From assembly GCA_022768065.1 (NCBI GenBank), contig JALELS010000012.1:1-50843 (forward strand): a stretch of 50,843 nucleotides of DNA, in the 5' to 3' direction. The translations under genes were made by a program, and so were the position numbers. Every line of letters begins with the position of its first letter. The stretch's first letter is position 1. Under the pieces are notes generated by a model that saw only the letters and a program-made list of their open reading frames with translations, was not told the origin of the DNA and made no database searches. Shown one piece after another: positions 1 through 50,843 of this stretch. This stretch comes from Ruminococcus sp. GTDB taxonomy: Bacteria > Bacillota > Clostridia > Oscillospirales > Acutalibacteraceae.

Positions 1-120
1 CCTTGATATTTTTAGTCGTGTGGTCGGCAAACCACTTCTAATATACCAAGGAGCTTTTTCCTTGTCTACTCCACTCCTCGCTGTAAGCTATTTCTTTCCC
101 CCCTGCATAGCAGGGGGTTT
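1..120. repeat. Left-edge structured, repeat-like DNA
   Basis: No gene can be supported here. Three hairpins are visible: GTGGT/ACCAC around 20-35, CAAGGA/TCCTTG at 47-64, and an 8-bp stem CCCCCTGC/GCAGGGGG at 99-117. On the minus strand an open frame of 29 codons (87 to 1, containing GVDKEKAPWY and LPTTRLK) runs off the window without a start codon. The combination of hairpins, a short startless frame and a contig edge suggests an interspersed repeat where assembly stopped. It could also be an RNA gene fragment. Confidence 0.35.
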
Positions 121-138
121 ACTTTGTCACAGACAAAA

Positions 139-177
139 AAACCGATCCTCCGCGGCTGAGCCGTTTCGGACCGGTTT
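139..177 (-). terminator. Intrinsic terminator of the E2-like gene
   Basis: Read on the minus strand, arms AAACCGGTCC and GGATCGGTTT pair with one mismatch and are followed by a T-run. It lies about 20 bases after the acyltransferase stop codon. Confidence 0.8.
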
Positions 178-198
178 ATTTGGGAGCAAAGTTAAAAA

Positions 199-1155
199 TC
201 AGGCGTCAAGACGAGCGACTTTATTGTTTTTATCACTGCTTTTCCAAGTGTGTATAACCTTCGGATTTGCAAATATTTCATCAAGCTTTTTAAGGAAAGG
301 AACTATGTCGCCGAAATCAAGCGCACGATGGTCAAAGGCTATGCAGATGGGAAGCACCTTGCGCGCTTCTACCGTTTTGTTGCCGAGACTGTCGGTCATA
401 ACCATGGGCTTATCCTGAACGGCGCCTACGCCGAACGCCGTAACCTGCGGCGGTATGATTTCAAGTAAGGCAGCCGCACCGGACTGTTCGCGGTAAAGTG
501 AGCCGAGGTTAGATATTGTGGTTGTACCCTGCTCTATATCGTGTTTTGTGAGACGCTCCGTTTCGGGTATGGCTTCATATTCTTTTTTTGCCTCACCCTT
601 TAAGGTTTTAACCTTATGCTTGCCTGTTTTGGAACCTATAAGGCGGTATATAGCCTGCATAAATTTGCCCTTTTTAAGAGCGGTGAGAGTATTGTCTAAG
701 GATACGTCAAACATAGCTTCGTCAAGATTTGTGTTTTCCGCTCTTCTTTTTACATCGTTTATGGCGTCGGTCATCTCGTCAAGATTTTTATTTTCAAAGC
801 CGCGAAGATTTACGGTCATCATTTCACCGCTCGGAAGAATCATCGGCATAGAAATGTTTATATCCTCAAAAGTATCGATTCTGCCGCGTACAAGCTTACG
901 GTCAAATTCTATATGAGAATTCATAACAGGGGCTGCTTTAAGTCCCTCGGTGATGATTTTCATTATTACGGTATTGAGCGTTATCCTACTGTCACGGTCA
1001 CGGTCGAGGTTCAGCTTTTTGTACTCGTGCATAAGCTTTGTAACATCCGGCTCATACATATATGTTACGTGAGGGATTGTCTCCCAGCTTTCGCTTGTCA
1101 TATTTGAAACTATCTTTCTCTGTATTCCGAAGTGGATTGTATTTGTCTTTTTCAT
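199..1155 (-). CDS. 2-oxo acid dehydrogenase E2-type acyltransferase, catalytic domain only
   Basis: A 318-residue protein that is only the CoA-dependent acyltransferase domain of 2-oxo acid dehydrogenase E2 subunits; no lipoyl or peripheral subunit-binding domain precedes it. The C-terminal active-site region reads DHRALDFGD at about 275-283, the place of the family's DHRxxDG motif: the catalytic His (H276) and the Asp are kept but Phe follows the Asp. The protein also has the NLGSLYREQ-type segment and a long charged insertion around 180-200. Start ATG follows AAAGGAG at good spacing. It is a single-gene unit with its own terminator; no E1, E3 or lipoylation gene is in the window, so the acyl group and partner are unknown. 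It may be a free-standing CoA acyltransferase rather than part of a dehydrogenase complex. Confidence 0.8.
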   Translation of the reverse strand: MKKTNTIHFGIQRKIVSNMTSESWETIPHVTYMYEPDVTKLMHEYKKLNLDRDRDSRITLNTVIMKIITEGLKAAPVMNSHIEFDRKLVRGRIDTFEDINISMPMILPSGEMMTVNLRGFENKNLDEMTDAINDVKRRAENTNLDEAMFDVSLDNTLTALKKGKFMQAIYRLIGSKTGKHKVKTLKGEAKKEYEAIPETERLTKHDIEQGTTTISNLGSLYREQSGAAALLEIIPPQVTAFGVGAVQDKPMVMTDSLGNKTVEARKVLPICIAFDHRALDFGDIVPFLKKLDEIFANPKVIHTWKSSDKNNKVARLDA

Positions 1156-1363
1156 GGTTGTTTACTCCTTTTGTGTTGTTCTGTTTTTATTTATATAGAT
1201 GCGTTCGTTTTTTCGCTTCCGTTGCCAAAATAATACACAAAAGAGTGCGGTTGCGCTATACATTTTAGTTTTCAATTCGGTTTACAAAGGGGAAAAAATC
1301 GGTTGCGGGCACGCTGTTTCAACAAAAACGGGCAGTTGCCGTAAATTTAAGGGTAAAAAATAA

Positions 1364-1397
1364 ACCCCTCGGATAATGCCGGCGCATATCCGGGGGA
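1364..1397 (-). terminator. Terminator after ridA
   Basis: On the minus strand CCCC + CGGATA pairs with TATCCG + GGGG (one bulged A), followed by TTTATTTTTT. It ends the ilvA-ridA transcript about 110 bases past the ridA stop codon. The rest of the 350-base gap 1156-1505 holds the short motif annotated at 1403-1446 and the ribosome site of the E2-like gene; I see no gene in it. Confidence 0.8.
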
Positions 1398-1402
1398 TTC
1401 GG

Positions 1403-1446
1403 TGCACTGTTGTGCAAATCTTATTTTTAATTATGAACACTCAGCC
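1403..1446 (-). repeat. Conserved pre-terminator motif, copy A
   Basis: Two 16-base blocks, read on the minus strand as GGCTGAGTGTTCATAA (1446-1431) and TTTGCACAACAGTGCA (1418-1403), recur with one and two differences at 45616-45672, in the same order and again just before an intrinsic terminator. The second block contains a small TGCA/TGCA hairpin. It could be part of a small RNA, a 3' UTR element or a dispersed repeat. Confidence 0.5.
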
Positions 1447-1505
1447 GAATTACAGCCTGCCTTTAAAAATGGAAATAACGAAAAATTAGGTTTGATAAAA
1501 CCCGA

Positions 1506-1880
1506 TTATACCTTCGCTATAATCTCAACTTCTACAAGAGCGTTTTTCGGAAGGTCGCCTACGCCGACGCAGGAACGTGCCGGTTTTGATGAAAAATACT
1601 CGCCGTAAACTTCGTTGAATGCGCCGAAGTCGGAAATATTTTTCAAAAAGCAGGTGGTCTTTATTACGCTGTCAAAATCGGCTCCCGCCTCTTTCAAAAT
1701 TGCCGCGATGTTTTCGCAAACTCTTTTGGTCTGACCCTCGATTGTATCTTCCTCTATATCGCCAGTTGCGGGATTTATTGCTATCTGACCCGAAGCAAAG
1801 AGAAATCCGTCAATGATTTTGCCCTGTGAATAAGGTCCTATTGCGGCAGGTGCCGATGAAGTGTGAAGTGTTTTTATCAT
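1506..1880 (-). CDS. ridA: RidA family enamine/imine deaminase
   Basis: A 124-residue protein of the YjgF/YER057c/UK114 family, near the usual 125-130. RidA hydrolyses the reactive enamine/imine products of PLP dehydratases such as 2-aminoacrylate and 2-aminocrotonate. Recognisable segments are AIGPYSQG near residue 14, the FASGQIAINPATG segment, and PARSCVGVGDLP with the substrate-carboxylate Arg at about 104. The gene starts 13 bases after the stop of the threonine ammonia-lyase gene, behind AAGGAGG, so the two are one operon: the lyase makes the enamine and RidA clears it. Cytoplasmic, normally a trimer (family knowledge). Confidence 0.93.
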   Translation of the reverse strand: MIKTLHTSSAPAAIGPYSQGKIIDGFLFASGQIAINPATGDIEEDTIEGQTKRVCENIAAILKEAGADFDSVIKTTCFLKNISDFGAFNEVYGEYFSSKPARSCVGVGDLPKNALVEVEIIAKV

Positions 1881-1893
1881 TTGATTTTCCTCC

Positions 1894-3093
1894 TTAATAT
1901 GACTTTATGATAAATCCGGCGTCGGTCAGCGCTTTCTTTATCTGAGCAATATGGTCAAAGTTTTTGGTTTCGAGAACAATGCGAAGATAGCAGCCGTTAA
2001 TATCGGAGCCCTCGGACGCACGCTCATGGTGAATTGAAATAACATTGCCGCCCTCTTTGGCAATAATGTCGGCAACGCCTTTTAACTGACCGGGCTTGTC
2101 AAGAAGCTCGATTGTGAGCGAGTAAGTTCTGCCCGATTTCAAAAGTCCGCGTTTAATAACTCGTGAAAGTATGGTAACGTCGATATTACCTCCCGAAAGG
2201 AGGCAGCAAACCTTTTTGCCTTTGACGTCTACTTTATTAAACATAGCCGCCGCAACCGAAACAGCACCTGCGCCCTCGGTAATGAGCTTTTGCTGCTCGA
2301 TAAGCGCAAGTATAGCCGCGGCTATTTCGTCGTCGGAAACGGTTACAATACCGTCAACATATTTTTGACACATCGCAAAGGTAACGTCGCCCGGCTCTTT
2401 AACGGCTATACCGTCGGCTATGGTCGAAACGGAATCGAGCTTTTCGATTTTACCGTCTTCAACAGATTTTAACATACTCGGAGCGCCCGAAGCCTGAACG
2501 CCGTATACCTTAACATTGGGATTGAGCTCTTTTATCGCAAAAGCCACGCCGGAAATAAGTCCGCCGCCGCCTATGGGAACTATGACAACGTCAACGTCGG
2601 GTATCTGGTCGAGTATTTCAAGTCCTATGGTGCCCTGACCTGCTATAACGTCCTCGTCGTTAAACGGATGAATAAAGGTATAGCCTTTTTCCTCTTTAAG
2701 TTCAAGAGCCTTATTATAAGCGTCGTCATAAACGCCCTCTACAAGACAAATATCCGCACCGTATTTTCTGGTTGCCTCCACCTTTGAGATGGGAGCGCCG
2801 TCGGGCAGGCAGATAAGTGATTTAATGCCGTTTTTGGTAGCTGCCAAAGCAACGCCCTGCGCGTGGTTACCTGCCGAGCAGGCAATTACGCCGCGTGCTT
2901 TTTCTTCTTCCGAGAGCTGTGATATTTTGTATGCGGCGCCTCTGACTTTAAACGAACCTGTAACCTGTAAATTTTCGGTCTTGAGATGTATTTCACTTTC
3001 GGGATTTATGTTCGGCGCCAAAATCATATCCGTTTTACGAATTATGTTCTTTAAAACAAATGAAGCGTGATAGACTTTGTCGAGTGTTAACAT
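1894..3093 (-). CDS. ilvA: Threonine ammonia-lyase (dehydratase)
   Basis: A 399-residue PLP enzyme converting L-threonine to 2-oxobutanoate and ammonia. The PLP lysine lies in GSFKVRGA (K49), the phosphate-binding glycine loop is IGGGGLISG at about 175-183, and SGGNID lies near 300. The C-terminal 75 residues (from about 325) form one ACT domain. The length and single ACT domain match the roughly 400-residue clostridial enzyme rather than the 510-residue IlvA with two regulatory ACT-like domains, so both biosynthetic (ilvA) and catabolic (tdcB) labels are used for such proteins; no other isoleucine gene is in the window. It heads the operon with ridA. The ribosome site (GAAGAG) is weak. Confidence 0.88.
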   Translation of the reverse strand: MLTLDKVYHASFVLKNIIRKTDMILAPNINPESEIHLKTENLQVTGSFKVRGAAYKISQLSEEEKARGVIACSAGNHAQGVALAATKNGIKSLICLPDGAPISKVEATRKYGADICLVEGVYDDAYNKALELKEEKGYTFIHPFNDEDVIAGQGTIGLEILDQIPDVDVVIVPIGGGGLISGVAFAIKELNPNVKVYGVQASGAPSMLKSVEDGKIEKLDSVSTIADGIAVKEPGDVTFAMCQKYVDGIVTVSDDEIAAAILALIEQQKLITEGAGAVSVAAAMFNKVDVKGKKVCCLLSGGNIDVTILSRVIKRGLLKSGRTYSLTIELLDKPGQLKGVADIIAKEGGNVISIHHERASEGSDINGCYLRIVLETKNFDHIAQIKKALTDAGFIIKSY

Positions 3094-3127
3094 CTTTTAT
3101 CTCTTCTTTCAAAAAATAGTATATATT

Positions 3128-3155
3128 AGTATATCACGTTACGGACAAAAAGCAA
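3128..3155 (-). promoter_or_regulatory. Probable promoter of ilvA-ridA
   Basis: Minus strand TTGCTT, 16-base spacer, TATACT preceded by TG at the extended -10 position, about 35 bases before the ilvA start. A second ATATACT follows directly and could be an alternative -10. Confidence 0.5.
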
Positions 3156-3192
3156 CAAAAAGGTTGTTTTTGACGTTTCGGCGCAAAAAATA

Positions 3193-3229
3193 ATCCCCGA
3201 AGGCAAGGCTGAGCCAAAGCTTCGGGGAT
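3193..3229 (-). terminator. Terminator of the M28 peptidase gene
   Basis: Perfect 10-bp stem ATCCCCGAAG/CTTCGGGGAT on the minus strand followed by TATTTTTT, 12 bases after the stop codon. Confidence 0.88.
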
Positions 3230-3241
3230 GTGAGATTTAAA

Positions 3242-4579
3242 TTATTTCTGAGGTCCGTTAAAACCGTTAGCCTGCTGGAACTTATCTATTTTGTCGATAA
3301 CTCCGAGAAGTACGTCAAAACCGTCGCCGACAGTTTCAAGTTCAAAACGCTCGGGCATATCATGCCATGTGTGATAATAATAGGTAAGTGTGGGATCCTG
3401 AGCGGCAAAGGTAACGGATTTTATGCCTGCCTTTGTCATAGGCGTGCTGTCGCATCCGCCTACGGGGTTATGTATGCAGCCGTTTGTTTTGCTGACAATA
3501 CCGAGCTCGTTAAAGGTATCCTTAAACATTTTTTCAAGGTCGGTATCGAAACGGCAGAACTGCCAATCGTCCTTGATAACAACTTCAAAGAAATCTTTAT
3601 CGGCAACTGAGTCGATATTGATGTTCCAAGTGTTTTCAAGTATCGGCTCGCCCTTATGCTCGCGTGTGAATGCGAGAGAACCGCGAAGGCCTGCCTCCTC
3701 GGAACCGCAGTTGAAGTCGATTATACGGCAGTTCTTCGGCATCTTTTCGGGATGATCATGGAAGTATTTTGTAACGGCAAAGCTGAGAGCGCAGCCGGTA
3801 GCGTTATCCATAGCGCCTCTTGAAGCGTTGCGCGGATTCGGGTCAGCCCACATAATTATAAACATACAGCCGATTGCAGTAACAACGGGAAGGAAGTGCA
3901 TAGCAAAAAGGAAGTTTGCAAAGGACGCCGAATTTGCAGTCCTGATGGCCCAAACTTCACCGAAGTAAACACCGCTTGAAATAACGGTCATGGCTATTGA
4001 AACAGCGGTAAGGAAAAGGAAGCATACAACGCCGAAACCGACTTTGGCGAATGTAGCTACAAGACCCATGGCGGGTTTTGTGTTTTTAAACTTTGAAGCG
4101 TGAGCGGAATGTCTCCAGCACCAGCTCGTATCGGTGTGACCCGAAAGGATTATGGTGTAGTCGTATTTTCCGTCCGGCGGTAAAAGTTCGCCGTAAGTAT
4201 TCTGCGATATTTCCTGCTTAAAGAACATATCAAACCATGTCTTATAAAGGAAAACGCTTAAAATAAGCCAAACCCAGCAAACAACCGAAGCGAGCGCCAT
4301 ACCGTACCAAACCGCACTGAGATGCAGAGCCACGTAAACGAGAGCGCTCATGATAAGTCCGAGATAACCGGCATACGGAATACCGCCTATCGATGCTCTC
4401 GGAGATACGGCAAATTCCTCACGTACCGGCTCAATACCGATGCTTCTGAGTTTGTCCCCCATATATGCCGCGTACTCTTTTTCGCCGTCAGAGCCCGGCA
4501 GACGAGAGCCGATTTTTTTGGCAGCGTGCTCGACTATTTCGAACGCTTCCTCGGCATACTTTCTGTTTTCTTCTTTCAT
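3242..4579 (-). CDS. M28-family zinc peptidase with membrane segments
   Basis: A 445-residue M28 aminopeptidase-like protein. Probable zinc ligands are H148 in SGHTD, D258 in AMDNATG, E294/E295 in CGSEEAG, D323 and H403 in YYHTWHD, the order expected for the family. Unlike soluble M28 enzymes it carries about four hydrophobic segments (near 68-90, 92-113, 176-202, 224-245), two of them placed between the first His and the Asp, so the catalytic fold seems to be interrupted by a membrane hairpin. The start was set at 4579 because GGGAGG lies 7 bases upstream; an in-frame ATG at 4606 lacks a site and falls near the transcription start. Substrate unknown; single-gene unit. Confidence 0.82.
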   Translation of the reverse strand: MKEENRKYAEEAFEIVEHAAKKIGSRLPGSDGEKEYAAYMGDKLRSIGIEPVREEFAVSPRASIGGIPYAGYLGLIMSALVYVALHLSAVWYGMALASVVCWVWLILSVFLYKTWFDMFFKQEISQNTYGELLPPDGKYDYTIILSGHTDTSWCWRHSAHASKFKNTKPAMGLVATFAKVGFGVVCFLFLTAVSIAMTVISSGVYFGEVWAIRTANSASFANFLFAMHFLPVVTAIGCMFIIMWADPNPRNASRGAMDNATGCALSFAVTKYFHDHPEKMPKNCRIIDFNCGSEEAGLRGSLAFTREHKGEPILENTWNINIDSVADKDFFEVVIKDDWQFCRFDTDLEKMFKDTFNELGIVSKTNGCIHNPVGGCDSTPMTKAGIKSVTFAAQDPTLTYYYHTWHDMPERFELETVGDGFDVLLGVIDKIDKFQQANGFNGPQK

Positions 4580-4611
4580 AGAATAAACCTCCCAAATAAA
4601 ATACATAAATA

Positions 4612-4640
4612 AATATATTGCATTTTTGCAACAAATGCAA
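4612..4640 (-). promoter_or_regulatory. Promoter of the M28 peptidase gene
   Basis: Minus strand TTGCAT, 17-base spacer, TATATT, placing the transcript start about 26 bases before the ATG at 4579. The spacer contains TGCAAAAATGCA, a short inverted repeat. Confidence 0.6.
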
Positions 4641-4789
4641 GGGCAAAATGCAAAAAATTGCCAATTTTGGCACTAAAAAAAGCTTAATCGGGGTCAAAAT
4701 GAATTGTCAGTTAAAAGGTGAACCAAAATTCACTTTTTTAATCGACAATTTGCAGAATTTATGTCAAGTAAAAATACACTAAAAAATTA

Positions 4790-4828
4790 ACGCGGCACAG
4801 ATTAAATTTATTAAAATCTATGCCGCGT
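4790..4828 (-). terminator. Terminator of the GH25 muramidase gene
   Basis: Minus strand arms ACGCGGCA + AGATT and AATCT + TGCCGCGT, then TTAATTTTTTA, 21 bases after the stop codon. Confidence 0.85.
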
Positions 4829-4849
4829 CGGTATTTAATTATGTTTTAT

Positions 4850-7009
4850 TCAGTTCAATTTATTTATTGCGTCAATAAGGGATTTAGAAGCGTTTGGATT
4901 TGTTACGAGCGAAGCGGCTCTTAACGCCTCCTCCTTATCCGCGGCAAGCCCCGTTTTTATGTAACGTGTTATTTTTTCCTCGGTGTTAACAAACGACAGG
5001 AAATCGTCGGACGATGCCGTTACCATAATATTTTTTCCTCTCTCAGACATATCGCTGCCACTCGCGTAATCATAGTACGCTATATCAAGGTCGGCATACT
5101 CGCTTTGAATTCCGTTTAAATCGCCGTTTTTTGTATACTGCCATATATTATAAGGATATTTGAAATCCGTTACGGACGAAGTATAATGCGCGAGCCAAAT
5201 TTCATAACCCCTGCTTTGTAAAGCGGCATAATCAAGATTATCATAAAAGAACGATTTACTCGCATATACGCCTGCCTTATAGCCTGCATTTCTGACTGTT
5301 TCGCAAAAGGCCTCCGCCAAAGAAGTGCGCTCCGCTTTTGTCAGGCCGTCCGCTCTGCCCGTGCGGTTCGGAGCTCCCGAATACTCGGAATCGAAATATA
5401 CGGGCAATTTAATATCGTAGCCTTTAATTATGTCAAGCGCTCTTTCTGCTTCCTCCACGGCCTCTTCGGCTGTAACAGCCTGGCTGAACACATAAATTCC
5501 TACGTCGATATTCTGAGCCAATGCGCCTTTAATGTTTGCCGCTATTTGCGAATCCGTCACCAAATTGCCCGAGCTGCCCCAGCCGCGCACTGCCGCTCTG
5601 AGAATTACAAAATCCACACCGGACTGCTTGACCTTTGCCCAATCCACGGTTCCCTGATGATTGGAAAAATCCGCTCCGACCAAAGACGCCTTGGCGCCGT
5701 TTGCGTTAAAGAAATATCTTCTGCCGTCTATATATTGGTTTCCGTACAGCGGTCTGCCGTCACTTCCGATATAATATGTATTGTCGCCGTAATCATACCA
5801 ACCCGTTTTGCCGTCGGCGTAAACGAGATTATAGTCGGTGTACTTTGACTTATATATTCCGTTTTGAGCAATGCTCCCGACAAAAATATATTTGACACCG
5901 TTATAATCCGCCGTACCGTTATAATTCCACGTTATCTGACCGCCGTTTACATAGTAGAGTGTTTCGCCGTATAAAACCGCTCCGCTGAAATCCCAATTCA
6001 AAACGCCGTTTTCGACATAGTACCAAGTGTCGTAGTATTTTGTAAGCCCCGTATAGTTCCAATTTAAAACGCTCTTTTCCACGTAGTACCATGTACCGTA
6101 GTAATTCGTAAGACCCGTATAATCCCAGGTTAGAGCGCTTTTCTCGACGTAAAGCCATCTGTCGCCGAAGTACACAAGACCCGTATAATCGTTTTTAACA
6201 GTACCGTTTTCGGCATAGTACCACTTGTCGCCGCCAAAGAGTGCAAGTCCCGTATAATCCCAGTTAAGTATGCTGTTTTCTACATAATACTTTGTACCGT
6301 AATAATCGGTGAGGCCGGTAAAGTCCCAGTTGAGGGCGCTTTTTTCAACGTAAAACCATTTGCCGCAAAAATATACAAGTCCCGTATAGTCGTTTTTTAC
6401 CGCTCCGTTTTCGGCATAATACCACTCGTCGCTGCCCAGGAGTGCAAGCCCCGTATAATCCCAATTGAGAACTCCGTTTTCCACATAATACTTTGTGCCG
6501 TAATAATCGGTAAGACCCGTAAAGTTCCAATTCAGGATACTGTTTTCGACATAGTACCATGTACCGTAATAATTTGTAAGCCCGGTATAATTCCAATTAA
6601 GGGCGCTTTTCTCGACATAAAACCATCTGCCGCAAAAATATGTAAGTCCCGTATAATCGTTTTTAACAGTACCGTTTTCGGCATAATACCACTCGTCGCT
6701 GCCTAAGAGCGCAAGTCCCGTATAATCCCAATTGAGGACGCCGTTTTCCACATAATACTTTGTGCCGTAATAATCGGTAAGACCGGTAAAATTCCAATTA
6801 AGCTCACCGTTTTCGACATAGTACCACGTGCCGTAGTAGTTCACAAGACTTGTAAATGAAGTATCCTTTACACCGTCCTTGGTATAAATCCATTTGCCGT
6901 CAACATTTTTCAGCCCGTCGTCTGCCGCAGATGAGGCAAATGCCGAAGTGAAAAACAATAATGTCACCGCCAAAACGGCGCTGAATACCGTAATAATCCT
7001 TTTTTTCAT
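4850..7009 (-). CDS. Secreted GH25 muramidase (lysozyme) with aromatic repeat array
   Basis: A 719-residue exported protein. Residues 1-29 are a signal peptide (KKR start, hydrophobic core, cleavage likely after AFAS). Residues 56-365 hold about 14 units of 22-23 residues of the form GLTxYYGTxYYVENxxLNWxYTG, a Trp/Tyr-rich repeat resembling cell-wall or choline-binding repeats. After a linker with three similar units comes a GH25 domain (444-648) with D447 in GADFSNHQG and D540/E542 in YFDSEYSG as the expected catalytic acids; GH25 enzymes cut beta-1,4 bonds between MurNAc and GlcNAc. A 70-residue alpha-helical tail ends the protein. Likely an extracellular peptidoglycan hydrolase held at the wall by the repeats. 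Units of the YFCGRWF type carry free cysteines, unusual in a secreted repeat. Start ATG follows GAAAGGAT. Confidence 0.88.
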   Translation of the reverse strand: MKKRIITVFSAVLAVTLLFFTSAFASSAADDGLKNVDGKWIYTKDGVKDTSFTSLVNYYGTWYYVENGELNWNFTGLTDYYGTKYYVENGVLNWDYTGLALLGSDEWYYAENGTVKNDYTGLTYFCGRWFYVEKSALNWNYTGLTNYYGTWYYVENSILNWNFTGLTDYYGTKYYVENGVLNWDYTGLALLGSDEWYYAENGAVKNDYTGLVYFCGKWFYVEKSALNWDFTGLTDYYGTKYYVENSILNWDYTGLALFGGDKWYYAENGTVKNDYTGLVYFGDRWLYVEKSALTWDYTGLTNYYGTWYYVEKSVLNWNYTGLTKYYDTWYYVENGVLNWDFSGAVLYGETLYYVNGGQITWNYNGTADYNGVKYIFVGSIAQNGIYKSKYTDYNLVYADGKTGWYDYGDNTYYIGSDGRPLYGNQYIDGRRYFFNANGAKASLVGADFSNHQGTVDWAKVKQSGVDFVILRAAVRGWGSSGNLVTDSQIAANIKGALAQNIDVGIYVFSQAVTAEEAVEEAERALDIIKGYDIKLPVYFDSEYSGAPNRTGRADGLTKAERTSLAEAFCETVRNAGYKAGVYASKSFFYDNLDYAALQSRGYEIWLAHYTSSVTDFKYPYNIWQYTKNGDLNGIQSEYADLDIAYYDYASGSDMSERGKNIMVTASSDDFLSFVNTEEKITRYIKTGLAADKEEALRAASLVTNPNASKSLIDAINKLN
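6047..6781 (-). repeat. Tandem repeats inside the muramidase gene
   Basis: A higher-order repeat of four units (89 residues, 267 bases) begins at residues 77 and 166; the second copy lacks its fourth unit (67 residues, 201 bases) and a third begins at residue 233. The unit order K-type, SDEW-type, YFCG-type, TWYY-type recurs, so whole blocks were duplicated, not just single units. Such arrays change copy number easily. Confidence 0.85.
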
Positions 7010-7069
7010 TTTCCGTATCCTTTCATTGTAAAAATTTTTTATGATAAAATAAGCCGAATGTAATTTTAT

Positions 7070-7837
7070 TCAGCGTGTATCCGAATTGTTGTATTTATGC
7101 CGTTTCCGATGAGAAAACAGCGACTTCGCCGCATATGTCGCGGCAAAGAGAACGCTCATAAGAAAAGAAAATACCGTAAGCAATATAAACGCTCCGCTTA
7201 AATTTACAAGCAGTAACGAAAAAATCGAAGCATAAAACGACAGAGCCGCAAGGCGTATATATTTTTTCGGCGACGCGGCGGATTGTTTTCGCTTTGCGCT
7301 GTGTGTAAAGTGCATATCCTTTTCGGTCGAGTTTTCCGAGAACTCGCCGCACAGCTCCCAAAGCAGCAGCCGTTCGCGTTTTGAGGGCTTAAAAGCTCTG
7401 TATTTTGTCCCGTCACGATATTTAACCGGAGCAGACGCCGCCTCTGCCGAAACACGGCAGATATTAAAAAGCCTGTTTGCCGCCGAAGCTATATCGGCAT
7501 TTTTATCGCGCATACTTTGCGGCACGGAATTCAATGTAAACACCGACAATTCCGTGAGTTTTTTTAAAGAGGCAAATCTGTGTTCCGCCCCGTAAATATT
7601 TGAATAGCAGAAGCGTTCAAAATACTCCGAGTTCTGCCCCGAAAAGTGGCTTGCAAGATAATTTTCGACGTAGGCGCACACCGTTGTAAGCGCAGACAGG
7701 TAAAGCTCTTCGGCTATTTCGGGCGCTTTGCTTGCGGTAATAACCAATGAATTTACTTTTGCGGATAACACCTGTGTATCATAAAAGACATCGTCTCCGA
7801 ATTTCGGCGTAATTCCCGTCAAAAGGCTGTCGTCCAT
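7070..7837 (-). CDS. Unknown protein with two C-terminal membrane helices
   Basis: A 255-residue protein I do not recognise. The first 175 residues are mixed helical and charged, with several Cys and Tyr; residues about 193-212 and 216-238 are two adjacent transmembrane helices, and the end is basic (HRKRHK). This suggests a cytoplasmic domain anchored by a C-terminal hairpin. It lies 60 bases upstream of the muramidase gene in the same direction, so the two may be cotranscribed. Its start (ATG at 7837) is preceded by a GGAG site on the edge of a perfect 11-bp inverted repeat that overlaps the promoter, pointing to a dedicated repressor. Confidence 0.7.
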   Translation of the reverse strand: MDDSLLTGITPKFGDDVFYDTQVLSAKVNSLVITASKAPEIAEELYLSALTTVCAYVENYLASHFSGQNSEYFERFCYSNIYGAEHRFASLKKLTELSVFTLNSVPQSMRDKNADIASAANRLFNICRVSAEAASAPVKYRDGTKYRAFKPSKRERLLLWELCGEFSENSTEKDMHFTHSAKRKQSAASPKKYIRLAALSFYASIFSLLLVNLSGAFILLTVFSFLMSVLFAATYAAKSLFSHRKRHKYNNSDTR

Positions 7838-7850
7838 AAAACATCGACTC

Positions 7851-7877
7851 CGTAATATGTATTTATTACATATTACG
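7851..7877. promoter_or_regulatory. Operator-like perfect inverted repeat
   Basis: Arms CGTAATATGTA and TACATATTACG are exact complements over 11 bp with spacer TTTAT. The repeat covers the -10 region and probable transcript start of the unknown gene at 7070-7837. It has no U-run on either side, so an operator fits better than a terminator. Confidence 0.6.
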
Positions 7878-7890
7878 CAAAAAAAGTCAA
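7863..7890 (-). promoter_or_regulatory. Promoter of the unknown membrane gene
   Basis: Minus strand TTGACT, 16-base spacer, TAATAA with TG just before it. The -10 element lies inside the inverted repeat at 7851-7877, so a bound protein would block it. Confidence 0.55.
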
Positions 7891-7912
7891 TACGCCAAAC
7901 GGTGATAAAAAG

Positions 7913-9289
7913 TTACAGCGAGTGTGTTTTATTCTCTTCGGTCATCATAATATTTAAAACTTTAAGGCAAATCGGCATTGAAAACAGAAAAGCCCCTACA
8001 TCCGCCACGGCCTGGCTTATTTCAACTCCCGTAAGTCCGAAGAAGTGCACAAGCAAGAACAGCGCCGGAACGAAGAACAAAAACTGCCTTGACATTGCCG
8101 TTAAGGTGGCTGCCTTTGCCCTGCCTATGGTCTGGAGATACATATTTGCCATAACTATAAAGCCCGAAAGCGGAAGAGATATGCACTGGGCTCTGAACGC
8201 AAACGAACCGATTGCGATTACATCGGCGTCATCGCGTCTGAATACGGCTATGACATACGGCGACAAAACAAAACCTATAACGGCTGCCGCGGTTAAAAAT
8301 ACGGTAGTCACCTTGACGGAAAACCAAAACGCCTTTTTAACTCTGTCAAATTTCTTTGCGCCGTAATTGAAACCGCATACGGGCTGGAAGCCCTGACCGA
8401 AGCCTATTACGGCGGCTCCGACAAAATTCATTATCTTTGAAACTATGGACATAGCGGCTATCGCGGCATCGCCGTAACCGCCTGCAAGACGGTTCATTGC
8501 CACCATGGCAAGCGACGCAAGCCCCTGCCTTGCAAGGGACGGAACTCCGCCGCGGAATATTTCTTTATAGAGCTGTTTGTCAAATCGGAAGTTTTTAAAC
8601 GATATGCGGATATTGCCCTTTTTAGTACAGCCTATGAGCAATATCACAAAACCGATTGTCTGGCTCAGCATTGTGGCGTACCCGGCTCCGCCGACGCCCA
8701 TTTTAAATACAAATATAAATATAGGGTCGAGCAAAATATTAAGTACACCGCCTGCCGTAACTCCTATCATACCGTTTACCGCGCTGCCCTGAAAGCGAAG
8801 CTGATTATTAAGTACAAGCGAACTCATCATAAACGGCGTTCCGCAGAGGATATAAAAAAGATACTGCTTTGTGTACGGCAAAATAGTATCGGTTGAGCCG
8901 AGCAGCTTTGACAGGGGCGAAATAAAGATTATGCCCAAAACGCCTATTATAACCCCAACGGCAAACGACGAAAAAAATCCCGTGGACGCCATTACGGACG
9001 CCTCTTTTATCTTTTGCTCGCCGAGTTTGCGCGACATATAGTTTCCCGACCCGTGGCCGAAGAAAAATCCGCACGCTTGAATTATCGCCATAAAAGAAAA
9101 GACGACACCTACCGCGCCGGTGGCGCTGGTGCCTATCTTTCCCACAAAATATGTATCAGCCATATTGTATATGGAGGACACAAGCATTGTTATTATTGTA
9201 GGGACAGCCATTTTGCAAATCAGCTTATTTACCGGCATTTGCGTCATCATAGTAAATTTACGGCTGTTTACTTCTTCTTTGTTTTTCAT
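7913..9289 (-). CDS. MATE family efflux transporter
   Basis: A 458-residue integral membrane protein with about 12 hydrophobic segments and clear MATE signatures: MAVPTIITMLVSSIYNMADT near the N-terminus, GHGSGNYMSR in the first half, and GFGQGFQPVCGFNYGAKKF in the second half matching the internal repeat. MATE proteins export drugs or metabolites in exchange for Na+ or H+. It is the third gene of a minus-strand set after the EEP phosphodiesterase and the nucleotidyltransferase-like gene; its ATG lies 24 bases after the latter's stop, behind GGAGA. Substrate cannot be told from sequence. Confidence 0.92.
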   Translation of the reverse strand: MKNKEEVNSRKFTMMTQMPVNKLICKMAVPTIITMLVSSIYNMADTYFVGKIGTSATGAVGVVFSFMAIIQACGFFFGHGSGNYMSRKLGEQKIKEASVMASTGFFSSFAVGVIIGVLGIIFISPLSKLLGSTDTILPYTKQYLFYILCGTPFMMSSLVLNNQLRFQGSAVNGMIGVTAGGVLNILLDPIFIFVFKMGVGGAGYATMLSQTIGFVILLIGCTKKGNIRISFKNFRFDKQLYKEIFRGGVPSLARQGLASLAMVAMNRLAGGYGDAAIAAMSIVSKIMNFVGAAVIGFGQGFQPVCGFNYGAKKFDRVKKAFWFSVKVTTVFLTAAAVIGFVLSPYVIAVFRRDDADVIAIGSFAFRAQCISLPLSGFIVMANMYLQTIGRAKAATLTAMSRQFLFFVPALFLLVHFFGLTGVEISQAVADVGAFLFSMPICLKVLNIMMTEENKTHSL

Positions 9290-9313
9290 TTTTCCGTTTC
9301 TCCGAATTCGGTC

Positions 9314-10441
9314 TTACAGACCGGAAGATTTAAAAATATCATTCATAAGCTTTTTGTTTTTGTCGGTCAACGAACCGAGCTCTTTCGACTTATCCTTTGC
9401 CTTGCCGCCCTTTTTTACAATTCTTATGAGCCAGAAAATCGGCAGCAAAAACGGCAGTTTTTTAAGCACGGGATAATTTTTCACCATAACTTTAAGCGGC
9501 GGAAACGCCATTCGCATAAACGCCGAAAAACGTGAACTCCCGATGTTTTCGGCTACCGCGCCCGCGTTTTGTATCGGCGGACCCAAAACTATATACTGCT
9601 GCATTACAAACAGAGCTTTGTCGTCCTTTGCGTCGCCGAACCAGATGTCGCCGACTTTTTTTATATTTTCCGCAAAGCGCAAAAGCCCGATTTTTTTAAG
9701 CTCGCCGCCTATATACGCAAAATCAAGATTCGCACCCTTCAGGCGATTAAGCATAAAAATATCCATAGTTGGTCTGAAGCACGCGCCGCCGTCTTTATAG
9801 TGCTCTGCCAGATGTGCCGTAACATATATATAAAGGTCATTATCGGTCATTTTATATTCGTGCCCGCCGCACTTTACGGCTCTTTTCCAAACGTCGGCAA
9901 AATAGTCGTGCCGACTGTCGCTCTCAATAAAGAGCATATTGTGAAGCTCCACGGTTAAAAACGGCGGATTTATAAGAACTATATCCTTGCCGTTATTCAT
10001 TTCGCGTGAAAAGCCGCGTTCCGTCAACAGTTTTTCCGCGCGCAAAACGTCCTTTTCTTTTACGAGGATATCCATATCCACCATAAAGCGCATTTCGGGC
10101 ATAGGATAAAGGGCTTTGAGGTGTGCTCCCTTGAGGCACATAAAATCTATGTTGTTTTCCGTAAAAGCTTTTCTTATGAAGTTAAGCTCGTTTTGCTGAG
10201 CGCTCTCGCGGAGAACCGCCGCCTTATATGAACGCTCAAGCTTTGACATATATTCCTGCGGCAAAACCCCCGGCTTATCTTTAAAAGCAAGGTAAAGTAT
10301 GACCTGAACGCTGTTGCGGTAAGCGAGTTTCACGAGGAAAACCTTATCGGTGCCCTCGGGTATATCGGGCAAGGGCTCCGAGAGCAGAGCCGAGCGAACC
10401 ACGGAGCAAAGATATTCTCTTGCAAGCGTTTTTCCGGTCAT
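9314..10441 (-). CDS. Nucleotidyltransferase family protein (NTP_transf_5-like)
   Basis: A 375-residue protein of the family called uncharacterised nucleotidyltransferase. The central segment LKGAHLKALYPMPEMR followed by VDMDILV is the family's characteristic G...YP..R..D.DiLV pattern, with two acidic residues as candidate metal ligands. Members often sit in surface polysaccharide or peptide export clusters; here the neighbours are a phosphodiesterase and a MATE exporter. The start was placed at 10441 because AAAGGAT lies 7 bases upstream; an in-frame ATG at 10531 would overlap the upstream gene by 62 bases and has no site. The last 50 residues are hydrophobic then basic. Confidence 0.75.
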   Translation of the reverse strand: MTGKTLAREYLCSVVRSALLSEPLPDIPEGTDKVFLVKLAYRNSVQVILYLAFKDKPGVLPQEYMSKLERSYKAAVLRESAQQNELNFIRKAFTENNIDFMCLKGAHLKALYPMPEMRFMVDMDILVKEKDVLRAEKLLTERGFSREMNNGKDIVLINPPFLTVELHNMLFIESDSRHDYFADVWKRAVKCGGHEYKMTDNDLYIYVTAHLAEHYKDGGACFRPTMDIFMLNRLKGANLDFAYIGGELKKIGLLRFAENIKKVGDIWFGDAKDDKALFVMQQYIVLGPPIQNAGAVAENIGSSRFSAFMRMAFPPLKVMVKNYPVLKKLPFLLPIFWLIRIVKKGGKAKDKSKELGSLTDKNKKLMNDIFKSSGL

Positions 10442-10469
10442 CTTTTTTATCCTTTCATTAAATACGGTA

Positions 10470-11396
10470 TCAGTCTGTAAGCGACAATGTAACGGCAATC
10501 GGGAAATGGTCGCTCGGATACACTCCGTCATATGTGTTTTTCACAATCTCAAAGCTATGTGCCGTAATGCCCGTCTTTGAAACCATAAAATAGTCTATAC
10601 AGCTTCTGTCAAGCGCTTTGCCGAAATTCTGATATGTACAGGAGTTGTCGGGATTATTCGTAAGGTACTTGGCGTCGTTAAAGTTTTCGGTCGCCATTTT
10701 GTATGTTTCGCTATTCTCTTTAGCATTAAAATCGCCCATAATTATCGACGGCTTGCCTCCGAACTGCGCTATTTTATCAAGCACAACGCGAATTCCGTTT
10801 ATGCGCGCCTCGTCGCTGATATGGTCAAGGTGAGTGTTAAACACAACAAAATCTTTACCTGTCTGTTTTTCTTTAAGTATAACATAGCTGCAAACTCTGT
10901 AACACGCTGCGCCCCAATCCTTACTCATAACCTCGGGCGTTTCGGAAAGCCAAAATGAGCCTTTATCCTCAAGCTCGAATTTTTCGGTGCTGTAAAATAT
11001 GGGGCAGCCCTCCGAGAGATATGTATTATCTCGATACTCTATAACGCTGTCATATCCTTTAAGCGTATCTTGCAAATATGCGTAATGGATCTTTGTAACC
11101 TCTTGAAAGCCTATAACATCCGGCATAACCGAGGCCACGTTTTCAATTATGAGACCCGCGCGGTAACACCAGCTCTTTTTGCCTATATCGGTGGGGCTGA
11201 TGCAGCGCACATTGGCACTCATAACGGTTATCTCGTCCGTCTCCGCCTTTGAGGATATATCAAACGGCTGTTTTTCGGTTTTCTTATATTTCGGATAATA
11301 CCAAAACTCTATTGCCGCAACCGCAATTATAAAAACAAGAATTACCGAAAGAACAATACAGAATATTTTTAAACCCTTTTTCTTTGCTTTCGCCAC
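10470..11396 (-). CDS. Membrane-anchored EEP-family phosphodiesterase/nuclease-like protein
   Basis: A 308-residue protein with one N-terminal transmembrane segment (about 9-30) and an endonuclease/exonuclease/phosphatase domain outside it. Motifs appear in family order: MSANVR, GFQEV (metal Glu), NTHLDH (catalytic His), GDFNA, and the terminal SDHFPI. Likely substrates are phosphodiesters (nucleic acid, sphingomyelin-type or inositol phosphate); sequence alone does not decide. I chose the GTG at 11396, which follows AAAGGGG at 8 bases, over the GTG at 11405 that overlaps that site. First gene of the minus-strand trio with the nucleotidyltransferase-like and MATE genes. Confidence 0.82.
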   Translation of the reverse strand: MAKAKKKGLKIFCIVLSVILVFIIAVAAIEFWYYPKYKKTEKQPFDISSKAETDEITVMSANVRCISPTDIGKKSWCYRAGLIIENVASVMPDVIGFQEVTKIHYAYLQDTLKGYDSVIEYRDNTYLSEGCPIFYSTEKFELEDKGSFWLSETPEVMSKDWGAACYRVCSYVILKEKQTGKDFVVFNTHLDHISDEARINGIRVVLDKIAQFGGKPSIIMGDFNAKENSETYKMATENFNDAKYLTNNPDNSCTYQNFGKALDRSCIDYFMVSKTGITAHSFEIVKNTYDGVYPSDHFPIAVTLSLTD

Positions 11397-11432
11397 GAGA
11401 AGCACCCCTTTTCATACTTTTTCACAGGAAAA

Positions 11433-11461
11433 ATAATAGCACAAAAGCGCTTAAAAGTCTA
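11433..11461 (-). promoter_or_regulatory. Promoter of the EEP/NTase/MATE genes
   Basis: Minus strand TAGACT, 17-base spacer, TATTAT with an extended TG. It is divergent to the promoter at 11470-11498, only 9 bases away, so the two transcripts could be coregulated. Confidence 0.5.
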
Positions 11462-11469
11462 TATGTTTG

Positions 11470-11498
11470 TTGACTGTAATGCTGAAGATGACTATATT
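11470..11498 (+). promoter_or_regulatory. Promoter of the PI-PLC/PHP operon
   Basis: TTGACT, 17-base spacer, TATATT, about 60 bases before the start of the PI-PLC-like gene. A weaker second candidate, TTGCAC-17-TACAAT at 11509-11537, is closer to the gene. Confidence 0.65.
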
Positions 11499-11560
11499 AA
11501 GCCTTTAGTTGCACTCCGGCAATTTATGGTATACAATAGCAATAAAGAAGGGGTGATTTT

Positions 11561-12448
11561 ATGCACACCGAAAATTGGATGAAAAACATTCCCGACGAAA
11601 CACCGCTGTCAATGATAAGTATTCCCGGAACTCACGACAGTGCGGCAAGATTCACAACCGCTCCGACGCCTCGGATATTTTGCTGTCAGGATATGTCCGT
11701 AAAAAATCAGCTGTTGTCCGGAGCGAGGTTCCTCGATATACGGCTTATATTGAGTCATAACAAATTCAAAGCGGTACATTTTTTTATAAGATGCCGCAAA
11801 GAAAAAGAGCTGTCAAGCGGAACGCTGCTTTTTGACGACATACTTTGCGACACAGCCGAGTTTTTAAAGGAAAACCCGACCGAAACCGTAATTATGAGCG
11901 TAAAAATGGATTTCGGCATCAATGTAAGGGAATTTTACCAAAGCTTTGTGCGTCGGTACATAGAGCCGCAAAAAGAGTATTGGTACACAGAAAACAAAAT
12001 ACCGAATCTCGGCGCGGTTCGCGGCAAAATAGTGCTTATGAGACGCTGTATGCTCGGCACAAACGAACTTTCCTCTGTTGACAACGGACTTGATTTTTCG
12101 TATTGGGAGGATCAGAAAGGGACGGACAACCCCCTGCCGCTTCCATGCTGGTTCGGAAACGAGGAAAACGAAAAAGCGATAATACAGGACAGATACGCTC
12201 TTACAAAAGAAGAAAAATGGCGCTCTGCCGTAACTACCATGCTGTGCGATTACCGACCGCACAAAAACGTTATGGCATTGAACTTTTTGAGCACAAGGGG
12301 CAATCCGAGAGAAAATGCCGATTACATAAACAAAAAATTCTCGGAATATTCTCTGCCCGACAAGCCCCTCGGCATAATCATATTTGACTTTTTGACCGAG
12401 GCTCTTGCCGAAAAAGTCATTAACACCAACACGGAGGCGAAAAAATGA
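11561..12448 (+). CDS. Phosphatidylinositol-specific phospholipase C-like protein
   Basis: A 295-residue protein with the bacterial PI-PLC X-domain. GTHDS holds the first catalytic His (H25, with D26); RFLDIR (R61) and H73 in AVHF sit where the second active-site group of bacterial PI-PLCs is expected. Bacterial PI-PLCs cleave phosphatidylinositol or GPI anchors to an inositol 1,2-cyclic phosphate. No signal peptide is seen, so the enzyme may be cytoplasmic or use another export route. ATG follows AAGGGGTG. Its stop overlaps the next start by four bases (ATGA), making it the first of a coupled three-gene operon with a beta-sandwich protein and a PHP metallohydrolase. The substrate head group is an inference. 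Confidence 0.85.
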   Translation: MHTENWMKNIPDETPLSMISIPGTHDSAARFTTAPTPRIFCCQDMSVKNQLLSGARFLDIRLILSHNKFKAVHFFIRCRKEKELSSGTLLFDDILCDTAEFLKENPTETVIMSVKMDFGINVREFYQSFVRRYIEPQKEYWYTENKIPNLGAVRGKIVLMRRCMLGTNELSSVDNGLDFSYWEDQKGTDNPLPLPCWFGNEENEKAIIQDRYALTKEEKWRSAVTTMLCDYRPHKNVMALNFLSTRGNPRENADYINKKFSEYSLPDKPLGIIIFDFLTEALAEKVINTNTEAKK

Positions 12449-12912
12449 GTCTGATATTCGAAGAGACGAAAACTCTGACCCCGGACGACACAAAGACCAA
12501 TGTTCCGCTGCAAATTTATGTTGCGGAGGAGCTCGAAAAAATGGAGATTGAATTTTCGTATTCGCCGAAAAACCTCGACGATGAAGAAAAGGCACACAAA
12601 TACATAGACGACGGGTTTGAAAAGTATGCTCCGGAGCCGTACAGAAAAGGCTATAAACCCTGGTATGAATACCTACCCGTCAAAAATCTGCTCACGGTAT
12701 CGCTTGACAGCCCCTACGGCTATATAGGCTGCGCTCACAGGCAGGACAGCCGCCAAACACATATTATTTCGGAGAAAGAAAGCTCACGCGGATTTATAAA
12801 AACGAAGCTTCCGAGCGGTCTTTACAGAATAACGATAAACGTACACGCGCTTGTTACGGACGAATGTACATTTAATATAAAAGTTTTCGGCGAGGTGAAA
12901 AGCAATGCTTAA
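12445..12912 (+). CDS. Beta-sandwich protein resembling the N-terminal domain of CehA/McbA hydrolases
   Basis: A 155-residue protein with beta-rich composition. Its opening LTPDDTKT...LQIYVAEELEKMEIEF and its ending FNIKVFGEV resemble the N-terminal non-catalytic domain that normally precedes the PHP domain in CehA/McbA-type metallohydrolases. The PHP gene follows directly and begins exactly where the PHP domain would start. Overlaps are 4 bases upstream and 8 downstream, so translation is probably coupled. It most likely forms a complex with the PHP protein. The alternative is an ancestral single gene broken by a frameshift, but the downstream part has its own GAGGTG ribosome site, which favours a real split. 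Confidence 0.65.
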   Translation: MSLIFEETKTLTPDDTKTNVPLQIYVAEELEKMEIEFSYSPKNLDDEEKAHKYIDDGFEKYAPEPYRKGYKPWYEYLPVKNLLTVSLDSPYGYIGCAHRQDSRQTHIISEKESSRGFIKTKLPSGLYRITINVHALVTDECTFNIKVFGEVKSNA

Positions 12913-13888
12913 ATGGTTACCGTGCGAAATGCACTGTCATACCCTGCACAGCGACGGCAAATTCACTGTCGAGTCGCTTATGCAAACAGCCAAGGAATAC
13001 GGGCTCTCGGGTATAGCCCTTACAGATCACAACACCGTTTCGGGTTGGGACGAAATTACCGAGGAAAGAGAAAAGGAATATGTTTCCGTTCTGAAAGGAA
13101 TAGAATGGACTACCTTTTTCGGGCATATGCTTGTCACCGACTGCAAAGAATTTGTGGACTGGCGCGACGCCGTTCCCGACAATATAGATGAAAAAATCGC
13201 CGAGGTCAAAAAGCGCGGCGGTATGGTAGGAATAGCACACCCGTATGAGCTGGGAAGCCCGATGTGCACCGGCTGTTTTTGGGACTATCACGTTAAAAAA
13301 TGGGAAAATGTGGACTATATCGAGGTGTGGTCAAAGCCGTTTCCGCCGTCAAAATCGGCAAACGAGCGCGCATTTGCACTTTGGACGGGTCTTCTTGACA
13401 AGGGGTATCACCTTGCCGCAACCTACGGCAAAGACTGGCACAGGAAAACCGACGAAACAGAGCCTTACGGCTGCACTTACATAGGCACCGAAAGCGAAAC
13501 GCTCACCGGCACGGAAATAAAAAAAGCCGTACAAAGCGGAAGAACGTCAATTACCATGGGTCCTTTGATAACGCTCACGGCGCTGCGCGATGAAAAGGAA
13601 TATAATGTTGGTGATGTTTTGGAGGAAGGCAAGACCAAAATTAAAATAGAAGTTTTTCCGGACACAAGGAAAGAGCATTGGGAGAAATTCAACATCACCT
13701 CAGAGTCGGTAAGGTTAATAAGAAACGGCTGTCAGACCGTATTTGAGTCAAAATACGGCGGCGACGCTCCGACGTTTAACTTAAACTGCGAACCCGGTTG
13801 GTACATTGCCGAGCTTTGGGGCAAAGTAAACGGCAAAAGATATATGATAGGATTTACAAGCCCCATGTATTTTACCGCGGCAAAATAA
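12905..13888 (+). CDS. PHP-domain metallohydrolase (CehA/McbA-like)
   Basis: A 327-residue PHP-fold enzyme. Metal ligands appear in order: H10 and H12 (MHCHTLHSDG), D17, D41/H42 (LTDHNT), E67 (GIEW), H74 (GHML), H112 (IAHPYE) and D177/H179 (GKDWH), a full three-metal set. A beta-rich region of about 100 residues follows. Characterised relatives include carbaryl hydrolase CehA and PHP phosphodiesterases that open cyclic phosphates. In this operon it could act after the PI-PLC-like enzyme, for example on an inositol cyclic phosphate (inference). The start is an ATG 7 bases after GAGGTG. It ends before a shared bidirectional terminator. Confidence 0.88.
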   Translation: MLKWLPCEMHCHTLHSDGKFTVESLMQTAKEYGLSGIALTDHNTVSGWDEITEEREKEYVSVLKGIEWTTFFGHMLVTDCKEFVDWRDAVPDNIDEKIAEVKKRGGMVGIAHPYELGSPMCTGCFWDYHVKKWENVDYIEVWSKPFPPSKSANERAFALWTGLLDKGYHLAATYGKDWHRKTDETEPYGCTYIGTESETLTGTEIKKAVQSGRTSITMGPLITLTALRDEKEYNVGDVLEEGKTKIKIEVFPDTRKEHWEKFNITSESVRLIRNGCQTVFESKYGGDAPTFNLNCEPGWYIAELWGKVNGKRYMIGFTSPMYFTAAK

Positions 13889-13915
13889 TACCGCGGCGCG
13901 AAAAACAACAAAAAA

Positions 13916-13946
13916 GCTGCTGTAAAGGATAAATCTTTACAGCAGC
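13916..13946. terminator. Bidirectional terminator between convergent genes
   Basis: Perfect 12-bp stem GCTGCTGTAAAG/CTTTACAGCAGC with T-runs on both strands. It serves the PHP operon (plus) and the bioY-DUF1284 transcript (minus). Confidence 0.9.
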
Positions 13947-13973
13947 CTTTTTAATGTTCAATCGAGGTTTTGG

Positions 13974-14354
13974 TCACACCTGTGCTTTGCCGCATATATG
14001 ATACCATTGACAGTCGCCGCATACAAAGCGGAGCATATCTTTTTTTATGATATTATTTTCGACAAGCGAATAAAGACAGCCGTACTCATACACCTTGTCA
14101 AAATCGAGATTGCACAAGCTTATTACAGAGCTGTCGTAGCTTTTAACCTTTTCGCCGTCACAACACATATTTTTACTGTTATTGGGGCATTTTCGGCAGA
14201 TGTCGTCACAGCCGCCTGTCAAAACAACTTCGCTGTCGTTTTTCAGATTTGATATTACATACCGCATATTTTCGCTGAATTCGGCGGAATATCCGTATCC
14301 TTTGAAATAGCGCATACACAAAAGATGATGCGGTCTAATCAAAAATTTTGACAT
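13974..14354 (-). CDS. DUF1284 domain protein
   Basis: A 126-residue cysteine-rich protein beginning with the DUF1284 signature IRPHHLLCMRYFKGYGYS. Nine cysteines, including CDDICRKCP, MCCD and CGDCQWYHIC, could bind an iron-sulfur cluster or zinc; function is not established for the family. Its ATG lies inside the 3' end of bioY (20-base overlap), so it is probably translated from the bioY mRNA by coupling. That places it under the same BirA-like control, which hints at a link to biotin or a biotin-dependent process, though this is only positional evidence. Confidence 0.82.
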   Translation of the reverse strand: MSKFLIRPHHLLCMRYFKGYGYSAEFSENMRYVISNLKNDSEVVLTGGCDDICRKCPNNSKNMCCDGEKVKSYDSSVISLCNLDFDKVYEYGCLYSLVENNIIKKDMLRFVCGDCQWYHICGKAQV

Positions 14355-14910
14355 ATTTCGGAACAGTCCTTGTTATGATAACTGCGAGCGCAATTTTAAG
14401 TGCGTCGGGAACTAAAAACGGTACAACGCATTTACCGAGAGCCGCGGCAAGACCTACGGCTTCGGCTCTGTGAGCATATACCGCTATATACCAAATTGTG
14501 CCGAAAGCGTAACACGCTAAAAGTCCGAGAACCATTCCGAGTATTATCGCCCAAAGCTTTTTGCCGAAAACCGCTGTTATGAGCCAATAGATGAGCGCCG
14601 TGAAAATAAATCCCATTATATAGCCGCCCGTTACGCCGAAGAGCGTTCCTATGCCGCTTGAAAATCCCGAGAATACCGGAACTCCGACAGCTCCGAGTAA
14701 TACATATATGAGAACGGACAAGGTTCCCCTTTTACCGCCGAGCAAGCCGACGGCGCAGAAAACACCGAAGGTTTGAAGTGTAAACGGCACTACCATGGGC
14801 ACCGAGATCCACGAACAAACGGCAATTATTACGGCAAATATCGCTATGTATACCATATCAAGCGTTTTTTGCCTGTTGCTTCTTTTTGCTTTAACTTCCT
14901 TTTCCGCCAT
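14335..14910 (-). CDS. bioY: Biotin transporter BioY (ECF S component)
   Basis: A 191-residue membrane protein with six hydrophobic segments, the size and pattern of BioY. FTLQTFGVFCAVGLLGGKRG and GGYIMGFI are conserved BioY segments. BioY binds biotin and works alone or with the shared ECF energy-coupling module, whose genes are not in this window. Start 14910 was chosen for AAAGGAG 7 bases upstream; an in-frame ATG at 14952 would begin upstream of the promoter -10. The upstream DNA has a near-perfect promoter covered by a BirA-like operator, so expression should fall when biotin is ample. Confidence 0.93.
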   Translation of the reverse strand: MAEKEVKAKRSNRQKTLDMVYIAIFAVIIAVCSWISVPMVVPFTLQTFGVFCAVGLLGGKRGTLSVLIYVLLGAVGVPVFSGFSSGIGTLFGVTGGYIMGFIFTALIYWLITAVFGKKLWAIILGMVLGLLACYAFGTIWYIAVYAHRAEAVGLAAALGKCVVPFLVPDALKIALAVIITRTVPKYVKIFD

Positions 14911-14915
14911 AAAAA

Positions 14916-14947
14916 ATACTCCTTTAAGCTGAAACTTAAAGGAGTAT
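14916..14947. promoter_or_regulatory. 13-bp inverted repeat at the bioY start
   Basis: ATACTCCTTTAAG and CTTAAAGGAGTAT are exact complements separated by CTGAAA. The repeat spans from the -10 element to the bioY ribosome site AAAGGAG. A transcript starting near 14936 would carry only one arm, so this is more likely a DNA operator than an RNA hairpin, unless transcription also comes from proS. Confidence 0.55.
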
Positions 14948-14971
14948 AACATTAACCGTTTTGATTGTCAA
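14943..14971 (-). promoter_or_regulatory. bioY promoter
   Basis: Minus strand TTGACA, 17-base spacer, TATACT with TG at the extended position: almost a consensus sigma-A promoter. Its -35 element is part of the right half of the BirA-like operator. Confidence 0.8.
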
Positions 14972-14996
14972 CCAAAAAATCAGTCTTGGGTGACAA
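14965..14996 (-). promoter_or_regulatory. BirA-like (biotin repressor) operator
   Basis: Minus strand half-sites TTGTCACCC and GGTTGACAA are separated by 14 bases; the halves are complementary at 8 of 9 positions and fit the Firmicute BirA pattern of TTGTnAACC, 14-16 bases, GGTTnACAA. The left half lies in the last codons of proS and its stop. The right half overlaps the bioY -35 box. Confidence 0.75.
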
Positions 14997-16713
14997 TATA
15001 TTTTTTGAGCATATCGCGAACCATCTGCTCAACCGTTTCCTTAACCTCGGAAACCGGAACCTTCTTGCTGACGGATTTGTCTCTTGTAACGACCTCGCAG
15101 ACATTTTCGCCCATATTTCTGGGGCTTACTATCACACGCACCGGCACGCCGAGCAAGTCGGCGTCTGAGAACATAACGCCGGGACGCACGTTTCTGTCGT
15201 CATATATAACCTCAATGCCGTCATTCTGCAAATCGTTATATAACGAGTCCGCAAAGCTCTTGGCGTTCTCATCATCGGAACGCAGGCAGCAGAGATGAAC
15301 CTGCCACGGTGCTATTGACATAGGCCAAATAGGACCGTATTCATCATGGTGAGCTTCACATACCGACGCAGCAAGTCTGCCGACGCCTATACCGTAGCAG
15401 CCCATTATGGGGTACTGCGCGTTGCCGTCCTTATCGAGGTATGTCATATTCATACTCTTTGTATATTTTGTTCCGAGTTGGAATATGTTTCCTACCTCGA
15501 TGCCGCGTGAAATTTTTATGGTATGCTTGCCGCAATTCGGGCAAATGCCGCCGGCGGTTATTTTGGCTACATCAACATATTCGGCATCGGGAACGTCGCG
15601 CTCCATACAAAGCCCCGTATAGTGAAAGCCCTCTTTATTGGCTCCGCACGACAGATTGTTTGTGCCTTTAAGCGAGCGGTCGTAAACGACCCTGAAATCG
15701 CCGTTTAAGTTGTACGGTCCTATAAATCCCGCTTTAAGTCCGCACTCTTCGGTAATGACACCGGGGTGGATGTTTTCACAGAGATAATTTGTAAGCTTGG
15801 TTTCGTTTACGTCAAGGTCGCCTCTTATGAACACAACCACAAATTTATCGTCCGAATTCTGCTGATATACAACAGCCTTGCAGGACTTTTCAAGCGGCGA
15901 TTTGAGGAAATTGCAAATATCCTCTATTGTATGGATGTTCGGTGTTTCGACAAGCTCCAAATTCTCGCTTACATCGTCTTTTTTGTTTTCGATAATGTTC
16001 TCGGCAGCCTCCATATTTGCCCTGTAATCGCACTCGGAGCAGTAAGCGATTGTATCTTCGCCGACCGTAGTTAAAAGCATATATTCGTGAGAGACGCTGC
16101 CGCCCATCATACCCGAATCCGATTTTACGGCAACAACCTCCGGCAATCCGGCACGCGCAAAAATGCGGTTGTACGCTTCGTAAACCTCCATATAGTATTT
16201 TTCGAGGTCTTCCTGCGAAGTGTGGAAAGAATATGCGTCCTTCATTGTAAATTCACGAACGCGTATAAGACCTGCGCGCGGTCTTGCTTCGTCACGGAAT
16301 TTAGTCTGAATCTGGTATATCATAAACGGATATTTGGAGTAGGAATTTGCATACTCGCGAACAAGCTGCACCGCGGCCTCCTCGTGAGTCATACCGAGAA
16401 CAAGACGCGCATTGTTGCGGTCGGTAAAACGCATAAGCTCGCTTCCGACGCTTTCATATCTGCCCGACTCATCCCAGAGGCTCGCCGGAAGAACCACCGG
16501 GAATTTTACCTCCTGACCGCCTACCTTATCCATCTCATCGCGGAGTATATCCTCGATTTTACGGCATATACGGTTAAGCGGAGTAAACTGAGAATAAATA
16601 CCGTTTGCAACGCCCTTCATATATCCGCCGCGCAACATCAGCGCGTGGCTGTCAATAACGCAGTCGGACGGTTTTTCTTTGAATCTCTCGCCTACGAGCT
16701 TATCAAGTTTCAT
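14980..16713 (-). CDS. proS: Prolyl-tRNA synthetase
   Basis: A 577-residue class II synthetase that charges tRNA-Pro. Motif 2 is FRDEARPRAGLIRVREF at about 137-153, MTHEEA lies at about 108-113, and GCYGIGVGR near 440 is motif 3. The roughly 180-residue insertion between motifs 2 and 3 is the editing (INS) domain that clears mis-charged Ala-tRNA, typical of the bacterial-type enzyme. The gene is preceded by a T-box leader with a proline-type specifier candidate and a consensus promoter, so it should be induced when uncharged tRNA-Pro accumulates. Its last codons overlap the BirA-like operator of bioY. Confidence 0.96.
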   Translation of the reverse strand: MKLDKLVGERFKEKPSDCVIDSHALMLRGGYMKGVANGIYSQFTPLNRICRKIEDILRDEMDKVGGQEVKFPVVLPASLWDESGRYESVGSELMRFTDRNNARLVLGMTHEEAAVQLVREYANSYSKYPFMIYQIQTKFRDEARPRAGLIRVREFTMKDAYSFHTSQEDLEKYYMEVYEAYNRIFARAGLPEVVAVKSDSGMMGGSVSHEYMLLTTVGEDTIAYCSECDYRANMEAAENIIENKKDDVSENLELVETPNIHTIEDICNFLKSPLEKSCKAVVYQQNSDDKFVVVFIRGDLDVNETKLTNYLCENIHPGVITEECGLKAGFIGPYNLNGDFRVVYDRSLKGTNNLSCGANKEGFHYTGLCMERDVPDAEYVDVAKITAGGICPNCGKHTIKISRGIEVGNIFQLGTKYTKSMNMTYLDKDGNAQYPIMGCYGIGVGRLAASVCEAHHDEYGPIWPMSIAPWQVHLCCLRSDDENAKSFADSLYNDLQNDGIEVIYDDRNVRPGVMFSDADLLGVPVRVIVSPRNMGENVCEVVTRDKSVSKKVPVSEVKETVEQMVRDMLKKYIVTQD

Positions 16714-16743
16714 ACATAATCCTCCGATTTAACAAAAAATAAA

Positions 16744-16967
16744 TCCCGAACGAAGCTTTGGCTTCATTCAGGACAAACTAACAAAATAGCCTGCGGTACC
16801 ACCTGTATTCGGAAAATCCGCTCTCATTTGTCTGTAACGGGACGCCCGCCGCGTTCTGCGCGGAGCTTAAAGACGGGTTCGATAATACCGCCGCAGGGCT
16901 TTCACCGACCGCCCGCTCTCTGAAACGACAGATACTATCTACTGTTTCTCATCAACGCTTTTTAAAT
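16744..16967 (-). promoter_or_regulatory. T-box leader of proS
   Basis: The conserved T-box core AGGTGGTACCGC is at 16804-16793 on the minus strand. Downstream is the terminator: TCCTGAATGAAGC pairs with GCTTCGTTCGGGA at 16773-16744, followed by TTTATTTTTT. Upstream, Stem I has an AGTA/GAA-type arrangement and GAACCCGTC near 16880-16872 as the specifier region, containing proline codons CCC or CCG. Binding of uncharged tRNA-Pro would favour the antiterminator. Confidence 0.88.
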
Positions 16968-16976
16968 ATCTCGGAT

Positions 16977-17005
16977 ATTATACTTCCGCAATCGGAATTT
17001 GTCAA
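16977..17005 (-). promoter_or_regulatory. Consensus promoter of proS
   Basis: Minus strand TTGACA, 17-base spacer, TATAAT, an exact sigma-A consensus just after the stop codon of the upstream membrane gene. Confidence 0.9.
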
Positions 17006-17011
17006 ATCATA

Positions 17012-17725
17012 TCATTTTGTTTCCGCTTTATCCGCCGCATTTTCGGTGCTTTCGTTTTTCTTGCGTTTTTTATCTGCCACGTTTTTGATTATAACGGCTA
17101 TAACTATTACGGGAATGGCAAAAAGGCATACGGTCATTATGAGCTTCATCGGGATATAATCATATATCTTGTCGCCGAGAATCGTAAACAATATAACACG
17201 CGGAGCAAGCCCAAGGAACGAAAACAGAATATACTTTCCGAAATTATACTTACTGCTGCCGAGAAACAAACTTACGAAATCGAGCGGAAACACGGTTATA
17301 AAACGCATAAGAAAAACGGACGCGTCCTTTTTGTTTTCCTGCATTTCAAGTATCTTTTTGCCGTATTTCTGCTTTTGCATCATCTTATTTATATAATCGC
17401 CGCCGAGGAACAGTCCGAAAAGATATGACGCAGTAAATTCCACAAGTATTCCGGCGATATTCACAAGCACCGCCGTCATCGGAGAGAACGCCATACCGAC
17501 CGAAATATAGACGAGCGACGCGGGAATAACAAGCACAAGCCCCTTTACAAAATATACCGCAAGAACCGACAAAACAGCCGGCAAAAGCGACGGAGCCGCC
17601 GAAACAATTTCACGTACATCTATATTTACAAGCTTTTTATAGTTTATAAGCACAAAAACAAACACGGCGAGAGCCACTGCGATTTTTGAAATAAGCTTTA
17701 TAAGTTCTTTTTTATTTTCTTTCAT
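17012..17725 (-). CDS. VTT/DedA-like (TVP38/TMEM64 type) membrane protein
   Basis: A 237-residue membrane protein with about six hydrophobic segments. The pattern of two re-entrant glycine-rich loops fits the VTT family: LYFG-like SYLFGLFLGGDYINK near the middle and FLMRFITVFPLDFVSLFLGSSKYNFGKYILFSFLG, where the Arg-Phe...Pro loop is the family signature. Bacterial relatives are proposed lipid transporters or scramblases. The tail is basic and charged. The start is the least certain part: the ATG at 17725 has only a weak AAAGTG-type site, and an upstream in-frame start at 17830 would include promoter sequence, so I prefer 17725. Confidence 0.78.
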   Translation of the reverse strand: MKENKKELIKLISKIAVALAVFVFVLINYKKLVNIDVREIVSAAPSLLPAVLSVLAVYFVKGLVLVIPASLVYISVGMAFSPMTAVLVNIAGILVEFTASYLFGLFLGGDYINKMMQKQKYGKKILEMQENKKDASVFLMRFITVFPLDFVSLFLGSSKYNFGKYILFSFLGLAPRVILFTILGDKIYDYIPMKLIMTVCLFAIPVIVIAVIIKNVADKKRKKNESTENAADKAETK

Positions 17726-17802
17726 ATACCGCTTTTTCACTTTCGTTTTTATAGCGTCGTACCAAACAGCGGCACCGTTGTGCGCCCTATGGAGACAACA
17801 GT

Positions 17803-17830
17803 AGTATACCACAGAAAAGCAATTTAGCAA
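17803..17830 (-). promoter_or_regulatory. Possible promoter of the VTT-like gene
   Basis: Minus strand TTGCTA, 16-base spacer, TATACT. It lies about 75 bases before the chosen start codon. Confidence 0.45.
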
Positions 17831-17846
17831 ACAAAAAGAAAAAATA

Positions 17847-17905
17847 TGTATATAAATCGAGTTCTGTATATAAATTCAGTGCTGCCCCAAAAAATGGAGA
17901 CAACA
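17847..17905. repeat. Short direct repeats in a gene-free stretch
   Basis: The 500-base gap 17726-18225 has no gene I can support. It holds TGTATATAAAT twice (17847-17857 and 17865-17875), and ATGGAGACAACA twice, at 17789-17800 and 17894-17905, exactly 105 bases apart. These may be remnants of a small insertion or binding sites. Confidence 0.35.
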
Positions 17906-17984
17906 CTGTGAGGGGGGAAACGCCGTTTGCAGTAAAATTCGGAGCTTGCGGAAGTGCTAAATAAGGTTTTATAAAAAACAGATA

Positions 17985-18027
17985 AAAAAACAAACCGTCC
18001 GTTGGGAGATCGGACGGTTTGTTTTTT
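17985..18027. terminator. Strong bidirectional terminator-like hairpin
   Basis: AAACAAACCGTCCG pairs with CGGACGGTTTGTTT and the stem continues through the flanking A- and T-runs. On the minus strand it lies about 200 bases after pheA and is the best candidate for the end of the aro operon. Confidence 0.7.
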
Positions 18028-18063
18028 GCTTTTAAGAAGGGGGAGAAAGTAATGAAAAAGTCT

Positions 18064-18143
18064 AAAAAGATTTGACAATCTTTTTATCAAATCAACAGTT
18101 TATGTCGCTCTCTTGATTTGATGTCTTTAGTATAAACATCAAA
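18064..18143. other. Overlapping alternative hairpins downstream of pheA
   Basis: A 9-bp stem AAAAAGATT/AATCTTTTT (18064-18085), a 10-bp stem ATCAAATCAA/TTGATTTGAT (18086-18122) and an 8-bp stem TTTGATGT/ACATCAAA (18117-18143) are present; the last two share bases 18117-18122 and cannot form together. Mutually exclusive stems recall a regulatory RNA, but no gene follows directly on either strand. This may be a structured 3' UTR or a small RNA. Confidence 0.4.
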
Positions 18144-18225
18144 TGTTTCGGCAAAAAGTACTTTTGATTAACATTTTGTAAACAGATTATTTAGATTTCT
18201 TAATAACTTCCCCCACGGAATTTAA

Positions 18226-19374
18226 TCACAACACTTCGGAATAGCTGCCGAGATACGTAAAATCGTCGATACTGCCAGACAGCTCGGTAATAACGCGTGA
18301 AAAGCCGTCGGAGTGAACGGGCGACTCAATGTCAAAGTAAAACATAAATTCAAAATCCCTGTCCTTTAAAGGTCGGCTTTCAAGCTTTAAAAGGTTTATA
18401 TCATAAGCAAAAAATCTCGCAAGAATATTGTAAAGCGAGCCGGGTTCGTGCGGCAAGGTCATCATAAGGCTCGTTTTATCGGCGCCGGGATAAACCTCAA
18501 GGTCCTTACAGATACATATAAAACGTGTGTAATTGTTGCCCGTATCCTGTATATCCGAGGACAGCGAGCAAAGCCCGTACAGCCCTGCACAGTCCGCCGA
18601 AGATATTGCCGCAACATCGCGGCGGTCGCTCTCGGCAACCATTTTTGCAGCCATTGCCGTATTGGCACAAACGGTAACCTTGACTCCGCTTAAAGAATTT
18701 AAAAATCCCGAGCACTGATTTATTGCCTGTTCGTGAGAAAAAATCTCTTTTACATCGGTAAGCGCCGTTCCCTTTTTGGCAAGCAGCGAATGGTCAACTT
18801 TGAGGCGTATACTGCGTACTATATAGAATTTATTTTTGCTCATAAGGTCATAGACCTTATTTACGGAGCCTGCCGTGCTGTTTTCGATAGGCAGTACACC
18901 GTAGCGGCAAAGCCCGTTTTGAACGGCCGAAAAGACACCGTCGAAGCTGTCAAAAAACATTATATCGGGATAACGGAACAGCTTTTCGCAGGCGAGGCTC
19001 GAATATGCTCCCTCTACGCCCTGGCACGCAACAACGGCTTCGCTCGGAAAAACATCGGCGGTATTTGCGGACGCCGACAGTATTTTTTCGGACAGAGCGG
19101 ACGTATTGTCAAGGAATCTGTGCTGATACGAACGCGAGAGATTTAACACGGTGGAATAAAGAAGCCTTGTATATGTTTTCATATCGTCGCCCGACATTTT
19201 TGCCACGCGGTTTAAAAGTTCGCGCTCACGGGCACGGTCAAGCACCGGCATACCGGTTTTTTTCTTATACTCGGCCACCGACAGCGAAACGCCCATACGC
19301 TTTATAAAAAGCTCCACAAATTCGCGGTCGATATCGTTTATCTCACTTCTTAATTCGTTAATATCCTTATCCAT
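18226..19374 (-). CDS. pheA: Bifunctional chorismate mutase/prephenate dehydratase
   Basis: A 382-residue P-protein making phenylpyruvate from chorismate. Residues 1-90 are an AroQ-type chorismate mutase (INELRSEINDIDREFVELFIKR, basic helix RARERELL). Residues about 110-285 are prephenate dehydratase (GVEGAYSSLA, LPIENSTAGSV, and the catalytic NYTRFI). The C-terminal 80 residues are an ACT domain with LLKLESRP, the phenylalanine-binding motif, so feedback inhibition by Phe is expected. The start was set at ATG 19374, 7 bases after AAAGGAT, rather than the GTG two codons earlier. Last gene of the aro operon. Confidence 0.95.
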   Translation of the reverse strand: MDKDINELRSEINDIDREFVELFIKRMGVSLSVAEYKKKTGMPVLDRARERELLNRVAKMSGDDMKTYTRLLYSTVLNLSRSYQHRFLDNTSALSEKILSASANTADVFPSEAVVACQGVEGAYSSLACEKLFRYPDIMFFDSFDGVFSAVQNGLCRYGVLPIENSTAGSVNKVYDLMSKNKFYIVRSIRLKVDHSLLAKKGTALTDVKEIFSHEQAINQCSGFLNSLSGVKVTVCANTAMAAKMVAESDRRDVAAISSADCAGLYGLCSLSSDIQDTGNNYTRFICICKDLEVYPGADKTSLMMTLPHEPGSLYNILARFFAYDINLLKLESRPLKDRDFEFMFYFDIESPVHSDGFSRVITELSGSIDDFTYLGSYSEVL

Positions 19375-19397
19375 TGCCACTATCCTTTCGGAATTTT

Positions 19398-20465
19398 TTA
19401 AAGAATTATATCAAGCATTGTCACAGCCGTTACCGCTTCGACTGCGGGTACGGCACGCGGCACTATGCACGGGTCGTGCCTGCCCTTTATCAAAAGCTCC
19501 TCTTCCTCCATCGTTACGAGGTTTACGCTCTGTTGAGGCTTGCCTATGGACGGAGTAGGCTTTATTGCCACGCGGAAAACTATTGGCATACCGCTTGTTA
19601 TACCGCCGAGAATTCCACCGTGATTATTTGTTTTGGTGCGTACTGTGCCGTCCGATACAGTAAATTCATCGTTATTTTCGCTTCCGCGCAGCAGTGCCGA
19701 TGAAAATCCCCTGCCGAACTCTATACCCTTTACGGCAGGTATTCCGAAAACAGCGGCGGCAAGACGGTTTTCGATACCGTCAAACATAGGTTCGCCGAAG
19801 CCTGCTTTTACTCCGGTTACGGCACACTCTATAATTCCGCCGACCGAGTCAGAGTCAAGCCTCGCCTTTTCTATTTCCGCTTTCATCTTTTCTCCGGCAT
19901 CATCGTTTATAACGGGAAATTCTTTTTCCGCGATATTTTCGTCTGTTATATTGACCGGGTCGAATTTTTCATCTTCTACGCCGCCTACGGACGCTATATG
20001 CGCCTTAATATCTATACCCTTTTGCTTTAAAATCTGCATACAAACGCTTCCGGCAAAGCAAAGCGGCGCAGTCAGCCTGCCCGAGAAGTGCCCACCGCCC
20101 GCAATGTCATTAAAGCTGTTATACTTTACAGCCGCGGCATAGTCGGAATGACCGGGGCGCGGAAGAGTACGTATATTGCCGTAGTCGCCGGAACGCGTAT
20201 TTGTATTCGCAATCATCATCGCAAGAGGCGCGCCGCACGTAGTATTATCAACAAGTCCCGACAATATTACGGGCTTATCCGCCTCGCGGCGCGTTGTCGA
20301 ATATTTATTGCGACCCGGCGCTCTTCTCTCCATAAATTTTTCTATTGACAAGGTATCAAGCTTTACTCCTGCCGGCAGTCCGTCAATAACACAGCCTATC
20401 GCTTCGGAGTGTGACTGACCGAAAACCGAGACATTTATCTTGTTTCCTTTAAGAATTGATGACAT
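19398..20465 (-). CDS. aroC: Chorismate synthase
   Basis: A 355-residue FMN-dependent lyase that converts EPSP to chorismate. Visible signatures are VFGQSHSEAIG near the N-terminus, RRAPGRNKYSTTRREAD, GRPGHSDYAA-like LPRPGHSDYA and the RPTPS-like IKPTPSIG near 325. ATG 20465 follows GGAGG; an upstream in-frame ATG lies in the aroA end. The start lies 17 bases inside aroA, so translation is coupled. Confidence 0.96.
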   Translation of the reverse strand: MSSILKGNKINVSVFGQSHSEAIGCVIDGLPAGVKLDTLSIEKFMERRAPGRNKYSTTRREADKPVILSGLVDNTTCGAPLAMMIANTNTRSGDYGNIRTLPRPGHSDYAAAVKYNSFNDIAGGGHFSGRLTAPLCFAGSVCMQILKQKGIDIKAHIASVGGVEDEKFDPVNITDENIAEKEFPVINDDAGEKMKAEIEKARLDSDSVGGIIECAVTGVKAGFGEPMFDGIENRLAAAVFGIPAVKGIEFGRGFSSALLRGSENNDEFTVSDGTVRTKTNNHGGILGGITSGMPIVFRVAIKPTPSIGKPQQSVNLVTMEEEELLIKGRHDPCIVPRAVPAVEAVTAVTMLDIIL

Positions 20466-21717
20466 TGTAACTACCTCCGAGCGAAGAAAAATCTTCAAAG
20501 AAATTCGGGTAAGATTTATTTACCGCTTCTGCTCCGTGCAAAATAATATCGCCGCTTGAAACAGCGGACAAAACGGAAAGCGCCATAACCATACGGTGGT
20601 CGTTATATCCGCTGACAACACCGCCGCCGACAAAGCCCGTTCCGTTTATCACAAGTCCGTCGTCTGTTTTTAATATATCGACTCCGAGAATTTTAAGGCT
20701 TTCGTAAACTGCCGTAAGTCTGTCGGATTCCTTTATTTTAAGTCTTTCGGCACCCGTTATCACGGTCTTGCCGTCATTTGCCGCGGCTGCTGCCACGGAA
20801 AGTATCGGAACAAGGTCGGGAATATTTCGCGCGTCGATATTTGTGCCGTGCAAATTGCCTTTTTCGACGGTTATACTGTCACGGTTTAAGGATATTTCGG
20901 CTCCCATTTCTTTAAGAATTGTAAGTATTTGTTTATCGCCCTGAACGTACGAGAGGTCAAGCCCGGTTACGGTGACCTTGCCCGAAACGGCACCTGCCGT
21001 CAGGAAAAATGCCGAATTTGACCAATCGCCTTGTGATACGGCAGTACCCGGGGACACATACTTTTGCCCTCCGGGTATAAAGAACCGATTATTATCTTCT
21101 TTTACGCTTATTCCGAATTTTTTTAACGTATTAAGCGTCATATCTATATACGGTCTCGATTCGACGGGCGGTATAACGTTAATAACGCTGTCACCGTTTA
21201 AAAGCGGCAGTGCAAACAAAAGCCCCGTAATAAACTGAGAGCTTATATTTCCCTTAATCGTAAATTCGCCCGATGTCATTTCGCCGCTTATTTTAACGGG
21301 GAATACATTTATCGGTGAAAAGACGACACCGTGAGCCTCCATTTGCTCACGCAGCGGAGACAACGGACGCTCGGGAAGTCTGCCGCCGCCGGTAAACTCG
21401 GCGTTTGTTCCGAGCGCCGCGGCAACGGGGAGTAAAAATCTGATGGTTGAGCCGCTCTCGTTACAATCAAGTACGGCGTTTTTTCTTTTTTCTTTGATGG
21501 GGTTAACCGAAATACCGCCGTCAACAAATTTAATATCCGCTCCGAGCGAATTAAGGCAATTCACCGTTGCCGTTATATCGGCGGAACGGGTGTTGCACCT
21601 TATAAAAGTCGGCTTGTCGCTGAGCGCCGAGGCTATTAAAAGCCTGTGGGCGTCCGATTTTGACGACAGAGCTTTGACTTCACCGCAAAAGCGGCACGGT
21701 TTTAGCCTTATATCCAT
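20449..21717 (-). CDS. aroA: EPSP synthase (3-phosphoshikimate 1-carboxyvinyltransferase)
   Basis: A 422-residue enzyme of the shikimate pathway that joins PEP to shikimate 3-phosphate. The substrate Lys-Ser region is LSSKSDAHR at 18-26, followed by NESGSTIRFLLPVAAALG and RLPERPLSPL, then the C-terminal IKESDRL and NDHRMVMAL. The first motif glycine found in glyphosate-sensitive class I enzymes (LPGSKS type) reads ALSSKS here. It overlaps aroB by one base (TAATG) and aroC by 17. Confidence 0.95.
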   Translation of the reverse strand: MDIRLKPCRFCGEVKALSSKSDAHRLLIASALSDKPTFIRCNTRSADITATVNCLNSLGADIKFVDGGISVNPIKEKRKNAVLDCNESGSTIRFLLPVAAALGTNAEFTGGGRLPERPLSPLREQMEAHGVVFSPINVFPVKISGEMTSGEFTIKGNISSQFITGLLFALPLLNGDSVINVIPPVESRPYIDMTLNTLKKFGISVKEDNNRFFIPGGQKYVSPGTAVSQGDWSNSAFFLTAGAVSGKVTVTGLDLSYVQGDKQILTILKEMGAEISLNRDSITVEKGNLHGTNIDARNIPDLVPILSVAAAAANDGKTVITGAERLKIKESDRLTAVYESLKILGVDILKTDDGLVINGTGFVGGGVVSGYNDHRMVMALSVLSAVSSGDIILHGAEAVNKSYPNFFEDFSSLGGSYNVINS

Positions 21718-22772
21718 TAACTGAGTCCCTCGCTGATTATTTTTTCAAGCTCCGAAGTCGGTACACTTTTTATAACACAGTTACCGAGAGTTTCGGGAAT
21801 TATCAATTTTATGCTGTCACCCGACCGTTTTTTGTCCGCCATTGCCGCGGACGAAAGCTCTTTTGCGGAAAAAACGGTGCTGACGGGCAAAGAATATTTT
21901 TTATTGAGCGACGCTATAATATCGGCGTAATTTTCGCCGCAGAAATAGCATTTGTATGCCGCTCTTGATATTATTACCATTCCGACGGCAACCGCACTTC
22001 CGTGTGAAATTTTATATCCGCTGCATTTTTCTATGGCGTGACCTACTGTGTGTCCGAAGTTCAGGAGCGCTCTGACGCCTTTTTCCTTTTCGTCGGCATT
22101 TACAATGTCGCGCTTTAACTCCACACAGCGTGTTATTACACATTCGAGATTGTCTTTTGCCTCGTTATCGCGCAGAAATTCAAAAAACGCTTTGTCGAAA
22201 ATCGCCCCGTACTTAATGACTTCAGCCATTCCGTCGGCAAAAATCCCGTCGGTAAGTGTTGAGAGAGTCTTAAAATCTGCTATAACAAGCTTCGGCTGAT
22301 AAAATGCACCCGCAAGATTCTTACCTGCCTTTAGGTCTATTGCGGTTTTTCCGCCCACGGACGAGTCAACGCACGCCAAAAGCGTGGTCGGTATCTGAAT
22401 AAAATCTATACCTCGCAGATAGCTTGCGGCGGCAAATCCCGCGACGTCGCCGACAACTCCGCCGCCGAGCGCCACCAAGGCGTCGGTTCTTGTAAGTCCG
22501 CTCTCGGCTAAAAATTCGAGTATTGAAGAAAATGTTGATATATTTTTTGATTTTTCCCCGTGCGGAAATACAAATTTAAAGGTTTCAAAGCCTGCGTCGG
22601 AGAGCGACTTAATAACTACATCCGAATAGAGCTTATCTACGGTATCGTCGGTTATCACAGCCACCCTTTCGGCGGAAGTGACTTCTTTTATCATATCGCC
22701 GCTTTTCGGCAAAATGCCCTTGTCAATTACAATATTATAACGCACGGCAGCGTCTACTTCAACTGTTTTCAT
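21717..22772 (-). CDS. aroB: 3-dehydroquinate synthase
   Basis: A 351-residue NAD- and metal-dependent enzyme that makes 3-dehydroquinate from DAHP. Segments include GGGVVGDVAGFAAASYLRG with the NAD-binding glycines, QIPTTLLACVDSSVGGKTAID, and the metal-binding HTVGHAIE and HGSAVAVGM. GGAGGC lies close to the ATG. It lies between tyrA and aroA with minimal spacing, consistent with one transcript. Confidence 0.96.
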   Translation of the reverse strand: MKTVEVDAAVRYNIVIDKGILPKSGDMIKEVTSAERVAVITDDTVDKLYSDVVIKSLSDAGFETFKFVFPHGEKSKNISTFSSILEFLAESGLTRTDALVALGGGVVGDVAGFAAASYLRGIDFIQIPTTLLACVDSSVGGKTAIDLKAGKNLAGAFYQPKLVIADFKTLSTLTDGIFADGMAEVIKYGAIFDKAFFEFLRDNEAKDNLECVITRCVELKRDIVNADEKEKGVRALLNFGHTVGHAIEKCSGYKISHGSAVAVGMVIISRAAYKCYFCGENYADIIASLNKKYSLPVSTVFSAKELSSAAMADKKRSGDSIKLIIPETLGNCVIKSVPTSELEKIISEGLS

Positions 22773-22794
22773 AATGCCTCCGAATCGGATATAC

Positions 22795-23640
22795 TCAGTT
22801 TTTATACATACCGTCTATCTTTTCTTTGCGCTCGCGGCCCTCTTTTAAAAGCGCCTTCAACGTGACGGCATCGTGCTCTTTGAGAGCCTTTGAATACTTT
22901 TGCAGGTTTGCTATAATGCCGTCTACCTCGTTTATGAGATTATCCTCATTTTCAAGGAAAAGCTCTGTCCACATAGTCTCATTGAGCTTTGCTACACGCG
23001 TTAAATCCTTGTAGCTGCCTGCCGAAAATCCCTTGTGCACTTCTGCCTCGGGGCTTTTAACATATGTGTTTGAAACGACGTGGGCAAGCTGAGAAGTATA
23101 GGCTATTATCTTGTCGTGCTCCTCGGGAGTCGATATCTGAATATTTGTAAATCCGAGTTTGAGATACAGCTTTTTCACTTCCTCCAAATCCTCGATTTTA
23201 ACGTCCTTTGAGGGAATAATTATCATGGAAGCGTCGGAGAACATACCGACGTCGGAATATTCAAATCCCGAGAAGTGAAGTCCCGCCATGGGGTGCGCTC
23301 CGATAAACGTAAATCCGTTTTCGGAAGCAACCTTCCAGAGCGGCTCGCAAACAACACGTTTGACGCCGCAGGAATCCATAACTATGGCGCCTTTTTTTAT
23401 CTTATCCGCATGAGTGCGTACAAATTCGAGCGTATCGTTCGGGTAAAGTCCCAAAATCACCATATCGCACGTCGGGAGAATATCATTTGTGAGCTCTTCG
23501 TCAACCGCACCCAAAAGCTTTGCTTTAAGCAAAACTCCGCGGTCGATGTCATAACCGTAAACGGTATTATCAGTATTGTATTTGATTGCCTTGGCTATTG
23601 AGCCGCCGATAAGTCCCAAACCTACTATTGCTATATTCAT
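22795..23640 (-). CDS. tyrA: Prephenate dehydrogenase
   Basis: A 281-residue NAD(P)-dependent enzyme leading to 4-hydroxyphenylpyruvate and tyrosine. The dinucleotide fold starts at residue 1 with VGLGLIGGS; GAHPMAGLHFSGF and SQLAHVVSN carry the conserved catalytic His residues. No C-terminal ACT domain is present, so feedback may be set mainly at the attenuator and at AroF/PheA. Typical length for clostridial TyrA. Confidence 0.94.
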   Translation of the reverse strand: MNIAIVGLGLIGGSIAKAIKYNTDNTVYGYDIDRGVLLKAKLLGAVDEELTNDILPTCDMVILGLYPNDTLEFVRTHADKIKKGAIVMDSCGVKRVVCEPLWKVASENGFTFIGAHPMAGLHFSGFEYSDVGMFSDASMIIIPSKDVKIEDLEEVKKLYLKLGFTNIQISTPEEHDKIIAYTSQLAHVVSNTYVKSPEAEVHKGFSAGSYKDLTRVAKLNETMWTELFLENEDNLINEVDGIIANLQKYSKALKEHDAVTLKALLKEGRERKEKIDGMYKN

Positions 23641-23658
23641 CTTTATCGCCTCACAAAA

Positions 23659-24666
23659 TTACAGATTGTTTACTGTTTCTCTTATAGCGTTAACGCCTCT
23701 TGTTACCTCAGCGAATTCCTCCGGACGAAGAGCCTGAGGACCGTCGCAAAGAGCTTTAGCAGGGTCGTTGTGAACCTCTATCATAAGGCCGTCTGCACCG
23801 CATGCGGCAGCCGCAAAGGACATCGGCTTTACAAGTCTTGCAATACCAGAAGCATGGCTCGGGTCAACAACTACGGGGAGATGCGTCATCTCGTGGAGCA
23901 TTGCGACAGCCGAAAGGTCGAGAGTATTTCTCGTGGCAGTCTCAAATGTTCTTATGCCGCGCTCACAGAGTATAACCTTTTGGTTGCCCTCAGCCATAAT
24001 GTATTCGGCGCTCATAAGGAATTCCTGGAGTGTGGCGCAAAGTCCGCGCTTTAAGAAAATTGGCTTGTCTATTCTGCCGAGTTCCTTTAAAAGCTCGAAG
24101 TTTTGCATATTTCTTGCTCCGACCTGAATTATGTCTACGTTTTCAAACAAATCGAGGTGAGACGCGTCCATAATTTCGGTAACTATCGGCATACCGGTTT
24201 CTTTTTTTGCCTCAAGCAAAAGTTCAAGTCCCTCGGCACGCATTCCCTGGAAAGCATAGGGCGAAGTACGCGGTTTGAAAGCGCCGCCTCTTAAAATATT
24301 GGCGCCTGCCTTTTTGACGTCTTTTGCTATCGAGATTATCTGCTCACGGCTCTCAACCGAGCAAGGACCTGCAAAATACTGGAAGTTGCCGCCGCCTATT
24401 TTATGTCCGCCGACATCAATAATCGTATCGTCGGGGTGGAATTTTCTGTTGGCGTTTTTATACGGCTCGGAAATTCTTTTTACCTTTTCAACTATGTCGA
24501 GTCCCTGTATAAGGTCGATGTCGATTTTGCTTGTATCGCCGATAAGGCCTAAAATCGTCTGGTACTCGCCTATAACCTTATGAACCGAAATTTTTTGATT
24601 TTCGAGCCAATCGGTAAGATTTTTTACCTTTTTACTGTCTGCACCGTCTTTTAAAATTACTACCAT
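23659..24666 (-). CDS. aroF: DAHP synthase (class I, beta type)
   Basis: A 335-residue 3-deoxy-7-phosphoheptulonate synthase, the first step of the shikimate pathway (PEP plus erythrose 4-phosphate). Residues 1-70 form the ferredoxin-like N-terminal regulatory domain of the beta subtype; the barrel begins near 85 with FAGPCSVES and contains LRGGAFKPRTSPYAFQG, KRGLCATLQEF and VDPSHASG. It is the first structural gene after the leader peptide and terminator, so its transcription depends on Tyr/Phe-tRNA supply by inference. ATG follows AAGGAG. Confidence 0.95.
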   Translation of the reverse strand: MVVILKDGADSKKVKNLTDWLENQKISVHKVIGEYQTILGLIGDTSKIDIDLIQGLDIVEKVKRISEPYKNANRKFHPDDTIIDVGGHKIGGGNFQYFAGPCSVESREQIISIAKDVKKAGANILRGGAFKPRTSPYAFQGMRAEGLELLLEAKKETGMPIVTEIMDASHLDLFENVDIIQVGARNMQNFELLKELGRIDKPIFLKRGLCATLQEFLMSAEYIMAEGNQKVILCERGIRTFETATRNTLDLSAVAMLHEMTHLPVVVDPSHASGIARLVKPMSFAAAACGADGLMIEVHNDPAKALCDGPQALRPEEFAEVTRGVNAIRETVNNL

Positions 24667-24696
24667 TTTTTTGCTCCTTACTCTGAAAAATAAAAA

Positions 24697-24723
24697 GTCC
24701 CGCAGCGAATTTCACTGCGGGAC
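24697..24723 (-). terminator. Attenuator terminator of the aro operon
   Basis: Perfect 9-bp stem GTCCCGCAG/CTGCGGGAC on the minus strand, followed by TTTTTATTTTT, 25 bases after the leader peptide stop codon and 31 before aroF. Confidence 0.92.
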
Positions 24724-24778
24724 GCATTTACCAAAATACCTTAAATCTCAGCACGCTATCTGTTTTGCAGCAAAATTC
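24707..24778 (-). promoter_or_regulatory. Antiterminator pairing region
   Basis: On the minus strand GAATTTTGCTGC (24778-24767), inside the leader peptide's MNFAA codons, can pair with GCAGTGAAATTC (24718-24707) over 12 positions with two G-U pairs. The second element is the 5' arm and loop of the terminator, so the two structures exclude each other. A ribosome halted on the Tyr/Phe run leaves the first element free; one reaching the stop codon covers it. Confidence 0.8.
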
Positions 24779-24849
24779 ATACTAGCCTTACCAAAAAAGT
24801 TGATAAAGTAAAAGTAATAGTATGAAGCTGTAAAGACAAGATTACGCAT
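24748..24849 (-). CDS. Tyr/Phe leader peptide of the aro operon
   Basis: A 33-residue leader peptide with GAGGT 9 bases before its ATG. Residues 9-19 read SYYYFYFINFF: four Tyr and five Phe in the whole run and its surroundings, then GKASMNFAAKQIAC and a TGA. It ends just before the terminator at 24697-24723 and lies 50 bases before aroF-tyrA-aroB-aroA-aroC-pheA. This is the layout of classical ribosome-mediated attenuation: shortage of charged tRNA-Tyr or tRNA-Phe stalls translation in the run and lets the antiterminator form. The peptide itself probably has no other function. Confidence 0.9.
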   Translation of the reverse strand: MRNLVFTASYYYFYFINFFGKASMNFAAKQIAC

Positions 24850-24884
24850 TTAATTATTACCTCAATATTTTAGCGGTTTAAAGT

Positions 24885-24913
24885 ATAATAATACCAAAGA
24901 TTTAATTTGTCAA
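24885..24913 (-). promoter_or_regulatory. aro operon promoter
   Basis: Minus strand TTGACA, 17-base spacer, TATTAT. The -35 box begins only six bases after the stop codon of the ABC ATPase gene. Confidence 0.8.
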
Positions 24914-24919
24914 CACTTT

Positions 24920-25717
24920 TTATAAAACTTTTGAAAGAAAATCTTTCAACCTCGGATTTTGCGGATTTGTGAAAAGCTCCTCGGGAGTATTTTCTTCAAG
25001 AATTTTACCGTCGTCCATAAACAGAACTCTGTCGCCGACCTCGCGGGCAAATCCCATTTCATGGGTAACAACAACCATGGTCATACCCTCTTTTGCAAGC
25101 TCTTTCATAACCTCAAGTACCTCGCCTACCATTTCGGGGTCGAGGGCGCTTGTGGGCTCGTCAAAAAGAATGACATCGGGATTCATGGCGAGTGCGCGGA
25201 CTATTGCCACACGCTGCTTCTGACCGCCCGAAAGCTGTGACGGATAAACGTCCGCTTTATCGGCAAGACCTATTCTGTTAAGCAGCTCAAGAGCATTTTT
25301 ACGGGCTTCCTCTTTTATCTGTTTAGAGGTTTTTACCGGTTCTTTGGTCGTAGCTTTGCCGAACATATTTTGACGGCGGAGCTGCCTCATTCTGCGTTTC
25401 TCGCAGAGCACGGGCGACAGCATTATATTCTCTATAACGGTTTTGTTGTTAAAGAGATTAAAGTGCTGAAAGACCATTCCTATTTTTTCGCGCTGTCTGT
25501 TTATATTGACTTTCATATCCGTAAGGTCTACTCCGTGGTAAAGCACCTTGCCGGATGTGGGATCCTCCATACAGTTAAGGCATCGAAGCAGTGTACTTTT
25601 ACCCGAACCCGACGGTCCTATTATAACCACTTTTTCGCCCTGCTCTATTTTAAGGTTTATACCCTTTAATACGGAGAGGTCGCCGAAGCTTTTGCAAAGA
25701 TCAATGACTTCTATCAC
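24920..25717 (-). CDS. Polar amino acid ABC transporter ATPase
   Basis: A 265-residue ATPase of the GlnQ/ArtP/HisP group, which energises uptake of polar amino acids. Walker A is GPSGSGKST at 34-42, Q-loop in VFQHFNLF near 84, signature LSGGQKQR near 162, Walker B ILFDEPTS and H-loop VVTHEM. Between Q-loop and signature there is an extra basic stretch of about 25 residues ([10 protein letters not shown] to TSKQIKEE) not found in standard GlnQ. The start is a GTG 17 bases inside the permease gene, with AAAGGAG 11 bases upstream. No terminator separates it from the aro promoter. Confidence 0.92.
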
Positions 25718-26411
25718 TCTTCTTCAGGCTCCTTTCCATAATTTTGATGAAGAAGCTGATTATCAGCACCATCAAAATATAAATGATTGCCATAACAAGG
25801 TACGGCACCATAAATTCATAACTGTTGCTGCCTATATAGTTGAATGCAACATACAGGTCCGTAGCGCCGACAAAGCTTACTACCGAGGTCTCTTTGATAA
25901 GAGAGATAAACTCATTGCCGAGAGTAGGCAAAATGTTTTTTATCGCCTGCGGAATGATAATCTTCATCATCGTGGTTCCGTAACTCATACCTACGGCTCT
26001 GCCGCCCTCCATTTGACCGGGGTCGACAGACTGTATGCCGCTTCGCATTATCTCGGAAACATATGCCGCGCTGTTAAGCCCGAATACACATACGGATACC
26101 GCAACAGATGTCATTTTAATATTCATAAGCGGCAAAAGCACGTAATAAAATACAAGAAGCTGTACAACTACCGGTGTTCCTCTGAAAAGGCTTACATAAA
26201 AACTGCAAAAGCCGTTTAAAATGCGCGGCAGTCTTCTGTATTTCGGCAAAACCCTGACTGTGGCTATAAGAGTACCTATCAGTATACCGATAACAAGACC
26301 CAAGACGGCTATTATAAGAGTATTTTTAAGGCCCAACAGTACCTTATTATAGGCGCCTGCGTTTATAAACACATCAATAAAGCGCTTGACCTTAATATCA
26401 AAATTACCCAT
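25701..26411 (-). CDS. Amino acid ABC transporter permease
   Basis: A 236-residue permease of the HisMQ type with about five hydrophobic segments. [18 protein letters not shown] opens the conserved permease fold, [19 protein letters not shown] is a family segment, and the EAA-type loop [24 protein letters not shown] contacts the ATPase. It is one permease gene, so a homodimer is expected. It lies 81 bases after the binding-protein gene, separated by a hairpin. Confidence 0.93.
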
Positions 26412-26439
26412 GTATCAAATTCCTTACTTTAATATAAAC

Positions 26440-26468
26440 AATGCCCCACTTTTATTAGGTGAGGCATT
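26440..26468 (-). terminator. Hairpin between binding-protein and permease genes
   Basis: Minus strand arms AATGCCTCAC and GTGGGGCATT pair with one mismatch, followed by TTGTTTATATT rather than a clean U-run. Probably a partial terminator or 3' stabiliser that keeps the binding protein in excess over permease and ATPase. Confidence 0.6.
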
Positions 26469-26492
26469 GAAGTGTTAAGTCTTAACAGTAAT

Positions 26493-27386
26493 TCAGTTTA
26501 CTTCGTTTATAGACTGAGCAATGCAAGCCGCGGGAGCAGCGTCAATTATAACATAATTGATATTGCCGTTAATCATATCCTGAACAGCAAGAGAACCGCT
26601 CTTGTAGCCTACGCAAACAGCGTTAAGTCCGGGGAATTCCATCTCGGCGTCGCCCTCGCAGTAAAGCTGAGCTGTGGTGCCGTTCTGAACACCGATTTTT
26701 ACGCTGCTGTCAAAGGTTTTAAGAATAGCCTCAACCGAAGCGGCATCCGTGCAGCTGTCGAACTTGGTGTCTGTACCCTTAACGATAAGTCTCTGAGAAG
26801 CCTTGTAATAAGGAGTTGAGAATGTAACATACTCTTCTCTCTCGGGCTTTACGGTAAGACCTGCCATTGCAAGATCGCACTTATGCTGACCTACCGAGAG
26901 GCAAACCGAGTCAAAGTCCATATTCTGGATAACAAGTTCTTTACCGAGAGAATCGGCAAGAGCCTTTGCAATTTCCATATCAATACCGCTGTAGCCGTCG
27001 CCGTTTGTATACTCAAACGGTTCAAAAGCCGCGTTGGTGGCAACTACGAGCTGATCCTTGGTAGAATCAAGAGCCGCCGACTTGATAACATCTGGAGTGC
27101 CGCCGGCGAAATATTTATTGCATATTGCGTCGAAAGTACCGTTAGATTTGATTTCGGCAATAAAGCTGTTAACCTTTTCGAGAAGCTCGGGCTGATTTTT
27201 GTCAACGCCGAATGCATAATCTTCATCGGTAAGGTTGATTTCGATTACCTTAACTGCCGGTGTTTTTGCTTCCTTAGTCGTATCCGAACCGGTTGCGGCG
27301 TCATCTTTGCTGCCGCAAGCCGCAAATGACATAACCATCAAAACGGCTACGAGCATAAGCGAAATAACTTTTAATGCTTTTTTCAT
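26493..27386 (-). CDS. Amino acid-binding lipoprotein, apparently circularly permuted
   Basis: A 297-residue SBP family 3 lipoprotein. Residues 1-24 are a lipoprotein signal ending in SFAAC, with lipid on C24. Residues 46-94 (INLTDEDYAFGVDKN to CNKYF) resemble the segment that normally ends family 3 binding proteins. Residues 111-297 then start at the usual N-terminus (LVVATNAAFEPFEY), pass SGIDMEIAKAL and the carboxylate-binding Arg region (TVKPERE) and stop right after YVIIDAAPAACIAQSIN, where the missing tail should follow. The domain order is therefore that of a circular permutant. ATG 27386 follows GGAGG. Promoter just upstream. Confidence 0.85.
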   Translation of the reverse strand: MKKALKVISLMLVAVLMVMSFAACGSKDDAATGSDTTKEAKTPAVKVIEINLTDEDYAFGVDKNQPELLEKVNSFIAEIKSNGTFDAICNKYFAGGTPDVIKSAALDSTKDQLVVATNAAFEPFEYTNGDGYSGIDMEIAKALADSLGKELVIQNMDFDSVCLSVGQHKCDLAMAGLTVKPEREEYVTFSTPYYKASQRLIVKGTDTKFDSCTDAASVEAILKTFDSSVKIGVQNGTTAQLYCEGDAEMEFPGLNAVCVGYKSGSLAVQDMINGNINYVIIDAAPAACIAQSINEVN

Positions 27387-27417
27387 TACGATTCCTCCGT
27401 AATAATTTAATGGATAT

Positions 27418-27446
27418 ATAATATCACTATCTGTCAAATTATGCAA
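27418..27446 (-). promoter_or_regulatory. Promoter of the amino acid ABC operon
   Basis: Minus strand TTGCAT, 17-base spacer, TATTAT, about 25 bases before the ribosome site. A TTGACA inside the spacer has no well-placed partner. Confidence 0.55.
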
Positions 27447-27508
27447 GAGTAATGTATAATTATTCGATTTTGCACGAATTATATACGCAAAACGCCGTAT
27501 TATTATGT

Positions 27509-29005
27509 TTATTTGACGGATTCGGTTTCATGATTTGCAAGTGACTCCGCGTGTCTTTCCGCAAGATCCTTTTCGACCTGCGCACGCTGAGCCTTTGAAT
27601 AACGTATGCATAAAAACGGAATGAGATAGAGCACGGAACCGAGCGCCGGAAGAAGCATGAAAAGCGGCCACTGAGCCTTATAGAAAGCCTGCGTTTGACC
27701 CTCAAGTCCCAAATTCGCGTCATATCCGAGCCCGGAAAGCACAAGTCCGCTGAAAATAAGCTTTAACGCGTCTACGAATTTATTTGTCAAATTCTGCATG
27801 GAGTTTGATATACCCTCGGTACGCTTGCCCGTTTTCCATTCGGTATAATCTATGGAATCGCAAAGAAGCGAACGCTGAGCTATACCTACCATATTTGTGG
27901 GTATGGACGAAACGGAAATTATGGCGATTACCGCTATCATCTTGGGAAGCGTGTCGAAGCCGATAAAGAAAGCCACAACTCTGAAAAGAGCGTTCATAAC
28001 CTGCGCCACTATGACGATGTTTTTCATACCACCGAGCTTATCGGCAAGCTTTACGGCAAAGAACATACTTACGGCGGAAAACGCGCTGACGAGTATACCG
28101 TAATAGAACTGCACCGTTTCGCCGTTTATAACCTTACCGCCGATATTTACGCTGACGCAGTATTTAAAGAAATAAATCCACGCTATGGCACCGTTGAAGA
28201 AATTAAGAATCTGTGCGAGCAAAAGCAAAATGAGAATCTTATTATATCTGAGAAGCGCAATGTCTTTTAAAAGAGACTGTTTCGGCGGTGCGACAAATTC
28301 AACGCGCTCTTTTGTCTTGTATGCGAGTATGGACATAAGCTCGCCGCCGAAGCCGAACACAATACCGAATATAAGGAACAACAGCTTTTCGCTGATGCCT
28401 ATTTTCTCTCTTGCGCCCATTATCATCGGAATAAGGCTTATAGCGCCCCATGCCGCTCCGACGCCGATATTGAGCCACTGAGAAACCCTCGCGCGCTCGT
28501 GAGGGTGCGGCGAAATCAGCGACATCATACCCCACAGGGCGACATCCTGAAACGAATATGTAAAATCCCATCCGATGTAAATGCAGAGGATTATAACCAC
28601 AGCCGCGGTTTCACCCACGCCGAAATCCACAAACATAAGGGCTGTCAGTATACCGATAAAAATCGGCAATTTGCCGAGATACGGATGCAGCTTCTGACCG
28701 TTTTTACATCTTCTGCGGTCGATTATAGCACCTACTATGGGGTCGTTGAGAGCGTCCCATATTCGCGAAAATCCGGTGAAAAATCCGACTTTTTTGGCGC
28801 CTATTTTAAGTATGTCGGTGCAAAAATAGAACAGCCACTGCGTTACAAACTGATAAGTGAGATTTTGCCCTGCGAGAGCCGCCGAATAGGCAAAAAGCTC
28901 TCTGTTAGGCACGTAACCTTCGTCCGCTTCTTTACTGAAAAGGCCCCGTCTTTTGGTCTTTACGTTTGCCGTATCGACCGATGTACCGCTATTTTGAGTC
29001 TCCAT
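27509..29005 (-). CDS. GPH-type (MelB-like) sugar:cation symporter
   Basis: A 498-residue MFS-fold transporter of the glycoside-pentoside-hexuronide family with 12 hydrophobic segments. SRIWDALNDPIVGAIIDRR matches the family's WDaxnDPxxG signature, and DYTEWKTGKRTEGISNSMQNL matches the conserved late cytoplasmic loop. Substrate is probably a glycoside imported with Na+ or H+; no sugar enzyme adjoins it. ATG 29005 follows GGAGG; an in-frame ATG at 29026 lacks a site. It lies 61 bases after the membrane gene at 29067-29729 and could share its transcript. Confidence 0.86.
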   Translation of the reverse strand: METQNSGTSVDTANVKTKRRGLFSKEADEGYVPNRELFAYSAALAGQNLTYQFVTQWLFYFCTDILKIGAKKVGFFTGFSRIWDALNDPIVGAIIDRRRCKNGQKLHPYLGKLPIFIGILTALMFVDFGVGETAAVVIILCIYIGWDFTYSFQDVALWGMMSLISPHPHERARVSQWLNIGVGAAWGAISLIPMIMGAREKIGISEKLLFLIFGIVFGFGGELMSILAYKTKERVEFVAPPKQSLLKDIALLRYNKILILLLLAQILNFFNGAIAWIYFFKYCVSVNIGGKVINGETVQFYYGILVSAFSAVSMFFAVKLADKLGGMKNIVIVAQVMNALFRVVAFFIGFDTLPKMIAVIAIISVSSIPTNMVGIAQRSLLCDSIDYTEWKTGKRTEGISNSMQNLTNKFVDALKLIFSGLVLSGLGYDANLGLEGQTQAFYKAQWPLFMLLPALGSVLYLIPFLCIRYSKAQRAQVEKDLAERHAESLANHETESVK

Positions 29006-29066
29006 AAAAAATTCCTCCAAAAACAATCTTAATACACTTTTCTTACGTAATTTTTACAGCCGCTAA

Positions 29067-29729
29067 TTATTTTACCCAACCCTTTTTGTAAAGGAGATGA
29101 GTGCTGAGAAGTGCTACAACAACACCTACCGGTATGAGCACGCCCGAGCCTATGGAACCGTTTATAAGAAGTATAATAACTATTACGGCGAGCGGTATTA
29201 TGGATATCTTCCAGTGCTTTCTGAAATAGCTGATACCGAGTGCGCCGAACAACGCCGGAACGACCTGATTGAACGCGGGAGTCAGCGGCGAATCCTCTGC
29301 CGTAATGTACGGAAGCAAGGGAGAAAATACAAGTACGCCGAGAGCTATTATTACCGTAGTAACAATAGACGAAGTTGCTATTGCGATTGTGGAAATGACT
29401 TCGCCCTCTTCGGAATTTGCGCGAACACCCGCATTTTCCATTGCGTTAAGTCCGCACGGGAGTTTAAGGTTTGTAATGTTGCCGGTTACAAAGCCGAGAT
29501 ATGTTCCGCCCGCACCGAGCAAGGGGGTATATGTAAGAACTTCTATGATTGCCGACGGATAAAATATCATGGCAACGGGTAAAAGGCCCTTGAATACATA
29601 TTTAGCCTCGGGCCATACATTTAAATGAATACAAATGGCAATCGGAATCATCAAAAAGACAAGCAACGCGGCAATATCCCATATTATGCCGTAAAAATGT
29701 ACGCTGTCAGAGTAACTTCTCTTTTTCAT
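29067..29729 (-). CDS. Unknown membrane protein paired with DUF5058
   Basis: A 220-residue protein with about six hydrophobic segments that I cannot assign to a named family. A conserved-looking cytoplasmic or re-entrant patch reads GAGGTYLGFVTGNITNLKLP then CGLNAMEN, followed by an acidic EEGE. It begins two bases after the stop of the DUF5058 gene behind GGAGGGG, so the two are surely cotranscribed. The two proteins together have the size and layout of a two-subunit transporter or channel (inference). Confidence 0.75.
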   Translation of the reverse strand: MKKRSYSDSVHFYGIIWDIAALLVFLMIPIAICIHLNVWPEAKYVFKGLLPVAMIFYPSAIIEVLTYTPLLGAGGTYLGFVTGNITNLKLPCGLNAMENAGVRANSEEGEVISTIAIATSSIVTTVIIALGVLVFSPLLPYITAEDSPLTPAFNQVVPALFGALGISYFRKHWKISIIPLAVIVIILLINGSIGSGVLIPVGVVVALLSTHLLYKKGWVK

Positions 29730-29731
29730 AC

Positions 29732-30502
29732 TTAACCCCTCCATTCAAATGTTGCAATGTCTGACGGAAGAACCTTGGCAAGTATCATTACGAGTATCAT
29801 TGCAAGTATCATACTAAACGGCATAGCGAACGGCTTCAGCCAGTTTATATTGTGCTTATCTGCCAGTTTTTCGAGAATGAACATAAAGAGCATTGACGAA
29901 AGAAGCGCCGTTACGGACATTACGCCTGCACCGTCGCCGACTACGAATTTATCGCCCGAGCCTGCGAGTGCTCTGCCGATAAAAGCGGAAATAAGGCCTA
30001 TAAACGCGGCGGCGGACATAATGTCGGACCATCTGCTGTCCTTGCTTGCAACCTTATTCATACCCTTTTGTATCTTTTTAAGCACAAACGGAACAAGCAC
30101 AAGCGGCAATACGCTGCCGATAGTCATTACCCACGCGGCGGTCGCAAATATCTTCGGGTCGGTTATCTCCTGCGAAATACCGCTGGAAATTCCGAACGCC
30201 TCAACCGCTGCCTCGGCTGCAGGTACCTCATACTGTATTGCGCCGATTACCGAAAGACGTATCCACGGAAGAACTATGCCGAGAGCCTTGGCAAGAGTTA
30301 TTACCGTAGCGACTATCGCAAGCGCCGGAGCTACCGTGAAAACGGCGCTGGACGAGATGGTTTTTTTGACAGTCGAGGTTTCAATTCCGAGCGCCTTTGC
30401 CCTCCTCACGGCACGCACAAGGAAAAAAATTGACTGTGCAATGACGAAAAGAACAATACATATGCCCAATCCGTACATGAATGAATCCGATTTAAAATCC
30501 AT
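29732..30502 (-). CDS. DUF5058 family membrane protein
   Basis: A 256-residue membrane protein with about seven hydrophobic segments. FVIAQSIFFLVRAVRRAKALGI followed by KKTISSSAVFTVAPALAI and PWIRLSVIGAIQYE matches my recollection of DUF5058; function unknown. ATG 30502 has GGGGG upstream; an in-frame ATG at 30556 lies inside the promoter. It is the first gene of a unit with the 220-residue membrane protein and perhaps the GPH symporter. Confidence 0.72.
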   Translation of the reverse strand: MDFKSDSFMYGLGICIVLFVIAQSIFFLVRAVRRAKALGIETSTVKKTISSSAVFTVAPALAIVATVITLAKALGIVLPWIRLSVIGAIQYEVPAAEAAVEAFGISSGISQEITDPKIFATAAWVMTIGSVLPLVLVPFVLKKIQKGMNKVASKDSRWSDIMSAAAFIGLISAFIGRALAGSGDKFVVGDGAGVMSVTALLSSMLFMFILEKLADKHNINWLKPFAMPFSMILAMILVMILAKVLPSDIATFEWRG

Positions 30503-30534
30503 TAAGATTCCCCCAATTAAAATTTCTTCATTTA

Positions 30535-30563
30535 ATGATAACATAAATATCAGCAAAACACAA
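30535..30563 (-). promoter_or_regulatory. Promoter of the DUF5058 unit
   Basis: Minus strand TTGTGT, 17-base spacer, TATCAT with an extended TG. It follows directly on the terminator at 30570-30602. Confidence 0.5.
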
Positions 30564-30569
30564 TAAAAA

Positions 30570-30602
30570 AGTCCTCAAACTGCACAAAACAGTTTAAAGA
30601 CT
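30570..30602 (-). terminator. Terminator of the 80-residue gene
   Basis: Minus strand AGTCTTTAAACTG pairs with CAGTTTGAGGACT over 13 positions (three G-U), followed by TTTTTTAT. Confidence 0.82.
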
Positions 30603-30684
30603 TCCTTTTGCCGTCAAAACGGCGGCAATTCGCGGCAGATTTTAAGCTACGACAATATTCGACATAAAGCGACGTTTTTACGGA

Positions 30685-30927
30685 TTATTTGCCGCATGGT
30701 ACGGTACAACTTTTAAGAGTTATAAAATCTTCTATTATATATTGTATATGACACATCTCGGGTCTGCCGGCTCTGAGAAGCTTCAGCAGCTCGTTTATTT
30801 CGTCCTCTTCAAGGGTTATTTCCCCTATTTTGAGCGTAGCGGAGCCGTCCATACAGCATATTCCGTACTCCGCAAACCGATGTCCTTCCTCATCTTCCGT
30901 ATACTCACAAAAAGCAGAAAACCGCAA
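30685..30927 (-). CDS. Small hypothetical protein (DUF6514-like)
   Basis: An 80-residue soluble protein. YGICCM near residue 21, an acidic centre (GEITLEEDEINELL) and the ending CHIQYIIEDFI resemble small clostridial proteins grouped as DUF6514, but the assignment is tentative. It starts with TTG behind a strong CGGAGGG at 6 bases; no ATG fits. It lies alone between tRNA-Ala and the DUF5058 unit and has its own terminator. Function unknown. Confidence 0.65.
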   Translation of the reverse strand: MRFSAFCEYTEDEEGHRFAEYGICCMDGSATLKIGEITLEEDEINELLKLLRAGRPEMCHIQYIIEDFITLKSCTVPCGK

Positions 30928-31025
30928 ATTTTCTCCCTCCGATTAAGGCGCGATTCAAAATCCGCAGGAACCGTGCCGTATAAAAATTCGGAATACAGAG
31001 ATATATTCTGCCGGAAAGATAAAAA

Positions 31026-31053
31026 GCACCTCCGCCGACAATAGCGGAAGTGC
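31026..31053. terminator. Terminator after tRNA-Ala
   Basis: GCACCTCCGC pairs with GCGGAAGTGC (one C-A mismatch) with A- and T-runs on both sides. On the minus strand it lies 12 bases after the tRNA 3' end. Confidence 0.8.
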
Positions 31054-31064
31054 GTTTTTTAATT

Positions 31065-31140
<76 letters not shown>

Positions 31141-31156
31141 ATATTCAATGGCAATT

Positions 31157-31185
31157 ATAATACCACAACATTACCCGTTTTACAA
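31157..31185 (-). promoter_or_regulatory. Promoter of tRNA-Ala
   Basis: Minus strand TTGTAA, 17-base spacer, TATTAT. It ends 17 bases before the mature 5' end. A TATAAT overlaps the -10 at 3-base offset. Confidence 0.6.
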
Positions 31186-31254
31186 TGATTTTTTTGAGTT
31201 TTCGGCGCATATAAGCAAATATCGTCCGTTTCAACAAAAAGCGGTTACAGAGCT

Positions 31255-31320
31255 TGTGTAAAAACACGAAAATGTTTGTATAATATTACATTTATACTAT
31301 TATATGTTATAATAACTTTG
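31255..31320 (+). promoter_or_regulatory. AT-rich promoter region of the alpha/beta hydrolase gene
   Basis: Two TATAAT hexamers (near 31279 and 31309) and several TATACT/TATTAT variants crowd here. ATTACA-17-TATAAT is the best-spaced pair, but I cannot choose one start. No gene is seen in 31141-31400. Confidence 0.4.
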
Positions 31321-31400
31321 GTATTTTACCGCAACATTCACAAGGCAAAGTTTATATTTTTCTGCCGTGAATATTAAAATCTCTGTTAAGAGGTGCTTTT

Positions 31401-32375
31401 ATGGAATTTTTGACTAATGAATACACATTTAAATCGGCCTCCGGGCTTTGCGACATATATGCACAATCGGCTTCGTCTGCCGACTACGGAAGCGTAAAGG
31501 GCGTTGTTCAAATAACGCACGGAATGGCCGAACACTCAAACCGCTACGGAAGATTTGCGGTTGAGCTCTGCAAAAAGGGCTACGCCGTATTTATATGCGA
31601 CCTTTTGGGGCACGGCAATTCCGTCAGCGACGACAGCGAGCTCGGTTACTTCGGCGAAAACGGGGTTGAAAGCCTTGTTGACGATATGAAGCAATTAAAC
31701 GATATAGCAAGGCGCGAATATCCCGGACTTCCGCTGTACCTTTTCGGGCACAGCATGGGCTCTTTCCTCTCGCGCGCATATACGGCGAAATATCCCGACA
31801 CCGTAGACGGTACAATATGGTGCGGCACGAGCGGAGCCAACCCTGCCGCAGGTCTCGGCATAGCTTTGGCTAAGGCGATAGAGAGACGCAGCGGCGATCA
31901 TCACCGTTCGGGTTTGCTAAATTCGCTCGCTTTCGGCAAATATAACAAGCGCACCGAAAACGAAACGCAATTTGACTGGCTCTCAAAAGACAAAGCGGAA
32001 GTTAAAAAGTATATCGACGACGATTACTGTGGCTTTGTTTTCACCGCAAACGGATTTAAAACGCTGTTCTCCCTTTTAAAACAGATTTCGGGAAAAAGCT
32101 GGTACCGCGCAATTCCCGAGGATAAACCGATATTTATGATTGCCGGTGAAAACGACCCCGTCGGCGAATACGGCAAGGGTGTTAACGAGGTATTTATGAC
32201 TTTAAAAAAGACCGGTCACAATTCGGTCGATATGAAGCTTTACCCCGGCGACAGACACGAGCTGCTCAACGAAACCGACCGCACCGCCGTAATAAAGGAC
32301 ATTACCGACTGGCTTGACGGACAAATCGAAAACGCACACGCCGCAAAAGCCGCCGAAGTCATTTCAGAAAAGTAA
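31401..32375 (+). CDS. Alpha/beta hydrolase (monoacylglycerol lipase/S33-like)
   Basis: A 324-residue serine hydrolase. The oxyanion region is QITHGMAEHSNRY, the nucleophile S118 lies in FGHSMGS, the acid is D252 in AGENDPVG and the His is H286 in GDRHELLNE, which together make the lysophospholipase/monoglyceride lipase pattern. Probably a cytoplasmic esterase or lipase for monoacylglycerols or similar esters. ATG follows AGAGGTG. It stands alone before the purine operon; no convincing terminator lies after it. Confidence 0.88.
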   Translation: MEFLTNEYTFKSASGLCDIYAQSASSADYGSVKGVVQITHGMAEHSNRYGRFAVELCKKGYAVFICDLLGHGNSVSDDSELGYFGENGVESLVDDMKQLNDIARREYPGLPLYLFGHSMGSFLSRAYTAKYPDTVDGTIWCGTSGANPAAGLGIALAKAIERRSGDHHRSGLLNSLAFGKYNKRTENETQFDWLSKDKAEVKKYIDDDYCGFVFTANGFKTLFSLLKQISGKSWYRAIPEDKPIFMIAGENDPVGEYGKGVNEVFMTLKKTGHNSVDMKLYPGDRHELLNETDRTAVIKDITDWLDGQIENAHAAKAAEVISEK

Positions 32376-32472
32376 GGCACACTTGTCATTTTAGACAAAC
32401 GGAGTTAGTTTATTTTGTGATAGTTGTTGATGTATCCAATTTTAAAATTCCGCGGTTTTTTGTATTGATTTT

Positions 32473-32504
32473 TTGTGTCGTAAAAAGTAAAATTACAGTA
32501 TAGT
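32473..32504 (+). promoter_or_regulatory. Possible promoter of the purine operon
   Basis: TATAGT at 32499-32504 is the best -10 before the leader; the nearest -35-like hexamer, TTGTGT, is 20 bases upstream, so the spacing is poor. I see no purine-riboswitch consensus and no B. subtilis-type PurBox in 32376-32721. Confidence 0.35.
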
Positions 32505-32528
32505 TTTTGTGCTGACGGAGGTATGAGA

Positions 32529-32666
32529 ATGCTTTTTATCAAAAGCCTTTACGGAAATGATTTGATAAATTTGCAAATACTCTGTAACTGTGCAAAATTT
32601 TACCGCCGCAAAACAGGTGCGGCAAAAAAAGCAGAGCGCAATAACTGCGAAAAATTATTCGTTTGA
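32529..32666 (+). CDS. Possible leader ORF before purE
   Basis: A 45-codon frame starting at an ATG 7 bases after CGGAGG (MLFIKSLYGNDL start, Cys- and Lys/Arg-rich middle CNCAKFYRRK, ending EKLFV). Its TGA is only 3 bases before the attenuator stem at 32670. A ribosome at that stop codon would cover the stem's 5' arm, so translation of this frame could decide whether purE is transcribed. No homologue is known to me. It may also be a chance frame in an untranslated leader; a 6-bp hairpin (GCCGCA/TGCGGC, 32605-32623) lies inside it. Confidence 0.45.
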   Translation: MLFIKSLYGNDLINLQILCNCAKFYRRKTGAAKKAERNNCEKLFV

Positions 32667-32669
32667 AGA

Positions 32670-32694
32670 GCGGCGTAGTGTAAAACTACGCCGC
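32670..32694 (+). terminator. Attenuator hairpin before purE
   Basis: Perfect 10-bp stem GCGGCGTAGT/ACTACGCCGC with loop GTAAA, followed by TTTATATTTTT, 27 bases before the purE ATG and well after the probable transcript start. Confidence 0.8.
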
Positions 32695-32721
32695 TTTATA
32701 TTTTTACCGGAGGAACAAAAG

Positions 32722-33213
32722 ATGAAAAAAGTTGCAATAATTATGGGTTCGGACAGCGACCTGCCCACAGCCGAAAAAGCGGCAACCGAGCTTAAAAAGC
32801 TCGAAATACCCTTTGAGGTTCACGTAATGTCGGCGCACCGCACTCCCGACGAAGCCTCGGAATTTTCAAAAAATGCCGAACAAAACGGATTCGGAGTTAT
32901 AATTTCAATAGCCGGTATGGCGGCTCATCTCGGCGGGGCACTTGCCGCCAACACCGTTTTGCCGGTAATAGGCGTTCCGGTGGGTTCGTCATTCGGCGGA
33001 CTCGACGCACTTTTGGCAACGGTACAGATGCCGTCCGGTATCCCCGTAGCCACAGTCGCTCTCGGCGGAGGCAAAAATGCCGCCATACTCGCGGCACAGA
33101 TGCTCTCGCTCTCGGACGATACGCTTCGCGAAAAGCTGCATGACATGCGAAAAGAAATGGCAGAGGCGGTCCGCGAAAAGGACGATATAATTTCAAATCA
33201 ATTCAAAAACTAA
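32722..33213 (+). CDS. purE: N5-CAIR mutase / AIR carboxylase PurE
   Basis: A 163-residue Pur[10 protein letters not shown] at 8-16 and MSAHRTPD (H39) are the phosphate and catalytic motifs, and [24 protein letters not shown] is conserved. In bacteria PurE (class I) works with PurK, which is not in this operon; a class II enzyme would act alone on AIR and CO2. The sequence does not let me decide. ATG follows CGGAGG and starts the nine-gene purine operon. Confidence 0.95.
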
Positions 33214-33232
33214 TCAAAAGGAGATATTATTT

Positions 33233-33946
33233 ATGAAAAAGCTCGAACAGCTCTATGAAGGAAAAGCAAAAAAGGTTTTTGCAACGGACGAGGACGGCGT
33301 TGTAATAGTTGATTATAAAGACGACGCAACCGCTTTTAACGGCGAAAAAAAAGGCACTATAATGGGTAAGGGCGTAGTAAACAACAAGATGTCAAACTAC
33401 GTATTCGGTCTGCTCGAAAAAGACGGAGTTCCCACACACTTTATAAAGGAACTCAGTGACCGCGAAACAGCCGTTAAAAAGGTTTCCATAGTTCCGCTCG
33501 AGGTAATAGTAAGAAACGTGGCGGCAGGCAGCTTTTCAAAGAGAATGGGCGTTCCCGAGGGAAAAGAGCTCCTCTGCCCCATTCTTGAATTCAGCTACAA
33601 AAACGATGAGCTCGGCGATCCGTTTATCAACGACGACTATGCGCTCGCTCTCGGTCTTGCGACTCAGGACGAAATCGACACGATAAAGAAATACACAAGA
33701 AAAGTAAACGAGTGTCTCAAAAAATATTTCCTCTCTGCCGGGATGAAGCTCATCGACTTCAAAATCGAATTCGGCAGACTTCCCGACGGAACAATAATTC
33801 TTGCCGACGAAATATCGCCCGACACCTGCCGTCTTTGGGACGTCAAAACAAACGAAAAGCTTGACAAGGACCGTTTCCGCCGCGACCTCGGCAATGTTGA
33901 AGAAGCTTACAACGAGGTATTCCGCCGTCTCGGTCTTAAAGACTGA
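33233..33946 (+). CDS. purC: SAICAR synthetase
   Basis: A 237-residue enzyme joining CAIR and aspartate with [12 protein letters not shown] at 8-16 is the ATP-binding start, [14 protein letters not shown] and [12 protein letters not shown] near 195 are family signatures. Length is standard. GGAGAT precedes the ATG, 19 bases after purE. Confidence 0.97.
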
Positions 33947-33978
33947 TCAGGCTATTAAAGCAATTTACGAGGTATTAT

Positions 33979-35421
33979 ATGTTTGACAGTATACATGAGG
34001 AGTGCGGCGTTTTCGGTATATATTCCGAAGAGACCGCAGACGTGGCGTCCGCGGCATATTATGCGCTCTTTGCACTTCAGCACCGCGGTCAGGAGAGCTG
34101 CGGAATAGCGGTAAACGACGACGGCGTTATTAACTGCTACAAGGACGCAGGGCTTGTAAACGACGTATTCAGCCGTGAAAAGCTCGCTTCGCTCGGTATG
34201 GGGCAAATGGCTGTCGGTCACGTCCGCTACGGCACCACGGGTGGCGGCTCGCGCGAGAACGCCCAGCCGATGGTAGTAAACCACATAAAGGGCAGCATGG
34301 CTCTCGCTCACAACGGCAACCTTACAAATGCCGCCGAGCTTCGCAGAGAGCTTGAGATGAGCGGTTCGATTTTTCACTCCACAAGCGACACCGAGGTTAT
34401 TTCATATATCATAACCAAGGAGCGAATTGCCGCTCCGTCAATTGAGGCGGCGGTCTTTTCGGCAATGTACCGTCTCAAAGGGGCTTACTCGCTTATCATA
34501 ATGTCGCCGTCAAAGCTGATAGCGGCGCGTGATCCGCTCGGATTCCGTCCGCTTTGCATAGGCAAAAAGGGAAACAAAACAATATTCGCTTCGGAATCGT
34601 GTGCACTTTCCACTCTCGGTGCGGAATATGTACGCGATGTTCGCCCCGGTGAAATAGTGGTTATCGACAAATACGGTATGCGCTCAATAGAGGGGCATTG
34701 CTCCGACCGCAAAAAGGCTCTTTGCGTATTTGAATTTATATATTTCGCACGTCCCGATTCCGTTATTGAAGGCGCTTCGGTTCACCTTGCAAGGCAAAAG
34801 GCGGGAGAATTTCTCGCCGAAGAGCATCCCGTTGACGCCGACGTTGTCATAGGCGTACCCGACAGCGGACTTGACGCCGCAATGGGCTATGCAAAAAAAT
34901 CGGGAATCCCCTACGGTATGGGATTTATCAAAAACAAATATATAGGCAGGTCGTTTATACAGCCGACTCAGGAGCAGCGCGAAAGCGACGTCAGGATAAA
35001 GCTGAATGTAATAGGCTCCACCGTAAGGGGCAAAAGAGTTGTTATGATAGATGACTCAATAGTTCGCGGAACAACAAGCGCAAGAATAGTAAAGCAGCTT
35101 CGCGACGCAGGCGCAAAAGAGGTTCATGTGCGTGTTTCGGCGCCTCCGTTCAGGCATCCGTGCTATTTCGGAACCGACATAGATTCGGCGGACAACCTTA
35201 TAGCGAACAACCATTCGATAGAGGAAATACGTCAAATAATCGGCGCGGATTCGCTCGGCTACCTTAGCGAAGAACACGTATTTAAGCTCGCAGACGGCTG
35301 CAAGCTCGATTTTTGCGCCGCCTGCTTTAACGGCAAGTACCCCATAGAAATACCTGCCGACACCAACAAAACTCAATTTGAAAAGAAGATAAGCGAAAAG
35401 AAAGCAAAGGAGAATTTATAA
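33979..35421 (+). CDS. purF: Amidophosphoribosyltransferase
   Basis: A 480-residue enzyme that makes phosphoribosylamine from PRPP and glutamine. The N-terminal nucleophile is C9 (HEECGVFGI), exposed after removal of an eight-residue propeptide. The glutaminase part has HVRYGTTGGG and the PRPP loop is DDSIVRGTTS at 358-367. C249, C395, C446 and C449 match the four cysteine ligands of the 4Fe-4S cluster known in the B. subtilis enzyme, so it is the oxygen-sensitive cluster type. It ends overlapping purM by one base. Confidence 0.97.
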   Translation: MFDSIHEECGVFGIYSEETADVASAAYYALFALQHRGQESCGIAVNDDGVINCYKDAGLVNDVFSREKLASLGMGQMAVGHVRYGTTGGGSRENAQPMVVNHIKGSMALAHNGNLTNAAELRRELEMSGSIFHSTSDTEVISYIITKERIAAPSIEAAVFSAMYRLKGAYSLIIMSPSKLIAARDPLGFRPLCIGKKGNKTIFASESCALSTLGAEYVRDVRPGEIVVIDKYGMRSIEGHCSDRKKALCVFEFIYFARPDSVIEGASVHLARQKAGEFLAEEHPVDADVVIGVPDSGLDAAMGYAKKSGIPYGMGFIKNKYIGRSFIQPTQEQRESDVRIKLNVIGSTVRGKRVVMIDDSIVRGTTSARIVKQLRDAGAKEVHVRVSAPPFRHPCYFGTDIDSADNLIANNHSIEEIRQIIGADSLGYLSEEHVFKLADGCKLDFCAACFNGKYPIEIPADTNKTQFEKKISEKKAKENL

Positions 35422-36458
35422 TGGAAAAGAGCTTTTCCGAAAGCTACAAGGCTGCCGGTGTTGACATAACCGCCGGCTACAAGTCAGTTGAGCTTATGAA
35501 ACAGCATATCAAAAGAACTCTCACTCCGGGAGCTTTATCAGACATCGGCGGCTTCGGCGGACTCTTTGACCTGTCGGGCGAAAAGTGCTCGGAGCCCGTA
35601 CTTGTCAGCGGCACGGACGGCGTGGGCACAAAGCTTAAAATCGCCATGCTATTAGACAAGCACGACACCATCGGCATAGACTGCGTTGCAATGTGCGTAA
35701 ACGATGTTATATGCTGCGGTGCAAAACCTCTCTTCTTTCTCGATTACATCGCCTGCGGCAAGAATATTCCCGAAAAAATCGCCTCAATAGTCTCGGGCGT
35801 GGCAGAGGGCTGTGTAAGAGCCGACTGTGCTCTGATAGGCGGCGAAACCGCCGAACACCCCGGAATGATGCCCGAGGAGGACTATGACCTTGCGGGATTT
35901 ACGGTAGGTATAGTTGACAAATCAAAGGTCTTTGACAATAAATCGGTAAAGCCCGGCGACGCCATAATAGCTCTGCCCTCAAGCGGCGTACACTCAAACG
36001 GATTTTCACTTGTCAGAAAAATATTCGATTTTGACAAGGGCGGCATAGATAAAAAGTACGACGAGCTCGGCACAACCATAGGCGAAGCACTTTTGACGCC
36101 TACCGAAATATATGTAAAGCCCGTGCTTGCTCTTGCAAAAGAGGTAAAAATAAAGGCGGTATCGCACATAACCGGCGGCGGCTTTTACGAAAATATACCG
36201 AGAAGCCTGCCAAGCGGAATAACAGCCGTTATTGACAAGAAATCGCTTAAAATACTCCCGATATTCGATATAATCGAGAAAACGGGCAACATACCCGAGC
36301 GCGATATGTTTAACACCTTTAATATGGGCGTCGGAATGAGCATAACCGTATCATCCGCAGACGCCGACAAGGCTGTAAAGGTTCTTCGCGAAAACGGCAC
36401 AAAAGCGTACATCATAGGCGAAACGGCAAGCGGCGAAGACGGTGTTAAAATATGCTGA
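35421..36458 (+). CDS. purM: AIR synthetase (FGAM cyclo-ligase)
   Basis: A 345-residue ATP-dependent enzyme closing the imidazole ring. SGTDGVGTKLKIA at about 62-74 and the ALIGGETAEHPGMM segment are conserved, as is HITGGGFYENIPR. Its start overlaps the purF stop (TAATG), and its end overlaps purN by seven bases. Confidence 0.97.
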   Translation: MEKSFSESYKAAGVDITAGYKSVELMKQHIKRTLTPGALSDIGGFGGLFDLSGEKCSEPVLVSGTDGVGTKLKIAMLLDKHDTIGIDCVAMCVNDVICCGAKPLFFLDYIACGKNIPEKIASIVSGVAEGCVRADCALIGGETAEHPGMMPEEDYDLAGFTVGIVDKSKVFDNKSVKPGDAIIALPSSGVHSNGFSLVRKIFDFDKGGIDKKYDELGTTIGEALLTPTEIYVKPVLALAKEVKIKAVSHITGGGFYENIPRSLPSGITAVIDKKSLKILPIFDIIEKTGNIPERDMFNTFNMGVGMSITVSSADADKAVKVLRENGTKAYIIGETASGEDGVKIC

Positions 36459-37066
36459 AAACAAGAATAGCCGTATTTGTTTCCGGCGGCGGAACAAATT
36501 TTGAGGCTCTTATAAACGCCGAGGAAAACGGCAAAATGCCGCACGGCGAAATAGTTTTGGTACTCTCTTCAAACAAGGACGCATACGCGCTCAAAAGAGC
36601 CGAAAATCACGGTATAAAATCCGTTGTATGCTCAAAAAAAGAGCTCGGAAGTCAGGAAAACTTTGAAAGAGAGATTTTAAAAAATCTCGAAGAAAACGAC
36701 ATTCAGTTGATTGTCCTTGCGGGATTTATGTCAATACTCTCAAAGGATTTCACAAAGAAGTACGAAAACCGTATTATAAATGTTCACCCGTCGCTTATAC
36801 CGTCGTTTTGCGGCGAGGGCTATTACGGACTGCGCGTGCACAAGGCGGCTCTTGACTACGGAGTTAAGGTTACGGGCGCAACGGTGCACTTTGTAAACGA
36901 AATACCGGACGGCGGAAAAATAATTTATCAGAAAGCGGTTGAAGTCAAAGACTTTGACACTCCCGAAACGCTCCAGAAACGCGTGATGGAGGAGGCGGAG
37001 TGGATAATACTTCCGAAAGCCGCCGAAACCGTATCAAAGAAATTAGCCGAGCAGAAAGGAAGCTGA
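36452..37066 (+). CDS. purN: Phosphoribosylglycinamide formyltransferase
   Basis: A 204-residue 10-formyl-THF-dependent enzyme. FVSGGGTNFEALI is the substrate loop; INVHPSLIPSFCG with the catalytic Asn/His and GATVHFVNEIPDGG complete the family pattern. The usual SFPG is SFCG here. It starts within the end of purM. Confidence 0.95.
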   Translation: MLKTRIAVFVSGGGTNFEALINAEENGKMPHGEIVLVLSSNKDAYALKRAENHGIKSVVCSKKELGSQENFEREILKNLEENDIQLIVLAGFMSILSKDFTKKYENRIINVHPSLIPSFCGEGYYGLRVHKAALDYGVKVTGATVHFVNEIPDGGKIIYQKAVEVKDFDTPETLQKRVMEEAEWIILPKAAETVSKKLAEQKGS

Positions 37067-37068
37067 AT

Positions 37069-37782
37069 ATGAAAACCGACAGCATCAAAAAGTTACTCTC
37101 AGAAAATGCTTATCCGGGCAGAGGAATAATACTCGGAAAAAGCGCCGACGGAAAAAAAGCCGTTATTGCTTATTTCATTATGGGAAGAAGCGTAAACAGC
37201 CGTAACCGCATTTTTGAAGAGACGGCGGACGGCATAAAAACAAAGGCGTTTGACGAGAGCAAGCTCTCCGACCCGCATCTCATAATCTACTCCCCCGTCA
37301 GAGTTCTCGGCAACAAGACCATAGTTACAAACGGAGACCAGACCGACACGATTTACGAGCTTATGGACAAACAACAGACCTTTGAGCAGGCTCTTCGCAC
37401 ACGTGAATACGAGGATGACGCGCCGAATTACACACCGAGAATTTCGGGTATAGTCCATTCCGGAAACGGGCTTATGAACTACGCGCTCTCCATAATCAAG
37501 TCGGCGGACGGCGACCCGTCCTGCACAGAGAGATTCACATATTCATACACAAACCCGTTAAGCGGTGTGGGGCACTATATTCACACGTATCTCGGCGACG
37601 GCTCTCCGTTACCGTCTTTTGAGGGCGAGCCCGAAAAGGTTAAAATAGAGGGCGACATAGACACATTTACAAACGATATCTGGGAAAGCCTGAACTGCGA
37701 CAACAAGGTATCGCTTTTCGTTAGATTTATCGACATTGAGACAAACGAATACACTCAGAGAATTATTAACAAAAACAAATAA
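37069..37782 (+). CDS. purO: IMP cyclohydrolase, PurO type
   Basis: A 237-residue protein beginning SIKKLLSENAYPGRGIILG with IMGRSVNSRNRIF and later YTPRISGIV and GVGHYIHTYLGDG, which matches the archaeal-type IMP cyclohydrolase family also found in Clostridia. It closes FAICAR to IMP. The following PurH has only the transformylase half, so the two genes together replace the usual fused PurH. ATG 37069 follows AAAGGAAG, two bases after the purN stop; an in-frame GTG-type start inside purN is less likely. Confidence 0.9.
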   Translation: MKTDSIKKLLSENAYPGRGIILGKSADGKKAVIAYFIMGRSVNSRNRIFEETADGIKTKAFDESKLSDPHLIIYSPVRVLGNKTIVTNGDQTDTIYELMDKQQTFEQALRTREYEDDAPNYTPRISGIVHSGNGLMNYALSIIKSADGDPSCTERFTYSYTNPLSGVGHYIHTYLGDGSPLPSFEGEPEKVKIEGDIDTFTNDIWESLNCDNKVSLFVRFIDIETNEYTQRIINKNK

Positions 37783-37806
37783 GAAGTATCTTTACGGAGG
37801 TCCGAA

Positions 37807-38985
37807 ATGAAAGAGATCGAACTTAAATACGGCTGTAATCCAAATCAAAAACCGTCCAAAATTTTTATGGCGGACGGCACAGACTTACCGGTTACCGTTT
37901 TGAACGGCAGACCCGGTTACATAAATTTTCTCGACGCACTCAACAGCTATCAGCTCGTCAGAGAATTAAAACAGACTATCGGTCTGCCGGCAGCGGCTTC
38001 TTTTAAGCACGTCAGCCCCGCGGGTGCGGCTGTCGGTCTTCCGCTCTCCGACACTCTGAGAAAAATTTACTGGGTTGACGACGACGCCGTTCTCTCCCCT
38101 CTCGCCGCGGCATACGCAAGGGCAAGAGGCACCGACAGGATGTCGTCCTTCGGCGATTGGATAGCTCTCTCCGACATATGCGACGTGCCCACGGCAATGC
38201 TCATAAAGCATGAGGTTTCCGACGGCATAATCGCTCCCGGATATGAAAAAGAGGCTCTTGAAATCCTCAAATCCAAGAAAAAGGGAAATTACAATATAGT
38301 TGAAATAGACCCCGAATACAGACCAGCTCCGATAGAGCATAAGGACGTTTACGGCGTTACTTTTGAGCAGGGCAGAAACGAATTAAAGATTGACGAGAGC
38401 TCCCTTCATAACATAGTCACAGAAAACAAGGAGCTTCCGGACAGCGCTAAACGCGACCTTATTATTTCGCTTATAACGCTTAAATACACACAGTCAAATT
38501 CCGTATGCTATGCGAAAGACGGTCAGACCATAGGCGTGGGCGCCGGTCAGCAGTCAAGAATACACTGCACGCGCTTAGCCGGCGGCAAAGCCGACAACTG
38601 GCATTTAAGACAGCATCCGAAGGTTCTCGCTCTCGATTTTATAGATTCGATAGGCAGACCGAGCAGAGATAATGCAATTGATGTTTACATTTCGGACGAA
38701 TATGAGGACGTAATAGGTGACGATGTTTGGCAAAACACATTTAAGACCCGTCCCGAGCCCCTCACCAAAGAGGAGAAAAAGGCATGGCTCGCACAGTTCC
38801 ACGATGTATCGCTCGGTTCGGACGCATTTTTCCCGTTTGACGACAATATAGAGCGCGCAAGAAGAAGCGGCGTTTCATATATAGTTGAACCCGGCGGATC
38901 TATCCGTGACGACGTCGTAATCGACTGCTGCAACAAGCACGGCATCACCATGGCATTTACCGGAATACGCCTTTTCCATCACTGA
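37807..38985 (+). CDS. purH: AICAR transformylase (PurH C-terminal domain only)
   Basis: A 392-residue enzyme corresponding to the AICAR formyltransferase domain; the N-terminal MGS-like cyclohydrolase domain of bifunctional PurH is absent. It begins with LKYGCNPNQKPSK, has the catalytic Lys-His in AASFKHVSPAGAAVG and DAFFPFDD late in the sequence, and ends AFTGIRLFHH. GGAGG precedes the ATG. Partner reaction supplied by the PurO gene just upstream. Confidence 0.93.
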   Translation: MKEIELKYGCNPNQKPSKIFMADGTDLPVTVLNGRPGYINFLDALNSYQLVRELKQTIGLPAAASFKHVSPAGAAVGLPLSDTLRKIYWVDDDAVLSPLAAAYARARGTDRMSSFGDWIALSDICDVPTAMLIKHEVSDGIIAPGYEKEALEILKSKKKGNYNIVEIDPEYRPAPIEHKDVYGVTFEQGRNELKIDESSLHNIVTENKELPDSAKRDLIISLITLKYTQSNSVCYAKDGQTIGVGAGQQSRIHCTRLAGGKADNWHLRQHPKVLALDFIDSIGRPSRDNAIDVYISDEYEDVIGDDVWQNTFKTRPEPLTKEEKKAWLAQFHDVSLGSDAFFPFDDNIERARRSGVSYIVEPGGSIRDDVVIDCCNKHGITMAFTGIRLFHH

Positions 38986-39008
38986 TAAAACAATAAGAGG
39001 TTCTTAAA

Positions 39009-40289
39009 ATGAAAATACTTGTAGTAGGCGCGGGCGGAAGAGAACACGCCATAATTAAAAAGCTAAAGGAAAATCCGGAGGTCACAGAAATTTTTGCCTG
39101 CCCCGGAAACGGCGGCATAGCAAAGGACGCCGAATGTGTTAACATAAGCGCTACGGATATTGACGGCATCGCGGATTTCGCCGTTAAAATGAATATCGAC
39201 TTCTGCGTAGTGGCACCCGATGATCCGCTCGTGTTAGGATTGGTTGACGTTCTCGAAGAAAAGGGCATACCTTGCTTCGGTCCGTCAAAGAAAGCGGCGA
39301 TAATCGAGGGAAGCAAGGTTTTTTCTAAAAATCTTATGAAAAAATACGGTATTCCGACAGCGGATTACGAGGTCTTTTCAGAGCCCGAAAAAGCGCTTTC
39401 CTATATAAAAGAAAAAAATGAATATCCGACCGTCATAAAGGCGGACGGTCTCGCTCTCGGCAAGGGCGTTATAATAGCCGAATCCGAAAAGCAGGCAGAG
39501 GACGCCATAAAAACAATAATGGAGGATAAAAAGTTCGGCGACAGCGGCAACAATGTCGTTATAGAGGAATTCTTAACAGGTCCCGAAGTTTCCGTTCTCT
39601 CATTTACCGACGGAAAAACCATTGTTCCGATGGTTTCGTCCATGGATCACAAGCGCGCTCTTGACGGCGACAAGGGGCTTAATACCGGCGGAATGGGAAC
39701 AGTTGCGCCGAACCCCTACTACACCGCCGATATAGCAAAGGAATGTACCGAAAAGATATTCCTGCCCACCGTTAATGCTATGAACAGCGAAAACAGAACC
39801 TTTAAGGGCTGCCTTTATTTCGGACTTATGCTGACACAAAAGGGCCCGAAGGTTATAGAATACAACTGCCGCTTCGGCGATCCCGAAACGCAGGTGGTAT
39901 TACCGCTTCTCAAAACCGACCTCCTTACGATTATGCGTGCGGTACATGATGAAACACTCTCATTTTTAAATGTTGAATTCAAAGACGAAAGTGCGGCGTG
40001 CGTGGTTATCGCGTCGGGCGGATATCCGCTGTCTTACGGCAAAGGATACGAAATAGACTTCGGCGACAGCGAAAACACGGAAAACGTCACGGTATTTCAC
40101 GCAGGAACAGCCGAAAAAGACGACAAAATCGTAACCTCCGGCGGCAGAGTCCTCGGAGTTACGGCAACCGGCAAAAATCTTGAAGAGGCTCTCTCTACCG
40201 CATACAAAGCGGCAGAGCAGATAAAATTCAAGGATTCGTTTTACAGAAAAGACATAGGTGCGCGCGCTCTTGCCGCACTGAAAAAATAA
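39009..40289 (+). CDS. purD: Phosphoribosylamine-glycine ligase
   Basis: A 426-residue ATP-grasp enzyme. VVGAGGREHAI at the N-terminus, ADGLALGKGVIIAE as the ATP-grasp loop and NCRFGDPETQVVLPLL as the metal/ATP segment are diagnostic. The usual order places it before purL at the operon end, as here. Confidence 0.97.
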   Translation: MKILVVGAGGREHAIIKKLKENPEVTEIFACPGNGGIAKDAECVNISATDIDGIADFAVKMNIDFCVVAPDDPLVLGLVDVLEEKGIPCFGPSKKAAIIEGSKVFSKNLMKKYGIPTADYEVFSEPEKALSYIKEKNEYPTVIKADGLALGKGVIIAESEKQAEDAIKTIMEDKKFGDSGNNVVIEEFLTGPEVSVLSFTDGKTIVPMVSSMDHKRALDGDKGLNTGGMGTVAPNPYYTADIAKECTEKIFLPTVNAMNSENRTFKGCLYFGLMLTQKGPKVIEYNCRFGDPETQVVLPLLKTDLLTIMRAVHDETLSFLNVEFKDESAACVVIASGGYPLSYGKGYEIDFGDSENTENVTVFHAGTAEKDDKIVTSGGRVLGVTATGKNLEEALSTAYKAAEQIKFKDSFYRKDIGARALAALKK

Positions 40290-40304
40290 ACAGGAAGTGA
40301 CGAA

Positions 40305-43300
40305 ATGGTATACAGAATTTACGTTGAGAAGAAAAAACAATTCGCAGACGAGGCAGCGTCGCTTTTATCCGATATACGCTCGCTGCTTATGATAGACTCA
40401 CTTGAAGAGCTCCGCATTTTCAACAGATACGATGTGGAAAACATCAGCGAAGAGCTTTTTGAGCGCTGTGAAAAGACCGTTTTCTCGGAGCCGCAGCTTG
40501 ACAACACATATTCTCATCTGCCGCAGACCGACGCCACGGTATTTGCAGTTGAATATCTGCCCGGTCAGTTTGACCAACGGGCGGACTCCTGCGCTCAGTG
40601 TATTCAGATAGTTTCGGAGGGCGACAAGCCGACGGTACGCACGGCAAAGGTATATATGCTTTTCGGTAAAATTACACCGGCACAGCTTACCGCTATCAAA
40701 AAATACGTTATCAATCCGGTAGAAAGCCGCGAGGCGTCGCTTGAAAAGCCCGATACGTTAAAAACCGATTACGCTGTCCCGACAAACGTTGAAACTCTCA
40801 CGGGTTTTACGGAGCTTAACGAAAACGAACTCAAGGCATTTATAGATAAATATGCTCTTGCAATGGATCTTGCGGACATAGAATTTTGCCGCAAATACTT
40901 TAAGAGCGAACATCGCGACCCGACCATAACGGAAATCAGAATGATTGATACATACTGGTCGGACCATTGCCGCCACACCACATTCCTCACGACGATAGAC
41001 GGAGTAAAAACAGAGGACGAAACGGTGCAAAAGGCATACGACAGATATGTTTCCATACGCAAGGAGCTCGGCAGAACAAAGCCGCAGAACCTTATGGATT
41101 TGGCAACCATCGGTGCGCGTTATTTAAAACACACGGGCGAGCTCAAAAATCTTGACGAGTCGGATGAAATCAACGCCTGCACGGTAAAAATAAAGGTTGA
41201 CGTAGACGGCGAGGACGAAGATTGGCTCTTCTTATTCAAAAACGAAACCCACAATCATCCCACGGAAATCGAGCCGTTCGGCGGCGCCGCCACCTGCATA
41301 GGCGGTGCTATACGCGACCCGTTATCGGGCAGAGGATATGTTTACCAGGCAATGCGCGTCACGGGTGCGGCAGACCCGTTAAAGCCCGTAAGTGAAACGC
41401 TGCCAGGCAAGCTGCCGCAGAGAAAACTTGTAACAACAGCCGCCGCAGGATACAGCTCATACGGCAATCAGATAGGACTTGCGACCGGCTCGGTAGACGA
41501 AATCTATCACCCCGGTTATGTCGCAAAACGTCTTGAAATAGGCGCTGTTGTAGGCGCTGTTCCGGCAAAGAACGTACGCCGCGAAGTGCCTGTTCCGGGC
41601 GACGCAATAATTCTTCTCGGCGGCAGAACAGGACGCGACGGCTGCGGCGGTGCGACCGGTTCTTCAAAATCACATAAGCTCTCGTCTTTGGAGCATTGCG
41701 GTGCCGAGGTTCAAAAAGGTAACGCTCCCGAAGAGCGAAAATTACAGAGACTTTTCAGAAACAGCGAAGTTACAAAGCTCATAAAAAGATGCAACGACTT
41801 CGGTGCGGGCGGAGTATCGGTAGCCATAGGCGAGCTTGCCGACGGCTTGCACATTGATTTGAACAAAGTACCCAAGAAATACGAGGGTCTTGACGGCACC
41901 GAGCTTGCAATTTCAGAATCTCAGGAGAGAATGGCTGTTGTAGTTGCAAAAGAGGACGCAGAAAAGTTCCTTGAGCTTGCAAAAACCGAAAATCTTGAGG
42001 CTACCGAGGTTGCCGAGGTAACCGACACAAACCGCCTTACAATGGAATGGAACGGCAAAAAGATAGTCGATATATCACGTGAATTTTTAAATTCAAACGG
42101 TGCCGAAAAGCATACGCTTGTTACCGTGACAAAGGCACAGCCCATAACAAAAGAGGTCAAGGGCAAAACCAACGGTGAAAAATTCTTAAATCTCTCGGGC
42201 GACCTTAATATTTGCTCAAAACGCGGACTTTCGGAGCGCTTTGACTCAACAATAGGTGCAAATACCGTACTTATGCCCTTCGGCGGAAAATATCAGATGA
42301 CGCCGGCGCAGGGTATGGCGGCAAAAATCCCGGTACTCAACAAAGACACAAAAACCTGCTCGGTTATGGCTTGGGGATACAATCCTTTCATCACCGAAAA
42401 AAATCAGTATCTCGGCGCATACCTTGCGGTTGTGGAGTCCGTATCAAAGCTCATAGCCACGGGCGGAAACACGGAAAACTGCTATCTCACATTCCAGGAA
42501 TATTTTGAGAGAATGACAAGCGACAGCAAGCGTTGGGGTCAGCCCACCGCAGCACTTCTAGGCGCACTTACGGCACAGCTTGAGCTCGGAATAGCGTCAA
42601 TCGGCGGCAAGGATTCCATGAGCGGCACATTTGAGGATATTGACGTTCCCCCAACCCTCGTTTCATTTGCCGTTTCCGTCGGTTCAAGCGACGACGTTAT
42701 GTCGCCCGAGTGGAAGCTTCCGTGCTCTAAGGTCTACTACATTGAGCCTAAGAAAAATCCGGACGGCACATTTGACACAGAGAGCCTTAAAGCGGTATTT
42801 GCAAGAGTCGAAAAGCTCATTAAGGACAAAAAGGCTCTTGCGGTATTCACCCCGTCTTACGGCGGCATAGCGGAGGGTATTATGAAAGCCTGCTTCGGAA
42901 ACAAAATAGGCTTTGCTTTTGACAAGAGATTCCCGGCGGATAAGATATATGATTACAACTACGGTTCGTTTGTAATAGAGGCCGCCTGCGAGCTTGACGA
43001 CGCGGTTCTCCTCGGCGAGACGACCATGGATTATTCTATAAAGATAGGCATTGAAAAAATCGACCTCAACGAAATCCAAAAAGTATACGAGAACAAGCTT
43101 GAACCCGTATTTGCCTGCAACATAAAGACTTCCGAAAAAGCTGTAAACGCATACAGCTTTACGGCAAAAACACACGCTTCGCCCAAAATCGGCATCAAAA
43201 AGCCCAAGGTTTTAATTCCCGTATTCCCCGGAACAAACTGCGAATACGATACAACAAGAGCGTTTATTAACGCAGGCGCAGACCCCGAAGTTATGGTAAT

Positions 43301-44000
43301 CAAAAACCTCTCTGCGGCGGACGTAACCGAGAGCGTAAATGTTTTTGCGGAAAAGATAGAGTCTTCGCAAATAATATTTATACCGGGCGGATTTTCCAGC
43401 GGCGACGAGCCGGACGGCAGCGGTAAATTTATAACCGCATTCTTCCGCAACCCCGTTATAAAAGAAAAAGTCCACTCGCTGTTAAAAGAACGCGACGGAC
43501 TTATGGCGGGTATCTGCAACGGCTTCCAGGCACTCATAAAACTCGGCCTTGTTCCCTACGGTGAAATTATAGAGCCGAACGCCGACACGCCTACGCTCAC
43601 CTTTAACACCATAGGCAGGCACCAGTCGAGACTTGTAAACACAAGAGTTGCCTCGAACCTGTCGCCGTGGCTGTCGTCATCGGACGTGGGAGACATACAC
43701 ACGGTTGCAATTTCACACGGAGAGGGCAGATTTGTTTGCCCGAAAGAGCTTTTCCGCTCACTTGCGGAAAACGGTCAGATTGCAACGCAGTACGTTGACG
43801 AAAACGGAAAGCCCACCATGAACATCAGATACAATCCGAACGGCTCATTTGAGGCTGTTGAGGGCATAACCTCTCCCGACGGCAGAGTATTCGGCAAGAT
43901 GGGACATTCCGAGCGTTTCTCCGATAACGTATATAAAAATGTAGACGGCAACAAAGACAATCATATGTTTAAAAATGCCGTAGATTACTTCAAAATCTGA
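40305..44000 (+). CDS. purL: FGAM synthase, single-chain (PurL with glutaminase domain)
   Basis: A 1231-residue enzyme converting FGAR to FGAM. It has an N-terminal PurS-like region, the double AIRS-like synthetase core (THNHPTEIEPFGGAATCIGG, GGRTGRDGCGGATGSS, FNDFGAGGVSV-like CNDFGAGGVSVA), and from about 965 a class I glutaminase with C1071 in GICNGFQ and H1138/E1140 in SHGEGRF as the triad. This fused form makes separate PurS and PurQ unnecessary; none are seen. Last gene of the operon, followed by two terminators. Confidence 0.96.
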   Translation: MVYRIYVEKKKQFADEAASLLSDIRSLLMIDSLEELRIFNRYDVENISEELFERCEKTVFSEPQLDNTYSHLPQTDATVFAVEYLPGQFDQRADSCAQCIQIVSEGDKPTVRTAKVYMLFGKITPAQLTAIKKYVINPVESREASLEKPDTLKTDYAVPTNVETLTGFTELNENELKAFIDKYALAMDLADIEFCRKYFKSEHRDPTITEIRMIDTYWSDHCRHTTFLTTIDGVKTEDETVQKAYDRYVSIRKELGRTKPQNLMDLATIGARYLKHTGELKNLDESDEINACTVKIKVDVDGEDEDWLFLFKNETHNHPTEIEPFGGAATCIGGAIRDPLSGRGYVYQAMRVTGAADPLKPVSETLPGKLPQRKLVTTAAAGYSSYGNQIGLATGSVDEIYHPGYVAKRLEIGAVVGAVPAKNVRREVPVPGDAIILLGGRTGRDGCGGATGSSKSHKLSSLEHCGAEVQKGNAPEERKLQRLFRNSEVTKLIKRCNDFGAGGVSVAIGELADGLHIDLNKVPKKYEGLDGTELAISESQERMAVVVAKEDAEKFLELAKTENLEATEVAEVTDTNRLTMEWNGKKIVDISREFLNSNGAEKHTLVTVTKAQPITKEVKGKTNGEKFLNLSGDLNICSKRGLSERFDSTIGANTVLMPFGGKYQMTPAQGMAAKIPVLNKDTKTCSVMAWGYNPFITEKNQYLGAYLAVVESVSKLIATGGNTENCYLTFQEYFERMTSDSKRWGQPTAALLGALTAQLELGIASIGGKDSMSGTFEDIDVPPTLVSFAVSVGSSDDVMSPEWKLPCSKVYYIEPKKNPDGTFDTESLKAVFARVEKLIKDKKALAVFTPSYGGIAEGIMKACFGNKIGFAFDKRFPADKIYDYNYGSFVIEAACELDDAVLLGETTMDYSIKIGIEKIDLNEIQKVYENKLEPVFACNIKTSEKAVNAYSFTAKTHASPKIGIKKPKVLIPVFPGTNCEYDTTRAFINAGADPEVMVIKNLSAADVTESVNVFAEKIESSQIIFIPGGFSSGDEPDGSGKFITAFFRNPVIKEKVHSLLKERDGLMAGICNGFQALIKLGLVPYGEIIEPNADTPTLTFNTIGRHQSRLVNTRVASNLSPWLSSSDVGDIHTVAISHGEGRFVCPKELFRSLAENGQIATQYVDENGKPTMNIRYNPNGSFEAVEGITSPDGRVFGKMGHSERFSDNVYKNVDGNKDNHMFKNAVDYFKI

Positions 44001-44005
44001 TAAAT

Positions 44006-44062
44006 AAACAAGACCCGCTGTGAAAAAAATTCAAGGAGGAAAGTTCACAGCGGGTCTTGTTT
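44006..44062 (+). terminator. Terminator of the purine operon
   Basis: A stem of about 19 bp, AAACAAGACCCGCTGTGAA against TTCACAGCGGGTCTTGTTT, followed by TTTT. The 19-base loop contains AAGGAGGAAAG, a perfect ribosome-site sequence shut inside the loop. Confidence 0.92.
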
Positions 44063-44094
44063 TTATCAATCGTCACCGAAGAGGCTGAGCAAAG

Positions 44095-44119
44095 ACCGTA
44101 AAGTTTTTTACTTTGCGGT
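44095..44119. terminator. Second hairpin after purL
   Basis: ACCGTAAAG pairs with CTTTGCGGT (one G-U) followed by TTTTTTAC; on the minus strand it is also usable downstream of the flavodoxin gene. Confidence 0.65.
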
Positions 44120-44210
44120 TTTTTACTTATTCTCGCTCAAGCCTCGGAGCTTCATTTTTCGGCGACAATATTTTATCATAACCCGACAAAAATCGGCTTA
44201 TTTTATTATT

Positions 44211-44640
44211 TCAAACGGCTGCAAGAGCCGCGCCGAGTGCCTTGCACTCTGCAATTGCATCGTCGGAGGGAGCGTCGTTGCATATAACCGACTCGGTCAC
44301 AAGTACGGCGCCGTCGGCTGTGCACGTCTCCTCCCAGTTTCTCATCCATTCGCCGTCGCCCCAACCGTAGGAGCCGAAGAGCGCAATTTTTTTTGCCGCC
44401 GAGATCGCCCTCACACGAATTGAACATAGGCTCAAACTCGCTGTCCTCAAGCTGTTCGCTGCCCATGGACGGGCACCCGAAAGCCACCGAGTCAAAGGAA
44501 GAAAGCATTGACGCATCAAACTCGGAAGCCGTAAAAAGCTCAGCCTCTGCGCCGCTTTCGCGAACGCCGTCAGCCACAGCCGAAGCCATCGCCTCGGTGT
44601 TTCCCGTTCCGCTCCAATATACTACTGCCACTTTACTCAT
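44211..44640 (-). pseudogene. Flavodoxin with a frameshift in an A8 run
   Basis: The N-terminal part (VVYWSGTGNTEAMA with the FMN phosphate loop, SVAFGCPSMGSEQ) and the C-terminal part (KIALFGSYGWGDGEWM to ALGAALAAV) make one flavodoxin of about 140 residues, but they lie in different frames. The break is at 44387-44394, where the minus strand has eight A; seven would restore GGKKIALFG. Reading on in the first frame gives a long basic nonsense tail. Flavodoxins carry electrons in place of ferredoxin when iron is scarce. A homopolymer assembly error is the simplest explanation; a true mutation or polymerase slippage are alternatives. It lies 19 bases after DUF3793 in the same direction. Confidence 0.85.
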
Positions 44641-44659
44641 TTTATCATATCCTTTCAGA

Positions 44660-45220
44660 TTATTTATGATGACTGCTCACAACAAGGCGTTCAAAGGAAT
44701 TATGCTTTTTGTAAGCGTCTTTATACACTCTTGTGCATTTTTTATAAAGCTTAAATTTTTTCTGCGCCTCCGCTTCATCGCCGTACACCTTCCACGTGCC
44801 GACGCACTTTGAATTTTTGGCACCGTACTTTATAAAACCGCTGACATCCTCCGACGGATAGCCCAAAAACAGCCCTATTTCGTGCGGAAAATCCTCTTCG
44901 CGCCTGACGCGTCTTATGAGCTCCGCCACACATCTTTCGGTACAGCCCACGGGGTAAGACCTCTCGGAAAGCAGCTCGGCTGCGGTTTTGTCGGCAAGGT
45001 CTTTTTCGAGCCTGTCGGGTCTGTACAGATATATAAGCGCTCTCGTTTTTGTAATTTTAACCGGCATAATGCGCAGCCCTCGCGGTACAAGGCGTCGATT
45101 CAGTTCGCGCACGGTACAAAGCAAATCATTTTTATCGTCAACCTTGCAGGAAAACAGATTTCCGGTTTTAAGACCGGCAAGGCACGGCGAACACCAGTTT
45201 ATAACCGTCTCTTCGGACAA
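44660..45220 (-). CDS. DUF3793 family protein
   Basis: A 186-residue protein with the DUF3793 pattern: CSPCLAGLKTGNLFS near the start, RALIYLYRPDRLEKDL, YPVGCTERCVAEL and PHEIGLFLGYPSEDVSGFI, then VGTWKVYGDEAEAQKKF. Function unknown; in Clostridia such genes are often near flavodoxin and ferrous iron uptake genes (recollection). TTG start behind GGGGAG; no ATG fits. The perfect palindrome at 45272-45289 lies 52 bases upstream. Confidence 0.85.
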   Translation of the reverse strand: MSEETVINWCSPCLAGLKTGNLFSCKVDDKNDLLCTVRELNRRLVPRGLRIMPVKITKTRALIYLYRPDRLEKDLADKTAAELLSERSYPVGCTERCVAELIRRVRREEDFPHEIGLFLGYPSEDVSGFIKYGAKNSKCVGTWKVYGDEAEAQKKFKLYKKCTRVYKDAYKKHNSFERLVVSSHHK

Positions 45221-45271
45221 AATCGGTCACTCCCCTCTCATATCAAAAAGCCGCGCCGGATTTCGGCACTC

Positions 45272-45289
45272 GGTTAGCATATGCTAACC
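45272..45289. promoter_or_regulatory. 18-bp perfect palindrome, possible metal-repressor operator
   Basis: GGTTAGCATATGCTAACC, fully self-complementary, upstream of DUF3793 and flavodoxin. Its TTAG...CTAA frame recalls DtxR/IdeR-type operators, which would fit iron control of a flavodoxin. No clear -35/-10 pair overlaps it. Confidence 0.55.
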
Positions 45290-45364
45290 ATAAGCTCGAT
45301 TAAAATGCCTCGGCTTTAAACCTTGGCAATTATTATATTATCAAACAGAAATATTATTCTCCGC

Positions 45365-45515
45365 TCCGAAAAGATAATAAAAGGCTCCGTTCGGACAAGG
45401 CTGAGCGTTCATAAGGAAGTATTGGTTTCTCGCATAAAAATCCCTTATGCTTTTGTCAAAAAGCCTCGCAAGGCGACAGCCTTGCTTCGTTTCTTGACTT
45501 CGGCATAAAAAATTT
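45365..45515. other. Structured non-coding element
   Basis: The 540-base gap 45221-45762 has no convincing gene. This part holds CATAAGG/CCTTATG (7 bp), competing GCATAA/TTATGC, and GCAAGGC/GCCTTGC around a GACA loop. A 61-codon plus-strand frame (45323-45508) lacks a ribosome site and has a composition unlike a protein. A dispersed repeat or RNA is more likely. Confidence 0.35.
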
Positions 45516-45575
45516 TTATAGCTATGAAACTGCGTAGTACTTCAAAACGATATTATTTTTAATACAAGAAAAAGC

Positions 45576-45613
45576 AAACCCAACAGATAAGCCAGGGCTC
45601 ATCTGTTGGGTTT
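45576..45613 (-). terminator. Terminator hairpin in the gap before the metallophosphoesterase 3' end
   Basis: Perfect 13-bp stem AAACCCAACAGAT/ATCTGTTGGGTTT followed on the minus strand by GCTTTTTC. It lies about 80 bases beyond the metallophosphoesterase terminator, so it probably ends a separate short transcript that includes the motif at 45616-45672. Confidence 0.75.
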
Positions 45614-45615
45614 AA

Positions 45616-45672
45616 TGCATTATTGTGCAAAGAAGATATTTTGAAGCAAAACTGCCTTATAAACACTCAGCC
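45616..45672 (-). repeat. Conserved pre-terminator motif, copy B
   Basis: Minus strand GGCTGAGTGTTTATAA (45672-45657) and TTTGCACAATAATGCA (45631-45616), matching copy A at 1403-1446 in order and orientation, and again followed by a terminator stem. The distance between blocks is 25 bases here and 12 in copy A, so the blocks and not the spacer are conserved. Confidence 0.55.
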
Positions 45673-45690
45673 AAACACACGGATAAAAAC

Positions 45691-45720
45691 TCCCCGAACA
45701 CTTGTCCTCGCGTTCGGGGA
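45691..45720 (-). terminator. Terminator of the metallophosphoesterase gene
   Basis: 9-bp stem TCCCCGAAC/GTTCGGGGA, then GTTTTTATCC on the minus strand. Confidence 0.85.
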
Positions 45721-45762
45721 TTAAATCGGCATATATTAGGGAACGCAAAATTCTATTGCAAA

Positions 45763-47166
45763 CTAAAAACAGATTTCGGCATCGGCGTCTCCCATACCTT
45801 CCTTGCAAACAAGCGGCAGCACCGTTTCACTGATACTTGTCAGCCCGATTTTTTTAAGTTTTGCGGAAAAGGGCTTTGCGAGCTTATCCGCCTTTTTGAG
45901 CAATGCATATGTAATTTTATATTCCGCGCTCGACTTTGCCGTATTTCCGTCACCCCTGTACAGATTGGCGGCAATATCAATGGCAAAAGTAACAACTTTT
46001 TTATTGTAAAGGCGGCGCATTTCGTCCTTTGAGACTCCGCTTGACCGACGCACGAAGCGCCACACCTTTCCGAATGTCAGGCGGTTCAGGAATTTAGCCG
46101 CCGATTTAAATACGAATTTGTATTTTTCGGATGTATCTTTCGGAATACTTATCCCGACGGCAAAATCCTTGAATTTTTCATAATCGTGCTCAGCATTATA
46201 GAGTGCTTCCGAAACCGTCCCCAAAAAGAGATTTTTTGTATAATCGGTAAGCGTGATATTGCCCGTATCAATCCCGGGAACATTATCGACGCGAATGGTT
46301 TTTATATCCATTTTTCTTTTTGCGCCGTCAATATGAATTTCTCTGTAAAACGGAGGAAAGCCCGTTAGCGCCGCAGTTGAAATATCATAGAACTTTTTTC
46401 CGTTTATTTCCGTCGACGAAATATTGTGCATATGCGTGTGGCCGGTAAAGATGAAATCTATACCCATTTCGGAAAACTGCCCGGCGCGAAGCTCATACTT
46501 GTTTAACATATCCCCTTTTGCGACAGCCGTAAATACGGGGGACGGCGGAATAAGCGGATGGTGCGTCATTGCTATTACAATCTGACCGTTATTGTGAGCT
46601 TTTAATACCTGTTTTTTTACCCATTCAAAGCAGTCGTCGCTGTAACCGCAATCGGGGTCACCGTAATCGTCGTTAAGCGCAAGCAGCCGATAACCCTCGG
46701 ACAGCTGCGACACATATGACATTGATTTTTCGTGAACCGACAGAGCGTCATTGTAACCGAATTCGCCGTAATAATCGAGAAGCTCTTCGCGCTTTACGGA
46801 ATCCACCTCTACATATTCGCCGAACTTATTTATACCGAAAGTCGGCATATGCGGAGTGTAATAATCGTGCGTCGACGTTATTACATAGACCTTTTTGCCG
46901 TTTTGTTTCAGACTTAAAAGCGCTTTTTTCATCTCTTCTGCGGATGTTCGCTCGGCATTATACGTTAAGTCGCCGCTTATCAAAACGGTCTGCGGTGTGT
47001 CGTTTTTGCAAAGGCTGTCAAATGTGTAGTTGACGATTTCCTCGCTTGCGCTGAAAAACAACTGGTCGTTTTTCGGCTTTAATTCTTTTTTGTAGCCGTC
47101 CACCCAGTTCTTTTTAGAGAAATAATGAGTGTCGCTGATAACCGTAAAACTGAATTCGGAAGCCAT
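45763..47166 (-). CDS. Calcineurin-like metallophosphoesterase
   Basis: A 467-residue protein with the metal motifs SDTH (D12, H14), SGDLTYN (D66), STHD (H100, in place of the family's GNHD), THHP and GHTHMH. The N-terminal 300 residues are the phosphoesterase domain; the helical C-terminal 160 residues are not recognised. No signal peptide. Its ATG overlaps the mannosidase stop (TAATG), so the two are coupled; a role in handling phosphorylated sugars released from mannosides is possible but not shown. Confidence 0.88.
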   Translation of the reverse strand: MASEFSFTVISDTHYFSKKNWVDGYKKELKPKNDQLFFSASEEIVNYTFDSLCKNDTPQTVLISGDLTYNAERTSAEEMKKALLSLKQNGKKVYVITSTHDYYTPHMPTFGINKFGEYVEVDSVKREELLDYYGEFGYNDALSVHEKSMSYVSQLSEGYRLLALNDDYGDPDCGYSDDCFEWVKKQVLKAHNNGQIVIAMTHHPLIPPSPVFTAVAKGDMLNKYELRAGQFSEMGIDFIFTGHTHMHNISSTEINGKKFYDISTAALTGFPPFYREIHIDGAKRKMDIKTIRVDNVPGIDTGNITLTDYTKNLFLGTVSEALYNAEHDYEKFKDFAVGISIPKDTSEKYKFVFKSAAKFLNRLTFGKVWRFVRRSSGVSKDEMRRLYNKKVVTFAIDIAANLYRGDGNTAKSSAEYKITYALLKKADKLAKPFSAKLKKIGLTSISETVLPLVCKEGMGDADAEICF

Positions 47167-50100
47167 TATTTTTCTCTACCCCGATTGTTAGCTTTGATAA
47201 ATTCGCCTTTGTCCGTAAAATTCCAAACGCATTTATTCAAAAGATAATTTACTTTCTCTTTGAAATCAAGACTGAATGTAAACGACCTGTTATCGGGCAC
47301 TTCGTCATACACGGGGAATGCCGAAACAGCTCCGCCGTAATTTAACGTGCAGGCGGAAAGTATGACAATATCGTTATCGGTAGGCAATGTGACGCTGTTT
47401 GCACCCGAAACATCAAGCTCCGCTATGTAAAAATACATACTCTTTGCCGGCACGTCTTTTCTGTTTGCATGAGCATGTGTGGCTTCGTATGCGATTTTGC
47501 CGTCCTTCATATATGCAGTCTCACCGAAATCATACAAATCCCAAGCCGCAAATCGCTCAAAGCATGAATACACTTTTACCTTTACTTTGTTACCGTCGAC
47601 CAGAAAATCGGCGGTTTTGTCTTTTGTAAGCGACGCGCAAAGGAAAGCGATTTTATGTGCGTTTTTATTTATCGCGATGTTTTGGCCGTCTGCCGTAAGT
47701 GCGTTATCGGAGTCCTTGACGACGGGGAATTCATATCCGTTTGCGAATACGGTTTCGGGTGCGATTTCATACGGAACGGTAAATTCGAAATCGCCGTTTG
47801 CTCCCTGCCTTGTAATTATATTTTTATCGAGAGGCAATTTAACGGGTTCTGCGGTTTCGGCAAATGTCGACGCCGCTTTTTTCAGCTTCAGGGCAAAGCT
47901 TTTTATCTCATACGGATTAAAGCTTGTAACAAGCTTACCGTCTTTAACCTGCGCCTCACCCTTATACTCCTCGCTTGCATACACTTCGCGTGCGGATTCT
48001 ATTCCGTTACCCAAATACAACTCAAAATCTTCCGCATTACGGCAAATGCCCTCGTTCAGACGGACTATAATTTCATCGCCTTTTTCCGCAGCCTTGATTG
48101 CACGTATAATTACATCGTTTGTTGATACGGTTCCGAACGAATATTGTGTGCCGAGTTTTCCGTCATGCTTTGAGCAGATATAAGTGCTCATGGGAGTAAT
48201 GAACCTTCTCGCCGCAAGCTGTGTTTTTTCTCCGACGGCGCCTTTATGGCTGAATATTGCATAGGAATATCTGTTAAGGCCCAAATCCATCATGGACTGC
48301 ATCGAGTCGATTCTGTAATTGTATTTCGGAGTATGCAAAACCGTAAGTCTCAGCGTGTTGTTATTGAATTTATCCCAGCCGTATTTACATTCGCTGATAA
48401 CCGACACGCCGCTTTTGCCGCTTCTGTCGGTTATATCCGCCCAGTTCTGAGCAGGAACCTCGTAAAGCTTTTCGCTCATATTACCGCGCTTAACGGCGCC
48501 GAGTCCCAAATCAAATGTTGCGGTTTCGTTTTCACAATTGAAACTGAACTTTTGCTTTGCCATGGTGCAAAGAGACTGCCATTCTATTTCGGACCTCACT
48601 TCGACCGTATCGCCGCGGTCGCTCAGCGCAATTGTATTTACAAACGTGCTGTTTTTATCGCGCTGAGTAACTTTGAGCATAACTCGCGCCGCTCCGTTTT
48701 CGACAACTTGGATTTTGACTGCGGCGGGTATTCTGTCGGCCTCACGCTTGTTTTCCTCATAATTCATTTCCCACGCAGGCCATACCCTTGAGCCTTTGTA
48801 TTTGAAAAGTCCGAGAGATACGGGCTCTTTGAGTATTTCGGAATTGTTCTGTTCCTTGTCGATTATACTGCCTATATCTCCGTTTTCGTTGAGTGTAACA
48901 ATGTATTTTTGATTTTCAAGCACTTTGCCGCTGTGTACCGAAATTTCACCTTTGAGCCTGCATCCGCTATTGCTCTCTCTGACATCATAAATTCTGGCTC
49001 CCAAGCTTTTTACTTCGGCGGTAAAGACAACTTCCGTGCAGTCGTTTTTCCTGTTAATTATCTGACTTTTTACCTCGGCGCCGCCATCGTCAAATACGCG
49101 AATGTTATCATAATCCGAGCCTTTAAGACGGACGGTAACGGTCTCGTACCTGTCGGCTTCTATGGGGTTATATACCATTACGGGTGTGCCCTTGCAAAAG
49201 TCGGTTTTCATAACAGACGATAACGAAGATGCAGCCGCCTCAAGTTCGTTTGCAAATTGATTCATTGAAACGGCATAATCGTTCCACGAACGTCTGTAAA
49301 CTCTTTGACAGCTCGTACCCGGTATATCATCGTGGAACTGATGCGCTATGACCCTCTTCCACGCTTTGCCGAGCGCCTGCCTGTTGTAAGGCAGTAACCC
49401 GAGATAATCCGAAATAACACCGATTCGTTCTGCCGAGTCGGCAAGCTCCTGACAACGTCTGTTCCAGCGTTTTCCGACAGCTCTCGACGTATAGCCGCCG
49501 ACGGCATGGTCTTTCATAACAAGTTCATTGTTCCATACAGGCAATTTTTCTTTTTGCTCCGCCGTAAAATCACGTTCGATGTCTCTGTAAATTTCATCTG
49601 CCGACGCCGCAATAACCTCTATGTCGCTTGTACCGTTTTTCTTTATCTCCTCTTCGACGAATTTAACGCTTTCTTCTTTCGGGGCGCCACCCCTGTCGCC
49701 GATTCCGTGGAAAATATACGTCATATCAAGCCCGTATTTTTCGTTTTCTTTGAGCTTTTTTTGAACAAAATCCCAATCGCGGAGTTTTTTCAGGGTGAAA
49801 TAGTAATCATGCGGATTTAAGCAGGCATAGATTTCTTTTCCGTCCACACCGCGCCATCTGCCTATATCAAACGGTATGCCGTAAGCGCTGCCCCACGCAA
49901 GTTTTTGAGTGGTAAAGCCCGTAAGATGAGCATGGCTCGCTATGCTCGGCAAAGCCCAACCGAACCCGAAGCAGTCGGGAAGAAAAATGTCGGTGCTTCT
50001 TTTGCCGAATTTCTCATCGAAATACGAATTGCCTATGAGAATATTTCTGAACAAAGCCTCGGGTGAAGGTATATTTACGTCGCCGTTTTCAAAAGATGAG

Positions 50101-50354
50101 CCGCAAACATTCCACCTGCCGTCTTTAATATATTGCTTTGCCCTCTCAAAAAGTTCGGGATAATACTCCTCCATAAGCTCATATCTGTAAGAGCCTTCAA
50201 ACGAAAAAGTATACGTGGGATATTTTTCAAAAAGTTTAAAATTATCGACCAGCGTATTATAAATGTATTTGCTTATTGTCGTTTCAAAATCCCAGCTCCA
50301 CACGGTATCAAGATGGGCTGTTGCAACGGTGTAGATTTTTTTCTTTTTACTCAT
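47166..50354 (-). CDS. GH38 alpha-mannosidase
   Basis: A 1062-residue glycoside hydrolase. The N-terminal domain has AHLDTVWSW with zinc ligands H14 and D16, and LPDCFGFGW with D127 as the likely nucleophile; the catalytic helical part continues to HQFHDDIPGTS, followed by large beta-sandwich domains. GH38 enzymes remove alpha-mannose from glycans. No signal peptide, so it acts inside the cell on imported oligosaccharides. The start overlaps the upstream membrane gene by 8 bases and follows GAGGGAG. Confidence 0.92.
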   Translation of the reverse strand: MSKKKKIYTVATAHLDTVWSWDFETTISKYIYNTLVDNFKLFEKYPTYTFSFEGSYRYELMEEYYPELFERAKQYIKDGRWNVCGSSFENGDVNIPSPEALFRNILIGNSYFDEKFGKRSTDIFLPDCFGFGWALPSIASHAHLTGFTTQKLAWGSAYGIPFDIGRWRGVDGKEIYACLNPHDYYFTLKKLRDWDFVQKKLKENEKYGLDMTYIFHGIGDRGGAPKEESVKFVEEEIKKNGTSDIEVIAASADEIYRDIERDFTAEQKEKLPVWNNELVMKDHAVGGYTSRAVGKRWNRRCQELADSAERIGVISDYLGLLPYNRQALGKAWKRVIAHQFHDDIPGTSCQRVYRRSWNDYAVSMNQFANELEAAASSLSSVMKTDFCKGTPVMVYNPIEADRYETVTVRLKGSDYDNIRVFDDGGAEVKSQIINRKNDCTEVVFTAEVKSLGARIYDVRESNSGCRLKGEISVHSGKVLENQKYIVTLNENGDIGSIIDKEQNNSEILKEPVSLGLFKYKGSRVWPAWEMNYEENKREADRIPAAVKIQVVENGAARVMLKVTQRDKNSTFVNTIALSDRGDTVEVRSEIEWQSLCTMAKQKFSFNCENETATFDLGLGAVKRGNMSEKLYEVPAQNWADITDRSGKSGVSVISECKYGWDKFNNNTLRLTVLHTPKYNYRIDSMQSMMDLGLNRYSYAIFSHKGAVGEKTQLAARRFITPMSTYICSKHDGKLGTQYSFGTVSTNDVIIRAIKAAEKGDEIIVRLNEGICRNAEDFELYLGNGIESAREVYASEEYKGEAQVKDGKLVTSFNPYEIKSFALKLKKAASTFAETAEPVKLPLDKNIITRQGANGDFEFTVPYEIAPETVFANGYEFPVVKDSDNALTADGQNIAINKNAHKIAFLCASLTKDKTADFLVDGNKVKVKVYSCFERFAAWDLYDFGETAYMKDGKIAYEATHAHANRKDVPAKSMYFYIAELDVSGANSVTLPTDNDIVILSACTLNYGGAVSAFPVYDEVPDNRSFTFSLDFKEKVNYLLNKCVWNFTDKGEFIKANNRGREK

Positions 50355-50680
50355 TTATGTTTTCTCCCTCAGAGTTTTTTGTTTTATATGCAAAATGCAG
50401 ACAAAGCGATAAAATCTGCAAAATCGATATCACAGCCGCACCTAACGAAATTTTACCGCCGTTTACGATAACTGCCGCCGACGCCGAAGCGAACACAATA
50501 ATATCCGCCGCCGAAAAAATGATGTTTCTTTTGAATCCGTTTGCTGTATATGAAAACAGCGACACTACCGCACAGACAAGCGAAAGCACAATTACGGCAA
50601 CAAACGAAACAAAGCAAATAAGCAATGCTTTATTGCCGAAAACCGTTTCCGACCCGGATATAATGCTTTTAATAGTCAGG
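50347..50680 (-). pseudogene. Small membrane protein gene, 5' end lost at the repeat boundary
   Basis: A frame of about 100 codons with three hydrophobic segments (LICFVSFVAVIVLSLVCAVV region, IIFSAADIIVFASASAAV, and ISILQILSLCLHFAY) ending GENINE 8 bases inside the mannosidase gene. Upstream the frame stays open to a TAG at the edge of the hairpin-rich DNA at about 50681 with no ATG; the only candidate start is a TTG at 50625 without a good site. The coding sequence probably once extended further and was cut by the element. Function unknown. Confidence 0.55.
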
Positions 50681-50843
50681 ACCTCCGGCTAAGCCGGAGG
50701 CTTGAGTCGCCCTAGAAGGGCGCATTACAAACAACCCCCTCAAGGGGCGCTGAAAAGGTTTGCCGACTGCATTGTTTTTTCAGCTACCCCTAAAGGGGTT
50801 TCTTTTATGCTTTCTTATTCTTGCTACCCGTAAACGGGTCTAT
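50681..50843 (-). mobile_element. IS200/IS605-like end with hairpin array (partial)
   Basis: Five GC-rich hairpins with short T/A loops lie in 163 bases: CCTCCGGC/GCCGGAGG (50682-50700), CGCCCT/AGGGCG (50708-50722), CCCC/GGGG (50736-50747), ACCCC/GGGGT (50786-50799) and ACCCG/CGGGT (50826-50839), plus GCTGAAAA/TTTTCAGC (50749-50784). Read on the minus strand the outer end is CCGGAGGTCCTGAC, like the right ends of IS200/IS605 elements, whose hairpins often have CTTTAG-type loops. No transposase is visible; the element runs off the window. Confidence 0.45.

Follow-up and report, generated by a model that had tools for sequence, protein, structure and literature searches.

What controls the operon aroF-tyrA-aroB-aroA-aroC-pheA in Ruminococcus sp., and can a single sensor answer to both tyrosine and phenylalanine? 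The question is raised by a short ORF rich in Tyr and Phe codons that stands before the operon within the window, the whole 50,843-nt stretch of DNA analyzed here (contig JALELS010000012.1, assembly GCA_022768065.1). The Tyr/Phe leader at 24697..24913 on its minus strand is referred to below as the window leader. The first-pass annotation had placed a 33-codon Tyr/Phe peptide before all of these genes, and had the codons for Met-Asn-Phe-Ala-Ala (MNFAA) pair over 12 positions with the 5' side of a terminator. All of these parts are present on the minus strand, and the pairing exists as 12 contiguous pairs, two of which are G-U. The features are as follows, with the protein assignments made by Pfam.

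24885..24913, minus strand: putative leader promoter, sigma-70-type, with -35 TTGACA (24913-24908), a 17-nt spacer and -10 TATTAT (24890-24885); 11/12 matches
24860..24863, minus strand: leader Shine-Dalgarno (SD) GAGG, 10 nt 5' of the ATG, read from the sequence
24748..24849, minus strand: leader peptide ORF, 33 codons, MRNLVFTASYYYFYFINFFGKASMNFAAKQIAC, stop UGA at 24750-24748; similar leaders occur in relatives
24827..24834, minus strand: region 1, the 5' strand of the protector, TTTACAGC, codons Phe6-Thr7-Ala8
24793..24825, minus strand: sensor run SYYYFYFINFF, 8/11 aromatic (Tyr10, 11, 12 and 14; Phe13, 15, 18 and 19)
24764..24784, minus strand: region 2, in which GAATTTTGCTGC (24778-24767) pairs with region 3 and GCTGCAAA (24771-24764) and TAGTATGAA (24784-24776) face region 1; the GCTG core is common
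24707..24718, minus strand: region 3, GCAGTGAAATTC, in the 5' arm and loop of the terminator, partner of region 2
24687..24723, minus strand: predicted intrinsic terminator (3:4), stem 24723-24697, U-tract 24696-24687
23659..24666, minus strand: aroF, DAHP synthase (DAHP_synth_1, 4.1e-76), with SD AAGGAG at 24679-24674
22795..23640, minus strand: tyrA, prephenate dehydrogenase (PDH_N and PDH_C)
21717..22772, minus strand: aroB, 3-dehydroquinate synthase
20449..21717, minus strand: aroA, EPSP synthase
19398..20498, minus strand: aroC, chorismate synthase; the listed TTG start lies inside aroA, and the ATG at 20465 is likelier
18226..19380, minus strand: pheA, chorismate mutase-prephenate dehydratase (CM_2 and PDT)

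Eight of residues 10-19 of the window leader peptide are Tyr or Phe. The 12 bases GAATTTTGCTGC, which pair with GCAGTGAAATTC, run from the third base of the Met24 codon to within that of Ala28. In the window's species, region 1 is lengthened by TTCATACTA at 24826-24818. The terminator has 12 pairs, a 3-nt loop and a calculated energy of -21.6 kcal/mol, and is followed by TTTTTATTTT. TTGACA with a 17-nt spacer is also found 5' of 20/21 genus leaders examined. An amino-acid-type ABC transporter (binding protein, permease and ATPase; 24920-27446, minus strand) ends 6 nt before the leader -35, and between the two no minus-strand terminator was detected; transcripts of the transporter may read through into the leader.

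The window leader most probably acts by classical ribosome-mediated transcription attenuation of the aroF operon, a reading to which we assign a probability of about 0.87. As in a classical attenuator, an ORF with an SD and an aromatic run, a terminator before the first gene and a conserved 2:3 pairing that excludes the terminator are all found, and the downstream genes make the amino acids that would be sensed. Likewise, in the E. coli pheL, trpL and pheST leaders a stalled ribosome allows an antiterminator to pre-empt the terminator. In Ruminococcus sp., RNA polymerase would start near 24878, as the promoter suggests, with a ribosome following on the leader ORF. When charged tRNA-Tyr and tRNA-Phe are ample, the ribosome would clear the aromatic codons and leave; region 1 (codons 6-8 and their neighbors) would then form a helix with region 2 and leave region 3 free, the 3:4 terminator would form and transcription would end before aroF. 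When either of these charged tRNAs runs short, the ribosome would stall within the run, covering or separating region 1. Region 2, about 19 nt past the last aromatic codon, would then be free to pair with the emerging region 3, and 2:3 would pre-empt the terminator, so that the common-pathway, Tyr-branch and Phe-branch genes would be transcribed.

If this reading is correct, similar leaders should recur before related aroF genes, as the first-pass annotation had anticipated. DAHP synthase is present in 40 of 59 relatives. The 42 loci from these, together with the best 80 of 592 confirmed loci from a scan of named genomes, gave a first set of 122 upstream regions, two of which were too short (n = 120). 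A leader was called where an ORF of 12-45 codons had an SD and at least six Tyr/Phe within some 12-codon stretch. Such an ORF precedes 84/120 of the aroF genes, compared with 11 of 1,200 dinucleotide shuffles; 36 upstreams fell under the cut. Among the 25 loci from the same genus, 21 pass, three have five aromatic residues (L022, L023 and L025), and L014 has no leader. Reading by eye of 38 upstreams outside the set suggested about 16 weaker or longer leaders, which were kept out of the counts.

Two wider samples were read with a slightly looser caller (12-55 codons, extra SD words). Matches were present in 76/120 genomes across the family and in 145/196 across the class. The upstreams examined are part of the places listed (88 and 89, one incomplete place dropped from each), mostly those closest to the window's protein; 87 and 88 were examined, and one in each sample was too short. 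In the family sample (n = 86), 41 upstreams had an ORF with at least six Tyr/Phe, 12 had one with five, 1 carried a T-box motif and 32 had none of these; in the class sample (n = 87) the corresponding numbers were 48, 5, 7 and 27. Shuffled controls across both samples passed in 14/865 cases. The predicted recurrence is therefore seen in all three samples, well above shuffles. Of ten more distant paralogues of DAHP synthase met in the family sample (46%-50% identity), none had a leader (0/10). The genomes outside the named set are probably clostridia, judging from the named relatives, most of which bear the titles Clostridia, Clostridiales, Oscillospiraceae, Lachnospiraceae or Ruminococcus. Cultured bacteria with the leader include Angelakisella massiliensis (L047) and Sporobacter termitidis DSM 10068 (L082). 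An order-wide pattern search, aimed at leaders in front of genes other than aroF, matched 32/197 genomes; the 39 places listed correspond to 30 loci, of which 28 were examined and two (L161 and L162) were left out by a position filter. Among the places listed, three short run-bearing ORFs stand before DAHP synthase: the window leader (L136), L156 and L158; some of the other short runs may belong to leaders of different genes. Six consecutive aromatic codons occur at 12 places in the window's own genome, and at 21 with a reversed-pattern control, so the aromatic run alone is not rare.

The pairing between regions 2 and 3 of the window leader is, taken alone, just modestly better than chance, and it is the comparison that decides. 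As good a pairing was found in 4/200 mononucleotide shuffles, and an energy score against dinucleotide shuffles gave p = 0.16; both tests used the terminator 5' arm and loop only and saw 10 of the 12 pairs. A terminator was detected behind 77/84 leaders of the first set and 79/88 of a second set, in which 172 previously unused upstreams yielded 88 leaders; these counts include a few automatic calls that look wrong (e.g., L052 and L117). For the 77 first-set leaders with a terminator, the 2:3 pairing has a mean z of -1.9 (p < 0.05 in 33), and for the 79 of the second set a mean z of -2.0 (p < 0.05 in 39). When arms were exchanged between leaders, the leader's own arm beat the mean foreign arm in 70/77 cases (best tenth in 32/77), with averages of -14.2 and -10.8 kcal/mol, and in the second set in 74/79, with -14.4 and -9.9 kcal/mol; since the sequences are related by descent, these figures measure strength and are not counts of independent events.

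The alignment of 24 leaders from the genus shows which helices are retained. For 2:3, 89.6% of cells are paired (37%-55% when one strand is slid) and 13 cells have changed on both sides; for 3:4, 92.3% are paired and 38 cells have changed on both sides. For the protector helix 1:2 discussed below, 86.5% are paired (slid 22%-51%), with 13 cells changed on both sides. For all three helices, both the paired percentage and the number of cells changed on both sides lie above all 500 shuffles. Two measures robust to relatedness, the number of pairs changed on both sides and the number of pair types, fail to rise above shuffles for 2:3 (111/500 and 234/500, respectively) and for 1:2 (394/500 and 440/500), and give 41/500 and 136/500 for 3:4. 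In addition, 1:2 slid by -2 has a slightly higher covariation score (0.235 compared with 0.207 in register). Support from covariation within the genus is therefore moderate for 1:2 and 2:3.

A protector taken from the minimum-energy fold of the window leader was rejected as a general feature, with 59% of cells paired and up to 49% when slid. It was replaced by the pairing of TTTRCAGC, the Phe-Thr/Ala-Ala codons just 5' of the run, with GCTGYAAA in the 3' half of region 2. Because the GCTG core is common to both helices, 1:2 and 2:3 cannot form together; the predicted helices of terminator, antiterminator and protector exclude one another and are for the most part conserved. Some observations speak against the protector: the window leader has an A-C mismatch within the conserved part, and just 59/77 leaders pair better in 1:2 with their own partner than with the average foreign one. 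In its favor, the mean probability that region 2 pairs with the leader codons is 0.66, compared with 0.42 for shuffled codons, and 66/77 leaders lie above their own shuffle mean. In some distant leaders, 1:2 is rebuilt in other letters, for example as CGCATCATA/TGTGATGCG (L060), GCACGCA/TGCGTGC (L088) and GTGTACAGC/GCTGTACAC (L122).

The position of region 2 relative to the reading frame indicates what is being conserved. The tail of the peptide, which the first-pass annotation had expected to be conserved, is not: depending on the species, the RNA of the arm is read as F-A-A/V, as V-S-L-stop or as F-C-C. Judged by the arm's first nine paired bases, 48 of the 77 leaders have the arm within the ORF, 6 across the stop codon and 23 after it, and the stop codon lies between -23 and +33 nt relative to these bases. 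Classification by the full predicted duplex (35 within, 22 across and 20 after) overstates crossing where the duplex runs on. The GCTG core is found in 50/77 arms, 25, 8 and 4 of them in ORF frames 0, 1 and 2 and 13 after the stop; it is absent from 27. Because the arm changes frame and crosses or follows the stop among relatives, the peptide sequence of the tail is not conserved. What relatives retain is the RNA of the arm, and in the window's species the MNFAA codons are the predicted antiterminator strand. The explanation offered earlier for a conserved tail holds for the RNA arm and fails for the peptide. The leader arm offers a clear case of codons kept for RNA pairing instead of for the peptide.

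The geometry of the leaders is consistent with stalling within the run. The median distance that separates region 2 from the last aromatic codon is 19 nt in the first set (interquartile range 17-22) and 20 nt in the second (18-33), which is near the length of RNA that a ribosome covers downstream. Stalled-ribosome folding of the window leader was modeled by blocking the RNA from the AUG to ~13 nt past the A-site, at Tyr10, Phe13, Phe15 or Phe19, which removes region 1 by construction. Before region 4 is made, the calculated probability of 2:3 rises from 0.31 to 0.99. In equilibrium folds that include it, the terminator prevails whichever of the four ribosome states is imposed (P(3:4) = 0.98), so the switch must be kinetic, a matter of timing. 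Folding of the two alternative structures, suggested as a check in the first-pass annotation, thus favors 2:3 upon stalling as long as region 4 is absent, and at equilibrium favors the terminator in each of the four states. When a crude footprint is placed over the stop codon of the window leader, the probability of 2:3 is still 0.80. A ribosome parked at the stop would therefore not itself ensure termination, which in the window's species must depend on ribosome release and the formation of 1:2.

The exact order aroF-tyrA-aroB-aroA-aroC-pheA is found at 31/64 named leader loci, some of them on short contigs, and at 3/16 leaderless ones. Of the 48 leader loci followed by 6 kb or more of sequence, 40 have tyrA, 42 have aroB, 43 aroA, 45 aroC and 40 pheA. 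Twelve leaders judged by eye are included in these gene-order counts. The proposal that the peptide controls common and branch genes together is supported in the sense of a probable attenuation of the entire operon from aroF to pheA.

Could the arrangement arise without regulation, from a constitutive terminator and a chance aromatic ORF in AU-rich DNA? The leader is indeed AU-rich, the 2:3 pairing of the window leader is modest by itself, and runs of six aromatic codons are present elsewhere in the genome. The frequency of leaders before aroF in the three samples, far above that in shuffled sequences, and the conserved pairing of all three helices make such a coincidence hardly credible. A short peptide before a regulated operon is also what would be expected of nascent-chain arrest, in which the peptide itself, as in TnaC, arrests the ribosome with free Tyr or Phe as effector. 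The order of residues, the length and the C terminus of the leader peptides vary widely; what persists is how densely Tyr and Phe occur, along with the RNA arms. Moreover, a high level of the amino acid would presumably induce expression under such a mechanism, the wrong sign for a biosynthetic operon, and arrest of this kind is quite improbable.

Control of aroF by a T-box or another ligand-binding riboswitch, with the leader ORF incidental, is very improbable for the window leader. T-boxes do precede aroF at two related loci by Rfam (L041 and L042) and, by motif alone, at L241, L300, L304, L335-L338 and L340, and in the window's own genome tyrS and pheS each have a T-box match. Against this, the aromatic codons of the genus leaders are kept through synonymous third-base changes, which also suggests that the leader ORF is translated, and at the window leader no Rfam family reaches its cut-off, the T-box (RF00230) included. 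The best sub-threshold match there, the trpB motif (RF04312; 30.4 bits, cut-off 59), was discarded, as its first hairpin is broken and what it fits is the terminator. Attenuation by a translating ribosome is thus retained as the reading for this leader.

Whether the attenuator answers to both amino acids is less certain. That one leader peptide senses both Tyr and Phe is plausible and somewhat favored. Both residues are found in 84/84 runs of the first set and 87/88 of the second; the 84/84 says little, because by our estimate chance alone would leave only ~1 run in 84 without one of them. The genus leaders are more informative. Codons 10 and 12 encode Tyr in 24/24, with both synonymous codons in use, and codon 15 encodes Phe in 23/24, which suggests that both residues are kept. 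By comparison, codon 11 is interchangeable (Phe in 19/24 and Tyr in 5/24). This last position fits a leader that senses one amino acid alone and tolerates the other, TAY and TTY being one base apart and AU-rich RNA favoring both. In the same direction, the AroR leader peptide of Corynebacterium glutamicum, the closest counterpart that has been put to the test, with Phe-Tyr-Phe, is described as induced by limitation of Phe, availability of Tyr having no effect (PMC11802643). Set against the retention of Tyr at codons 10 and 12 and of Phe at codon 15, the presence of both residues in almost all runs (though chance gives nearly that) and an operon that serves both branches, a single-residue sensor is possible but the more doubtful of the two.

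T-boxes have their own place in this genome. T-boxes bind tRNA directly and need no translation, unlike an attenuator based on a leader peptide, and both types sense tRNA charging. Ten T-box matches were found in the window's own genome, six of them above the cut-off. The one at tyrS scores 121.5 bits and the one at pheS 88.9 bits, under the 93-bit cut-off; the genes behind nine of the T-boxes include tyrS, pheS, valS, leuA, cysE and thrS. The same cell appears, judging from these matches, to sense the charging of Tyr- and Phe-tRNA in two different ways. Two matches (L344 and L348) precede genes for TrpX-like substrate-binding proteins, under the NCBIfam cut-off, and one precedes a gene for a CstA-like protein, likewise under its own cut-off. 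The sole T-box in the window (16766-16964, minus strand; 96.2 bits, above the cut-off) stands upstream of the gene at 14980-16713, which we take to be proS. At the related loci where a T-box stands before aroF in place of the leader peptide of other species, one sensor of tRNA charging is exchanged for another. T-box control of tyrosine biosynthesis is mentioned for the Bacillus cereus group (PMC2494555).

The mechanism, as in trpL and pheL, is already known, and uORFs with F and Y before shikimate genes are already in print. The systems below were compared with the window leader by their descriptions alone. The E. coli pheL, trpL and pheST leaders (named in PMC11802643) share its mechanism but sense one amino acid each and belong to gammaproteobacteria. 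The C. glutamicum aroR leader, credited to Neshat et al. (2014) as described in PMC11802643, similarly places codons for Phe and Tyr ahead of a DAHP-synthase operon, and stalling is reported to enhance transcription. It differs in being actinobacterial, in having Phe-Tyr-Phe where the window leader has eight aromatic residues and in answering, by that account, to Phe and not to Tyr. The candidate uORFC-13-1 (PMC8632094) resembles the window leader in its promoter, RBS, uORF and intrinsic terminator and in its exclusive position before aroF; it is described from Acholeplasma and environmental sequences, with 24 representatives and at least one Phe codon, and that description as available makes no mention of Tyr. 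Two uORF candidates with F and Y at shikimate genes (PMC6429828) are alike as well and may overlap the clostridial family. The clostridial leader family and its spread beside tyrS and pheS T-boxes were not found in the open-licence literature, which misses most subscription papers.

The interest of the leader family lies in its breadth and in its implication for coupling. Control of amino acid genes in low-GC Gram-positive bacteria is usually attributed to T-boxes and proteins, and here classical attenuation appears, from sequence comparison, before a Tyr/Phe operon in many related families, mostly clostridia. Such a switch requires a ribosome that follows RNA polymerase closely. In Bacillus subtilis, another low-GC Gram-positive, RNA polymerase reportedly outruns the ribosomes, and the distance between stop codons and intrinsic terminators is described as a proxy for such uncoupling (PMC7858274); runaway transcription of this kind would weaken the switch. 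It has also raised the question of coupling (PMC7858274 and PMC9226507), and the leader offers a direct genetic test of it in clostridia, because its mechanism needs the ribosome close behind the polymerase. A tentative proposal, somewhat less than even in our estimation, is that the clostridial Tyr/Phe superoperon is governed by one dual-residue leader acting as an OR gate and dependent on close coupling of ribosome and RNA polymerase, beside translation-independent T-boxes at tyrS and pheS. On this view, transcription and translation would stay coupled in clostridia, at least along the leader, in contrast to B. subtilis, and classical attenuation would be a main mode of amino acid control in bacteria believed to depend on T-boxes.

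Two minor observations concern the edges of the leader family. Bins titled Lentisphaerae, Kiritimatiellae, Victivallales, Planctomycetia and Treponemataceae carry the same aroF with a leader recognized by eye (L080, L102, L109, L111 and L053), which would reflect either gene transfer or mis-binned contigs. A second type of leader, with a motif resembling RFTGFxYPRYFMAxDF, recurs in the family sample (L202, L203, L210, L216, L217, L222 and L292) and may form a separate sub-family.
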